Source: Xestospongia muta (lineage: Eukaryota > Porifera > Demospongiae > Haplosclerida > Petrosiidae). From it: a DNA stretch of 64,000 nucleotides. Where the stretch lies: contig OY848918.1 in assembly GCA_963693285.1 (NCBI GenBank), positions 16,180,263 to 16,244,262 of the forward strand. Direction: 5' to 3'. The position numbers and the translations under genes are program-made. Within the stretch, counting starts at the first letter, position 1; each line of letters begins with the position of its first letter. Under the pieces are notes generated by a model. It was given only the letters and a program-made list of their open reading frames with translations, had not been told where the DNA came from and did no database searches. Shown piece by piece: positions 1 to 64,000 of the stretch.

Positions 1-755
1 CCAAACACTAATAACTTTAATAAAGTGTTTATTCATATGCAATTTGTATATTTCTAAGAGTGACACTAAAATAACAGAGAAATATATAATTGATAACAAA
101 ATGTAATTTAAAAAAATACTAGAGTAAATGTGGAAAATGTAAATGTGTAATATTCAAAAACGACAAAAGTAGTGGATAACAGAAAATGTAATTTTAAAAA
201 AATAGAAAAATACTGGATAATATAGATGTATTTATAAAAAGGTTACACAAAAAATAAATTCAAAAAAATCAAAAAACTGAACTTAAGAACATTAGTAGTC
301 AACTACTTAACTTCATACTTCGTTTATAATCAACATATTCTTTCCAATTAAATGATATTAAAAGTAACTTATTAATTATTTATTTCATTCCAATTAACTA
401 ATAAAACAGTACAAAAATAAGTAAGAAATAGTTAACATGTTAAAAGAACAATCTCTTAAGTGAATGTGATAGTCATTATTTATATTATAATCAAAATGTG
501 ACAAATTCCAATGTGTATCTATAGAAGAAAAAGAAAATAAAGTAATTGTTAATCAGTGGCTTAATAATGATGATGTCATGAAACACTGACATAAAAAATC
601 AGTTCATACTGAATGTAGTTATTGAGATGTATTAATGAAGAAATCATGTGATAGATTATAATTGTTTAGTATTTACAATTACAAAATTTTCTTTGATGTA
701 TTATGCATTTTAAATTATTGTTATTTTGTTTACATACCAAAGTTTCCGAACATAC

Positions 756-807
756 CTTTGCATATGTAGTTGTAGCGACTATTATGAAGTATTGCTAGGA
801 GGATCAT
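756..807 (-). CDS. Exon 14: possible C-terminal exon with stop
   Basis: Acceptor TTTATAG and donor GTATGT. In the phase left by exon 13 it encodes DDPPSNTS followed by TAA at 784-782, so the rest is 3' UTR and a further UTR exon may exist beyond the window. It depends on use of the weak exon 13 donor. Confidence 0.45.
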
Positions 808-1692
808 CTATAAATATAACAATCATAATAATATAATGGTTAAGACAATCAAACTACCATAACAAGCTTGTTGTTTAAATTGATTAGCATCTTTTTTATA
901 GTAGCATGTATATTACCACAGTAAAAATTAATAACAGACCTGATTCTATGCCAAGAAATTTGCACATTTCATTAGCAAGTGTTTTCTTTTGTAGAGGACC
1001 CTCAACAACACTGATGATATTACCCCATGTTGCTGGAGTAGGCTCGTTGTCCAACCAGCTCTGTAGCATCTTTGACATCTTCACCTCATCAGGGAAATTA
1101 GAGTAAGACAAGCCATCAATAGTATTAGAGTCAACTCCAAGTAGACCTCCCATCTCTTGCCATTTTGCTGTCACAGAAGAAAGCATCCTCAACAAAATAT
1201 ATTTCTCTGGTTTGCTAGCTGTAAGTGTAGAGAAATTGTTGTCACAATTAAACTACATATATACATAAATTAATGACATATTGCTGATGAATACAACATC
1301 TAGTAACAAGTAGTTATATATATATAATGTCACATGTTATCTGTCTGAGCTAATCTACTCATTGTCATTCTAAGACAGTGTGGTTACAAGACAGCAAGAT
1401 AGTTGACAAAGATTCATATGGACACACAAAATACTAAAGGTTGATAAGCATGCTAGTTAAAAACTTCATCAAATATTTAGAAAATTGTCAATGGAGTTGT
1501 ACATATAGCTCTGCAGTCAATACATCAGTTTAATTTCACAAAATACTTTAATATTAAAAATAATAACCATTGTATATAACTATTAAAAGAATACAAGTAC
1601 ATATTCCAGTTATGTCTTAGCATGTGAATAAATCACCTGTCATGTAAAACTGAAAGGTCATATATTATATTTTTGACAAAACACAATGATAG

Positions 1693-1732
<40 letters not shown>

Positions 1733-4700
1733 GTATGTATATAAAGAGCAACATACCTAAAGTAATTGGAACACCACTCATCATCTCAGAATTTGTACTA
1801 GAATTAGAGCCTTGAGTGCCTATATTTAAAAAATTCAAATCAATATAATATTTATAATAGCAATTATAATACATTGTTTCAAAATAATATTCTCTGAGTT
1901 GTCTATATTGTCATCTTAATAGAGTTATTATGTTCACAAGATATCATTTGTAAACATTGCTCCTACCATGTGTATCCAAAATGGGAGGGACTTGAACCAC
2001 TTGGATTTGATGAGCTGATGCTTGATCTACAATTAAAGTAACAAATGAGATACATGTACTTAGCAGATCATACCTTTGTATCCAGTAAACCAATGTCCTT
2101 CTTTCTCTGTATCAAGTGGTATAGGCTCTAAATTTCTCATTAATGTGCACTGAACATATTTTGAGTAAATTAAGTTTGCTGGATGTGGTTTTATACTTAA
2201 ATCTGTCATGTGATCATGATGTCTACATAACAGACTAACTGTAAATTTGAGAGCAGAAGGCTCATAAGACAGGGGGTTAGCACAGGATGATACAGCTTCA
2301 TCCATTGTATGACGTATGACACTACAATTATTGTTAGGAATTCCAGTAAAGTAGACCTCCATCCAAGAAAGAGAATCAACCAGCAAAATTAACCCCTTTA
2401 AATCATTTGATAGTAATTTCACTCCATAGCGTAGTTGATTTGAGGATTTTGGTGATGAATCATCTAATGTAAAAGTTGGAGGATTCTTCCTATTTAATAA
2501 AGCAACTACAGTAGCAGGGAAAACACCCTATAAGATAATGATATTGTAGAGTTATGACTAACATTTATGACATAACTTACCTGAGGTACAACTTTGTTTT
2601 CAAATTGAAGCACCATTGGCTGGCATGTTTTCTTAAAACTTTTCTTTTCTTCTTCTGTAATATGACTAGTGGGAAGAACTGCTGGTATAAAATATTGCTG
2701 TGTTGAGGAAGTTGACGTAGTCTCCGTTAGATTCTTTAAAGGACTGACGATGCAAAGATGTGCCATTAATTCAAGGAAACTATCCTTAGTGAACAAACCC
2801 TCAACAAATTGGACATCCACCAGAGCATCGAGTAATTTACTTTCAAATATGCCTTTGTGTCGAAGCTGTTGATTCCAGCCTGGATAGGGAGCACAATCTT
2901 TGAAAATTTTATACTTCACAGGATCAACAAACGAAGCTCTAATTATGCTAGTAACCAAGTTGACTAGGTACTGTGGATTGGTGAATATAACATTATCATT
3001 AATCTCAGGAAAGTAGAGAACTAAAGACAATGAGTTGAGGTATTCAACACAGAGTGTTGTATCAAAAGCTTTCATTTTCAGCTCTCGACCAATATTCATA
3101 CACCTGTTAAGAGAGACCATACCATGATCCACCTTCTCTGCCACTTCTTTGAGACGTAATTCAAAGACATACCATCGAATTGGTATTTCTACTTTAGCAG
3201 CAACATTTTCATAACTGGTAATACGTGATCGGATATCTTCAGAGATTTGCTTCCTGCTCCATTTGCATGTATTATCAACAGGAAATATCAATTCATCTTC
3301 TAATTCATTATAGAATATGAAGTGATCACGAAACTCATGTAGAGCACGTAATAGCTGAGAATTTTTTTCATGCAGTGGCTCCAATTCCCTGAACAGAGCA
3401 GTGATTCCATGTGTATGATCATAATTTGTACCAACAATACAGAAAAGAGGCTTAAAATCTATTTTGTCAAAACATTTGGCAACTGTGTGCTTGGCTGATG
3501 CTATAGATCGGACAAAGTATTCTATCAGCTGAAGATTTGTCATCTGCAGCAAACTAGGCTGATGTACAACTTGACCATCAACAGAGTACAGAAACTTAGG
3601 CTTATCGCTCAGAGACTCATTTAATTTTGTGACAATAACATTGAGGCAATTTCCCCGAAGAAAAGCCCGCGAAACATCAGCAAATTGAGGCTGACCTCCA
3701 CTATCAAGGACGTGTATCCATGTTGACGCATGCAAGCCTTTTGACGTATTCCTCTTTGCCAAAACGTCAAGTATTTGGTCAGAGAAATAAGGAGCATTAG
3801 AATCAATAATAGACTTGGGATCTAAATTAGTGGCACCACTGGCAATTTTATGGGTCATAGGCTCATCAGAAGCAATATGTTGTTGATTGGTATGTTGGGC
3901 TTCTATAAATGATGTGGGTACATTGCGACGTTTATCCACACTAGACAGGGTGCTAGGAGTAGACTCATTATTAACTTCTTCAGAGTCCAAAAAATTTGGT
4001 AATGCTTCCATTACTTTCCTCAATAATTCAATTCCTTCCATTCTCTCCCAAACACTTCCATGCTTTTCTCCAACTACACGCTCAATTGCACGAATAGGTC
4101 TACTGGCAATAGCTGTGCTGTTATGACACTTTGGAGCTGGCCAATTGAAAAGCAAATGCAAAAAAGAGGTTTTGCCTACACCTGGAGGACCCATTAGTAC
4201 CAACTTGATAATTTCCACAATAACAGACCCTTCTCTTAAAGCTTGTGCAAATGATTTAGCTGATTCTGTAGAAGAGAAATGTAAGTCAACAATAATGAGA
4301 AATAACATAATAAAAACGATACATTTAATACAAAGATAATTTGATTAAAGTATCTTTGTATTAAACATATTACATTATGTTATGCAATAAATAATTAGCA
4401 TAAATGTGGTATTATAATAGCACATTTTTATTAATTACATATTCCATAACAATATATACATTGCAATTTCTACTAAAATAGTGCATATTGGTTGTTTTTA
4501 AGATAAGTGATAAGTAAAATATATAATATTTTACAATGTATTTCGTATATATTTGGCATAATAATTTATGATTACATAGATTAATATTATATAGAGATAT
4601 TTTAAACTATGTTCTTTTCCATAAACAATAATAACACTAAAGTGACATTTGCTGCCCAGCACTTTGACAATGCATTACTAGTTTTAACTACAAATGTGAT

Positions 4701-7700
4701 TCAACTAACCTGAATACAAGCATTGTCTAATGGCTTTAGTTGACACATTAGCCAGATCAATAGGTAATTTTCCATTCTAAAATGCAAACACTCAGTATTT
4801 ATACATACAATATATGACTTACCTTGTCTGGTATGGTAAGGTCAGCTCCAAATTGATGTAATAACTTTGCTACTTTCATTTTCTTTTTATTAAATGCAAG
4901 ATGAAGTGGAGTTTGTCTTTGCTATAAATATAAATATAAATATAATTTTAATAAGACTTTTTTGTTACCATATAATAATATAAATACAAGACTTTAAACA
5001 AGCCATCTTATCATAGTAATTATTAAATATTTATAGAAACAAGATCTATGAGTATCACAGAAAGACTTAAATGCTGTTATTAATTGTCAAACACCTGCAT
5101 ATACAACTAGTTTAACATTTTGCTATACCAAGTTTTATACAAAGATTTAAGAGGTCAGCTAGTAGGACCAAATCTTCTAAATTGGGTATGAAAATGCTAT
5201 TTACTGTTTTTTTCAGAAACTAACATAAAGACTAATGTACACATATCATACCAAAGTTGTTGATATATTTTGTCAAGAAATTTTTATTTTACTGAGAATT
5301 AGGAAAGTCCAAGTAAGTGACTTAGGGCTTTCTTCTAATTAGTCCCAACTGGTTAAACATCTAACAAGTAGGTATAGACAAGCACATACACTAGCAAATT
5401 GCTAATAATATTTAGTTTAAAATGTTTCACAAGGAAATATTATTCATACAAGATATATAACCTTGCTCTATGAACTAAAGGTAAAGGTCATTCAATGCAA
5501 TCTTGTAGATGATAATATGTTTCTTACTTTAACAGACTAATCTAACCAATCAACAGTTAGTATTCAGTTGTTTTACATTGTTACTGATAACTAGTTGTCA
5601 TTACCACAGATATGAATAAACAAGAAGGCAAAGCCAGACAAAGACCTGTGTAGTATGTTAAGTACAATTTAGTACACTTGTTAATTAGTGTTATTGACAC
5701 TTATGTATTGGTTTAGTTGTTAATGTTTTAGTGTTCACACCTTTTTGTTACCACTATTTACTCTACTTGTATTTAAGTCATTCTCTTATGTTGTTGTAAA
5801 AGTTCTACAGTTCTCAAATAATAAAGTTATAAAAATATACCCACTTTAAGTTGATATCTACGTGAAGTTAACAAGATATCACAACTGGCGATGAGGGTTC
5901 GTGGATATGGCAAGGTCTACTTTTGCTCAACTTCAGGAGTTTCAACCTGAATCAGAATTGCTGCCTATTTGGAACGTGCAAGTCTCTACTTCCAAGCTAA
6001 CTCTATTGCAGACGAGAAGCAAGTAGCAGTATTCCTTAGCGTAATTGGAGCGAAGAATTACTCTTTACTACGCAGTCTCACGGCACCAGAAAGGCCACAA
6101 GACAAGTCCTACGAGGACCTTGTGAGTGCACTCAGACCACATTTTTAGCCAAAGCCAATAGTCATTGAAGAAAGGTTCCATTTTTATCGTTGAAATCAAA
6201 CAGTCAAAGAATCGCTGGCACAGTATATAGCTCAACTACGTCGGTTAGCTACTAACTGTGACTTTGGCAAACAGTTAAACGATGCACTACGGGATAGACT
6301 TGTATGTGGGCTGAGAAGCGAAAGCATTCAAAAAAGGGTGCTAACAAAGGACAACTTAACGTTTGCGATAGCTTATAATCTCACCCAAGGAATGGAAGCG
6401 GCAGACAAGAACTTGAAGTCTCTACAAGGAGGAGACGGGATTGTCCAAAAGATAAAACGGGCCTCCCAGAAACCTAAAGACAAAGGGAGAAGAGACGCCT
6501 GCTATCGATGTGGTAAGCAAAACCACACGGCGAAAGAATGTAAATTTCTAGATGCAAAATGTCACAACTGTGGCAAGAAAGGGCACATTGCAACAGTTTG
6601 CCGATCAAAGCTGGCTAAATCAAATGCAAGTAAACGTAACCCACTGACAAAGTATGTGGGCTCAAAGGATAGTGATGCAGAGGATCATCAGCTGTTAACG
6701 ATTGGAGAAGAGTCTACAAGACCAATCACAATAGAGCTGCTAATAAATAGTAAGCCTCTGACGATGGAGGTTGACACTAGTCCAGCAGTTTCCCTAATAT
6801 CTGAGGCAACAATGAAGAAGTTGCTACCAAGAATGAATGTTCAACCTTCCAACATGACCTTAAAAACGTATACAAAGGAACAAATGAAGGTCCTAAGAAA
6901 AATAGAAGTAAATGTGGAGTATGGTAAACAGAAAGAAGTGCTCATTCTAATCGTTGTTAAAGGAAATGGTCCCAGTTTACTAGGAAAAAACTGGTTGACC
7001 CATATCTGCTTAGATTGGAAAAGAATTGCTGCAGTAACAGCGGTACAAGATACTAATCTACAAAGCCTGCTGGAACGTTATGCCAATTTGTTTAAAGAAG
7101 AGTTGGGAACTATTACTTTATATCAGGCAAAGCTTCGCATTAGAAAGGATGCAAATCCACAATTTTTCAAACCCCGACCAGTTCCGTTTGCTATTAAAAC
7201 GGCTATTGAAGAGGAACTAGTCTGACTTGAAGCCATCGGTGCAATTGTTAAAGTAGACCACAGTGATTGGGCATCACCAATAGTCCCAGTACCCAAGAAA
7301 GATGGAAAGTACCGCATCTGTGGTGACTATAAAGTCACAATCAACCAAGTGATGGAGGTGGACCAGAATCCACTCCATAAACCAGAAGATTTATTTGCCA
7401 CATTGGTTGGTGGAAAGAAATTTACGAAACTGGATCTGTCTCAAGCCTACCAACAACTTACACTAGACAACGAATCCAGAAAATATGTGACTATTAACAC
7501 ACACAAAGGACTTTACCAGTATACTCGCCTACTATTTGAGATGGCATCAGCGCCAGCTATTTTTCAAAGGCTTATGGATACTATCCTTCAAAATATACCC
7601 AACGTTATATGTAACATTGACGACATTCTAGTGACTAGTAAAGATGATCAAAACCACCTGTGCAATCTTGTTTCAGCATTACAACAGCTACAGAAGTACA

Positions 7701-10700
7701 ACATCCACATCAAGAAGGCCAAGTGTGAAATTCTACAGGATTTTGTGGAATATTTGGGTCACAAGATTGATGCAGAGGGTTTGCATACTACAAATAGCAA
7801 GCTCGAAGCAATTGTTCAAGCTCCAAAACTGAGAAATATCCAAGAGCTCCGATCTTTTCTCAGACTGTTGAACTATTATGGCAAGTTCATACCTAATCTA
7901 GCCACTATCATCCACCCACTGAATAACTTGCTACAACACAACTGTAAGTGGCAGTGGATGTCCGAATGTTCAGAAGCTTTTCAACAAGCAAAGAAGCCTT
8001 AACTACATCTCAGGTATTAGTCCATTATGACCCTACTTTACCTCTTTCACTTGCAGGTGATGCTTCAGCATACGGTATTGGAGCTGTCATTTTTCATACT
8101 TTACCAGATGGAAGTGAATGACCAATTGCATTTGCCTCGAGGACACTTCCATCAAGTGAGAGAAACTATGCACAGTTAGAGAAGGAAGCTCTATCTCTCA
8201 TATATGGAGTGAAAAAGTTCCATCAATATTTCTATGGGCGTAAATTCACTCTATATACAGATCACAAAACACTTACGGCAATACTTGGAGCTAAAAAGGG
8301 AATACCTCCACTAGCAGCAGCACGTTTACACGATGGGCAATTCTCTTATCAGACTACCAGTTTAACATTAGTACAAGTCGACACTCACTCATGCTAATGC
8401 AGATGGATTGTCTTGACTACCATTACCAGACTCTAGAGAAGATGCTGTTGTCTCTTCTAGAGAACCTACAATTTTCAATTTATCATAGTTACAAACATTG
8501 CTAGTCACGGCAGTGCAGATTGAAACTGTGACAAGAAATGACCCAGTTCTTAGTAAAGTTCTGACTTACACTAGAGGTGAATGGCCACAAGTAAATCCAG
8601 ATGAACTGAAACCCTTCAGTACGAGAAGTCAAGAATTAACGCTGGAGGGAGATTGTATAATGTGGGGAATACGTGTAATTATTCTAAAGAAATTTCAAAG
8701 CTATGTATTAGAAGAGCTACACAGTGAGCACATAGGCATGTCAAGAATGAAAGTCTTGCAAGAAGCTATGTGTGGTGGCCAGGCCTTGATAAAGATATTG
8801 AGGACCTTGCTAAATTATGTCTAGCATGTCAAAGTCATAAGTATGCACTGACAGTAGCTCCACTTCTTCCTTGGACATAACCAACATCACCATGGAACAG
8901 AATCCATATTGACTTTGCAGGTCCATTTCAGGGAAAGATGTTTTAATAGTAGTTGATGCACACTCTAAATGGCCTGAAGTGTTTGAAATGTCTAGTACTA
9001 CTGTATCAGCAACCATAGCTACTATACGAAGATTATTCTCATCTTATGGATTACCTCAGCAACTGGTCTCAGATAATGGACCACAATTTACATCTGAAAA
9101 ATTTAGTACTTTTCTCAAAGAAAATGATGTGAAGCATATTCGCTGCTCACCATATCATCCGTCATCGAATAACTTAGCAGAACACTTTGTCCAGATTTTC
9201 AAGCAAGCTATGAAAGCTAGCACAAATGGTAACAGAAGTTTCCAGCATCACCTGGCTAACTTTCTTTTTAGATACCGTACAACGCCACATGCTACTACAA
9301 ATAGAGCACCATGTATGATGTTTCTTAACAGAAGTTTATGATTTCGATTTGATCTGCTTAAACCTAACCCTAAATAAAAAGTTACGGAAAAACAAGCTGA
9401 ACAAGCAAGACACCACGATCACCATTCTACATCAAGAAAAATGATTGTAGGACAAAATGTAATGTCCAGAAATTTTCGTTAAGGAAAAAAAATGGATACC
9501 AGGAGTTATTGTTAAGAGATTAGGACCACTAACATATTTAATTGAACTAAAACAAGGATTACGTTGGAAACGACACATTGACCATCTTAGGAAATGGAAT
9601 GGTAGTTACCAACCTAATAATGTTGCGGATGATGCATTCATGATGTTACCATCACAGCCTAGAACAGAAGAACCACAACTAGTTCAAGAAGAATCTCAGT
9701 ATCTAACTCGTAATCGCAGACCACCTGAAAGACTTACTTATTATGATCATGTAACCCCAACAGCAGCAACTACTTAATTAATTGGGGAGGAATGTAGTAT
9801 GTTAACTACAATTTAGTACACTTGTTAATTAGTGTTATTGACACTTATGTATTGGTTTAGTTGTTAATCTTTTAGTATTCACACCTTTTTGTTAACACTA
9901 TTTATTCTACTTGTATTTAAGTCATTCTCTTATGTTGTTGTAAAAGTTCTACAGTTCTCAAATAATAAAGTTGTAAAAATATACCCACTTTAAGTTGATA
10001 TTTACGTGAAGTTAACAAGATATCACAACCTGTCTCTAGAATTGGATACGTTGTTAGAAACAATCCTTTGTGCTTCGAGATTTTGAATTGTTTTTACATG
10101 TGTTAATTGTAATGTATATGTCATTAATGACCAATGTTTTTTATGCGTACCAAATGTCATAAATATCTAGTCATACAATCAGTTTTGAAGATTAAGGTTT
10201 AGAAAGTTATGTGTGGTTATAGTCATTTAACTGATATTGGTTTAATTCAGCTCCAGATTACTGGATATGACTTGTATTATTTATTATAGTGACAAGTTTC
10301 AGTATACAATGAAGATATAATTGTTGTAGTGCAGTGATATTTCTGTTGTTTGTGTTTTCCAGAATACTCCTGTTTGTTAGTATATTCTAACTATGTCTAT
10401 TAGTTAGTCATGGTTGATATAATTATAGTATTAACTTTTGATATAAACAGGTTATACACAGGAAAAAACACAGGGTTAAAAATACTTACAATGGTTGTTT
10501 CAACTATATTACAAATTGGTTAATTTCACCTACATGTAATTGAAGTGACACTCCTGGGTTACTTTAACTTAAATTGCTTAATGCAATCAAATTTGTTGAA
10601 GCTACCATGTGACTGACTGTAGCTACAACTAGTTGAGGTAGTTTAATATTAAAATAACAATGTAATCTAGTTATTTAAACCAATCTGTAAAGGGTGAACA

Positions 10701-13700
10701 ACAAAATTATGTTACATAACAAAGTGTCTTAGATAAATATAAGTCAAACCATCTGTTAGTTAATGACTATGACAAACATTATAACCAAATAAATCAGGTA
10801 TTAATGACTGATGTGGAGAAACAGAAATGACATAGGCATGATAATGTCTATCAAAATTAGTACATTACATGATGAAACCAAAAAAAGAAGCATGTCACTA
10901 CCAATTATCAATATTTCATATGACAAAATAAAGGATCTAATCTATCTGTACTTGTCATAAGATAGGCATTGTTGTTTTGGTACATAATGCCATTTTTATG
11001 TAGCCATGTTGGTCTGAAAATTGTGCAATCCAAGCTAAAATTTGGTACCACACAAATTAAACAGTTGTAAATGAAAGGCACTAATGTCCCGAACTTCACT
11101 GCAGTTTCTAAATTATTTATAAATCCTATGCCAGCTTATGCCGAGCTATGATGTTGTTATTGCAAGAAAATTTATTAACATTCCCGAAGGTGTGGTTATA
11201 AAATGGTAAACTTTGTCATTCTGTATATGCTCATTAATTGTTGCTTGATTTCTAGCTTTGCCATGTTTGTGAAGCAGTAACTGAGTAAGTGATAGTATCA
11301 TTCAATTGCCAAGCAAGATTAAGTGCTAATTTCGTGATGAAAAGTTTCTCTGAGTCTTTACATGACCCTTTAAAATGTATCAATATTTCATATATCAAAT
11401 TTATTGTAACTTAAAGATGAAACGTTCTTTGGAAACATCCCATAGTACAAATATAAATCGATATAAATCGATATATTTTCTACTAGTAGGAGTCTTACTA
11501 TACAACACTAGCCTTCTGGTTGCATGATTTATTGTAGATTAAAAAGTCTATGTAAGCTATTTACAAGAATGTATAAAAGTATAATGGTATAAAGTAGTAT
11601 GACAAAGAATAACTTGAATTAGCAGGCTAAATTTCTCGTTGTGACTATACTGAGTAAACTATTTTGTCAGTGATGTTTACAGTTGATTATGCTGACTACT
11701 GACCAGAAAAATCAAATATCATCACATAGAGATGCCAGTATAGTTATATAAAATTTTAAAAATGTAGAAATTTATAATGCTTCTACTTTGTAACTGATGT
11801 CTACTGTCGATTCTACTGACTACTGGCTGGAGAAATAAATTATTATCACAACAGAGGTGCCAGTACAGCTATATAATATTTAGGATTAATACAAGCAGTA
11901 GTTTGTAAAGATTCACTCATATGTCATGTTGTAAGAAGTCACTAACAATCAGAACAATCTATTGTACAAGTCTAACTATTCTCTCAATGTAAATATCAGA
12001 GCATATTTCTACAAGTAATAAACAGTATCCTAGTATATTCACTATGTTATCACATACAATGTCAAACCATTTAACTTATATCATGTAATAAACATAGTGA
12101 TGACAATGAGTATAATTATAGTTAGTGCTAGGATTATAGCAAATACAGACATGTTGTTTATATTGTGACATATGCTAGCTAATATCATTCTAGCTTATAT
12201 CTGGTATTACTAGCGTCTCATATGTTGTAATAGTAGGCAGTAGTTGAATGTACATAAACAAATAAACAGAGCTCAAGTGGTATGCTTTCATTATTTTATC
12301 TTTTTACTTAATTTGGCATATCTGCTTCTCAATGAAGGCTTTTGCATCTTCTAGAAGCCAAAGCTACTTACTGTTTTTGTGAATATCAGGAAGTTGAAGT
12401 CAGAAACTACAAATTTTGTAATACCAGCAGACAACCAGTGTTTAAGTTCATAGCATTGTTAAAGCACACTATGATACAATAATGATAAGATAGTCTTCTA
12501 TATCACTGAGTGTTAGAGACATAAAAAGCACTAAAGGTATCTGAAATAACTCTTTAAGATTAATTGTTTGATTTTACCAAGACATATATAACTAGAGTAA
12601 ATAGTCTTTCGCTAAACAAACAACTGATGTAATAATGATTATATTATGAACACAGTTAATAATCAGAGTTGATAGAGTATTTCTTGTATTTAGTTTGTTA
12701 ATATTGCTTATATGATAAAATGATCAATGTTAGATGATAAAACAACAAGTAGATACACAATTATAAACACGTTAGTACTATAGTACACATTGAAGCAATG
12801 ATTTCCTTATAATATCTGACACTAGCAAACATATTTCAATTATATCCCTTAGTTGGCAGATGTGACGAATATGTGATAACAATAATCATTACGAATATCC
12901 TGATGTCAAAAATCTGTGACACGTAAATTTTGTCTAATTATAACTATTGAAGCTTGCTTCATTTAACCTTCAAATGTTTATAATAAATTAAGGTACTACT
13001 TGTATATCTATTGCAATGAAAATAAATTTGATGTATTGATAGAAAAGCTGTGAAAGTTCTCCCAATATTCAGTTGACTCACTAGTAAAGTAATTAAAGTA
13101 GGCATCACCTTCTAAGGGAATAAATTGGAACTTTAGTTTTTGTAGGCATTATGTCATCTTGTGTTAATATTAGCTACTACAATAATCACTTTCATCTGTG
13201 TAGTTATTTTAGGAATGTTCATATAACAACTTATAGGAGATGATTAAACCACAAATATCTACATAATTACATGTATTAATAACAACATTGCTTACAAAAT
13301 ACAGTCATGAATAATAATAACAACATATTTGAATAATGAAAAAACTTACTTTGTCAATGGGATCCAGTGATGCACCAGCTTTAATAAGTATATGAACTGT
13401 TTCAGAATTGCCCCCATAAGCAGCACAGTGAAGAGGAGTTCTCTTGTCCTACATAAAAGATATGTCAGTATTTATGATCAATTTACTTTAGAATATACAA
13501 CTACATCTAATGATACATTACTAAGGATAGATAAAATAACTTAATATCATTTCACTAATGTATATAGAGAGGTTAATACTCTATGTATTGTCAGCAGTAG
13601 TATTCATGATAATATTTTTTTCTATTATGCCCATTAAAATTTGTTGTTAATTGTTTATTTGTATAACAGACTAGTGTAAACAATCAACAGTGAGTACTTG

Positions 13701-16700
13701 ATTGTTTTATAATAGTACTATAATTGTCATCGACATAGATATGACCAATGAAGTGTCAAAAGGCACACAAAGAATTTTGATATGATTTTTATAAACGTTT
13801 TCTTATTTTTTGCGACATCGTTTGTTTCTGTAGGTACTACTTTATCATATGATATACTTGTCTTAACATAAAATACAAAACTGACATATAAATGTTAAAG
13901 TATAGTTAAGAATGCAATATAACACATGTGTGAACAAGGTAAGGCACTTCAAATAGACTATGAGGCTATAGGCAAGTGATCTACAAGACTTATCATTATC
14001 AAGTCTTGTGATCTATACAGGAAGCTCATGAGGACAATGTACAACTGAACCACAATTTAGTTGCATTGCTATAGAGTCATTGACAAGGAAGAAAATATTT
14101 GTACAAGGCTTAGAGCCGTTGTGATCTCTTAATAAGGCTCTGAACTAAAGACAGAGCTCATTCAATACAAGTTTGTTGTTATTTGTATGCCTACCAGTAT
14201 AACAGACTAATCTAAACTATCAACAATCAGTACTTAGTTGCTTTACAATATTACTGATAGCTCAAGTAGTTGAGACTGATGTAGAGAAAGAACTTTTGAT
14301 TCCATTGATAATGGCCAGACTTCATTCTCTAGGGTAGAGTACTTTCTTCGAGGAAAGGAATGAGCTTTTGATTCACTAGAAAAATGCAAAACTTCCTTCT
14401 CATTTGAGTTTTTGTGTTCGAGGTAGAGAATGAAAGTTTCATTCCCAAAAAAAGGCAAGACTTCCTCTTCATGGGTAATGGCCATATTTCCTTCTTTAGG
14501 GTCCACAGAAAATGGCAAGACTTCCTTATCTAGGGTTGAGTAATTGCGTTCATAGTAAAGAATGAACTTTTGATTGCCATATAATGGCCAGATGTTCTTC
14601 TCTAGGATTGAGTAATTGTGTTCAAGGTACAGAATGAACTTTGATTCAACAGAAAAATGGCCAGACTTCCTTATCTAGGTTAATGGCCAGACTTCCTTCT
14701 CTAGTGTCCTCAGTAAATGGCCAGATTTCCTTCTCTAGGGTTGACTAGTATAGAATGAACTTTTAATTCTTTAGAAAATGGCCGGACTTGCTTCTCCAGG
14801 GTCCCCAGAAAATGGCCAGATTTTTTTTCTAGGGTTGAATAATTGTGTTCAAGGTACAGAATGAACTTTGATTCCCCAGAAAAATGGCCAGACTTCTTTA
14901 TCTAGGTTAATGCCCAGACTTACTTCTCTAGTGTCCCCAGTAAATGGCCAAAATTCCTTATCTAGGGTTGAGTAGTGTGTTTGAGGTGGAGAATGAACTT
15001 CTAATTCTTTAGACAATGGCCAGACTTCCCTCTCCAGGGTCCCCAGAAAATGGCGAGAATTCTTTATCTATGGTTGAGTAGTTGTGTTCGAGGAAAAGAT
15101 TAAATTTAGATTCCCCAGAAAATGGCTAGACTTCCTTCTCTAGGATTGAGTATTTGCATTCAAGGTATAGAATGAATGTTTCATTCCCCAGAAAAGGGCA
15201 AGATTTCCTTCTTATGAGTGATGGCCATTTTGGCCAGATTTTTTTCTAAGTTTGAGTAATTGTGTTTAAGGTACAGAACGAACTTTGATTGCCAAGAAAA
15301 ATGGCCAGACTTCTTTATGTAGGTTAATGGCCAGACTTCCTTGTCTAGTGTCCCCAGTAAATGGCCAGAATTCCTTCTCTAGGGTTGAGTAGTGTGTTCT
15401 AGGTAAAGAATGAACTTGTAATTCTTTAGACAATTGGCCAGTCTTCCTTATCTAGGGTTGAGTAGTTGTGTTCGAGGTATAAAATGAACTATTGATTGCC
15501 TAGATAATGGCCAGATGTTCTTCTCTAGGGTTGAGTAATTGTGTTTGAAGTAAATAATGAACTTTTGATTATCCACAAAATGGCCAGAATTCCTTCTATA
15601 GGCTAATGGCCAGACTTCCCTCTCCATGGTCACCAGAAAATGGCCAGAATTCTTTAACTAGGGTTGAGTAGTTGCAAAATGGCTAGGCTTCTTTATCTAG
15701 GTTAATGGCCACACTTCCTTCTCTATTGTCCCCAGTAATTGGCCAGAATTCCTTCTCCAGGGTTGAGTAGTGAGTTCGAGGTACAGAATGAACTTTGATT
15801 CCCCAGATAAAGGCCAGAATTCCTTCTAGGGTTGAGCAGTTGGTTAGAGGTAGAGCTTGAACTTTGATTCCCAAGTTAATGGCCAGACTTCCTTCTTTAG
15901 GGCTAAGTAGTATTTTCAAAGTACTGAATCAATTTTGATTAGATGATGTTTAGACTTCTTTCTTTAGGGTTGAGTAGTTGAGTTAGAGGTAGAGACTGAA
16001 CTTTTGATTCCCCAGCTAATGGCCAGACTTCCTCCTTCTAGGGTTGAGTTGTTGCATTTGAAGTAAAGAATGAATTTTTGACAATGAAGGGTTAAGTTGT
16101 TGTGTTAGAGGTAGAAAATGTACCACTGATTCACAAGAAAATGGCCAAACTTCCTTCTCTAGGGTTGAGTCGTATTTTTGAAGTACAAAATGACTTTTGA
16201 TTCTGCAGATAATGATATCTTTCTCTAGCGTTGTGTAGTTGTGTTAGAGGTAAAGAATGAACTTTTGATTCCACAGATAATGGCCACACTTCTTTCTCTA
16301 GAGTTGAGTAGTTGAGTTAGAGGTAGAAAATCAACTTTTGATTCTGTAGAAAATGGCCAGACTTCCTTTTCTAAACTTGAGTAGTTGAGTTCAAGGTAAA
16401 GAATGAACTTTGATTCCCCTGATAAAGGCCAGACGTCCTTCTATAGTATGAGTAGTTGCATTAAAGGTAAAAAATAAACGTTTGATTCCTTAAGTAATGG
16501 CTAGAATTTTTTCTAGGGTTGAGTACTTGCATTAGAGGTAAATAATGAACTTTAATAAGTTGTTGTGCTAGAGGTAGAAAAGGTACGTCTGATTCTCAAG
16601 AAAATGTCCAGATTCCTTTTCTAGGGCTGAGTAGTATTTTCGAAGTACAAACTGAACTTTTTATTCTACAGATAATGGCTAGACTTCTTTCTCTAGGGTT

Positions 16701-19700
16701 GTGTAGTTGTGTTAGAGGTAGAGACTCAACTTTTGATTCACCAGAAATGGGCAGACTTCCTTCTAGGGTTGAGTAATTGGATTAGAGGTAGAAAATGAAT
16801 TTTTGATTCCTCAGGTAATGTCCAAACTTCATTCTAGGGTTGAGTGGTTGTGTTCAAGGTAAAGAATGAACTTGAGTAGTTGCGTTTAAGCTAGAGAATG
16901 AATTTTTGATTCTACAAATAATGTCCAGACTTCCTTTTCTAGGCTCGAGTAGTTTCCTTCTCTATCTGTTTTTATTTTTAATAACAACTTGTAGGAAAGT
17001 GTTCTTACAGAAATATGATGGAGGAGAGCTCTGATTGAACCATGTTATGAATACGTTCTCTATACACAACTTGATTTGATTTGGTACCTTGAGGATAATA
17101 TTTATATGTAGGTGAATGTGAAGTTTTAGGAGCAGAGACATTTTTGCTTACAACAGTAACAGGGAATGAAGACAGTGGTCCTTCAGAGACAAGTGGTATC
17201 TTTATCTTGAACTGTATCCAGTACAAAAAGGTAAGATTAGCTTTAGCCCATAGACGTTGTTGCAACATTCGAATATCCCATAGAACTGTGTCACAAAATT
17301 CCATAAGCTGCGTTAGTGCTGCAACAAATGTAGAAATTTACTCTTCATCAACATCAACTACTCTCCCTGTTATTGAACTTGAATCTTTCCATTTAAAAAT
17401 GACAGCTTTGGGTGATAGTGTCCTTGCAATGTCTTTGTTACCCTTGCACATGATTGACTGATTATACGTAAAATTCTATTAAACCGCAAATACACGTGAC
17501 AGCGAAATTTATTTCAAGAAAAATTAAAATATGACTTTTTTTGGTTGACTTGCAAAAAGGGAGTTTTACTGAAAGAAGTAGGCAGATTGGTATAGAGAAG
17601 GTTCGTTCAGAAGGAAGATGAGTTTGAGAAGTAGACATCTATATTTTGAAAGTTGGCTGTAGACATTACTACGACGAAGATATAGTAGCGTGAGTGTAAA
17701 GCACTTTTTCGTACACCAAGCTAAAGCAAGTGGATCGCTGAATCTAAGCTGCTATAGAAACTACTGAAGGCATTGCTATGTCTTTTCAAAGCCAGAAACA
17801 CTCGAAGTAACGTAGGTTTTTGAACTATAGAGTAATACTAAGCAGTATGTATACATTAAAGTTTTTCTCTTTGTGCTCATACAATAGTGACAATTGCTCG
17901 TGATTGTTGTAGCCATTGGCAATTTTTATTTTTTATAATAGGTTTAGTAAATGTTACAATGTGATTATAAGAAACTATATATGATCAGTAGTGGACTGAT
18001 GTATATAATACATACAGATTTTATGAGATATGAGATATTGTATGAATAGATACTTATAGACGAAACATATATTTATATTGTGCAAATATTACTGGTATTG
18101 TTTTGTGTACCACATTAGGAAGTAATCTTTAGCATCACCAATGTGAAAAAGCCAAACATCACACTCTCTATAATACCAGGATGTGACAGGAACCATTGAC
18201 ATGAGTGTGGTGAACTGCATTGTGGTAAGAGTATTGACCTCTTTTCAACTTGTTGTTGTCATCTCTTATCTTCATAGGGAAATGATGAAGAGATAGTTGT
18301 TGAATAGGTCTTCAACTATCACCACATCTTAGTCAACTACAATAGTTACCTATAACTCTTTTGCTAGCTGAACATAGAACTCTTTTATGTTTTAAATGTT
18401 GCTGGTTGTGATAATGTTTGTGTAAAATGTATGTATTCATGATGGTAATATTGAACAGAAAGAAGACTATATATTTATACAACTTGTGTTACTTGATTTT
18501 ACAACTGTAATAGCCATGGAGCTGATCCCCACAGTCCTCTTCACCTATGTACTTGTTATATATAATATTTTGTGGACAAGGTTTATAGGTGCCCTCTCTG
18601 CCCTCTCACTTGCTCTGGCATGCCATTCAAAGTTAGAATAACTGGTTATTCATTTTGTAATGTATAATAAATTTGATTTAATGTTTAACTTGTTATCACA
18701 TGTACTTAATTCTTGACCCTAATTAAAACATCACTGATGATAGTAAATATGAATAGGATATAATTGTTTTGGTTATATTGTTGATTCAGTTGTAGTGTCT
18801 ATGCTTTGTAGTGGTAATATCATTGCAGCTTATATATGGTATTACTAGCACCTCATATGTTGTAATAGTAGGTAGTAGTTGAATGTACATAAACAAATAT
18901 ACAGAGCTCAAGTGGTATTTTGTCATTGTTCTATCTTTTTACATAATTTTGCAAATCTGCTTCTCAGTAATGGCTCTTGTATCTTGCAGAACCCAAAGTC
19001 ACTTCTGTCTCTGTGATAAACAGGAAGTTGAAGTCAGAAGCTACTAATTTCATAATGCCAACAGACAACCAATGTCTGAATCCATAGCATTGTTAAAGCA
19101 CACTCTCATACAATAATAATAACATAATCTATTATATCACTGATTGTTAGAGCTATGATATGCTCTAAAGGTATCTCAACATAACTGTTAATAATTAATT
19201 GTTTCATTTTACCAAGACCTATATAACTAAAGGAAAAAGCCTTTATCTTAACAAACAACTGATGTAATAATGATTACATTATCAGCATAGATAATAATCA
19301 GAGTTGATGGAGGGTTTCTTGTTTTTAGCTTCTTAATATTACTTACATGATAAAACAATCAATGTTAGATGATAAAACAACAAGTAGATACACAATTATA
19401 AACACATTAGCACTATACTACACATTGAGCCAACGATATTCTTATAATATGTAACACTAAAAAACATATTTCAATTAAATCCCTTAGTTGGTAGATGTGA
19501 CAAATACGTGATAACAATAATCATTAGGAAAATCGTGATGTTAAAAATCTGTGCGCAGAGACAGCCTACACTGTAAACATTTCTGGATGTAACTATTAAA
19601 GCTTGCTTGCATTAGCCTTTTAATGTTTATAATACATTAAAGTACTACTTGTTTATCTATTGCAACCAAAATCAAATTGTTCTTTGGATAGAAAACCTGT

Positions 19701-22700
19701 AAAAGTTCTCCCAATATTCAGCTGACTCAATGATTGTCGCTGAATTTGAGATACATTTCACCTATGATAGCTACAGCTATATGAAAAGTTTTATTTTTGT
19801 AACACAAAGCTTTCTTGTTTTTGCTGAACACATAAAGTCACGTTGATTGCAATGCATCGCCTTCCGAAGGTATAAATTAGCACTGTACTTTTGCAGGTAC
19901 TATGTCATCTTGTGTTAATTATAGCTACTACAATAATCACTTTCATCTGTGTAGTTATTTTAGGATTGTTCATATTTTAAATATGAACAATTAAACCACT
20001 ATTTAGTTTTTTTTATATACTCTTTGACAAGAAAAAAAAGATTTCCACAATGATTAGGCCTTTGTGATCACTTAATAAGGATCTGTACTCAAGGCATATT
20101 GCATCCAATTAATGTTTAGTTAATTGTAAATTTGCTAGTATAACAGATTAATCTAAACAATCAACAGTGAGTAATTATATAATTCTTTTAGAATATTACT
20201 GATAATTGTCATTGACATAGATATGACTAAATGACGAGACAAAAGGCACACAAAGAATTTTGATAATTTGTTATTAACATTCTTTATGTTTTGTGACTTT
20301 GTTTGTTTCTGTATGTGTTAATTCATTATATGATATGCTGGTCTTAATATAAAATACAAAATAAAAGTGTAACATATATGTGATAAAATCACACTGCGAA
20401 CAAATAGTGCAATGGTTTGATTAAAAAAGACTATGTAACAAATGTCTAAATATCTAGTCATACTATCAGTACAGAGGGAAAGATGTGGTTATAGTCATTT
20501 AACTTATATAGGTTTGAGAATAGTGCATGAAATTGTAGCTCAAGAGGCTGCGATAAATTAGTGCAAAGTCAGACATAATTTCAATTTGTGCTATTTGTAA
20601 ATCTCTGTTTATTGCAGCCTATTGAGGCTAGACTCTTTGTTCAGTTAATACTTTCTATAGACATTTTGGGATTAGATATATTGGGATTAGAAAATTTGAG
20701 TATTAGACTTTTTGGGATTAGACATTCTGCAACACTCCCATACATGCATATATAATTAGTAAGAAGAGAAACTGAAACTATGACTGCATCCTACTGTAAG
20801 CGAACCTACTTTATATATATTCAAAATAATTCTGAAAGTCTAGGACTGTCCCCATGTATGTCACTTCCACTTGGTACAAAGCTCATAAAGAAAAAGTACA
20901 AAACATGTGTCTAATATAAAATTACAAGGAAGCATATTTTATTAGACGCTTGATTCAAATAACAGCAGCTATAACATTTGTATTACTAAACTTTGTATGA
21001 ATAACTTCAGTATCAATAAATCTCTGTTTATTGCAGCCTATTGAGGCTAGACTCTTTGTTTAGTTAATACTTTCTATAGACATTTTGGGATTAGACATAT
21101 TGGGATTAGACAATTTGAGTATTAGACGTTTTGGGATTAGACATTCTGCAACACTCCCATACATGCATATATAATTAGTAAGAAGAGAAACTGAAACTAT
21201 GACTGCATCCTACTGTAAGCGAACCTACTTTATATATATTCAAAATAATTCTGAAAGTCTAGGACTGTCCCCATGTATGTCACTTCCACTTGGTACAAAA
21301 CTCATAAAGAAAAAGTACAAAACATGTGTCTAATATAAAATTACAAGGAAGCATATTTTATTAGACGCTTGATTCAAAAGACAGCAGCTATAACATTTGT
21401 ATTACTAAACTTCGTATGAATAACTTAAAATGCTATAACAGCAGATATACCAGATGATGATTGAGTGAAAGATTTGATGAATATTTTGAAAACACTTAAA
21501 TAAAGAGCCATTTCACACCAAGAATGTTGAATTATTTTAATTAAAAGGTCATGAATTCAAACAAACAACATTTATGGTTGCCACAAAAGCTTATCCCTTG
21601 TCTTTTAAGTTTTAAAATTGTTCCAGAAAAAGCAGGCAACTACAGAAATAATAATTACTATATAGGAAGCAGATGAATCAGAGGGCTGACAGAAAGAAGG
21701 TTATGAAAACAGAGGAGAAGATGCAACTTTTACAATCAGAACTAACCAGTGGTGAGAGGACCTTAGACTTGCATATATATATGGTAATAGTCATTGTGTA
21801 CTTTCTATTGAGAACTGAGAAAATGTACCACTTCGAAACTACTCAATGCAAACAATAGTGATTGTTTTTGTAACAGCTTCTGATGTCTAAAAGAGGCTTC
21901 CAGTTTTGCAATTAAACTGGGTGGAGCTCTGTATGGAACTTTCCTCAAATAAAGTTTTTAATGAAGTTAACAGTAATCAAGCTGCTAAGAAATCTTATCA
22001 TGACCACGGAATCTAACCATAGTTATTTGACAGTTGGTGAAGGTATGATGTAACTATTGTAAATATGGACCTAAATAGGTTGAAGGTATTGTTATGAAGA
22101 AAAGTGGAGGTGTGGCATTTCTGGTTAAAATGGTTAATGGTCAGGTATGGAAGAGACACCTACATCAATTGTTTTTTTATAGAAGGAATTCTGATTATTA
22201 TCATCCTGGTATAGAACAACCTAGTGATGTCTCTGATGATAAAAAAAACAAAAAAAACTATTGCTACTGCTATTGACAATACTGTTTTCATTGGAATCAG
22301 TTGATACTGTACAGAACTCCAGTGACCATAGTTATTCTCGATGAGCTCATAATCATCATGAATACTGTTTTCTCATAGAATAAATTGATGCCTGTGATAC
22401 CATAGAGAACTCCAGTGATCATTGTTATGGTCAACAAGTTTGTAATCATCCTGAACTATTCTTAATAATGTTGCAATGTATTCTAGTTTATGTATTGGTT
22501 TAAGTGAGAGGGATGTCACATATAATGTTTTGTGGGGTTTTGTTTTGCACTTGCTCAATAATTGGAGCACCTCATGAATTACTATTTTTTACTCTGGTTC
22601 ATCATTCTCATCATCAACCTCATCAAGACCAAATTCCTTGTCACTGCCCTGAAACATAATCTCTGGTGGTCCTTCATCATCTTCATCCCATATAAGTTCT

Positions 22701-25700
22701 AAAACATTTTTTCTAGTAAAAATTTGTCTGTCATCCATTTCTGTTAAAATGCTTGTTTGTTTTATTTTATTATCAAGTATATTATCATAAGCACATAAGT
22801 GTTGTGGTTTACCATGTGTGGGAGTTCAACAGTTCCAGTAGTGCTTGAGTAAAATTTGCAAAGTCGGTACAGGACGACGATGTTTAGCTAACAAAAAGGT
22901 AGATTATTGATATTACTTCTCCCAATGTAAATTATAGAGTTCAGCTGCTGTATATCAACTCTATAGGTTGCGCTGAAGCAAGCTATCATCTATGATGCGA
23001 TTTGCGTCATTCGTCATTACAGTAGCAACATATTATGATGCGATTCGCGTCAATCGTTGTAGAATGATTTTGATTTTAAGTCTTGTGTAATCAGTATATG
23101 AAGTTATATGAGGTGACAAAACCAGAAATAACTACACGATTACATGAATTAACCCTTCATCTGCGTTATTCAATTATTGCTCGTTAAGGGCGTGGTGCTG
23201 GACAAAAATTGCTTTAGTCAACTATTTGCTGGTCTTACCATTTTAAGGCGTTTTGCGGTTTCTATTTATAGTAGAAGTCTAAAAATAACTTGATGACTCC
23301 TTTGTGGTTAGCCACGAGGCACTGTGGGAAGAAGTGAGTCAGTGAGAGATTTGGAGTCTGTCAATGCTGGTACCTTTGTTTACGTATAAACGGTAACTTT
23401 ATAACTGACTGGTTCCTTAGAAGTAGTCTTCCTTTGCCCTATATTCCTCTTTGATAGCTCATGTTTGGGATGAAAAGGTCTCCTCGAAGCTATTTTAACT
23501 TGGCTGTGCGTGAGTAAACATGATACGTGACATCAAGAGTTTATAGTAAGCTATGAAAAATGTCATTAATCCAGAAAATATGTCAGTGAGAAAATCTCTA
23601 TTGATTTGAGGTTAGTTTGTTTTAGTATTTCATTACTTAGTGTGCCTGTCCATAGATGTTTAAAATATACTATTGGTTCTACCATTGAATACCATTAGTT
23701 GAAACACTAGTATCAGCAGAATTATTAGGAGGAGTTGGAGAAGTGGTGGTACCAGAAGATGAGAAAATTGTACTAGTTTCTTCATCCAAAAAACAATCAT
23801 CATTCTTTTTTTCTTATTTCAATCTATAAAACCATCAAAATCATCGCTAAAGTTGCTATCTATATATTCTCCATCATCTGTAGCAAAACTTCAGGAACAT
23901 TAGAACTAAGAAAACGAATCATTTCGAAAGAAAAATCAATCAAAAAACGTGAATGTTTTCATAACAAATCGGGTGCCTAAAAGAGCCTTCTGCATTTTGC
24001 AATGAAATTGGGTGGGGCTCTGTATGGAGCCTTCCGCAAATAAAGGGTTAATATCAACATTACATACAAAATACAGTCATGTATAATAATGACAACATGT
24101 TTAATAATGAAGACACTTACATTGTTAATGGCATCCAGTGATGCACCAGACTTTATTAGCACATCAGCTATATCATTGTGGCCAAAGTAAGCAGCTAAGT
24201 GAAGGGGAGTGTCATTGTTCTACATAAAGTAGATGTCATTATTTATGATCAATTCACTTTATAATATATAGCTACAACTAATGGTACATTATAAAGAGTA
24301 GATAAAATAATTCAATGTTTTTAAAATAATGTGTATAGAGAGGTTGATAATTTATGTGATGTCAGCAGTAGTATTCATGATAACTAGCTATGATATGTTT
24401 AGAAATTAAAATATTTGTCACATTATGTCACATATCTATCACATATAGATTTACAATACAGTCTCATAATACGATATATAATAGTAAGTGATTTCTTAAG
24501 TACATACTCCATAAATTTACATTATTGACAAGTTATAACTAATATAATACAATAGCTGTATAATAGCTAAATATGATAGGAATTAAGTATACACAATATC
24601 AGGTGTTAAGTGAAAAGGAAGACTAATTATTATCAATATATATCAGGTAACCTACACTATCTAATAATATGATTATTGACATTATTTTGTTACATTCATT
24701 CTATTGTTAAATCTGTTTTACTGCATATAACACTATGTAAGCAAAAATGCATATTTAAATTTTTTGCAACAAAAGTGACAAAAGTAAATGTTAAAGTATA
24801 CTCAAGTATGTAATATCATACTTGTCTGCACAAGCTAAGGCACTTCAAATAGACTATGAGGCTATAGGACAAGTGATCTACACGACTTGGATAACATATA
24901 TTATAAAAATTATAAAAAGTTGTAGATTGTTGAATTATGTTTGTTATTTCATTTATTCTTGTTGATAATAATAATAACAAATTTATTAAAACAATGTTAT
25001 GTTAGTGGAAGCTTGATTTATACAAAAGTGTCCACAATGTGTACAAGAAATAATTTTTTACAACACATGCTTGCTTGTACTTGATGATAGATCATATTGT
25101 GGATAAATTCATATTTTCATGTTTTGAGATTAGAACAGTAGATAAATGAAAATTTCACAACTTTTATAGCTTTAATACTTATTAATCAAAATGATGTACT
25201 CTACAAACCATAACTGTATTCTTGAGGTAATCAAGGAGTAAGCTAGGACTAATGTGATAAGACTTTTGTGTAGAAAACATGAACAAATAATATATACTCT
25301 CGTGATAGCAATGTAAAGTACATATCTTATTATCAGAGATCATATTCTATATAATGCCCTATTTTGTTGGCTGGTTGTTATTGGCCACATTTCATTTCTC
25401 AGTCAGTTTTAAGTAAGTTCATTTAATATTTACAGTATTTCATATAAAGACTTTATTAATTAGGGTAGTAAGAAGACCCTATTAACAATATGTACCAGCC
25501 ATCAAACAATGACATTGATTAGACTTTTGACTTAGTGACTCTCATAGTTAGCTTTTATTATCTGATAACAACATTGAAGATAGTACAGCATGCATTACAA
25601 ATGATTGGTACATCGTATTTATCGACTGAGTATAAAAACATTACCATGTATTGGAATTTTTAACTTAGCATATAGAAGTTTTGTTATATTATTTCTTTGT

Positions 25701-28700
25701 CAAAATGGACTCTGTACAGGTTGGTTGAGTTACTAGAGTAACCATTACATAACAATCTAGCATTGTACAATAGGACTTGTTGACTTCACCCACACAGAAA
25801 TATACAGTACTTGGAATAGCATATTTGTCACATGACTTGTCAACACCAATTCTTTATATATAATCTACGTATACACTGTACTTGTTTCTGTGAAAATTCA
25901 TGTATTCTATTCCTTATAATTTATGTTAATTACTTTATATTACATACAGTTTAAACATATATTGGAATGTAATCTCCACCATAACTTTATAATCATGAAT
26001 GTTTTAAGGAGTTCTGTTTATATAGTGTTAGAATGATGACAACAAGTTGTTGAATGTATTTATTTATAATATAATATCAATACATATAAAGATCTATTAG
26101 ACTATAAGTTTGTGATTTCACTAATCTACTATTAAGCACATGAAATCAATATATTCATTATCTAGACATAAAAAGTGATGACTCTTTTCTACAATGTTAG
26201 ATTGTTGATAAAAAGCATTTGTTATATATAATACAAAAGGTTTCCATATTTCCTGAGTCAACCATTAATGTGTAATAAATGGAAATGCATTGAAGACCAC
26301 TTTGTCCTTATAAATAAGGTTTCCATTATTCATAAGTCCAATGTTCCACTGTACTGATACTGATACTTCTACATGTACTTAATATGACATTTGTTATGTT
26401 ATTTGGCAAAACTACACATGTTGTGCCGAAAATTGTGAATAAACTATGTGGTTGCTATGCGGCCATTTTGTACATGTTTTTTAACAAATTTGGTTACTAA
26501 GTACTTTTATGATTTGTCTTCCTGGATGCCATACTGGATAGTATGGTATACATCCAGTACAAAATGTATGTATGCAAACATTCACTTTGAAACTATTTAG
26601 AGTAACATGTGTGATTTACCTAAATTAGGTCACATTTAATATATTCTCCAAATTCCTATGATTGATTTATAATTATAATGTTAGCTATAGCTAGTGATTA
26701 TTATTTTACTTAATTATTACAGTACAATGTAAAAGAGTAGTCTATTGTACAATGTACATTACACAAGAGTTGTAGTCTTCATGTAGATATTATGTAACAG
26801 ACAAACACAAACATAATAACATTGAAATATGAAGACTTAACAATATCAACCACTAAATATATAAACTAAAACAAGTAACTTGTTTTATAAGATCCTCATA
26901 ACTTAACTTTGTACTAAATTATAATCATAATATGAGGTACTAATAAGTTTAAATTACAATATTAAACACTAACCTTATCTAGTGCATGTATATTGGACTT
27001 ATTTTTAATTAGCATTTCTGCTATTTCAGCATTAGATGCCCAGTGTAATGCTGTTCGACCATCCTGAAAAAGAAGAAATATAAAGTTAATACTAGATAAC
27101 TAACAGTATACTATACATTGTACATAAACAAGTACTTTCATAACATGTGGTCAATATCAGTGGAGGTTCATATTGTTTATTCTCTCTCTTATGATTATTA
27201 TTAGTAGCTCATATCATGTCATGTCAATGTAGTACATTCAGCAAACAATATATTATGAGCAACAAAACTAACATGTTTAGGAAAGACTACTAATACATGT
27301 GTAAATACAAGGCAAAAGCAAGTCTAAATTAATGATGATAAAACCTCATACAATAATAAAAGGTTGTTATTAACTATAATATGAGTTACAAATGTCATAA
27401 TATAACACATTACTACAAGTATACTGTGTACAAGTATTTCATGTGTTCTTTTCTAAAACAATCTCTTTATGAAAGTACTGAAAGAAGATATTATTTCAAA
27501 GTTATTGGAAAGGTAAATCAAGTCGTCATGTGAACATCTAGCCACTTGAGTAGGCATCTATTACAATCAGAAACATTCTTCACAATAAAAGGACATGCAT
27601 AATCAATATGGATGTAGGACCAGGGCTGTTAAGGATTCTCACAAATGTGTAGAGGTACAATGGCAGGATAGACTATCCTCCCATTGTGCCTCTCGTATGA
27701 ACTATCCTGACTAGTTTATATGAAACTGACAAACTTGACAATGTTTAACCTTTACTCACAATCTGAGTAAAGAACTAGCAACAAAATATATTTGCAAGCT
27801 TAATTTTGGATATACCAGGTAGTGTATGTTCTAACTCATTACAGACGGAATTATAAATATATTTTGTAAGTCATTCAAGAGGGATTTATGAGTTTTAAGA
27901 AAGACAATCATATGAAACATACAAGCTTAACTTTGGACATAACAGGGTATGTATAATGTAACTCATTAATTAGGGAATTTTGAAAATGAATCATCAAGAA
28001 ATTATGAGTTTTTGGAGGGACAATAATATGAAATGTCAGAGGAAATAGCCATTTTTTAAGAATATAGAGTGGTACTAGGTCCTTGTGTATACTTGATAGA
28101 GGGAAACCTTGAGAAACAGAATAGGTTATGGTTTAATATGACCAGGGGTGACAGGAAAGGTTTCAAATTGATTGAATAATAATATTATGCACATGGTAAA
28201 GTTACAGTGGACAGATAACTTAATGCATCAACATTACATCATTGAAGACATACAGAGGTCATATTGGGAACTGCTTTTGTTTCATTTAACAGAAGAATGA
28301 GGGTTTTTTTGATCAGTCAATAATGTGAATGGTCGGTCATAGAGATATTGATGGATTCATTTAGCTCCAAAGACAATCCATGTTCTTTGTCTAACTGAGA
28401 ATATTTTTTTTCAGTTGGAGCTAGGGTGTAAGATGCGAAACCAATCGGGTGTTCTGAACTATCATCAGAGATGTGACAGAGAATTGCCCCCAGACCATGG
28501 CAAGGAGCATGATATGAGAGAACAATTCTTCTTTGGATCAATATCAACTATAGAGGCGGTGAGTAATTCTTTTTAATGAAATGATTAACCTCCTGAGATG
28601 CCTACTGTTTTGGATGACTTTTCTATAACAGAAAACAAAGGATTCAGATTGGACAATAAACTTAGAAGAAACTTGTGTAAAAATAGAGGAGTCTTATAAG

Positions 28701-31700
28701 GATTTCGGTTCCTTGGGGTGGGACCCTCCATAATGGCTCACACTTTCTCTGGGGCAAGGTGGAGCCCTTTTTTATAAATGATTACATTAAAAGTTTCTAC
28801 TTGAGAAGATATTTAAATGGAAAATTTACTTTTAAGTTCTTCGTCTTGTAAATTTGAAATATTCGTTAAATTAGAATAACGGCATAAATAGGCTAACCTG
28901 CAATATTGTATTAAAATTCCAGTAGGTGGACCAGATTGTGCGTCTTAACTACGAAAACTTGTGTAATCAGTATTAAGAACGAGTAACAGCTATCACATTG
29001 GTAACAAGATGTCTACAAAGCCAATATTTAGTCATCTTGACAGCTTTAATACAAGGGAAGAGTAACTCTCTAGCTGTAAGGAGAAAGGGGAACTGTTTTT
29101 TCAAGCTAATGATGTAGTGGAGTACAAGAAACTCCCTGTATTTATAAGCATAGTTAGTTCATAGAGTTTGCTCTCTTTTGAAACGTGTTGATGCTTGCTA
29201 AATTTAATGACTGGTTTAAAGTTGGCAGTGCTATAGGTCTGATAACTGGACCAATTATTTTGCAGCTATGTGTCTAAATAAAAGAATGCCACAAAGAGTA
29301 GAAGGGGCAAATGAGAATGTATGTGCTATCATAGCATCAATCTCTCGTGTTCATTTGGTGGTAAAGACTGCAAAAACAAAGGGAATGGTTTGAGATCTAA
29401 CAAAACATGAGTAACGGGCAAGTTCAAGACATTGAGTAAATCTTGTTATCTTCCTCTATTTAGTACCATAAAGCAGCAATGTCCAGCTGGAATTAGGTTT
29501 TCTTAACTGATGACAAACAGTTTTTAAAGTGACTTCTGTAAATGAAGATCATAACCATCCTGTAACCAAAGTAATTCTACTTACCATCAGATGTTATCCA
29601 TGATGTATGTATCATTTTAAATAGATTATTTACGACCATTTACTATGCAAAGGACATTGAATGAAGATTAAAGAGGAGAAACCAGTAAACTCTTAAAAAT
29701 GAAATTCAATAAAAACTACTTCAGTAACATATATCTGATATGACTGGAAAAGTGGTGACTTTGAAGGTCGTCACTAATGTCCAAACCAAAGTGGACCAAT
29801 TCTCTGACAGAAACAATTTAGAAGCATCAATACAACGTTTGAGACATATAGATGGTATACATTTTACAGATTAAAGATGTTAATGTGTATCCATGACTAT
29901 TTTTACTAGGGTCTACTGTTGAAGTGTAAAGAAATGATGAGAAAGAATTCACTGGGCTATTTTTTCAGGCCAACATTATGAAGGTCACATATGCTGCATG
30001 TCCTGAGCTCATAATGGTTGATGCTACATATTACTTGAACGAACTTTGGATGCCACTTTATTTGATTCTTATTGTATTGTGGATGGTAATGGGAAAAGTG
30101 AGATAGTAGGACTTTATCTTACATCACTGGAAACAAGAGAAGCTATTTATGAGATGGTAAGATGGTTCAAAATCCACAATTCTCCTTGGAAAAGTACAAG
30201 AGTAATCTTGACTGACAGAGATTTTGTTGAAAAAGCAGAACTACTTCTTTGCTTTTTTCACACATTACAAAGCTTCAGACGAGAAATCACCTTTAAAAAG
30301 ATGGGTTTATGTTCTTGTAAGCTTAGCCATGTTCTTGAATTATGTCAAAAGCTAGCTTATTCAAAGTCAGAGGCAGATTACAATTAAAAGTACCAAGGAT
30401 TGTTACAGTGTGGACACAAGTCTGTTGTTACTTATTGTAATGTAAGCTGGCATCCAATTCAACAACAATGGTGCAGTGCTTCTAGGGAGCAAATTTCACA
30501 TTAGGAGAGAGAACTATAAATAGACTGGAATGTATTAACTCTAAAGTTAAGAGTATTCATTCATGATATGCTGATCTGTCGATGTTCTTTGATCAATTTT
30601 TTCTCCTTTGTCTTGTCTGCACAATGAAAGAGATCCTGTTCCACTGATGGCCTGTGTAAAGAAGCATGCAAGGTCTCTAGCTACTGAGTCACCTGAAGAA
30701 CAGTATGCACAGCTGGTGACACAATACACTCTATGCTTTATTAAGAATCAATTGTCTCTTCGAACGAAAGCGGAACTTCTTGATGATTTTCATGGAGACA
30801 CTGTTGTATCATCATAAGGTAGTCTCTCTGTATCTGCTGTGCACTGTCAATGTATGTTCTGGAAAAGTTCTGGAAAACGTCTTAGTTATTTTGAAGAGGT
30901 TTGTTGATGCCAATGTTGTTGATTCTGCAATTAAAGGTTCTCTTATTAATGAAGACAATGTTGAGGTCTGTCCAGAGACAATTTCCTGCTCCTGTTTAGA
31001 TGAAAATGTATGCATTGAAAGCTGTAGGAAATATTTTTCTCCTGATGCATGGGTCAGTGTTAAGGCTGTTGTCGAGGTAGGCAAGAGTCATCCTATTTAG
31101 TACTGTGGTCAGTGCAGGGATCTAATTGATGATGGAAGATTCCAAAGTTTGTTACTCATGCTTGAAATGGTTTCATTTCCATTGCATTAGTTTCAAAAGT
31201 CCTCCCAAATTAAAGCTATGGTACTGTCGAACTTGTTATATCATTACTGATAAGTTGTGAAACTTCAATGCAGTATCGATGATCGCAGTTCATCTTTCAT
31301 TAGGAATTTTTATTGAGTGGGTGTGGTTTTACTTTTGGAGGCGTGATTTCGATTGCCAGACCAATTGTTGGAAAGTAATGAGTCTGATTTCCAAACCTAT
31401 AGGCACTGCCTTTAAAGTTTGGTGTACTTCAAGCAATGGTAAAGTTAGGTTATTACTAGAGAAATATAAAGAAGTCTTCACAGAAAAGTTGGGGACAATG
31501 ACTCAGCATATGGATAAACTGCACTTGAAGAGAAATCACAAACACAATTGTTGGAGACCTCACACTGTAACCTTCTCTCTTGAACTGTCCTTTAAGCTGA
31601 GCTAGGCAATTTGCTGTCATTGAGCAAAATTGAGCCTGTAAATTACAGTGAGTGTAAAGCCCCTATTGTAAGTGTTCTGTTGTAATAAGATGGAAAACTA

Positions 31701-34700
31701 CCCCTTTGTTGTGGTTTTAAAGCAATGATCAACCCAGTACTCCATGTGGACCTATATCTATTACCAAAAGTCAATGACCTTTATACATAGTTATCTGGGG
31801 AAGTAAATTCTCTGTTTTTGACCTCTCCCTGGCTTATCACCAACTATTCTGTGATGAACAGCCCCAGTCTTAGTTACCATTAATACCATCAGAGCCTGTA
31901 TTGATTTTTCACTAGCCATTTACAATGGACATCATCCCTGAAGGAGTACCACAATCAATTTGTTACATAGTGATATCTGCATTTGCTGATGCTAATAACA
32001 AAGAACATCTCCATATTCTCAAGGAAGTACTGATATGCCTAAAACACCTTGGTATAGCAATGAAACAGACAAATTGTCAGTTTTGTGGTGTGATTAATGT
32101 ACGAAGTTGCATGAGAAGATCATAAGAGTAACAAGATTGATGCTATTTCTTATGGTCACAAAGCACAGAATATCCTGGAGTTATGTTCCCTTCTAGAGCT
32201 AAATAATTATTATGGAAATTTATTCCGAATTAACCAAATATTACAACCATAAATAAACTGTTACGAAGTAATGTGAAGTGGGAGTGGTCTATACTATGTA
32301 ACTAATCTGTAGATCATAATAGCAAAGCATTAGTGTAATCAAAGTTTTGGTACATCATATTCAGGACTACCCACAGTTCTAGCAATAGTGGCCTCTCACT
32401 ATGGTATTGGAGCAATGTTGTCAAACATATGTAAAGATAACAGTAAAAATCTAATCCTTAGGCATCTAGAACCTTAACCAAAGCAGGAAAAATTTTGCTC
32501 AAATAGAAAGAAAAGCATTATCCATAGTGTTTGGCATTAAGTTCTATCAGTATTAGTATTTGCACAGATTAGAAATGCTAATTAGACCACAAGCGTTAAC
32601 TTCAATATTTAACTCAAAGAAATGTGTGATCCCACAATCAGCAGCCCAATTACAGAGACGGGCTTAAATCTTGTCTGTTTATAACTACACCATAGAGTAC
32701 AAGTCAAGACAGTTACATGAGAATGTATATGCATTGTACTCTATTCCACTTAATCAAGATATGTTTGTGAATATGGCCTTACTGGTAGCCATTTTAATTT
32801 GACCCAAATAAATCAATAACCGGTCAATAGTGCTCAGATCCAGGCTGAAAGTAGAAGAAATATTATCCTGAGTAATCTTTTACATTACACTTGAGAGCTG
32901 AGCATCTATAAAATCAGAGATTCTCAAAGCTTATTTTTATATATAGAGCTATTGAAATTTAATATTGCAATGTAAATTATATGTTCTCTATTTGAACTGT
33001 AGTGATATGTTGATCTAGTCTGGATGGTTATACACACTAATTGTTTATTATATAATAGGCTGTATCACTATAGGATGATTGTGTAAAGGACTATATCAGA
33101 ATAACATGATCTAAGTATAAGCCAACAATGCTAGCTACTGGGCCACCACATACTACAATGATGAAGTATGGGCTAATTACTTACAGGATAGTACATATAC
33201 AGTATGTATACAGAGGTATATGAACTCATATCAGATTTAGATGTACTAAAGAAATTAAACTCATAAAGTCAGTAAAGGATACTTTTGCTTGTATAGTCTG
33301 TACAGATTATGTCAGTATAATTATAAAATGAATTTGCTTACAACGAGAAAATTTTATATGTATTATTGTATCATTGAAAAGTTTTAAAGACTGTACAGAC
33401 TTCTAAATATGTGCTTGTGTCATAATATTTTAAGCTAATATCTTATTTCACTTATTTCACTAAGTCCATTTTTCTATGAACTAATTAATAGCACAGCAGT
33501 GATATGTGATCATTTTGTTACTTTAGGTACATTTGTATTACACTAGGAATAACCCCTTGATGTTGTCAATGCCTAATATTAATTAGATGTACTCATTACC
33601 ACTGTCTGATAAGTGTTTATGAACTGTTTAGAGTATTAATGAACCATTATGAGAAAACAGTATTCATTATTAATATATCACTAGATAGACCCTATTTTAG
33701 TTTAAACATTTCCTTAAAACCTAAAGCTTAGATTACTGCTAGTCATTTAGTACCGCTAAACAATACAAGATCTATTAATATCACATTAACATTCTCCATG
33801 TTACAGGCACTATTTAGAGTCAACTTGTATGAGATGGCTAAATAGACAAATCCATCTTACTTACTAATCAATGATGCATATATAATTGTTTGACCTTTCA
33901 TTACTATTAATATAACATTGCCCATGTTACATGTAGTAACAGACCATGTGCAAGGACCAGACATACAGTATAGACATTTCTAGTAGCTATAACAAAACTA
34001 GAATAGTTTAGGGACACATATTAAGGAGAGATTCTATTGACATTTATATTTCAATACATGTTTAATTTATTATACAGAATACACAAAGGCATCCATAGAC
34101 ATGGACAAATGTTTATGGCTTCCTTTGTGCTGGTTGTGTTGTGATAAATAATATTCATGGTCATTGTAGTTGATGAATTTAATAGAAGATTATGATGTTT
34201 ATTTAATCTTCAAATTTGAATTCAAAAACATGTTAACTTGTAACAATTGTTGGATTATCTCAAAATTTATGCTTTTAACTCAGTAATAATTCAAAAGCTA
34301 TTGATCTTGGACAAGGAGATACAAGGCTAGTACACCTCAGTATACTACTATAAAACAGGTACATTTCTATGTTCTAGAGTCACAAGCACTTCACCTCCGT
34401 TAGCTCAAGTCAATGTAACACATTCATGTATATAGTATATAGTGTCAGTATGGGCACAGTACTAATGTACAGACATATTAGTGTGTTCAGTTTATAATAC
34501 TCATAATGTAGTTAGTGTGATGAAATATTGAGATTCTAATAAATTGAGGTTTCAATTTTCACAATTTTAAGAATATTGGTAACAAAACAAGAAAAGTATA
34601 ATGTGAGAGTTACATTAATAAACTCACATGTGTATATCTATATATAAAATGTATTCATATATACATTACAACAATATTGTTACTATATATGAACACTCAC

Positions 34701-37700
34701 ATTATCTGTGCAATTAGGGTCTGCATTGTTTAGAAGTAGAAGAGACACAATTTCAGTGTTTCCATAATAAGATGCAACAATCAACGGTCTCTTAAAACCC
34801 TATATAATAGTAGGCGATAATGTTTGTTATTAACAAATGACAGTTAACAGATTAACAATTATTTTTTAAACAATAATGCAAAGTTTTAAAGAGTACAAAC
34901 ACTATCACAATAGTAACAGTAGTATTATTATATTAATAAAATATAAGTTATTTCTAATAGATGATATTGTAAAGAAGTCAGTGAACCTATAATTGGATTA
35001 GGACAACTTAAATTAACATCATAATACTATGAATGGATTAAAAGTCATTACTGGACTTCTTTAATATCTTGAAATCATTTTTAATTATGGGGTCCTTATA
35101 AATACTACATTACTCATTAAAATGTATTATAAGCATTATTTGCAATTATATAGTTACTCTGTGGATATGTTAATAATATATGTTTTACTAGTAAACATAG
35201 TCAACCCAATATACTGGTTTAAACTCTGTATATAAGAAATGTCAAACTAAATTATCTTAAATATAAAATACTGTATATACAGGAAACCATTGCAGAAGGA
35301 ATAATTTTGGAAATATTTCAAATGTAAAGTGAGTTTGTTTAATTCCCAGACTGACAGTCTAGATTTTTCTAGTAATTATAACAAACCTACAATAGTTTAG
35401 TGACAGATATTACCTTTTAATAGTACAAACATGGATATCATAAAATGCTTACAGTAAAAGGAGAGATTCCTTTGACATTTATATTTCATTGCATATTTAA
35501 TCTATAAAAATGCACTAAAGTGCTTAACCTCGCTGGGGTGCCCAGTGTAAATCTATACTGCAGAGTGCTTGTACATGTAAATTTAAGATTGGACAAGGTG
35601 TGGTCAAATTATTAATGGAATCACGTGATGGAGATTACAAACTGTTGTTTGATGACTCAGCATTTCTCTTCAATCAAAGGGAAAAAGCTTTGTCGTTTAC
35701 TGGGTAGTTTGCACCCTAATTGACATGTCTGTGAAGCTGTAACTGAGTAAGTAATAGTATCATTCAATTGCCAAGCATGACTAAGTGCTAGATTTGTGAT
35801 AAATGTTTCTCTGACCCTTTACATGACGCTTTAAAATGTCTCAATATTTCATATACAAAATTTGTTGTAACTTGAAAATGAAGCGTTCTCTGGAAACGTC
35901 CCATAGTACAAATATAAATCAATATATTATCTATTAGTAGCAATTTTTTCAGTGCTGTGAGACGTTTGCTGAATGAGTTACTTCGCTCCAAGTCCATGTA
36001 CAATCTTAAAAACACTTTTCAGAACTTTTCTAACGATTGCTTCGACCAACGGCCTTATGTCTTGCTGATCCGTATTCCTCTAAGATTCTCTACAGCATAT
36101 TAAAAAATTTCCACATTAGGTTTTTTTTATTTTTTGAGAAACGGCACCTTGACTATTCAGCATGAAAATTCTTTTGCGAGTTTTAAGCTTTCTTTTTCTT
36201 TGACGATGTTCTTGATACTACTGTTGTAAAGTCAACAAGTTTTTCTATTCGTTGCTAAACATTGGTAGCTGCAACGCTTCAATTGCCAAGTTATAGCAGT
36301 TCAAAATAACAGGCAGTGCAGACACACACACACACACACACTGACAGACTACAGTAACTTCGCTTCGCGCCTATGCGCAGCGAGGTTAATAATACAGTAT
36401 GCACAAAAACATACATGTACACAGCAAAAGCTTGTGACTTTCATTGTGCAGGCATTTTGTAATAAATAATATTCACGATCATTGCAGTTGGTGAATTTAG
36501 TTGAAGAATATGGCTTTTATTAAATCTTGAAATAATAAAATTAAACACATGTTAACTTGTAATAGTTGTGGATTACTTCAAAATTTATGTTTTTAACTCA
36601 GTAATAAGTCGAAAGTTATTGATATTGGATAAGGAGATTTGAAGTAAAAAAACTTCAGTATACTGCCATATACAGACAACATTTCAAGGTTCTACAGTGT
36701 GTGTGTGAATGATTTGGACAAAGCTAAAGTAGGAATATTTCCTTGTTGGGTGTTAAGGCAGTGTTGTTATATAAACAGGAAATCTTTTGAGAAGGAATAA
36801 TTTTGTAAATTTTACAAATGTGAAGTGATTTAGGTCAATTCCCAGTTATCATATAAGTGTGGTATTTGTATAGCATTTCATTCTGATGGCTGAAATACTA
36901 ATGAAATTGTGCTTCAGATAATATCACGAAATTTGAAAGTAAACAAAACTATTTTTCATATCATATCAAGGTCTCTGAGCTGAGTCTACTGATAAGATAT
37001 CTTATTAGAAAATCAAAATATCCATGGTCAATCAGCTATCTATTAATAGTCTGCCCCTTTATTAATAGAGGAAGGATCAGGGGATTAGCACATATTGGAT
37101 TGGTACAACACATAAAAATGTTGCAGACCACAGAAATGTCATCTATACTTCAATTTTAAAGATCATCACCACAATAAGTCCATAGCATAACAGTCTTTTG
37201 TGTTTTATTTCTCTTAATAGACCTTCAGTTCTGACTATGATCTACCTATAAATGTATTCCTTCTATACAAGTCCTATATGCTCTTGTCTCAAGACTCATT
37301 CTCTCTAAGCAAATGGACAGGAACACCAGACTAGTCTAATTCTTTATGAAATTTTAGCTGTTGCCAATGACTCACTATTACTTTTTCATGCAAAATAAAA
37401 TCCAACATGTCCTTATTAACTAATACCTCTCTATTACTATACCAATATATAGTTAGTCTCTAAATATGATTGAATTGTTTTTTTTTCCTTTTTTACTAGT
37501 AATCATAAAACATACAATACACTGGTATAACCTCTGAATGTAAAAGGTCATCCTTATTAAAAAAATTATTTAATATCATTCATTGTCATAATTTAAAACT
37601 TAGTCTTATTCATTGTCATAATTATCTTAATTGAATAATTGTAGGTCATGAATATTATTATCATAGAAATGTTCACAGTAACACTTGTAAGAGGTAATTT

Positions 37701-39310
37701 TGGAGAGTTCATAATAATTTCGAATATCAAAATAAATGTTGACAAAATTAAATTTGTCGAATGATTTTTCCTATTTATAGCCATACATTGGAAGGAAACA
37801 TTTTGGCGAGTGAAGAATATTTACCAAACTCATAATTTCCTACATGTTACCACAATCTCACTAATGTTACAAATAATTGTATGTGCAAATTTTAGTACAT
37901 ACTGTAATAATATGTAAGTGTCTAAAATTGTAGTGTAACACATTTACTATATTGAATTATGAATGTCTAAAGATATGGCTGGTATCATTTTTTTTGCTAA
38001 TCATAACTCTGTTCTAAAGCAGTATGTCACACGAGGCAGTCCTACTTAATCAAAAATGGGTCTGTGGTCTTATTTGAAATATTATTAGCACAACCAACAC
38101 ACATTACAACAGTCATTAAGGTATGAACTTAAGATGATAGGGAGACACGTGACTTTACATGTTCTACTAAATATAGACCATAATATGATACAGCCTTATA
38201 AATATCTGATGTATAAAATTTTAACATTATTTGCTAAATTTAATGCATTTGTTAAATTAATTCACAAAATTGTTTATAAAATATATTATGTTAGTGACAT
38301 TGCTGAGTATACTGTTTATGAGTGTATAAAACATAAAATTTAATGTTGTTTGTAAATATAAATTATAAATCCTGGAATACAACAAAGCAAAGGGCACTCT
38401 ATAAAAATAGATCATCATTAGCTATGCAAACAACTTGTTGATATAATCATAATCAATACTTCTGATTAGTTTTTAACAAACTATATTTATCAGAACTTTA
38501 TCAGCATTCTGGTAGATTGTAAATTTATGAGAACAGTGAGTGAATAAATGTGTGTGTGGTATAAAATCTTGTAATAAATACAGAAAATATATTTTACAAA
38601 TGTCACATTAAAAGCATATTCATAAAAATATTGTCCTTCAAAAGTTTGAGTTATTGATAGATATGAACTAGTTCTGTTAGAATTATTCAGTAACATTGTT
38701 ATTAGATCAACAAATGTACACATCATATCAGTAATATTAACACTTTACTATTATCAGGAGTGTATAATGAGATAAGACAGAAAAGACAAAAATTCTACAC
38801 TATCAATTAAAATGACACAAGAATTTGTGTTACTAAATTCAGATCATCCCATGTATTATAGCTCAACTAAATCACATTATAATAATGATACAGTTTGATT
38901 TGATGTCTAAATTATTGATGTTAGACTTATTTATAAAAACACACTGTATATGAAAAATAGGCTTTAATGTTGAGATATATACTTAAATATTGAGAGCTAG
39001 CAACTTACACTGTCTGGATTATGATAGTTTACATCACCACCTTGTTCAATAGTAGATTTGACTTCTTTAACGTTTCCACGTCTAGCTGCCAAGTAAAGTT
39101 GATCATTCTATTATAAAGACAACATGTATCATGTAGTTTAGTATAGTGAGTATACAGATCAGCCTTTATAACTAAAAGACCAACTTTTAGAAAGATATTC
39201 TGTCTATACAATAACACTGATATGTGAGTTTAGTTAGTATCACAGTGATATATAGGGATAATGACATAGAAATAAAAAGGTTATAGACTTACTTTTTTTT
39301 TCTGAGACAT
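756..39310 (-). CDS. Ankyrin-ROC-COR-Death domain protein (DAPK1-like, no kinase), whole gene model of 14 exons
   Basis: Exons (high to low): 39310-39293, 39107-39009, 34799-34701, 27063-26974, 24219-24121, 13448-13350, 4921-4823, 4778-about 4712, 4265-2581, 2527-2074, 2026-1967, 1819-1757, 1218-940, 807-756. Almost all have GT/AG borders and the phases fit, giving about 1,078 residues. Layout: ankyrin repeats at residues 7-223, ROC GTPase about 224-580 with P-loop GPPGVGKTS (249-257), switch DSGGQ (411-415) and TNYD (503-506), COR from about 584 to 937, a Ser/Thr-rich linker, and Death domain about 985-1070. DAPK1 has the same ANK-ROC-COR-Death order after its kinase; no kinase exon is visible here. 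Likely a cytosolic GTPase-regulated signalling scaffold, possibly for cell death or innate sensing (inference). Extra phase-0 ankyrin exons in the long introns cannot be excluded, nor can a different start. Confidence 0.8.
940..1218 (-). CDS. Exon 13: Death domain
   Basis: Acceptor CTTACAG. It encodes a six-helix Death-type domain with [22 protein letters not shown] and [14 protein letters not shown]. These match the helix 2-5 pattern of animal Death domains (W-L-D-x-E-P...TW..I...). Death domains recruit other Death-domain proteins. The downstream donor AG|GTCTGT at 939-934 is weak. If it is not used, the frame runs to a TAA at 896-898 with a hydrophobic tail ([13 protein letters not shown]). 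Confidence 0.85.
1697..1732. repeat. (AT)n microsatellite
   Basis: About 36 bases of alternating TA in the intron between exons 12 and 13. Confidence 0.9.
1757..1819 (-). CDS. Exon 12: Ser/Thr-rich linker
   Basis: 63 nt between ATATAG and GTATGT, phase 1 to phase 1. It encodes [20 protein letters not shown] plus L, a flexible polar linker before the Death domain. An (AT)n microsatellite lies just beyond its donor at about 1697-1732. Confidence 0.62.
1967..2026 (-). CDS. Exon 11: linker
   Basis: 60 nt between TTGTAG and GTAGGA, phase 1 in and phase 1 out. It encodes a short Gln/Val/Pro-containing linker ([20 protein letters not shown]). No domain is recognised. Confidence 0.6.
2074..2527 (-). 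CDS. Exon 10: end of COR domain
   Basis: 454 nt, acceptor TATAG, donor GTATGA. It opens with [12 protein letters not shown], the G-x-FP-x-x-V-x-x-L motif typical of the second half of COR in Roco proteins, and continues to ...[12 protein letters not shown]. Phase 0 in, phase 1 out. The exon 9 frame carries on across a 53-bp intron, so this replaces the read-through tail of the longer ORF. Confidence 0.82.
2581..4265 (-). CDS. Exon 9: ROC GTPase and most of COR domain
   Basis: A 1,685-nt exon open throughout. After acceptor CTACAG at 4271-4266 it reads [10 protein letters not shown] and then the Walker A motif GPPGVGKTS, which binds the phosphates of GTP. About 150 residues of polar insertion separate the P-loop from the switch motif [18 protein letters not shown] corresponds to the base-specificity motif (NKxD in classic GTPases, TNYD here). 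The COR part starts at [12 protein letters not shown] and includes SLVLYFPEI and a stretch ending in VPQ at the donor GTAAGT. Roco proteins use ROC-COR as a GTP-regulated dimerising switch; that function is from the family, not proven here. Confidence 0.88.
4712..4778 (-). CDS. Exon 8: terminal half ankyrin repeat
   Basis: It encodes [20 protein letters not shown] and a few more residues. The LPIDLA motif is the usual start of a capping ankyrin repeat. It begins after TTTTAG and ends in phase 1 before GTTAGT. The split codon joins exon 9 as GAA (E), keeping the frame into the ROC domain. Confidence 0.75.
4823..4921 (-). CDS. Exon 7: ankyrin repeat 6 (33 aa)
   Basis: 99 nt, phase 0, acceptor ATAG, donor GTAAGT. 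It encodes [20 protein letters not shown] and ends in [10 protein letters not shown]. Clear TPLHLA and GAD motifs. Confidence 0.88.
5649..5883 (+). repeat. 5' LTR
   Basis: 235 bp, begins TGTAGTATG and ends ATATCACA. An AATAAA at about 5819 can serve as polyadenylation signal. Seven mismatches to the 3' LTR. Confidence 0.93.
5885..5902 (+). other. Putative primer-binding site
   Basis: Immediately after the 5' LTR the sequence reads CTGGCGATGAGGGTTCGT. The TGG near its start is expected to pair with the CCA end of a tRNA primer. I could not assign the tRNA. Confidence 0.5.
5907..7225 (+). pseudogene. gag and protease region of Ty3/Gypsy, interrupted
   Basis: ATG at 5907 is followed by a frameshift before about 5963. 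From there one frame carries a Gypsy Gag with in-frame stops at 6146-6148 (TAG) and 6191-6193 (TGA), then is open from 6338 to 7222. Two CCHC zinc knuckles (nucleic-acid binding) lie at 6500-6541 ([14 protein letters not shown]) and 6560-6601 ([14 protein letters not shown]). The aspartic protease active site at 6773-6781 reads DTS followed by Pro instead of the usual DTG-A/S, and LGKNWL marks the protease C-terminal part. A TGA at 7223-7225 interrupts the start of RT. Gag, protease and RT are all in one frame, so the ancestor probably made a single Gag-Pol. Confidence 0.88.
7226..8397 (+). pseudogene. reverse transcriptase and RNase H region of Ty3/Gypsy
   Basis: RT palm motifs are [12 protein letters not shown] (first catalytic Asp at about 7433) and NIDDIL (Asp pair at 7619-7624; the usual Tyr before IDD is Asn). 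Next come [12 protein letters not shown] (RT thumb) and [12 protein letters not shown] frameshift at about 7990 moves into the RNase H frame, which has a TGA at 8119-8121 and then the [20 protein letters not shown] and TLYTDHKTL motifs. A further frameshift follows near 8385. The motifs show what it was, the breaks show it is dead. Confidence 0.9.
8398..9778 (+). pseudogene. integrase region of Ty3/Gypsy
   Basis: The H2C2 zinc-binding region is recognisable (H-x-x-x-H near 8727, LCLACQSH near 8816). The catalytic core keeps D at 8911-8913 (IDFAGPF), D at 9072-9074 (SDNGPQF) and E at 9180-9182 (LAEHF), with D-35-E spacing. Several frameshifts and stops interrupt it, including one shortly after the first Asp. 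The C-terminal basic region ends with ...[13 protein letters not shown] and TAA just before the polypurine tract. Confidence 0.88.
9782..9792 (+). other. Polypurine tract
   Basis: TTGGGGAGGAA lies directly before the 3' LTR, as expected for the plus-strand primer. Confidence 0.75.
9793..10027 (+). repeat. 3' LTR
   Basis: 235 bp, TGTAGTATG...ATATCACA, followed by the target duplication ACCTG at 10028-10032. Confidence 0.93.
11265..11500. repeat. Fragment of the dispersed TTAA-flanked repeat
   Basis: The stretch 'gaagcagtaactgagtaag ... gaaacgttctttggaaacat' matches part of the element at 35528-36385 (there about 35730-35940) and its right-arm copy at 60963-61829. The ends are not visible here. 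Confidence 0.65.
11654..11880. repeat. Imperfect tandem duplication, about 125-bp unit
   Basis: Two adjacent stretches share the order 'gttgattatgctgactactg ... gagatgccagtatagttata' and 'gtcgattctactgactactg ... gaggtgccagtacagctata'. Confidence 0.65.
12180..13220. repeat. Segmental duplication block A, copy 1
   Basis: Colinear with 18815-19975. Shared landmarks include 'gtagttgaatgtacataaac' and 'gatgataaaacaacaagtag'. Copy 2 has an extra stretch of about 110 bp near 19745-19855. Confidence 0.8.
13275..13620. repeat. Duplication block B (exon 6 and flanks)
   Basis: Colinear with 24052-24400. Both contain an ankyrin exon and shared intron landmarks such as 'cttacaaaatacagtcatg' / 'ttacatacaaaatacagtca'. 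Confidence 0.8.
13350..13448 (-). CDS. Exon 6: ankyrin repeat 5 (33 aa)
   Basis: 99 nt, phase 0, acceptor TAG, donor GTAAGT. It encodes [20 protein letters not shown] and ends in [10 protein letters not shown]. It is very close to exon 5 in its C-terminal half, and the two share intron sequence on both sides, so one arose from the other by segmental duplication. Confidence 0.88.
14250..16960. repeat. Minisatellite, about 70-bp unit, roughly 35-40 degenerate copies
   Basis: The unit carries 'aatggccagacttccttctc', 'tagggttgagtagttgtgtt' and 'gaggtaaagaatgaactttt' in that order, then 'gattccccag'. It fills about 2.7 kb of the intron between exons 6 and 5. Copies vary by substitution and truncation. 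Because the unit length is not a multiple of three in most copies and many carry stops, I do not regard it as coding. Confidence 0.92.
17008..17456 (-). pseudogene. Unrecognised coding-like region with one internal stop
   Basis: Read on the minus strand from about 17451 (ATGTGCAAGGGTAAC) the frame stays open for about 38 codons, hits a TAA at about 17337, and then stays open again to about 17005. It includes [13 protein letters not shown] and [20 protein letters not shown] segments. The amino-acid composition (W-rich, mixed polarity) looks like genuine protein, unlike the surrounding intron. I do not recognise the family. It may be a relic of a mobile element or a retrocopy within the intron, directly next to the minisatellite. 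Confidence 0.4.
17470..18800. other. Intron sequence, nothing seen
   Basis: No ORF, exon or repeat that I can support. Confidence 0.5.
18815..19975. repeat. Segmental duplication block A, copy 2
   Basis: Colinear with 12180-13220. Homology breaks off near 'ttcatattttaaatatgaac' (about 19970-19990) and resumes at about 23095, so about 3.1 kb has been inserted or rearranged between. Confidence 0.8.
20030..20400. repeat. Displaced copy of sequence 13660-14190
   Basis: Shares 'aaacaatcaacagtgagta' and 'aaaggcacacaaagaatttt' with 13680-13780. A related stretch at 5520-5640 is the one into which the Gypsy element inserted. Confidence 0.6.
20598..21427. repeat. Near-perfect tandem duplication, about 420-bp unit, two copies
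   Basis: Unit 1 starts at about 20598 and unit 2 at about 21017, both with 'aaatctctgtttattgcagc'. They differ at only a handful of positions, so the duplication is recent. Each unit contains repeated 'tttgggattagac' motifs. Confidence 0.92.
21875..21960. repeat. piggyBac-like terminal fragment
   Basis: The stretch 'ctaaaagaggcttccagttt ... tttcctcaaataaag' matches the right terminal region of the TTAA-flanked element ending at 24047. Confidence 0.6.
22010..22280 (+). pseudogene. Gypsy integrase C-terminal relic
   Basis: The plus strand from 22094 reads [20 protein letters not shown] followed by RHLHQL, matching the GPY/F-type C-terminal region of Gypsy integrases (G-x-x-x-Y/F-x-V...V-W-x-RH-x-x-Q-L). 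The preceding bases (FTVGE-like at about 22030) fit in another frame. No other parts of the element are near. Confidence 0.6.
22585..22738 (-). pseudogene. piggyBac-type transposase N-terminal fragment
   Basis: The minus strand reads [20 protein letters not shown] and continues with a very acidic stretch ([19 protein letters not shown]), then stops. Acidic N-termini with WDED and GSDEEFGL-like motifs are usual in piggyBac-derived transposases. No catalytic core follows. Confidence 0.5.
23153..24047 (-). mobile_element. piggyBac-like non-autonomous element with TTAA target sites
   Basis: 895 bp flanked by TTAA at 23149-23152 and 24048-24051. Ends are CCCTTCATCTGCG on the left and, reversed, CCCTTTATTTGCG on the right. 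The homologous flank at about 13260-13290 lacks the insert (ATTACATGTATTAATAACAA), so the duplicate provides an empty site. The interior keeps a minus-strand stretch with acidic residues ([16 protein letters not shown]) like a piggyBac N-terminus, broken by stops. TTAA targets and CCC-starting inverted ends are characteristic of piggyBac. Confidence 0.8.
24052..24400. repeat. Duplication block B', containing exon 5
   Basis: Colinear with 13275-13620. Further homology to 13890-13990 is found at 24780-24900 ('aggcacttcaaatagactat'). Confidence 0.8.
24121..24219 (-). CDS. Exon 5: ankyrin repeat 4 (33 aa)
   Basis: 99 nt, phase 0, acceptor TAG, donor GTAAGT. It encodes [20 protein letters not shown], then a canonical second helix and GASLDAINN. 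The exon and flanking intron are a duplicate of exon 6 and its flanks (13275-13620). Confidence 0.88.
24900..26960. other. Intron sequence, nothing seen
   Basis: AT-rich, no supported exon or element between exons 5 and 4. Confidence 0.5.
26974..27063 (-). CDS. Exon 4: ankyrin repeat 3, three residues short
   Basis: 90 nt, phase 0, acceptor CAG and donor GTTAGT. It encodes [20 protein letters not shown] and continues to HALDK. Compared with the 33-residue exons it lacks three residues in the turn after the first helix, but the TALHWA core and the end of the repeat are normal, so it probably still folds as an ankyrin unit. Confidence 0.8.
27651..27695. repeat. Near-perfect palindrome
   Basis: 'agaggtacaatggcaggata' is followed, with essentially no spacer, by its near-exact reverse complement (actatcctcccattgtgcctct). 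A 21-22-bp arm hairpin inside the intron. Possibly the core of a small element; its ends are not seen. Confidence 0.7.
28270..28790 (-). pseudogene. Gypsy RT thumb / RNase H relic, minus strand
   Basis: The minus strand shows a thumb-like stretch ([17 protein letters not shown]) near 28760-28710 and then an RNase H start [20 protein letters not shown] with the following [12 protein letters not shown] motif near 28390. Frames are broken. It faces away from the plus-strand Gypsy relic that begins at about 28950. Confidence 0.72.
28950..29420 (+). pseudogene. Gypsy gag relic, plus strand
   Basis: 'ttggtaacaagatg' resembles a Gypsy primer site followed by a Gag start (29009). The frame reads [14 protein letters not shown], then after an indel [20 protein letters not shown], which resembles the N-terminal Gag of Gypsy elements (compare [17 protein letters not shown] at about 5992 in the intact element). 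Many stops follow. Confidence 0.55.
29900..31260 (+). pseudogene. MULE/ZSWIM-type transposase relic with PHD-like finger
   Basis: Reads [20 protein letters not shown] (catalytic Asp of the RNase-H-like fold), [34 protein letters not shown] (second Asp) and [15 protein letters not shown] (C-x-x-x-H motif). The 3' part has [14 protein letters not shown] and HFHCISF...WYCRTCY, a PHD-like zinc finger. Same domain order as the elements at 39587 and 54393, but a clearly different sequence family. Several frameshifts. No inverted ends found. It seems to lie between Gypsy gag (29.0 kb) and RT (31.4 kb) relics, so it may have inserted into a Gypsy copy. Confidence 0.7.
31420..32900 (+). pseudogene. 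Gypsy reverse transcriptase / RNase H relic, plus strand
   Basis: [20 protein letters not shown] (RT upstream motif) at about 31440, then scattered RT palm remnants ([12 protein letters not shown] near 31830; [17 protein letters not shown] near 31985) and [12 protein letters not shown] near 32195, followed by an RNase H-like stretch ([13 protein letters not shown] near 32395). Extensively mutated, and the catalytic YxDD box is not intact. Confidence 0.68.
32950..33950. other. Intron sequence, nothing seen
   Basis: No supported exon or element. Confidence 0.5.
33960..34400. repeat. Intronic duplication of 35370-36720, without the insert
   Basis: Shares 'gagagattctattgacattt' and 'gtaataaataatattca..'-type landmarks with 35460-36480, but lacks the TTAA-flanked element at 35528-36385. 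Confidence 0.65.
34701..34799 (-). CDS. Exon 3: ankyrin repeat 2 (33 aa)
   Basis: 99 nt, phase 0, acceptor ...TATATAG and donor GTGAGT. It encodes a repeat beginning [20 protein letters not shown] and ending in NADPNCTDN. The right-arm partner 63610-63708 differs at 7 bases, giving five amino-acid changes (K/E, V/A, Y/F, Y/F, N/H) and two silent ones. Confidence 0.85.
35528..36385. mobile_element. TTAA-flanked repeat element, 858 bp
   Basis: TTAA at 35524-35527 and 36386-36389. Ends are CCTCGCTG and its complement CAGCGAGG. The duplicate intron segment at 33960-34400 lacks it. It holds a (CA)n run near 36320-36340 and a 75-codon minus ORF that I do not trust as a gene. The right-arm copy is 60963-61829, whose ends have mutated. 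It may be a non-autonomous piggyBac-type element (inference from TTAA). Confidence 0.65.
36720..39000. other. Intron between exons 2 and 3, nothing coding seen
   Basis: Short ORFs only. The mirrored right-arm copies share these ORFs because the DNA is duplicated, not because of protein conservation. Confidence 0.55.
39009..39107 (-). CDS. Exon 2: first ankyrin repeat (33 aa), hypervariable between arms
   Basis: Exactly 99 nt, phase 0 to phase 0, acceptor TAG and donor GTAAGT. It encodes a repeat of the [13 protein letters not shown] type with the ankyrin framework (L..AA..GN...V...I..G.DVN). The partner exon at 58243-58341 differs at 21 bases and 14 residues, while the introns on either side differ by about 3%. 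Framework residues are kept and the changes sit mostly at exposed positions. Confidence 0.8.
39293..39310 (-). CDS. Exon 1 (start codon, 6 codons MSQKKK)
   Basis: The ATG is followed by five codons and a consensus GTAAGT donor at 39292-39287, ending in phase 0. The same 18-nt exon with a conserved context occurs on the plus strand at 58037-58054, where the last codon is ATA instead of AAA. Conservation of the ATG and the donor in both arms is the reason for choosing this start. It is very short and rests on the gene model. Confidence 0.6.
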
Positions 39311-39577
39311 TGTGAAAATTGTAACTAATATCTTAGAACCTGAGCTCACTTAAAAGAGGAATCACTACTAACTAAATTACTAACCTAATTATAATAAGAT
39401 TAGATTAATCTGTCTGTCTACTAACAACACAACAAAATGGTGAAACGTTTTGGTTGTATCTTTTGTAAACAGCTGAAAAAATAGCTTTATGAATCAGCTG
39501 ATGACATTTCCTCAAATCCTATGATGGCTACAATGTTTCTGAATTCAATTTGCTCTCAAAAATTTGCCTCACTATAT

Positions 39578-39586
39578 ATTCTTATT
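39578..39586. repeat. Target-site duplication (left) of the MULE element
   Basis: ATTCTTATT, identical to 41899-41907. Confidence 0.88.
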
Positions 39587-39689
39587 GGCAGTGTTTAGTG
39601 AACCGACATTCGGTCCAGTAAGATGTTGGTTATTGAACCAATGGTCGCGTGAGAAACATGAATATAATTGAAACCACGTGATATCTTGG

Positions 39690-40030
39690 TGGAGCCTGGT
39701 AAGAGGACAACAGTAGACTTTGGTGATTGCGCCACCGCGACAGAAGCTAGTGGGATACTTGAAGTTGGAACCAAGTTTAAAAGCTGGACTCAGACAAAAA
39801 AGTTTATTGATGCTTTTCAAAGAAAGATCTACTGTCAGTTTTACGTACGAGATTCTAGAACTCTAATTCAAGCTCAAAAATTCTCTCCAAAGCTAGTAAA
39901 CAAAGTACCTAATGACATCAACCACACTTTGTTATGCTTGCTTGCATTCATGGTGGACAGGTCTTTAAGTCTAGACCAAAGGATGGAAGCAGACCACTGC
40001 AATGTGAGCCATTATTATGCTCTGTGAGCT
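39690..40030 (+). pseudogene. ZSWIM1/3-like N-terminal domain, left copy
   Basis: Reads VGTKFKSWTQTKKFIDAFQR, then FYVRDSRTLIQ and KLVNKVPNDINHT before the frame shifts. The F-K-S-W...A-F-Q-x-x-x-Y-x-x-F-Y-V-R-D-S pattern resembles the FAR1-like N-terminal region of ZSWIM1/ZSWIM3 and MULE proteins, a putative DNA-binding module. Confidence 0.62.
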
Positions 40031-40318
40031 GCACCAACCTGCACAGTTGGCCTAAGTCTAACCTCCCTAGCGTAATTGACACTATACCAGTTCACTGAAC
40101 ACTTTTGTTCTGACATGTTATCAGATACTTATCTATTATAATAGGACATTAAGGAAGAATGTAAAGCAGTTATCAAAATTAAACTTCCAGAGGACAAGCA
40201 AGCACTAGAAGTGAAAGAAATCATGCTTGACCACAGTCATGATGTGAATCCTAAAGTTTTAAGAACCTCCTCAACAAAGGAAAGTGAATGAAAATGTAAG
40301 TATCATTGCTCTTAGAAT

Positions 40319-40349
<31 letters not shown>

Positions 40350-40679
40350 CTAATTTTTAAACTATTTAATTACATTGCTTGTATTTTAGACCAGAACTGA
40401 AAATGAGAAGGCACTGCAGTGGAAATGTAACAAGAAATTAATTCAAAATCATGTTTATTTCTACCACAGGTAATCAGGAAATTGTTACATGGACTATAAG
40501 ATGTGCTCTCTGCATCGTATTATTGTCTCAGAAGCTAATTTTGATGTACTTTTGCATTTAGGTAAACTTGTCACTTTGTTCGTGACTTCACAAACATTGT
40601 AACTAATCTATGGTTGAAGACAGAATCTCATGGGAAAGACCTGCAAGCTGTCATATCAAAACCTGGCAGGATCCGTGTA

Positions 40680-41118
40680 TTACTGTTGATGGGTTCACTG
40701 ACAAGGAGCACAACCTCTTAGGCATTTTTTACCAGGATAAAACAATTGAAGGACACATTTCAGGCATTCCAAGAGATGTTATTTAACACACAAGTTGAAT
40801 TCATTAAGGATGCCACTTTATGTATTTCTAATCTGTGATGAAAATGTACAAAGTAAAATTATTGCGGCGTGCTTGGTAGCATCAGAACAAAGGGACATCA
40901 TTAATGAAATGATTGGTACATTTCAGAAGTATAATGTAGCATGGACTGAGACAAAAGTGATCATGACTGACAAAGATATAACTGAGAGGGATGCCCTGGC
41001 AAAAGCATTTCCTGATGCAACTCTACAACTCTGTCCATTTCATGTGTTAAGATGTTTTGGAAGAGAGTTGACAATTGATGCTATGTCAATTAGGTCAGCA
41101 GAGAGAAGTCTGATGTAG
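40680..41118 (+). pseudogene. MULE/ZSWIM RNase-H-like transposase core, left copy
   Basis: Reads SLRMPLYVFLICDENVQSKI, then TKVIMTDKDITERD (second catalytic Asp) and LQLCPFHVLRCFGRE (C-x-x-H motif within the MULE core). The segment that should hold the first catalytic Asp (IDATHKL in the right copy) is deleted and shifted near 40785. Ends at a junction near 41112-41119 where the middle region has been lost. Confidence 0.75.
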
Positions 41119-41279
41119 TCACCTTGTTCGAAAGCTGTGTCATCAGTACTGATGAAACTACCATGTTAGATGAGCAAAGGCATGTTCAAGAAGAGATTGT
41201 AATTGATAGTAGTGGGATTGAGTTAAGCCAACATGAATACAATAAGTGATGAAGAGGCAAGCCTAATGGATCTATATGC

Positions 41280-41779
41280 AATAAAGTTACCAACTAAAAT
41301 AAGAAAGCGTGGTAGGCCTAAATGATTGGACAAAACTGTAGTGGGCTTGCCTAGGAAAAAAGCGAATGACTGGTCCAGTTGCTTTTGAGAACCTTATCCC
41401 AGAAGCTGAGGAAATGATTATCCTGTCATGGTTCATAGGAGAGACTGAAGTTCTTGATGTTTTAAGAGGGAAGAAGATAACTGAAGATATGTTTGAGGTC
41501 ATACCGGAGAATAAGAACAATGTCTGTATTAGTGAATCTGTGTACTTTGCTAGCATCAAAAGATTTTTTACTGATGATTCCTGGAAGATTGTAATCAACA
41601 TTGTTACAATGAAGAATGACAAATGCAATTAATTCTGTCCTGTTTGCAAACTACAGATTGATGATTCAAGGGATAACAATATCAACTGTAACTCCTGTTT
41701 AATGTGGTTACATCTCAAATGCACTGGACCAAAGAAAATACCAAAGAAGAGATACTGGTTTTGTAATACTTGCAAATAA
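41280..41779 (+). pseudogene. Transposon C-terminal region: basic motif and PHD-like finger
   Basis: KLPTKIRKRGRPK at about 41286 looks like an AT-hook. The open frame 41366-41629 has a TAA at 41630-41632, and the same frame continues with CPVC (from 41636), CNSC, WLHLKC and WFCNTCK to a TAA at 41777. That is a C4HC3 PHD-type zinc-finger pattern, which often reads histone tails. This region is missing from the right-arm copy. Confidence 0.65.
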
Positions 41780-41898
41780 GACATTTTACATTAATTAAAA
41801 TTCTTGTGGTCAATTTTAATTATTTCATGCTTCTCACGCGCCGTCGGTTCAATAATCAACATTTAAATGAACCGAATGTGGGTTCACTAAACACTGCC

Positions 41899-41907
41899 AT
41901 TCTTATT
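41899..41907. repeat. Target-site duplication (right) of the MULE element
   Basis: ATTCTTATT, immediately after CACTGCC. Confidence 0.88.
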
Positions 41908-43560
41908 TCAACAATGTCAGTGGAATGAAACGTTTCATAGATAGGAATAATAAAAAGTCATCTGAGAAATTTAGTTTTATAACCAGATGAAATAACTTAG
42001 TAATATAGATGCATTTCTGCTTAATCCATTCTACAGACCACTAACTATACCATACAATACAAAAAACCTAATGAACTGCGACTATAAATTTACAATAATT
42101 AACTTTTTCTGGATTAATGAACTGGAATGAGCTCATTACAAAGCCATTGCAGTTGTTAAAAAAATTACTATCTTTTTTACTTAAATAGAGGAATTTGTCA
42201 ATCATCATCTAATTTAATGTGAACACCCTATCATTTATTCCTGTAAATAGTATGTATTCAGATGAATGAAAGAGTATTTAAAAGATTGTTATGTGTTAGA
42301 ACTAAATATTTTTACTACCAGAGGTAACTCCTACAACCAAGTTAATAGTATCATTGAAATGGAGTCCTATTCCAATTCACCACATTGTTGGTGAATATTG
42401 AAATATTCTTTATCCCTAAAAATGATATAAGCGTAATTGCATTTTTAATGCATAAAACTCCACCTTAACGTACATTTTTAACTTTCATTCAGACTTATCA
42501 GATACCAAGCAATTCTTTAGAAGAGATAATGACTGTGATGCTACAAAGCTGAATGTTGATGATAAATATATATATATATGTATTGTTGAATAAAATGTTC
42601 TTAAATATACAATAACTCACCTGTTCACACATATTTCGTGTTCCATGATATTTTTTCTTTAAGGTATAACAAATATAATTTTACCTTAATGTTGAAGTTA
42701 ACTCATTTATTACCAAATACAATGTCATATACCACTTTTTGATGAAGTGAAAAGAGCAATTCTACAAAAGCCTTTCTCTGAAATAAAGGTTATAATAACA
42801 TGGACAATATGATATGCATTAGTTTAGAAGTATACTTAACTATATTAATGTTGCACAAGGTTGTTTCATTTTTGTTCCATGACATAACAATTCATGATCT
42901 TCAATTGACTTGGGACAGATAGCACAGTTGCAGTGTCTTTTTACTTCAATATGAGGACATCTCTTCCCAAAAGCTCCTTAATGTAAAATCTGACTTAAAA
43001 TAGAAATTAGGTTTTGGCATCAAGCTGTGAATTAATTTCAGGAGATCATATAACACAATTGTAAATAAATGATACCTACATAAGGTTGTAACCATGACAT
43101 CACTTCACAATAGTGAACGTGAACGTACTACTGTAGAAGTCCTAACATACCTTCCGTCAAAGAATTTCAAAATTTTCATAAAAAAGATGTAAGATAAGAC
43201 GTTTTTTCTCCAATTTCTGCGTCATCAAAATGTTCCTCTACATCAACGTGGAATACACTGTCAGTGTCAACTGAATCCATTTCATATACGAAGGTGTTGT
43301 TTGAGTCGCTGTAATAATCAAGTTTTTTATTATTGTCATCAATTCACTGGCAGCAGTAGGATCGATCTCTGCATCACATTCACTTGCATATACACTTCAT
43401 GTTGCTAAAAACTATGATGAATCTCTCAATAGTAGGTCTATTTCAGATTCACCTGAATCGAACGAATCTTCCGTCACCCAAATACATACGTAATTAATAA
43501 ACTTTGTACTTAAAAGCACGTGGCGTGTATATATTATATATATATAATATATTATATATT
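41908..43560. other. No gene seen
   Basis: AT-rich arm sequence with no supported exon. Confidence 0.5.
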
Positions 43561-43568
43561 TGTGGAAA

Positions 43569-45078
43569 ATGCCGTGTGTCATTGGAGAAGGAAGAAGAGT
43601 TAGACATGTTGCAATCATCAACAAAGATACGAAAAGGATTGCCTGTAAGTTTTGTGTTGTTCAAGACTAAGGTTATATTGTTTGCACTCTGTAAGTATTG
43701 ATAATATCAAGTATTGTACTGATACAGTGAGTTTGTAAGGTGACATCAAATTCACTCTGTGGTTGACTTCCAGCAGCTCAGTAGTGGAGTATAAAGCTTT
43801 GTAAACATTGTTTATGTTTCTGTCATTTACATGAATACCAGAATTCATTTCATTCATATTTAGGACACTACAACTCTGCATTCCTTCTATGAGGAGGAGC
43901 TGTTATAAATGGATGAGGTGTCCTTTAATAATTTAAAGAAGTTGATGTTGGAATGAAAATGCCTGTTTCTTGTTATACTTCTGATGATGTATCTGATCAG
44001 GTCAGAATTACTGAAGAAAAGACAAATGGTTTTGCTGAATATAATTATATACATAAATCCATATGTAAAGTGACTTTCCACTTCAAAGCTTTGCAAGATC
44101 TGTTAATTACTTCTATTAATAACCGTTGTATAAACTGATATTAGACCAATGAAGCATAGATGTTTTGTTAGTGAAACTATTTTATTTACATAGTAATTAT
44201 AGCCATAAACACAAATAAATGTGTGCAACATGTTATACGTAGATGTATTATATATGGATGAGAAAAGAAAGAATGCCAAGTGCCTTTCAAAACAAATTAT
44301 TCTTAAAACAATGTTCTGTGTTAAAAAGGTTTAAAATATTCTAAATACTACACAATTGTACTATGTTTTATCAAGTTTATGAAAATGCTACAGCTTCTTT
44401 TAACAAGGACATGCTAAAATATTAAAATGGAATCAGTGATCGTTCTTCAGTCCTTGTTAACTGATCCAGTTTATCACATTTTGGAAGTGAAGTAGAAGCA
44501 TTAGATTATGCTGCTGCAAATATGAAGCAAACAATTACTTTACCACTTTCTAGATCACAATCATTTTTCAATTCTTATGGTTCCCAGTATCAATCACAAT
44601 AATTGTTTCCAATGACAACCTTAGCTCAAAAGTCATTTTCTGTCCACCACATATTTGTATCAATTTTGAAATTTATTTCAGTCACCAGAATTGGTAAGTT
44701 TAATTGTAAGCCAACCATTTTATATAATTATTAAATTAGGATGAATCAGATGCATCTTCTTCTGTGTCATATCAATCTATGGTTAGTAATTTATTATTTG
44801 TTCATATTTGTTCTTGTTTTTGTAGGTACAGGTGTCAACTATACTGAGCTATGTAAGCTGTTGTTTTCTAATATAACCATTTATTGATTATAATTGTTCT
44901 TCTTTAAGTATACAGAGTTTGGATTGTTCTAATGCAAAAACAGCTGCAAAGAATGATAGAGCAGTTTGTACAACTTTATAGACAAAATGGCAATTACAAA
45001 GATAACAACACTTCCCTGCTTGCAAGTACCAAATCAGACACAGACACTAAAATTAAAATCAAGCATCATTTAACATAA
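43569..45078 (+). CDS. Possible small multi-exon gene of unknown function (left arm)
   Basis: ATG at 43569 opens MPCVIGEGRRVRHVAIINKD and more, ending at GTAAGT (43645). Further coding-like pieces follow: SEVEALDYAAANMKQTITLP with SRSQSFFNSYGS (about 44480-44600), DESDASSSVSYQSM before GTTAGT (about 44740-44783), and a coiled-coil-like terminal piece WIVLMQKQLQRMIEQFVQLY ending in TAA (about 44911-45076). I cannot join them in phase: the obvious acceptor after the first exon gives a stop at once. I do not recognise the family. The right-arm mirror copy (53607 to about 52085) keeps most of these pieces, which is expected from duplication alone. Confidence 0.3.
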
Positions 45079-45911
45079 CATACTGATTACAGATGGTTGC
45101 ATCTTGGGATCCTCAAAATCCTTGAAGTAAGGTCTGGATGTCATCACTATCACAATCCATTCACGCTTATCCATTTTTTAGGTTCTACTATCATGTAATC
45201 CACTGTTAGTTTATGTTTGGTCCACATAATGTAATATATATCATGTGAGACAATATTGATGACACTCTACTTCAATCTTTAGTGCAAACAAGTAAGTACA
45301 AGTTAATTGGTGACATTTAAATGATTGTCATGTTGTCATTCCTGTGTTGTATCATATGATTTTCACAGGACTGTCATATGATATCATATGCCATGTGATA
45401 ATGTTATAATATTCAAAGTCCAGTATTATCTACTTGTTGTTTATGACATTATATATTATACACATGTCATATCTGAGATATATTCTCTATTGACTGTCAC
45501 ATGATAATCACTTGATGTCATGTGACAAGTAATGGATAATGACATTTTACATTGGAATATTACTTATGAAGTACAAGTAATAATAGTTATTTATCATTGT
45601 CAATGAAACCACAGCTTTTTCATCAAATATGTAAAGTGTGTATGAGTATGCTAATATTGCTTTTGACCACATATTACATATTATATTATAATAATATGTC
45701 CATTGCACATTCATTTAATGATGTAAGACTTTAGTAGCGTAACAGATAACCTGCAGAAATTAAAATCTTTACATAGTATTGGGTACAATTGATTGATAAC
45801 TATAACCTCATAGCTTCTATTGACTCTCCAGACATAGTAAATATATTTCCTTACGGTTAGAGTAGTATTGTCAAAATATTCTTTGAATTTTTACAACTAT
45901 AAATATCTATA

Positions 45912-46239
45912 GTGACCAGGGGTTCATACAGGATTTGAACTTTGGGAGGGAAAATTCGGTCAATGCTCCTCCTATGTCCCATGCAGTATTGTACTATATA
46001 TGCATGTTTTATTAAAACTAATAAAACCACATCTACAGAGTCACCTAGCTGATTCAAATCTTGAACATTTAATGAAGGTTGCAATGAAGGACCTCCATTA
46101 AAAGATGTTGACTTTATAGGGATATTGAACTTTGACTTAAATAATTATAAATAATAAATATATTTAGAAATTCTTGGGGGCAAAAGCAGCCTTGGGGGGA
46201 TATTCTAGGGCTTTCCTCTCTGTATGAACCCCTGGTGAC
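45912..46239. mobile_element. MITE, 328 bp, with TA target and 20-bp inverted ends
   Basis: Ends GTGACCAGGGGTTCATACAG and, reversed, GTCACCAGGGGTTCATACAG (one mismatch), flanked by TA on both sides (45910-45911, 46240-46241). The interior has no transposase. TA target suggests Tc1/mariner mobilisation (inference). The mirror copy is about 50902-51231. Confidence 0.72.
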
Positions 46240-47589
46240 TATGTATAGTATTATCTTAAATATGTACAGTGAATGCAGACCTACAATATATACAATTTAA
46301 CATCAGTATACTGTATAGCAGGAAATTTCACATGGTGCAAATCTTGATATATTTCAAAAGCTTACTAGGAAGTGTACAAATTAAAACCTGCAATTTTTAT
46401 CTTGTGACAATGCTAGTTGTAATCATTTACAATAGTGCTCTGTCAATACTTTAATTTTAAACCACTTTACATATCTAACGAAAAGTTGCAGTATCAAAAT
46501 TACCACTATCAGATTCTATATTACTAAAACATGTTTGAATACTTGTCTTTTCTGTTCACATTTATTTTAATTACCATGATTAGCTTTTTTTTCGTTATGA
46601 AATATTTTTGTTTCACCCTAGATAAACAAAATATTTGCAAATCTAAAATTTCTATTTAATGAATTTTTTTATGTTACGAAAAATTGGAATGACGAATATT
46701 TAGAATGACAAATATTTAGAATAACCGATACATAAATACCACATGTTTGTCTATTGAAGACATTGAGATATCACAGTTGAGTATTCGAAATTATTTCAAG
46801 AACTATTACGACCATCGCTGATGGCCTTATAGACATGGTATCCCCTTATGCAACAGGGCACTTCACTTCTTTATCCATTACTTGAGCCATTACAAAATGT
46901 GGTCTCACCTTTATGTAACAATTTCACTTTAGCAAAATTTCATTTACTTAGAGTAGGAGGAAAATTTAGTAACATGAAATGTTTTGAAACAAATATTTTG
47001 ATAACGAAATAAAAGCTAATTATGGTATATTATACTGCAACAAGTAGACATGATACACCACTTGTTGATGAATTTAACATCATATTTATAATTCTATGTA
47101 AAATGTAAAGATGTCAGTGATATGTATAATAATAATGGTGTTATACAATATTGGGAGGTGGAACTAAAATATATTCATGTGTTATTGTAACTGGATATTT
47201 CATTATCTACAGATATTCATATATTGTGTACAATTTGTGGGTGGAACTGAGATAGTATTCATAGACTATTGGAACTAACACTTACATGTATACTGTAGTA
47301 TAGTAGGAATTAATTAAAAGAACAATCTTATTTGGTTATTTGGAAAAATTTTATAAACTAACAAATTATATTTCAAATGCTATTAATAAATATTGTTAGA
47401 CTCACTTTATCTTAACTACTAAACAGTTTAGATGTAATTAAATGACCCAATTTATCATCTAACAAAAGGTTGTACTGTCCATAATAGAATGTCCAAATTA
47501 TTTTGCTGAAGCATGCTAGCTTGGTAAAAAGTGAAATCTTATAATTGTTTGGGTCAAGTGATTTTGTTTGTGTTATCCTATCCATGACT

Positions 47590-47842
47590 TTGTATTCTCT
47601 CTCTCTCTCTCTCTCTCTACACACTCATGCTTAGAGTCATCCTGAACAGATGACGTCTATTAGCAGCTGTACTGACAGTATTATAACTTGTGGGTGTGGT
47701 TTACAAGGACGACATTGTCTATTTTCCGTATAAGGTAAAGTCTGATCATTGTTTTAGTATTATTATTATTATATGTAGACGTAATGATTCATTTCGGTAA
47801 ACTGTGTGTTATAATTGTTTTGGTCATGAGATTTTTTGTTTT
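47590..47842. repeat. GA/CT-rich satellite, left of gap
   Basis: One unit in the orientation opposite to the array at 48043-49590, with a (CT)n run at 47597-47620 and the 'gtcatcctgaacagatgacg' motif. It ends at the N gap. Confidence 0.85.
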
Positions 47843-48042
47843 NNNNNNNNNNNNNNNNNNNNNNNNNNNNNNNNNNNNNNNNNNNNNNNNNNNNNNNNNN
47901 NNNNNNNNNNNNNNNNNNNNNNNNNNNNNNNNNNNNNNNNNNNNNNNNNNNNNNNNNNNNNNNNNNNNNNNNNNNNNNNNNNNNNNNNNNNNNNNNNNNN
48001 NNNNNNNNNNNNNNNNNNNNNNNNNNNNNNNNNNNNNNNNNN
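47843..48042. other. Assembly gap (200 N)
   Basis: Exactly 200 N at the symmetry axis of the inverted duplication. The round number suggests a nominal or estimated gap. ORFs crossing it are artefacts. Confidence 0.99.
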
Positions 48043-48956
48043 AAGTTATAATACTGTCAGTCCAGCTGCTAATAGATGTCATCTGTTCAGGATGACTCTA
48101 AGCATGAGTGTGAGAAAGAGAGATAGAGAGAGAAAGAGAGAAAGAAAGAGACAATAAAAAGTCGTGGATAGAATAACACAAGATATCTCATGACCCTAAC
48201 AATTATAACACACAGTTTACCAGAATGAAATCATTACCTCTACATATAATAATACTACCAAAACACTGATCAAACTTTACCTTATACGGAAAATAGACAA
48301 CGTTGTCCTTGTAAACCACACCCACAAGATATAATACTGTCAGTCCAGCTGCAAATAGATGTCATCTGTTCAGGATGACTCTAAGCATGAGTGAGAGAGA
48401 GAGAGAGAGGAGGGAAAATACAAAGTCATGGATAGAATAACAAAAGAAATCTCATTGCCCAAACAATTATAACAGACAGTTTACCAGAATGAAACCATTA
48501 CTTCTACATATAATAATAATACTACTAAAACAATGATCAGACTTTACCTTATAGGGAAAATAGACAATGTTGTCCTTGTAAACCACACCCACAAGATATA
48601 ATACTGTTAGCTGAGATCGTAATTGATGTCCTCTGTTTAGGAAGACTTTAATTATGAGAGAGAGAAAGATAGAAAGAGAAAGAGGGAGAGAAAGAGAAAG
48701 AGAGAGATAGAGAGAGAGAATACAAAGTCATAGATAGAATAACACAAGAAATTTCATGACCCAAACAATTATAACACACAGTTTACCAGAATGAAATCAA
48801 TACCTATACATATAATAATACTACTAAAACAATGATCACACTTTACCTTATACAGAAAATAGACAACGTTGTCCTTGTAAACCACACCCACAAGTAATAA
48901 TATTATCAGTCCAGCTGCTAATAGATGTCATCTGTTCAGGATGACTCTAAGCATGA

Positions 48957-49005
<49 letters not shown>

Positions 49006-49590
49006 TACAAAGTCACAGATAGAATAACACAAGAAATTTCATGACCCAAACAATTATAACACACAGTTTACCAGAATGAAATCAATACCTATACATATAA
49101 TAATACTACTAAAACAATGATCACACTTTACCTTATACGGAAAATAGACAACGTTGTCCTTGAAAACCACACCCACAAGTAATAACATTGTCAGTCCAGC
49201 TGCTAATAGATGTTATCTGTTCAGGATGACTCTAAGCATGAGTGTGAGAGAGAGAGAAAGAAAGAGAGAGAGAGAGAAGGGGGAAAATACAAAGGCATGG
49301 ATAGAATAACAAAAGAAATCTCATGACCCAAACAATTATAACACACAGTTTACCAGAATGAAATCATTACCTCTACATATAATAATAATAATACTAAAAC
49401 AATGATCAGACTTTAACTTATAGGGAAAATAGACAATATTGTCCTTGTAAATCACACCCACAAGATATAATACTGTTAGCTCAGATCGTAATTGATGTCC
49501 TCTGTTTAGGATGAGTCTAATTATGAGAGAGAGAGAGAGAGAGAGAATACAAAGTCATGGATAGGATAACACAAACAAAATCACTTGACC
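48043..49590. repeat. Tandem satellite, about 285-bp units with (GA)n tracts
   Basis: Units begin with 'ataatactgtcagtccagct' or close variants near 48048, 48331, 48594, 48892, 49178 and 49463. Each includes a variable (GA)n run, 'caaacaattataacacacag' and 'gttgtccttgtaaaccacac'. The units differ by a few per cent; two carry the 'gttagctcagatcgtaattg' variant. Confidence 0.92.
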
Positions 49591-50901
49591 GAAACAATTA
49601 TAAGAATACACTTTTTACCAAGCTAGTATGCTTCAGCAAAATCATTTGGACATTCTATTATGGACAGTACAACCTTTTGTTAGATGATACATTGGGTCAT
49701 TTAATTACATCTAAACTGTTTAGTAGTTAAGATAAAGTGAGTCTAACAATATTTATTAATAGCATTTGAAATATAATTTGTTAAAGTTTATAAAATTTTT
49801 CCAAATAACCAAATAAGATTGTTCTTTTAATTAATTCCGACTATACTATGGTATACATGTAAGTGTTAGTTCCAATAGCCTATGAATACTACATCAGTTC
49901 CACCCACAAATTGTGCACAATATATGAATATCAGTAGATAATGAAATATTGAGTTACAATAACAAATGAATATATTTTAGTTCCACCTCCCAATATTGTA
50001 CAACACCATTTTTATTATACATATGACATATTTACATTTTACATAGAGTTATAAATATGATGTTAAATTCATCAACAAGTGGTGTATCATGTCTACTTGT
50101 TGTAGTATAATATACCATAATTAGCTTTTATTTCGTTATCAAAATATTTGTTTCAAAACATTTCGTGTTACTAAATTTTCCTCCTACACTAAGTAAATGA
50201 AATTTTGCTAAAGTGAAATTTTTACATAAAGGTGAGACCACATTTTGTAACGGCTCAAGTAATGGAGAAAGAAGTGAAGTGCCCTGTTGCATAAGGGGAT
50301 ACCATGTCTATAAGGCCATCAGCGATGGTCATAATAGTTCTTGAAATAATTTCGAATACTCAACTGTGATATCTCAATGTCTTCAATAGACGAACATGTG
50401 GTATTTATGTACCAGTTATTCTAAATATTCGTCATTCTAAATATTCGTCATTCCAATTTTTCGTAACATAAAAAAAATTCATTAAATAGAAATTTTAGAT
50501 TTGCAAATATTTTGTTTATCTAGGGTGAAACAAAAATATTTCATAACGAAAAAAAAGTTAATTATGGTAATTTAAATAAATGTGAACAGAAAAGACAAGT
50601 ATTCAAACATGTTTTAGTAATATAGAATCTGATAGTGGTAATTTTGATACTGCAACTTTTCGTTAGATATGTAAAGTGGTTTAAAATTAAAGTATTGACA
50701 GAGCACTATTGTAAATGATTACAACTAGCATTGTCACAAGATAAAAATTGCAGCTTTTAATTTGTACACTTCCTAGTAAGCTTTTGAAATATATGAAGAT
50801 TTGCACCATGTGAAATTTCCTGCTATACAGTATACTGATGTTAAATTGTATATATTGTAGGTCTGCATTCACTGTACATATTTAAGATAATACTATACAT
50901 A

Positions 50902-51231
50902 GTACACCAGGGGTTCATACAGAGAGGGAAGCCCTGGAATATCTCCCCAAGGATGCTTTCGCCCCCAAGAATTTCTAAATATATTTATTATTTATAATTA
51001 TTTAAGTCAAAGTTCAATATCCCTATAAAGTCAACATCTTTTAATGGAGGTCCTTCTATTGCAACCTTCATTAAATGTTCAAGATTTGAATCAGCTATGT
51101 GACTATGTAGACCTAGTTTTATTAGTCTTAATAAAACATGCATATATAGTACAATACTGCATGGGGCATAGGAGGAGCATTGACGAAATTTTCCCTCCCA
51201 AAGTTCAAATCCTGTATGAATCCCTGGTCAC
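50902..51231. mobile_element. MITE, right-arm copy
   Basis: Mirror of 45912-46239, with ends 'accaggggttcatacag' and 'gtatgaatccctggtcac'. Confidence 0.65.
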
Positions 51232-52084
51232 TATAAGTTTATGTGTTGTTCTAATTATAGATATTTATAGTTGTAAAAATCCAAAGAATATTTTGATAAT
51301 ACTACTCTAACTGTGAGGAAATATATTTACTATGTCTGGAGAGTCAATAGAAGCTATGAGGTTATAGTTATCAATCAATTGTACCCAATACTATGTAGAG
51401 ATTTCAATTTCTGCAGGTTATCTGTTACGCTACTAAAGTCTTACATAATTAAATTAATGTGAAATGGACATTTTATTATAGTATAATATGTAATATGTGG
51501 TCAAAAGCAATCTTAGGATACTCATACACACTTTACATACTTGGCGGAAAAGCTGTGGTTTCATTGACAATGATAAATAACTATTATTACTTGTACTTCA
51601 TAAGAAATATTCCAATGTAAAATGTCATTATTATCCATTACTTGTCACATGACATCAAGTGATGATCATGTGACAGTCAATAGAGAATATATCTCAGATA
51701 TGACATTGTATAATATATAATGTCATAAACAACAAGTAGATAATACTGGACTTTGAATATTATAACATTATCACATGGCATATGATATCATATGACAGTC
51801 TGTGAAACTCATATGATACAACACAGGAATGATAACATGACAATCATTTTAATGTCATCAATTAACTTGTACTTACTTGTTTGCACTAAAGATTGAAGTA
51901 GAGTGTCATCAATATTGTCTCACATGATATATATTACGTTAAGTGGACCAAACGTAAACTAACAGTGCATTACATGATAGTAGAACCTAAAAATGGATAA
52001 GCGTGAATGGATTGTGATAGTGATGACATCCATACCTTACTTTAAGGATTTTGAGAATCTCAAGATGCAACCATCTGTTATCAA

Positions 52085-53607
52085 TACGTTATGTTAAATG
52101 ATGTTTGATTTTCATTTTAGTATCTGTATCTAATTTGGTACTTGCAAGCAGGGAAGTGTTGTTATCTTTGTAATTGCCATTTTGTCTATAAAGTTGTACA
52201 AACTGCTCTATCATTCTTTGCAGCTGTTTTTGCATTAGAACAATCCAAACTCTGTATAATTAAAGAAGCACAATTATAATCAATAAAAAGGTTATATTAG
52301 AAAACAACAGCTTACATAGCTCAGTATAGTTGACCACTATACCTACAGAAAGGAGAACAAATATGAACAAAATAATAAATTACTAACCATAGATTGATAT
52401 GACACAGAAGAAGATCCATCTGATTTATCCTAATTTGATAATTATATAAAATGGTTGGCTTACAATTAAACTTACCAATTCTGGTGACTGAAATAAATTT
52501 CAAAATTGATACAAATATGTGGTGGATAGAAAATGACTTTTGAGATAAGGTTCTCATTGGAAACAATTATTGTGATTGATACTGGGAACAATAAGAATTG
52601 AAAAATGATTGTGATCTAGAAAGTGGTAAAGTAATTGTTTGCTTCATATTTGCAGCAGCATAATCTAATGCTTCTACTTCACTTCCAAAATGTGATCAAC
52701 TGGATCAGTTAACAAGGACTAAAGAATGACCACTGATTCAATTTAAATATTTTAGCATGTCCTTGTTAAAAGAAGCTGTAGGATTTTCATAAACTTGATA
52801 AAACATAGTACAATTGTGTAGTATTTAGAACATTCTAAACCTTTTTAACACAGAACATTGTTCTTTCTTAAGAATAATTTGTTTTCAAAGGCTCTTGGCA
52901 TTATTTCTTTTCTCAACCATATATAATACATCTATGTATAACATGTTGCACACATTTATTTGTGTTTATGGCTATAATCACTATGTAAATAAAATAGTTT
53001 CACTAACAAAACATCTATGCTTCATTGGTCTAATATCAGTTTATACAACAGTTATTAATAAAAGTAATTAACAGATCTTGCAATGCTTTGAAGTGGAAAG
53101 TCACTTTACATATGGATTTATGTATATAATTATATTCAGAAAACCATTTGTCTTTTCTTCAATAATTCTGACCTGATCAGATACATCATCAGAAGTATAA
53201 CAAGAAGGAGGCACTTTCATTCCAACATCAACTTCTTTAAATTATTAAAGGACACCTCATCCATTTATAACAGCTCCTCCTCATAGAAGGGAATGCACAG
53301 TTGTAGTGTCCTAAAAATGAATGAAATAAATTCTGGTATTCATGTAAATGACAGAAACATAAACAATGTTTACAAAGCTTTATACTCCACTAGTGAGGTG
53401 CTGGAAGTCAACCACAGAGTGAATTTGATTTCACCTTACAAACTCACTGTATCAGTACAATACTTGATAATATCAATACTTACAGAGTGCAAACAATTAT
53501 AACCTTAGTCTCGAACAAACACAAAACTTACAGGCAATCCTTTTCGTATCTTTGTTGATGATTGCAACATGTCTACCTCTTCTTCCTTCTCCAATGACAC
53601 ACGGCAT
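52085..53607 (-). CDS. Possible small multi-exon gene of unknown function (right arm)
   Basis: Mirror of 43569-45078. ATG at 53607, with one residue change in the first exon (RVRH to RGRH). A one-base indel near 53285 relative to the left arm in the next segment argues against that segment being coding. Same unresolved phasing. Confidence 0.25.
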
Positions 53608-54383
53608 TTTCCACAAATATATATAATATAATATATAGATAATATATACACGCCACGTGCTTTTAAGTGCAAAGTTTATTAATTACGTATGTATTGGGGT
53701 GACGGAAGATTCGTTCGATTCAGGTGAATCTGGTCGTTTCATAGAAGATTCCATTGAATCTGATATAGACCTACTATTGAGAGATTCATCATAGTTTTTA
53801 GTAACATGAAGTCAGTATGTAAGTGAATGTGATGCAGAGATCGATCTTACAGTTGCGAGTGAATTCAAGACAATAATGATGAACTTGATTAGTATTTCCA
53901 ATTGTACATTGATGCATAGCACATTTTAACTTCATACTACACATAATATCCACTATTAGTAATGACATTGCAGTCAACACCATCACAGCAATTAATCAAT
54001 TAATAAGAGTAAATTTAAACTAAAGATCTCCATGCTATCGTCCATTATTGTTCTAATAAGCAGTTCATGCTCTTGAAATAAGTCATGATCTCCTGTAATA
54101 TTCTCGTGAACAATAACAGTATAATTGATGACTTTGTATTCTTTAAACCTTACACAACACGTTATCCTGGTAAAATAGCATTGACTGTAATTTGTACCAT
54201 TGATATTGCAAAACAAACTATATATATGCAGGACAGTTGACACAAGGTCAGTGTATAAACAAGAATAGATTGTATTAAAGAATATTATTAAGTCATTTCA
54301 TCTGGTTATATAACTAAATTTTTTCTCAGATGACTTCTTATTATTCCTATCTGTGAAAAGTTTCATTCCACTGACATTGTTGA

Positions 54384-54392
54384 AATAAAAAT
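54384..54392. repeat. Target-site duplication of right-arm MULE element (one mismatch)
   Basis: AATAAAAAT versus AATAAGAAT at 57760-57768; the latter is the complement of ATTCTTATT in the left arm. Confidence 0.8.
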
Positions 54393-54689
54393 GGCAGTGT
54401 CCAGTGAACCGACATTCGGTTCACTTAGATGTGGTTATTGAACCGACGGGCGCGTGACAAGTATGAATATAATTAAAATTGACCACAAGAATTTTAATTC
54501 ATGTAAAATAGGACACAGCCTTCAGACAAAGTGACTACATCTTCACACACACCAGCCATTTCTTCAACTTCATCATTCTCCCCTCCTACATCATGTATAA
54601 AATTCATTATGCAATGTTTTTAGAAAACGCTACCCTGCTGTCTACGAGTGCTACTATCATTGGCTTTTCCAATTCCCACAAACTCTGAA

Positions 54690-55060
54690 GTCTCTAAAAT
54701 TCTGTCTTTTTATGATCAAAATCACTACCACAGGATTCTGACACTATAGATGCTAGCCTCAGACATATTGATTGTGCGGCTCTGAATCTCTGATGCTGGC
54801 TCTTTGGTTTAGGGTGTGTTAGGTCAGCTGAAAAAATAGAAAATGAATCAAGAGTTTTGCTGTCACTGAAGATACTATGAATAGTATTGTAGTGAGCCAT
54901 ATACCATCTTCTGTGTGCCAAATCTTCATCAAACATAGGCATTTCAAGTCTATTTCTTGAAGTGAAAATGTGATGACAAGGCAACTTCATAGTCTGATGA
55001 AAATAACGAGAGAACTTGACTGATGAAGGTTCAGTATCCTTGACTTTTCCATCAATAAAT
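54690..55060 (-). pseudogene. Degenerate SWIM zinc-finger region, right copy
   Basis: Reads FHQTMKLPCHHIFTSRNRLE and PMFDEDLAHRRW, very close to the SWIM C-x-C...C-x-H part of ZSWIM1/3 (FHQT...LPC.H). The C-x-C half appears as F-S-R-Y, so the zinc ligands are lost. Downstream, SIFSADLTHPKPKSQ is polar linker. Confidence 0.65.
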
Positions 55061-55079
55061 TGTACTTCTCAACTTTTTC

Positions 55080-55479
55080 AAGCTGTTACCTTACAAGTTT
55101 GGCTGCATAGGAAGTGAGGAGTCTGCTGTACTGGGCTTCTACTAATGATCCAATTGCCTTGACAGAAATCTTTGATGCACAGGTGATTGCTATATGATCT
55201 CTTTTGATTTGAAGAGAGGCAAGTACTGTCTGAAAGTCTTTGAAAAAACTCTCCAGATCTGAAAAGGCAGAACAGACACTCTTGATCTTCTGGTTGATAC
55301 ACTCCAGCCAAATGTTTGTTCCGATATCCCGAAAGTGAAACTTTTGATAAGCTAAGTGCCCATTCATGCCTGATTGGATGCCAGCGAGACTCAAAATAGT
55401 CAGTAATTTGAACAAGACCTACATCATGAAGCTGCTTCCTCGTTACTTCATAGATTTCCTCTGTTCTACTGTAAGCCAA
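55080..55479 (-). pseudogene. Transposase middle region, right copy
   Basis: Two overlapping frames hold pieces such as WHPIRHEWAL and DIGTNIWLECINQKIKSVCS with DLESFFKDFQTVLASLQIKR. They follow the core in ZSWIM-type proteins. A frameshift near 55330 separates them. Absent from the left-arm copy. Confidence 0.6.
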
Positions 55480-55499
55480 TTTTTGTAAAAGATCAAGAG

Positions 55500-55950
55500 A
55501 CAGACTTCTCTCTTAGCAGATCTGCTAATCTAATTGACATAACATCAATTGTCAACTCTCTTCCAAAACAACTTAACACATGAAATGGACAGAGTTGTAA
55601 AGTTACATCAGGAAATGCTTCATATCTTTGTCAGCCATGATCACGTTTGTCTCAGTCTATGGTGCATTATACTTCTGCAATGTACCAATTATTTCATTAA
55701 TGATAGCCCTTTGTTCTGATGTTACCAAGCACGCAGGAATAATTTCACTTTGTCCATTTTCATCACAGATTAGAAATACATAAAGTGGCATCTTTAATGA
55801 ATCCAACTTGTGTGTTGCATCAATGAATAAAATCTCAGGGAATGCCTGAAATGTGTCCTTCGATGTTTTATCCAGGTAAAAAATGCATAGGAGGCTGTGC
55901 TCCTTGTCAGTGAGCCCATCAACAGTAATAGATGAATCCTGCTGATTCAT
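55500..55950 (-). pseudogene. RNase-H-like transposase core, right copy
   Basis: Reads ITVDGLTDKEHSLLCIFYLD, EILFIDATHKLDSLKMPLYV (first catalytic Asp in FIDATHKL at about 55821-55819) and CDENGQSEIIPACLV, then VIMADKD and a shifted C-x-x-H region. A 65-bp palindrome disturbs its 5' side (55909-55973). In ZSWIM1/3 and MULE transposases this fold carries the DDE catalytic triad. Confidence 0.75.
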
Positions 55951-55973
55951 CTATTACTGTTGATGGGCTCACT
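55909..55973. repeat. Perfect palindrome, 30-bp arms and 5-bp loop
   Basis: Arms 55909-55938 and 55944-55973 are exact reverse complements; the loop is CTGCT. The left-arm copy has only one arm at the corresponding place, so it arose in the right arm by local inverted duplication. Confidence 0.93.
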
Positions 55974-56419
55974 GGATTCATCTATGTTTACTAGTTATGA
56001 TATGACATCTTGCAGGTCTTTCCCATGAGATTCTGTTTTCAACCGTAGATTAGTTGCAATGTTTTTGAAGTCACGCAAAGTGATAAGTTTACCTAAATGC
56101 AAAAGTACATCAAAAATAGCTTCTGAGACAAAGACATGATGCAGACAACACATCATATAGTCCATATAACAATTTCCTGATTACCTGTGGTAGAAATAAA
56201 CATGATTTTGAATTAATTTCATATTTACATTCTTCCTTAATGTCCTATTATAATAGATAAGTATCTGATAACATGTCAGAACAAAAGTGTTCAGTGAACT
56301 GATATAGTGTCAATTACGCTAGGGAGGTTAGGCTTAGGCCAACTGTTTAGGTTGGTGCAGTTCACAGAGCATAATAATGGCTCACATTTGCAGTGGTCTG
56401 CTTCCATCCTTCGGTCTAG

Positions 56420-56705
56420 ACTTAAAGGCCCGTCCACCATGAATGCAAGCAAGCATAACAAAAGTGTGGTTCATGTCATTAGGTACTTTGTTTACTAGCT
56501 ATGGAGAGAATCTTTGAACTTGAATTAGAATTCTAGAATCTCGTACGTAAAACTGATAGTAGATTTTTCTTTGAAAAGCTTCAATAACCTCTTTTGCTTG
56601 AGTCCAGCTTTTAAACTTGGTTCCAACTTCAAGTATCCCACTAGCTTCTGTCGCGGTGGCGCTATCACCAAAGTCTACTGTTGTCCTTTTACCAGGCTTC
56701 CATGA
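56420..56705 (-). pseudogene. ZSWIM1/3-like N-terminal domain, right copy
   Basis: Reads KPGKRTTVDFGDSATATEAS, VGTKFKSWTQAKEVIEAFQR, IYYQFYVRDSRILI and then a TAG where the left copy continues KLVNK. Begins about 10 bases after the USP stop codon, so a splice or read-through once probably joined them. Confidence 0.6.
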
Positions 56706-56711
56706 TAGCCA

Positions 56712-57521
56712 TTAGCCACAAATGTAGTCTATAATATTGTCTGAATTATCTAACTCATCAAAAATCAAGTCTTGAAGGTGGATTTTCTTGTTATCCTGTT
56801 CAACATAATATCGTGCACTATTATTAATATAATTACTAACTTGTATTTTCAATACAAGCACACTACTAGTCTGTGTGTTACTGTTGCTGTCATTACGTTT
56901 ATTACATGTCAGTGTGATAAAAAGAGTCCAATAGGTGATAAAAATATTACTGAATTGTAACCTGTTTCCATCCAGTCATAAAAAATAATTGTTCTACTAA
57001 TTGTTTTGTCCTGTAGTCAATAATAAGATTTTAAAATGTGATACAAGGCCTTACCTTGTATCAAATAGTTCAGTTAAATTATTGACTAGTTGGATGTAAT
57101 ACTCATGAGCATCCTGGTATCTACCAGGAACAAATGATTCATTCCTATTTGTTTGCAAAAATAACCTCTGATATTTATTGTATTTTTTCTCTTTTACTTG
57201 ATAGAGTTTGAACAAGAGATTCTGATGGAAGTGTTGTTGTACCACTGCTATACCTATACATGCTGTATAGGTTTAGTAATACCTTTAGTAAACATACTCC
57301 TGTGTGACAGCATAACTTTGTATTAATTTGATTTTTTTGATTTTAAATACAATATATACTATACCTGATTTTGTACATTCACAACATGTATGTTTGCTGG
57401 TTGAGTGCAGGAATTCTAAAAAGGCAGGGTGATTTAGCAGACACTGGAGGACATTACTAGCATAGCAATTGCTAGCTGTGTTGGTAATACCAGGAGGCTG
57501 TAATGCTATGTAAAACAGCAT
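56712..57521 (-). CDS. USP (peptidase C19) N-terminal half, three exons, inside a MULE-like transposon
   Basis: Exons 57521-57365, 57247-57055 and 56949-56712 have GT/AG borders (introns 117 and 105 bp) and phases that match exactly, giving about 195 residues. The Cys box is PGITNTASNCYASNVLQCLL with the catalytic Cys at residue 19; compare the G-L-x-N-x-G-N-T-C-Y-x-N-S-x-L-Q box of USPs. QDAHEYYIQLVNNL at 97-110 is the conserved Q-D-A-H-E-F motif. Exon 3 has TCNK, VLVLKIQVSN and IHLQDLIFDEL...YICG, like the USP finger region. The His and Asp boxes are missing: the frame stops at TAA 56714-56712, just before the ZSWIM-like region. USPs remove ubiquitin by a Cys-His-Asp mechanism; this truncated copy cannot be a complete enzyme. 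It could be a captured host gene or an original domain of the transposon protein. Confidence 0.75.
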
Positions 57522-57759
57522 GGCTATAACTTTATTTCAGGAAATAAACGTGTATATTTTGTTTTGGCGCATGCGTGGGTCAGTAATGGACAAAAGGGTT
57601 AAAAATTGAAGGATAACCTTCTCCGGCTAATGGCACTCAGGCTCCATCTCATCCACTCAAGATACCACGTGGTCTTAATTATATTCATGTTTCTCACGCG
57701 ACTATTGTTTCAATAACCAACATCTTACTGGACCGAATGTGGGTTGACTAAACACTGCC

Positions 57760-57768
57760 AATAAGAAT
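57760..57768. repeat. Target-site duplication of right-arm MULE element
   Basis: AATAAGAAT, complement of the left-arm target site. Confidence 0.85.
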
Positions 57769-58036
57769 ATATATATAGTGAGGGAAAATTTGAGAGCAAA
57801 TTGAATCCAGAAACATTGTAGCCATCATAGGATTTGATGAAATGTCATCAGCTGATTCATAAAGCTATTTTTCAGCTGTTTAGAAAGATACCACCAAAAC
57901 GCTATACCATTTTGTTGTGTTGTTAGTAGACAGACAGATTAATCTAATCTTATTATAATTAGGTTAGCAATTTAGTTAGCAGTGATTCCTCTTTTAAGTG
58001 AGCTACTGTTCTAAGATATTAGTTACACTTTTCACA

Positions 58037-61000
58037 ATGTCTCAGAAAAAAATAGTAAGTCTATAACCTTTTTTATTTCTATGTCATTATCTCTATATAT
58101 ATCACTGTGATACTAACTAAACTCACATATCAGTGTTATTGTATAGACAGAATATCTTTCTAAAAGTTGGTCTTTTAGTTATAAGGGCTGATTTGTATAC
58201 TCACTATACTACACTACATGATACATGTTGTCTTTATAATAGAATCAACAACTGCACTCGGCAGCTTATCAAGGAAACATTGAAAAAGTCAAATCTGCTA
58301 TTGAACAAGGTGCTGATGTAAACTATCGTGTTTCAGACTATGTAAGTTACTAGCTCTCAATATTTAAGTATATATCTCAACATTAAAGCCTATTTTTCAT
58401 ATACAGTGTTTTTATAAATAAGTCTAAGAATCAATAATTTAGACATCAAAACAAACTGTATCATTATTATAATGTGATTCAGTTGAGCTATAATACATGG
58501 GATGATCTGAATTTAGTAATACAAATTCTTGTGTCATTTTAATTGATAGTGTGGAATTTTTGTCTTTTCTGTCTTATCTCATTATACACTCCTGATAATA
58601 GTAAAGTGTTAATATTACTGACATGATGTGTACATTTGTTGATCTAATAACAATGTTACTGAATAATTCTAACAGAACCAGTTCATATCTATCATTAACA
58701 CAAACTTTTGAAGGACAATATTTTTATGAATATGCTTTTAATGTGACATTTGTAAAATATATTTTCTGTATTTATTACAAGATTTTATACCACACACATA
58801 TTTATTCACTCACTGTTCTGATAAATTTACAATCTACCAGAATGCTGATAAAGCTGTGATAAATATAGTTTGTTAAATACTAATAAGAAGTATTGATTAT
58901 GATTTTATCAACAAGTTGTTTGCATAGCTAACGATGATCTATTTTTATAGAGTGGCCTTTGCTTCGTTGTATTCCAGGATTTATAATTTATATTTACAAA
59001 CAACATTTAATTTTATGTTTTAAACACTCATAAACAGTATACTCAGCAATGTCACTAACATAATAGATTTTTATAAACAATTTTGTGAATTATTTTAACA
59101 AATGCATTAAATTTAGCACATAAGTATAAAATTTTATACATCAGATATTTATAAGGCTGTATCATATTATAGTCTATATTTAGTAGAGCATGTAAAGTCA
59201 CGTGTCTCCCTATCATGTTAAGTTCATACCTTAATAACTGTTGTAATGTGTGTTGGTTGTGGTAATAATCTTTCAAATAAGACCACAGACCCATCTTTGA
59301 TTAACTTGGACTGCCTCATGTGACATATTGCTTTAGAACAGAGTTATGATTAGCAAACAATGATACCAGCCATATCTTTAGACATTCATAATTCAATAAA
59401 GTAAATGTGTTACAATACAATTTTAAACACTTACATATTATTACAGTATGCCCTATAATTTGCACATACAATTAATTGTAACATTAGTGAGATTGTGGTA
59501 ACAGGTAGGAAATTATGAGTTTGGTAAATATTCTTCACTCACCAAAATGTTTCCTTCCAATGTTTTAATTAAAGGCATGGCTATAAATAGGAAAAAACAT
59601 TTGACAAATCTAATTTTGTCAACATTTATTTTGATATTTAAAATTGTTATGATCTCTCCAAATTACCTCTTACAAGTGTTGCTGTGAACATTTCTATGAT
59701 AATAATATTCATGATCTACTAATTATTCAATTAAGATAATTATGACAATGAATAAGACTAAGTTTTTAAATTATGACAATGAATGATATTAAGTAATTTT
59801 TTAAGAAGGATGACCTTTTATATTCAGAGGTTATACCAGTATATTGTATGTTTTATGATTACTAGCAAAAAGGAAAAAAATTCAATCATATTTAGAGACT
59901 AACTATATAATGGTATAGTAATAGAGAGGTATTAGTTAATAAGGACATGTTGGACTTTATTTTGCATGAAAATGTAATAGTGAGTCATTGGCAACAGCTA
60001 AAATTTCATAAAGTATTGGACTAGTCTGGTGTTCCTGTCTGTTTGCTTAGAGAGGATGAGTCTTGAGACAAGAGCATATAGGACTTGTATAGAAGGAATA
60101 CATTTATAGGTAGACCATAGTCAGAACTGAAGGTCTATTGAGAGAAATAAAAACACAAAAGACTGTTATGCTATGGACTTATTGTGGTGATGATCTTTAA
60201 AATTGAAGTATAGATGACATTTCTGTGGTCTGCAACATTTTTATGTGTTGTACCAATCCAATATGTGCTAATCCCAAGATCCTTCCTCTATTAGTAAAGG
60301 GGCAGACTATTAATAGATAGCTGATTAACCATGGATATTTTGATTTTCTAATAAGATATCTTATCAGTAGACACAGCTCAGAGTCCTTGATATGATATGA
60401 AAGATAGTTTTGTTTACTATCAAATTTTGTGATAGGATCTGGAGCACAATTTAATTGGTTATTTCGGCCATCAGAATGAATTGCTATACTAATACCACAC
60501 TTATTTGATAACTGGGAATTGACCTAAATCACTTCACATTTGTAAAATTTACAAAATTATTCCTTCTCAAAAGATTTTCTGTTTATATAACAACACTGCC
60601 TTAACACCCAACAATGAAATATTCCTACTTTAGCTTTGTCCAAATCATTCACATACACTGTAGAACCTTGAAATGTTGTCTGTATATGGCAGTATACTGA
60701 AGTTTATTAAGTTCAAATCTCCTTATCCATTATCAAAAACTTTTGACTTATTAGAACATAAATTTGGAAGTAATCCAACAAGTATTACAAGTTAACATGT
60801 GTTTTAATTTTATTATTTCAAGATTTAATGAAAGTCATATTCTTCATCTAAATTCATCAACTGCAATGATTGTGAATATCATTTATTACAACATGCCTGC
60901 ACAATGAAAGTCACAAGCTTTTGCTGCGTACATGTATGTCTTTGTGCATACTGTATTATTAACCTCGCTGTGCATGGGCACGACGCGAGGTTACTGTAGT

Positions 61001-63708
61001 CTGTCAATGTGTGTGTGTGTGTGTGTGTGTCTGCTCTGCCTGTTTTTTTGAACTGTTATAACTTGTCAAGCAAAGCGTTAGCAGCTACCAACATTTAGCA
61101 ACGAATAGAAAAACGTGTGGACTTTACAACAGTAGTATCAAGAACATCATCAAAGAAAATGAAAGCTTAAAACTCACAAAAGAATTTTCAGGCTGCATAG
61201 TCAAGCTGCTGTTTCTCAAAAGGTAAAAAACCTAATATGGAGATTTTTTAGTATGCTGTAGAGAATCTTAGAGGAATACGGATCAGCAAGACCGAAGGCC
61301 ATTGGTCGAACCAATCGTTAGAAAAGTTCTGAAAAGTGTTTTCAAGATTGTACATGTTAACTTAGAGTGAAGTAACTCATTCAGGAAATGTCTAAAAGCA
61401 CTGAAAAAAATTGCTACTAATAGACAATATATCAATTTATATTTGTACTATGGGATGTTTCCAAAGAACGCTTCATTTTCAAGTTACAACAAATTTTGTA
61501 TATGAAATATTGAAACATTTTAAAGCATCATGTAAATGCTCAGACAAACATTCAATACAAATCTAGCACTTAATCATGCTTGGCAATTGAATGATACTAT
61601 TACTTACTCAGTTACAGGTTCACAGACATGTCAATCAGAGTGCAAAGTACCCAGTAAACAACAAAGCTTTTTTTCCCTTTGATTGAAGAGAAATGCTGCA
61701 TCATCAAACAACAGTTTGTAATCTCCATCATGTGATCCAATTAATAATTTGACTACACCTTGTCCAATCTTAAATGTACATGTACATGCACTCTGCAGTA
61801 TAGATTTACACTGGGTACCGCAGAGAGGGTTAAGCACTTTAGTGCATTTTATAGATTAAATATGCAATGAAATATTAATGTCAAAGGAATCTCTCCTTTT
61901 ACTGTAAGCATTTTATGATATCCATATTGTACTGTTAAAAGGTAATATCTCTGATAAACATAGTTTGTTAAAATGCCAAACAGAAACATTGATTATGATT
62001 TATCAACATAGCTAACTATGGTCCATTTTATATAGTGGCCTTCAGTTTGTTAAAGTCATTGTTGTAATATATAGGAAATAGTGAGTTTGATAAAACATTC
62101 ATCATTAAATGTTTCTTTCAATGTTTTAATTAAGATCATTGCAATGGCAGAAAAATAATTGGACAAACTTAATTTTGCCAAAGTGTATTTTAAAATTTAT
62201 AACTATTATGATCACTCTCTAAAATTGTCTGCTACAGAAGTTGCTTGTGAACATTTTGCGTTATATCAATGTTCATAACTTATTATTATTTTATCAAGAA
62301 AATAATGACAATGAACAAAATTAAGTTTATATTTTTTTTAAAAAGAGTGATTTTTTATAATCAGAGGTTAAACCAGTATATTGTATATTTATGAATACTA
62401 GCAAAACATATAATGCTAACATATGCACAGACTAACTATATATTGGTACAGTAAATAATGTATGAAGTCTCTTACCTAGAGAGGTACTAGTCTATAAAGA
62501 ACATATTGGACTTTATTTTATCTGGACAAGTAATATTGAGACAATAGCAACAGCTAAAATTTCATAAAATATTAGACTAGTCTGATGCTCCTGTCCTTTT
62601 GCTTAAAGAGGATGATTCTGGACACAAAAACATATAAGACTTGTATAGCAAGAACACATTTATTGGTAGAGCATACTTAGAACTGAACATCTGTTAAGAG
62701 AGTTGAAAACACAAAAGGCTGTTATGATATGCGCTGATTGTGGTAATGACCTTTCAAATACAAGTATAGATGACATTTCTGTGGTCTGCACCATTTTTGC
62801 AAGTCATATGAGTCCAATATGTGCTAGTCCCCAGAAACTTTGTCTTGAACTGAAAGTCAGACTATTATTAGACACCTAAATGTCCCTGAATATTTTAATA
62901 TTGTAACTAAAGATCTTATCAGCAGACACAACTTAGAGTCCTTAATATGATAATACATTCATTCACTTTCAATGTTAGTGACAGGATGTGGAGCACAAAT
63001 TCATTGTTATTATAGTCATCAAAATGAATTGCTATACACATGTCACACCTATATATTAAATGGGAATTAAACAAACTCACTTTATATTTGAAATATTTCT
63101 AAAATTATTCCTTCTGCAATGGTTTCCTGTATATACAGTATTTTATATTTAAGATAATTTAGTTTGACGTTTCTTATACACAGAGTTTAAACCAGTATAT
63201 TGGGTTGACTATGTTTACTAGTAAGACATATATTATTAACATATCCACAGAGTAACTATATAATTGTAAATAGTGTTCATAATATATTTTAATGAGTAAT
63301 GTAGTATTTATAAGGACTCTATAATTAAAAATCATTTCAAGATATTAAAGAAGTCCAGTAATGACTTTTAATACATTCATAGTATTATAATGTTAATTTA
63401 AGTTAATGCAATTATAGGTTCACTGACTTCTTTGCAATATCATCTATTAGAAATAACTTATATTTTATTAATATACTAATACTACTGTTACTATTGTGAT
63501 ATTGTTTGTACTCTTTAAAACTTTGCATTATTGTTTAATAAATAATTGTTAAATAGATCTGTTAACTATCATTTGTTAATAACAAACATTATCATCTACT
63601 ATTATATAGGGTTTTGAGAGACCGTTGATTGCTGCATCTTTTTTTGGTCACACCGAAATTGTGTCTCTTCTACTTCTAAACAATGCAGACCCTAATTGCA
63701 CAGATAAT
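58037..63708 (+). CDS. Ankyrin gene copy 2, 5' end only (exons 1-3, continues beyond the window)
   Basis: Exons 58037-58054 (MSQKKI), 58243-58341 (ankyrin repeat 1) and 63610-63708 (ankyrin repeat 2), all phase 0 with GTAAGT, GTAAGT and GTGAGT donors and AG acceptors. All three frames are open and the repeats keep the ankyrin framework, so this copy looks functional as far as it goes. It is divergent to the first copy, with starts 18.7 kb apart. Whether ROC-COR-Death follows cannot be seen. Confidence 0.8.
58243..58341 (+). CDS. Exon 2 of copy 2: ankyrin repeat 1, divergent from copy 1
   Basis: Encodes NQQLHSAAYQGNIEKVKSAI, ending EQGADVNYRVSDY. Relative to 39107-39009: 21 base changes, 14 residue changes, one silent codon change (CTT/CTG). 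Conserved: L, AA, G-N, V, I-E-Q-G, DVNY. This copy is closer to the ankyrin consensus (GADVN). Confidence 0.85.
60963..61829. mobile_element. TTAA-flanked repeat element, right-arm copy
   Basis: Mirror of 35528-36385, TTAA at 60959-60962 and 61830-61833, with a (GT)n run near 61010-61030. The right end has drifted (CAGAGAGG). Confidence 0.65.
61950..63080. repeat. Intronic tandem duplication present only in the right arm
   Basis: Degenerate copy of about 58860-60500 (shared landmarks: 'cagactattattagacacc'-type stretch, 'gacatttctgtggtctgca', 'gttgaaaacacaaaaggctg'). The left arm has only one copy (about 36840-38460) and jumps directly across at about 35345. Confidence 0.7.
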
Positions 63709-64000
63709 GTGAGTGTTCATATATAGCAACAATATTGTTGTAATGTATATATGTATACATTTTATATGTAGATATACACATGTGAGTTTATTAATGTAAT
63801 TCTCACATTATACTTCTCTTGTTTTGTTAGCAATATTCTTAAAATTGTGAAAACTTAAACCTCAATTTATTAGCATCTCAATATTTCATCACACTAACTA
63901 CATTATGAGTATTATAAACTGAACACACTAATATGTCTGTACATCAGTACTGTGCCCATATTGACACTATATACAGTATACATCAATGTGTTACATTAAC

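Follow-up and report, generated by a model that had tools for sequence, protein, structure and literature searches.

A deubiquitinase-like reading frame inside a Xestospongia muta Mutator-like transposon is the left end of a nested, truncated element from a family encoding C19 and C48 proteases

How does a deubiquitinase-like reading frame come to lie inside a DNA transposon of a sponge? In a stretch of 64,000 nucleotides of Xestospongia muta DNA (hereafter the window; positions given without a contig refer to it), three exons of a USP-type peptidase (C19) occupy positions 56712-57521. They are enclosed by the inverted ends of a Mutator-like element (MULE) and precede a ZSWIM-type transposase. 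The first-pass annotation took the deubiquitinase for a gene carried by this transposon. We propose instead that these frames are the left end of a non-autonomous element which arose by internal deletion within a Mutator-like family encoding both C19 and C48 proteases, and that this derivative was inserted into an older copy of a GGCAGTG MULE. We give this reading roughly nine chances in ten; the figure refers to the origin of the window copy and not to the role of the proteases.

Two nested elements in the window

Two mobile elements, one nested in the other, are present at 54384-57768. The sequences GGCAGTG and CACTGCC are the ends of the outer one. Its terminal inverted repeats at 54393-54476 (left, plus strand) and 57675-57759 (right, minus strand) pair with 82-83% complementarity, so that the inverted ends described earlier are confirmed. 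The 9-bp target duplications described with them are less than perfect: aataaaaat on the left (54384-54392) and aataagaat on the right (57760-57768) agree in 8 of 9 positions. The transposase of the outer element is encoded on the minus strand and is decayed. Its ZSWIM1-3/MULE RNaseH-like core lies at 55657-55950 (PF21056 68.2 bits, PF10551 29.6 bits), and the USP frames are indeed upstream of it and on the same strand, as had been noted. A ZSWIM3_N-like N-terminal frame (56499-56711, minus strand; PF21599 14 bits, cut-off 27.8) runs into the end of the nested element. The decayed C-terminal part is distributed over several frames of the minus strand at 54694-55512; it is assigned by position only, and these frames contain no Pfam domain above its cut-off.

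Two further features of the outer sequence deserve mention. Within its transposase, at 55908-55974, lie two perfectly complementary 31-bp arms around a loop of 5 bp; one arm also matches three further outer-element copies in inverted orientation. The motif GGCAGTG occurs at 12 sites in the window (two of them being the ends of the outer element) against 2.85 expected, so more elements with such ends may lie there. Elsewhere in the window, the frames at 6194-9341 look by eye like those of a Gypsy-type LTR retrotransposon, with CCHC knuckles, reverse transcriptase and integrase, and an open frame of 612 aa with a P-loop on the minus strand at 2506-4344 has the look of a Roc/COR GTPase.

The USP frames are part of the second element, which is 935 bp long (56704-57638, minus strand) and has its own termini. 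These form the inverted pair GATAGCCATTAGCC / GGCTAATGGCACTC. The near terminal repeat (57625-57638) reads GAGTGCCATTAGCC on the minus strand; the far one (56704-56717, minus strand) abuts exon 3 where the deletion was closed. The element is flanked by a target duplication of 9 bp with one extra base on the left, AGGCTTCCAT at 56694-56703 and AGGCTCCAT at 57639-57647, both delimited by comparison with insert-free copies. A DNA search with the left part of the outer element gave 65 matches, many of which stop near window position 56698, with the right terminal repeat following some tens of bases on. Nine copies that reach the insertion site were chosen (L051-L059). The USP piece is absent at the site from all nine; eight can be aligned past it, small gaps apart, as far as the terminal repeat, and L051 diverges beyond it. 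Comparison with these copies places the insert at 56704-57638.

It could be argued that the GGCAGTG MULE itself carries or has captured the USP sequence, in the manner of Pack-MULE cargo, because the frames are enclosed by the inverted repeats of that element and lie upstream of its transposase, in the same orientation. The nine empty sites speak against such cargo, and so do the termini and the target duplication that the USP piece has of its own. Moreover, pieces of the outer transposase match none of 20 other USP regions of the genome at E <= 1e-3. We regard this explanation as highly improbable, and at the window locus the empty sites rule it out. With the USP part missing from all other GGCAGTG copies compared, the earlier proposal has to be abandoned for the outer element, and a separate nested element takes its place.

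The 922 bp at 56717-57638 represent the left end of elements of 5.60-5.73 kb, with identity of 92-95% (L031 95.0%, L034 94.0%, L035 94.0%, L036 92.5%, L032 92.2%). After these 922 bp the sequence of the window copy continues directly with the final 13 bp at the far end of those elements, that is, with the far inverted repeat. Left end and jump together identify it as an internal-deletion derivative.

All three exons of the window copy are on the minus strand. Exon 1 (57365-57521) contains the Cys box NTASNCYASNVLQCLL and alone reaches 23.8 bits with PF00443, exon 2 (57055-57247) contains the QDAHEYY motif, and exon 3 (56712-56949) includes a stop and is cut off by the deletion. The three-exon structure with phased splicing was proposed correctly: the borders 57521-57365, 57247-57055 and 56949-56712 are in phase and give a single open frame of 195 codons, and the alternative acceptors, 57253 for exon 2 and 56961 for exon 3, are likewise in phase. 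Spliced with these alternatives, the reading scores 35.9 bits with PF00443 (cut-off 23.9). The expected C19 profile is thus supported, but in the window it covers only positions 2-133 of 254. The stop of the frame (56712-56714) lies inside the nested terminus, before either the second zinc pair or the His box is reached, and the window copy does not hold a complete USP domain. Lacking the USP histidine box, it cannot give a working protease; as it also lacks its own transposase, any movement would have to be driven in trans. Presumably, the derivative was mobilised in trans by a full-length relative and then inserted into the older GGCAGTG MULE copy. Its nesting, its truncation and its source family are plain from the comparisons above.

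The intact USP frame beside a decayed transposase had been considered unexpected. However, simulated neutral decay leaves the window frame unbroken often enough, namely in 0.09-0.40 of trials at 3-4% divergence and in 0.04-0.23 at 5-6%; the difference between the window copy and L031, about 5%, is the sum over both branches. The open frame therefore requires no selection. We rejected it as a signal of selection, which is argued only from the comparison between families.

The full-length source family

A 123-aa USP reading, searched against the genome from which the window comes, gave 170 matches, and 20 regions of about 9.9 kb around USP matches were examined. In five of them (L031, L032, L034, L035 and L036) the USP match forms the left end of an element of 5.60-5.73 kb; the remaining 15 are shorter, rearranged or diverged. 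Their flanks and ends agree with those of MULEs, which have target duplications of 8-11 bp and terminal inverted repeats. Target duplications of 8 bp (matching in 7-8 of 8 positions) flank four of the five near-complete copies, next to the 9-10 bp of the window copy: GAGATGAG is exact in L031, AATATATT is exact in L032 with an offset of one A, L034 and L035 match in 7 of 8 positions, and in L036 none was recognised. Perfect terminal repeats measure 14 bp in L031, 18 bp in L035 and 24 bp in L032, those of L034 and L036 being weaker. An 18-base pattern from the termini has 21 occurrences in the genome, its reversed control none. All five near-complete copies are interrupted; for example, the transposase reading of L031 has two in-frame stops and that of L035 a change of frame. 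Several partial copies of the USP-ULP-MULE element are clustered on one strand at C1:33896167-33913757 of the same genome.

On one strand, L031 encodes in this order a USP domain (C19), an Ulp1/SENP-type domain (C48), a C2H2-like finger, a MULE/ZSWIM core, a SWIM-like pattern and a PHD-like finger. Exon joins in L031 and in L060 (a copy of a second family, see below) were made by eye, and splicing is presumed from them. A gene model obtained by dynamic programming gave plausible USP and transposase parts and put the Ulp1 segment in what is presumably the wrong frame. Its DCG motif was missing from that model, and for this reason the joins by eye were used. The joined USP domain of 306 aa is complete (PF00443 66.2 bits, model positions 2-254 of 254). 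It includes the Cys box, QDAHEYY, the pairs CNKC and CGSC, and HNRHYSSF...WFYISDTN...DPFMLFYQ, motifs which we take to be the Cys box, two CxxC pairs and the His box of such enzymes. The Ulp1-type segment, CHWTLL / VIDFNQRQAEYFDS / DQPLQTNGVDCGVFV, scores 42 bits with PF02902 in joined pieces (cut-off 20.7) and has the C48 catalytic set H-W...D...Q...DCG. By sequence, the solved structures closest to the USP domain are those of yeast Ubp8 and USP15/21/2 (best 29.6 bits); the Ulp1 segment comes closest to SENP1/2, with a best score of 36.8 bits and SENP1 nearest.

The transposase core of L031 reaches 39.8 bits with PF10551 (cut-off 27.6) and 35.1 bits with PF21056 (cut-off 27.2) in joined frames. 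The Gypsy-type integrase core (rve), which in Ginger elements comes with a GPY/F motif, gave no match at E <= 1 on the frames of L031; a MULE core is found instead. Downstream of the core, a SWIM-like C-x-C-x(n)-C-x-H pattern, CTCLDSILHATVCKHVHF, was recognised by eye and has no Pfam SWIM match. The C2H2-like finger (21.5 bits, cut-off 25.2) and the PHD-like finger (PF00628 23.8 bits in the frame alone and 17.3 in the joined reading, cut-off 24) stay below their cut-offs. The arrangement of USP, ZSWIM and PHD that the first-pass annotation suggested looking for in full-length copies thus exists on one strand, with a PHD-like finger below its cut-off, in elements of 5.6-5.7 kb; these are not GGCAGTG elements, and their Ulp1-type protease had not been mentioned.

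The association of the three parts extends over the genome. Taking one row per locus, we compiled 77 USP loci, the window's included, from the listed matches among the 170. When 150 of 151 transposase matches are set against them, a match follows 0.3-7 kb downstream, on the same strand, at 20 of the 77 listed loci, and at none is there one upstream or on the other strand. Ulp1 matches (26 loci from 58 matches) are situated downstream of 13 of the 77 listed USP loci, again with none upstream or opposite. The Ulp1 loci in turn are followed by a transposase match 0.3-5 kb downstream on the same strand in 15 of 26 cases, with one upstream and none opposite, as judged from 90 of the 151 transposase matches. 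At 57 of the 77 listed USP loci, including that of the window, no match to the transposase of the full-length family is found nearby, and the USP half thus also spreads without the transposase. Four ZSWIM/MULE transposases with open frames of 689-713 aa and about 50% identity (C1:18220207, C7:3832691, C11:4084086 and C6:5999801) have no USP or Ulp1 match nearby among the matches listed; each is accompanied by a second, partial match on the opposite strand 4.3-4.8 kb off.

In compiling the 77 loci, 28 listed rows were left out as presumed contig-end repeats. Fifteen of these were checked: 14 are within 20 kb of a contig end, and C2:22043767 is 101 kb off. The repeat in question is found near many contig ends, with a spacing of about 545 bp on C7 (e.g. 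L062, C7:6330-6600), and also at C1:9913, C5:6543, C6:5376, C6:8569671, C7:8278644, C8:6003, C8:8278438 and C10:6487373. In L062, a part of the first USP exon (81-89% DNA identity to the elements) is fused to sequence from farther along the element. Apparently, L062 is a deletion derivative that was built into subtelomeric repeats.

Maintenance of the proteases and related systems

A second family (L060, L061; C1:12394602-12399094) has the same order of USP, Ulp1 and transposase. Its left terminus, TAGTGCCATTAGCCGGAG, is like that of the first family. A 760-aa transposase frame is free of stops, and its core is 59% identical to that of L031. In L060, the USP part scores 76.1 bits in two stretches and the joined ULP part 43.1 bits, the stop-bearing stretch of exon 2 being excluded. 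Three stops interrupt that stretch, which corresponds in the alignment to USP exon 2, and most of exon 3 could not be placed in a single open frame; a further intron or decay may account for this.

Comparison of L031 with L060 shows where the changes fall. Over 233 codons of USP, differences at positions 1, 2 and 3 number 78, 54 and 125, and over 82 codons of ULP they number 12, 10 and 37. The in-frame pN/pS is 0.40 for USP and 0.22 for ULP against 1.07-1.55 in the wrong frames, with synonymous change near saturation (pS 0.58-0.70). We read this codon bias between families as purifying selection that acted on the two proteases before decay set in among the present copies. The bias is weaker among copies of the first family, with pN/pS of about 0.2-0.6 for USP and of about 0.5-0.7 for ULP in two pairs, a third pair showing no synonymous change. 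Copies of the first family decay after insertion, which is the setting of its weaker bias. With its place kept in two families and these substitution patterns between them, USP looks like an old, maintained part of the lineage.

Outside this genome, the joined full reading found 18 proteins, covering 41-58% of the query; in the five inspected by eye the matching part is the transposase. A Pfam scan of nine of the 18 gave no USP match at E <= 0.1, and a PHD match in four, one of them above its cut-off. The annotated eukaryote protein P0017 (1356 aa; 35% identity over 58% of the query) resembles the full-length family in having, in the same order, an Ulp1-like part (19.4 bits, cut-off 20.7), a C2H2-like one, a MULE part (24.4 bits, cut-off 27.6), a SWIM-like pattern seen by eye and a PHD-like part (18.7 bits, cut-off 24). 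It differs in giving no USP match. Because USP matches are missing from P0017 and from the scanned proteins, the order Ulp1-C2H2-MULE-PHD may be the older one and USP an addition. Among 1241 candidates of about 751-2390 aa from a large protein database, the USP region of the full-length reading matched nothing at E <= 0.001, and no fused product is documented there. The first USP exon as query gave 37 short matches in contigs that may belong to other genomes.

Parts of this architecture are already in print. Passages of PMC2836005 describe the Ulp1 domain in Mutator elements of hydra, lancelet and plants, and a figure legend there shows such a domain and a PHD domain for transposases of Ginger1 and Mutator. 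Those Ulp1-bearing Mutator elements share with our full-length family the combination of MULE transposase and C48; the passages mention no C19 in them, whereas our family has USP first and the Ulp1-type domain next. The same source gives the T. vaginalis protein XP_001314237.1 as transposase_11 plus Peptidase C19, with reference to a paper on an IS5-like transposon. Here, too, a C19 deubiquitinase is joined to a DNA transposase, but the transposase of this protist protein is of another type and no C48 is mentioned with it, in contrast to MULE/ZSWIM plus C48 in the full-length family. A table in PMC6446971 has 'Ovarian Tumour Gene' in the motif column for MuDR-6_HM, a cnidarian MULE. This is likewise an animal MULE with a deubiquitinase-type cysteine protease; it has OTU instead of USP, and the table lists no Ulp1 for it. 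Rehavkus, described in PMC6446971 by a MULE-related transposase, a PHD finger, 9-bp duplications and a minisatellite before the 3' terminal repeat, resembles our family in its transposase and duplications, and perhaps in the PHD finger, whose counterpart in L031 scores just below its cut-off; it differs in that no protease is listed. The main text of PMC6446971 contains no word starting with ubiquitin, peptidase, protease or ULP, and a term search of PMC13359780 found none of ubiquitin, peptidase, protease, PHD, SWIM and OTU. In the literature searched (subscription papers and Repbase were outside the search), we found no description of C19 and C48 in one animal MULE. On record in these sources are thus Mutator elements with Ulp1 and PHD, one with OTU, and C19 with an unrelated transposase; new here are the combination of C19 with C48, the transposase superfamily in which it occurs, and its maintenance.

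Possible role of the proteases

The USP, the Ulp1-type domain, the fingers, the RNaseH-fold transposase, the SWIM-like motif and the PHD-like finger are probably encoded by one spliced transcript. The two proteases would then free host silencing or repair proteins of ubiquitin and SUMO, or act in this way on the transposase complex itself, at the element or at its target, and the PHD finger would anchor the complex on chromatin. Judged from sequence, such removal of ubiquitin and SUMO is the most likely role of the proteases. PMC2836005 suggests, in the part consulted, that the ubiquitin pathway participates in transposition, and poses as a question the role of ubiquitin and SUMO proteases (OTU, Ulp1) in unrelated DNA transposons. 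Tentatively, we go one step further and picture a long-lived Mutator-like lineage whose product unites a deubiquitinase, a SUMO protease and a chromatin-reading transposase, i.e. a two-protease anti-silencing transposon that on moving would remove ubiquitin and SUMO from host silencing and repair factors. We consider this full picture possible rather than probable, and hold it lower because exon 2 of L060 contains stops and the codon bias among copies of the first family is weak.

The same weak bias would be compatible with USP being inert cargo that hitch-hikes in the full-length family and has no part in transposition. MULEs are known to pick up host sequence (PMC6446971, in part), and many USP copies are truncated or broken. 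Yet two families with like left termini keep USP in the same place with its Cys, His and Asp motifs, and the change between them is mostly at third positions, so that we find inert cargo unlikely. Slightly less credible still is self-processing, in which the USP or the Ulp1 domain would cut the polyprotein of the element instead of host ubiquitin or SUMO. The position of both segments directly upstream of the transposase, on one strand, would suit it; their nearest solved relatives, however, are deubiquitinases and SENPs, and no ubiquitin-like tag was noticed in the frames on casual reading.

The window locus illustrates how a nested deletion derivative can pass for a captured gene. Beyond this, a lineage that keeps USP and an Ulp1-type domain in two diverged families would offer a direct test of the action of transposons on host ubiquitin and SUMO pathways.
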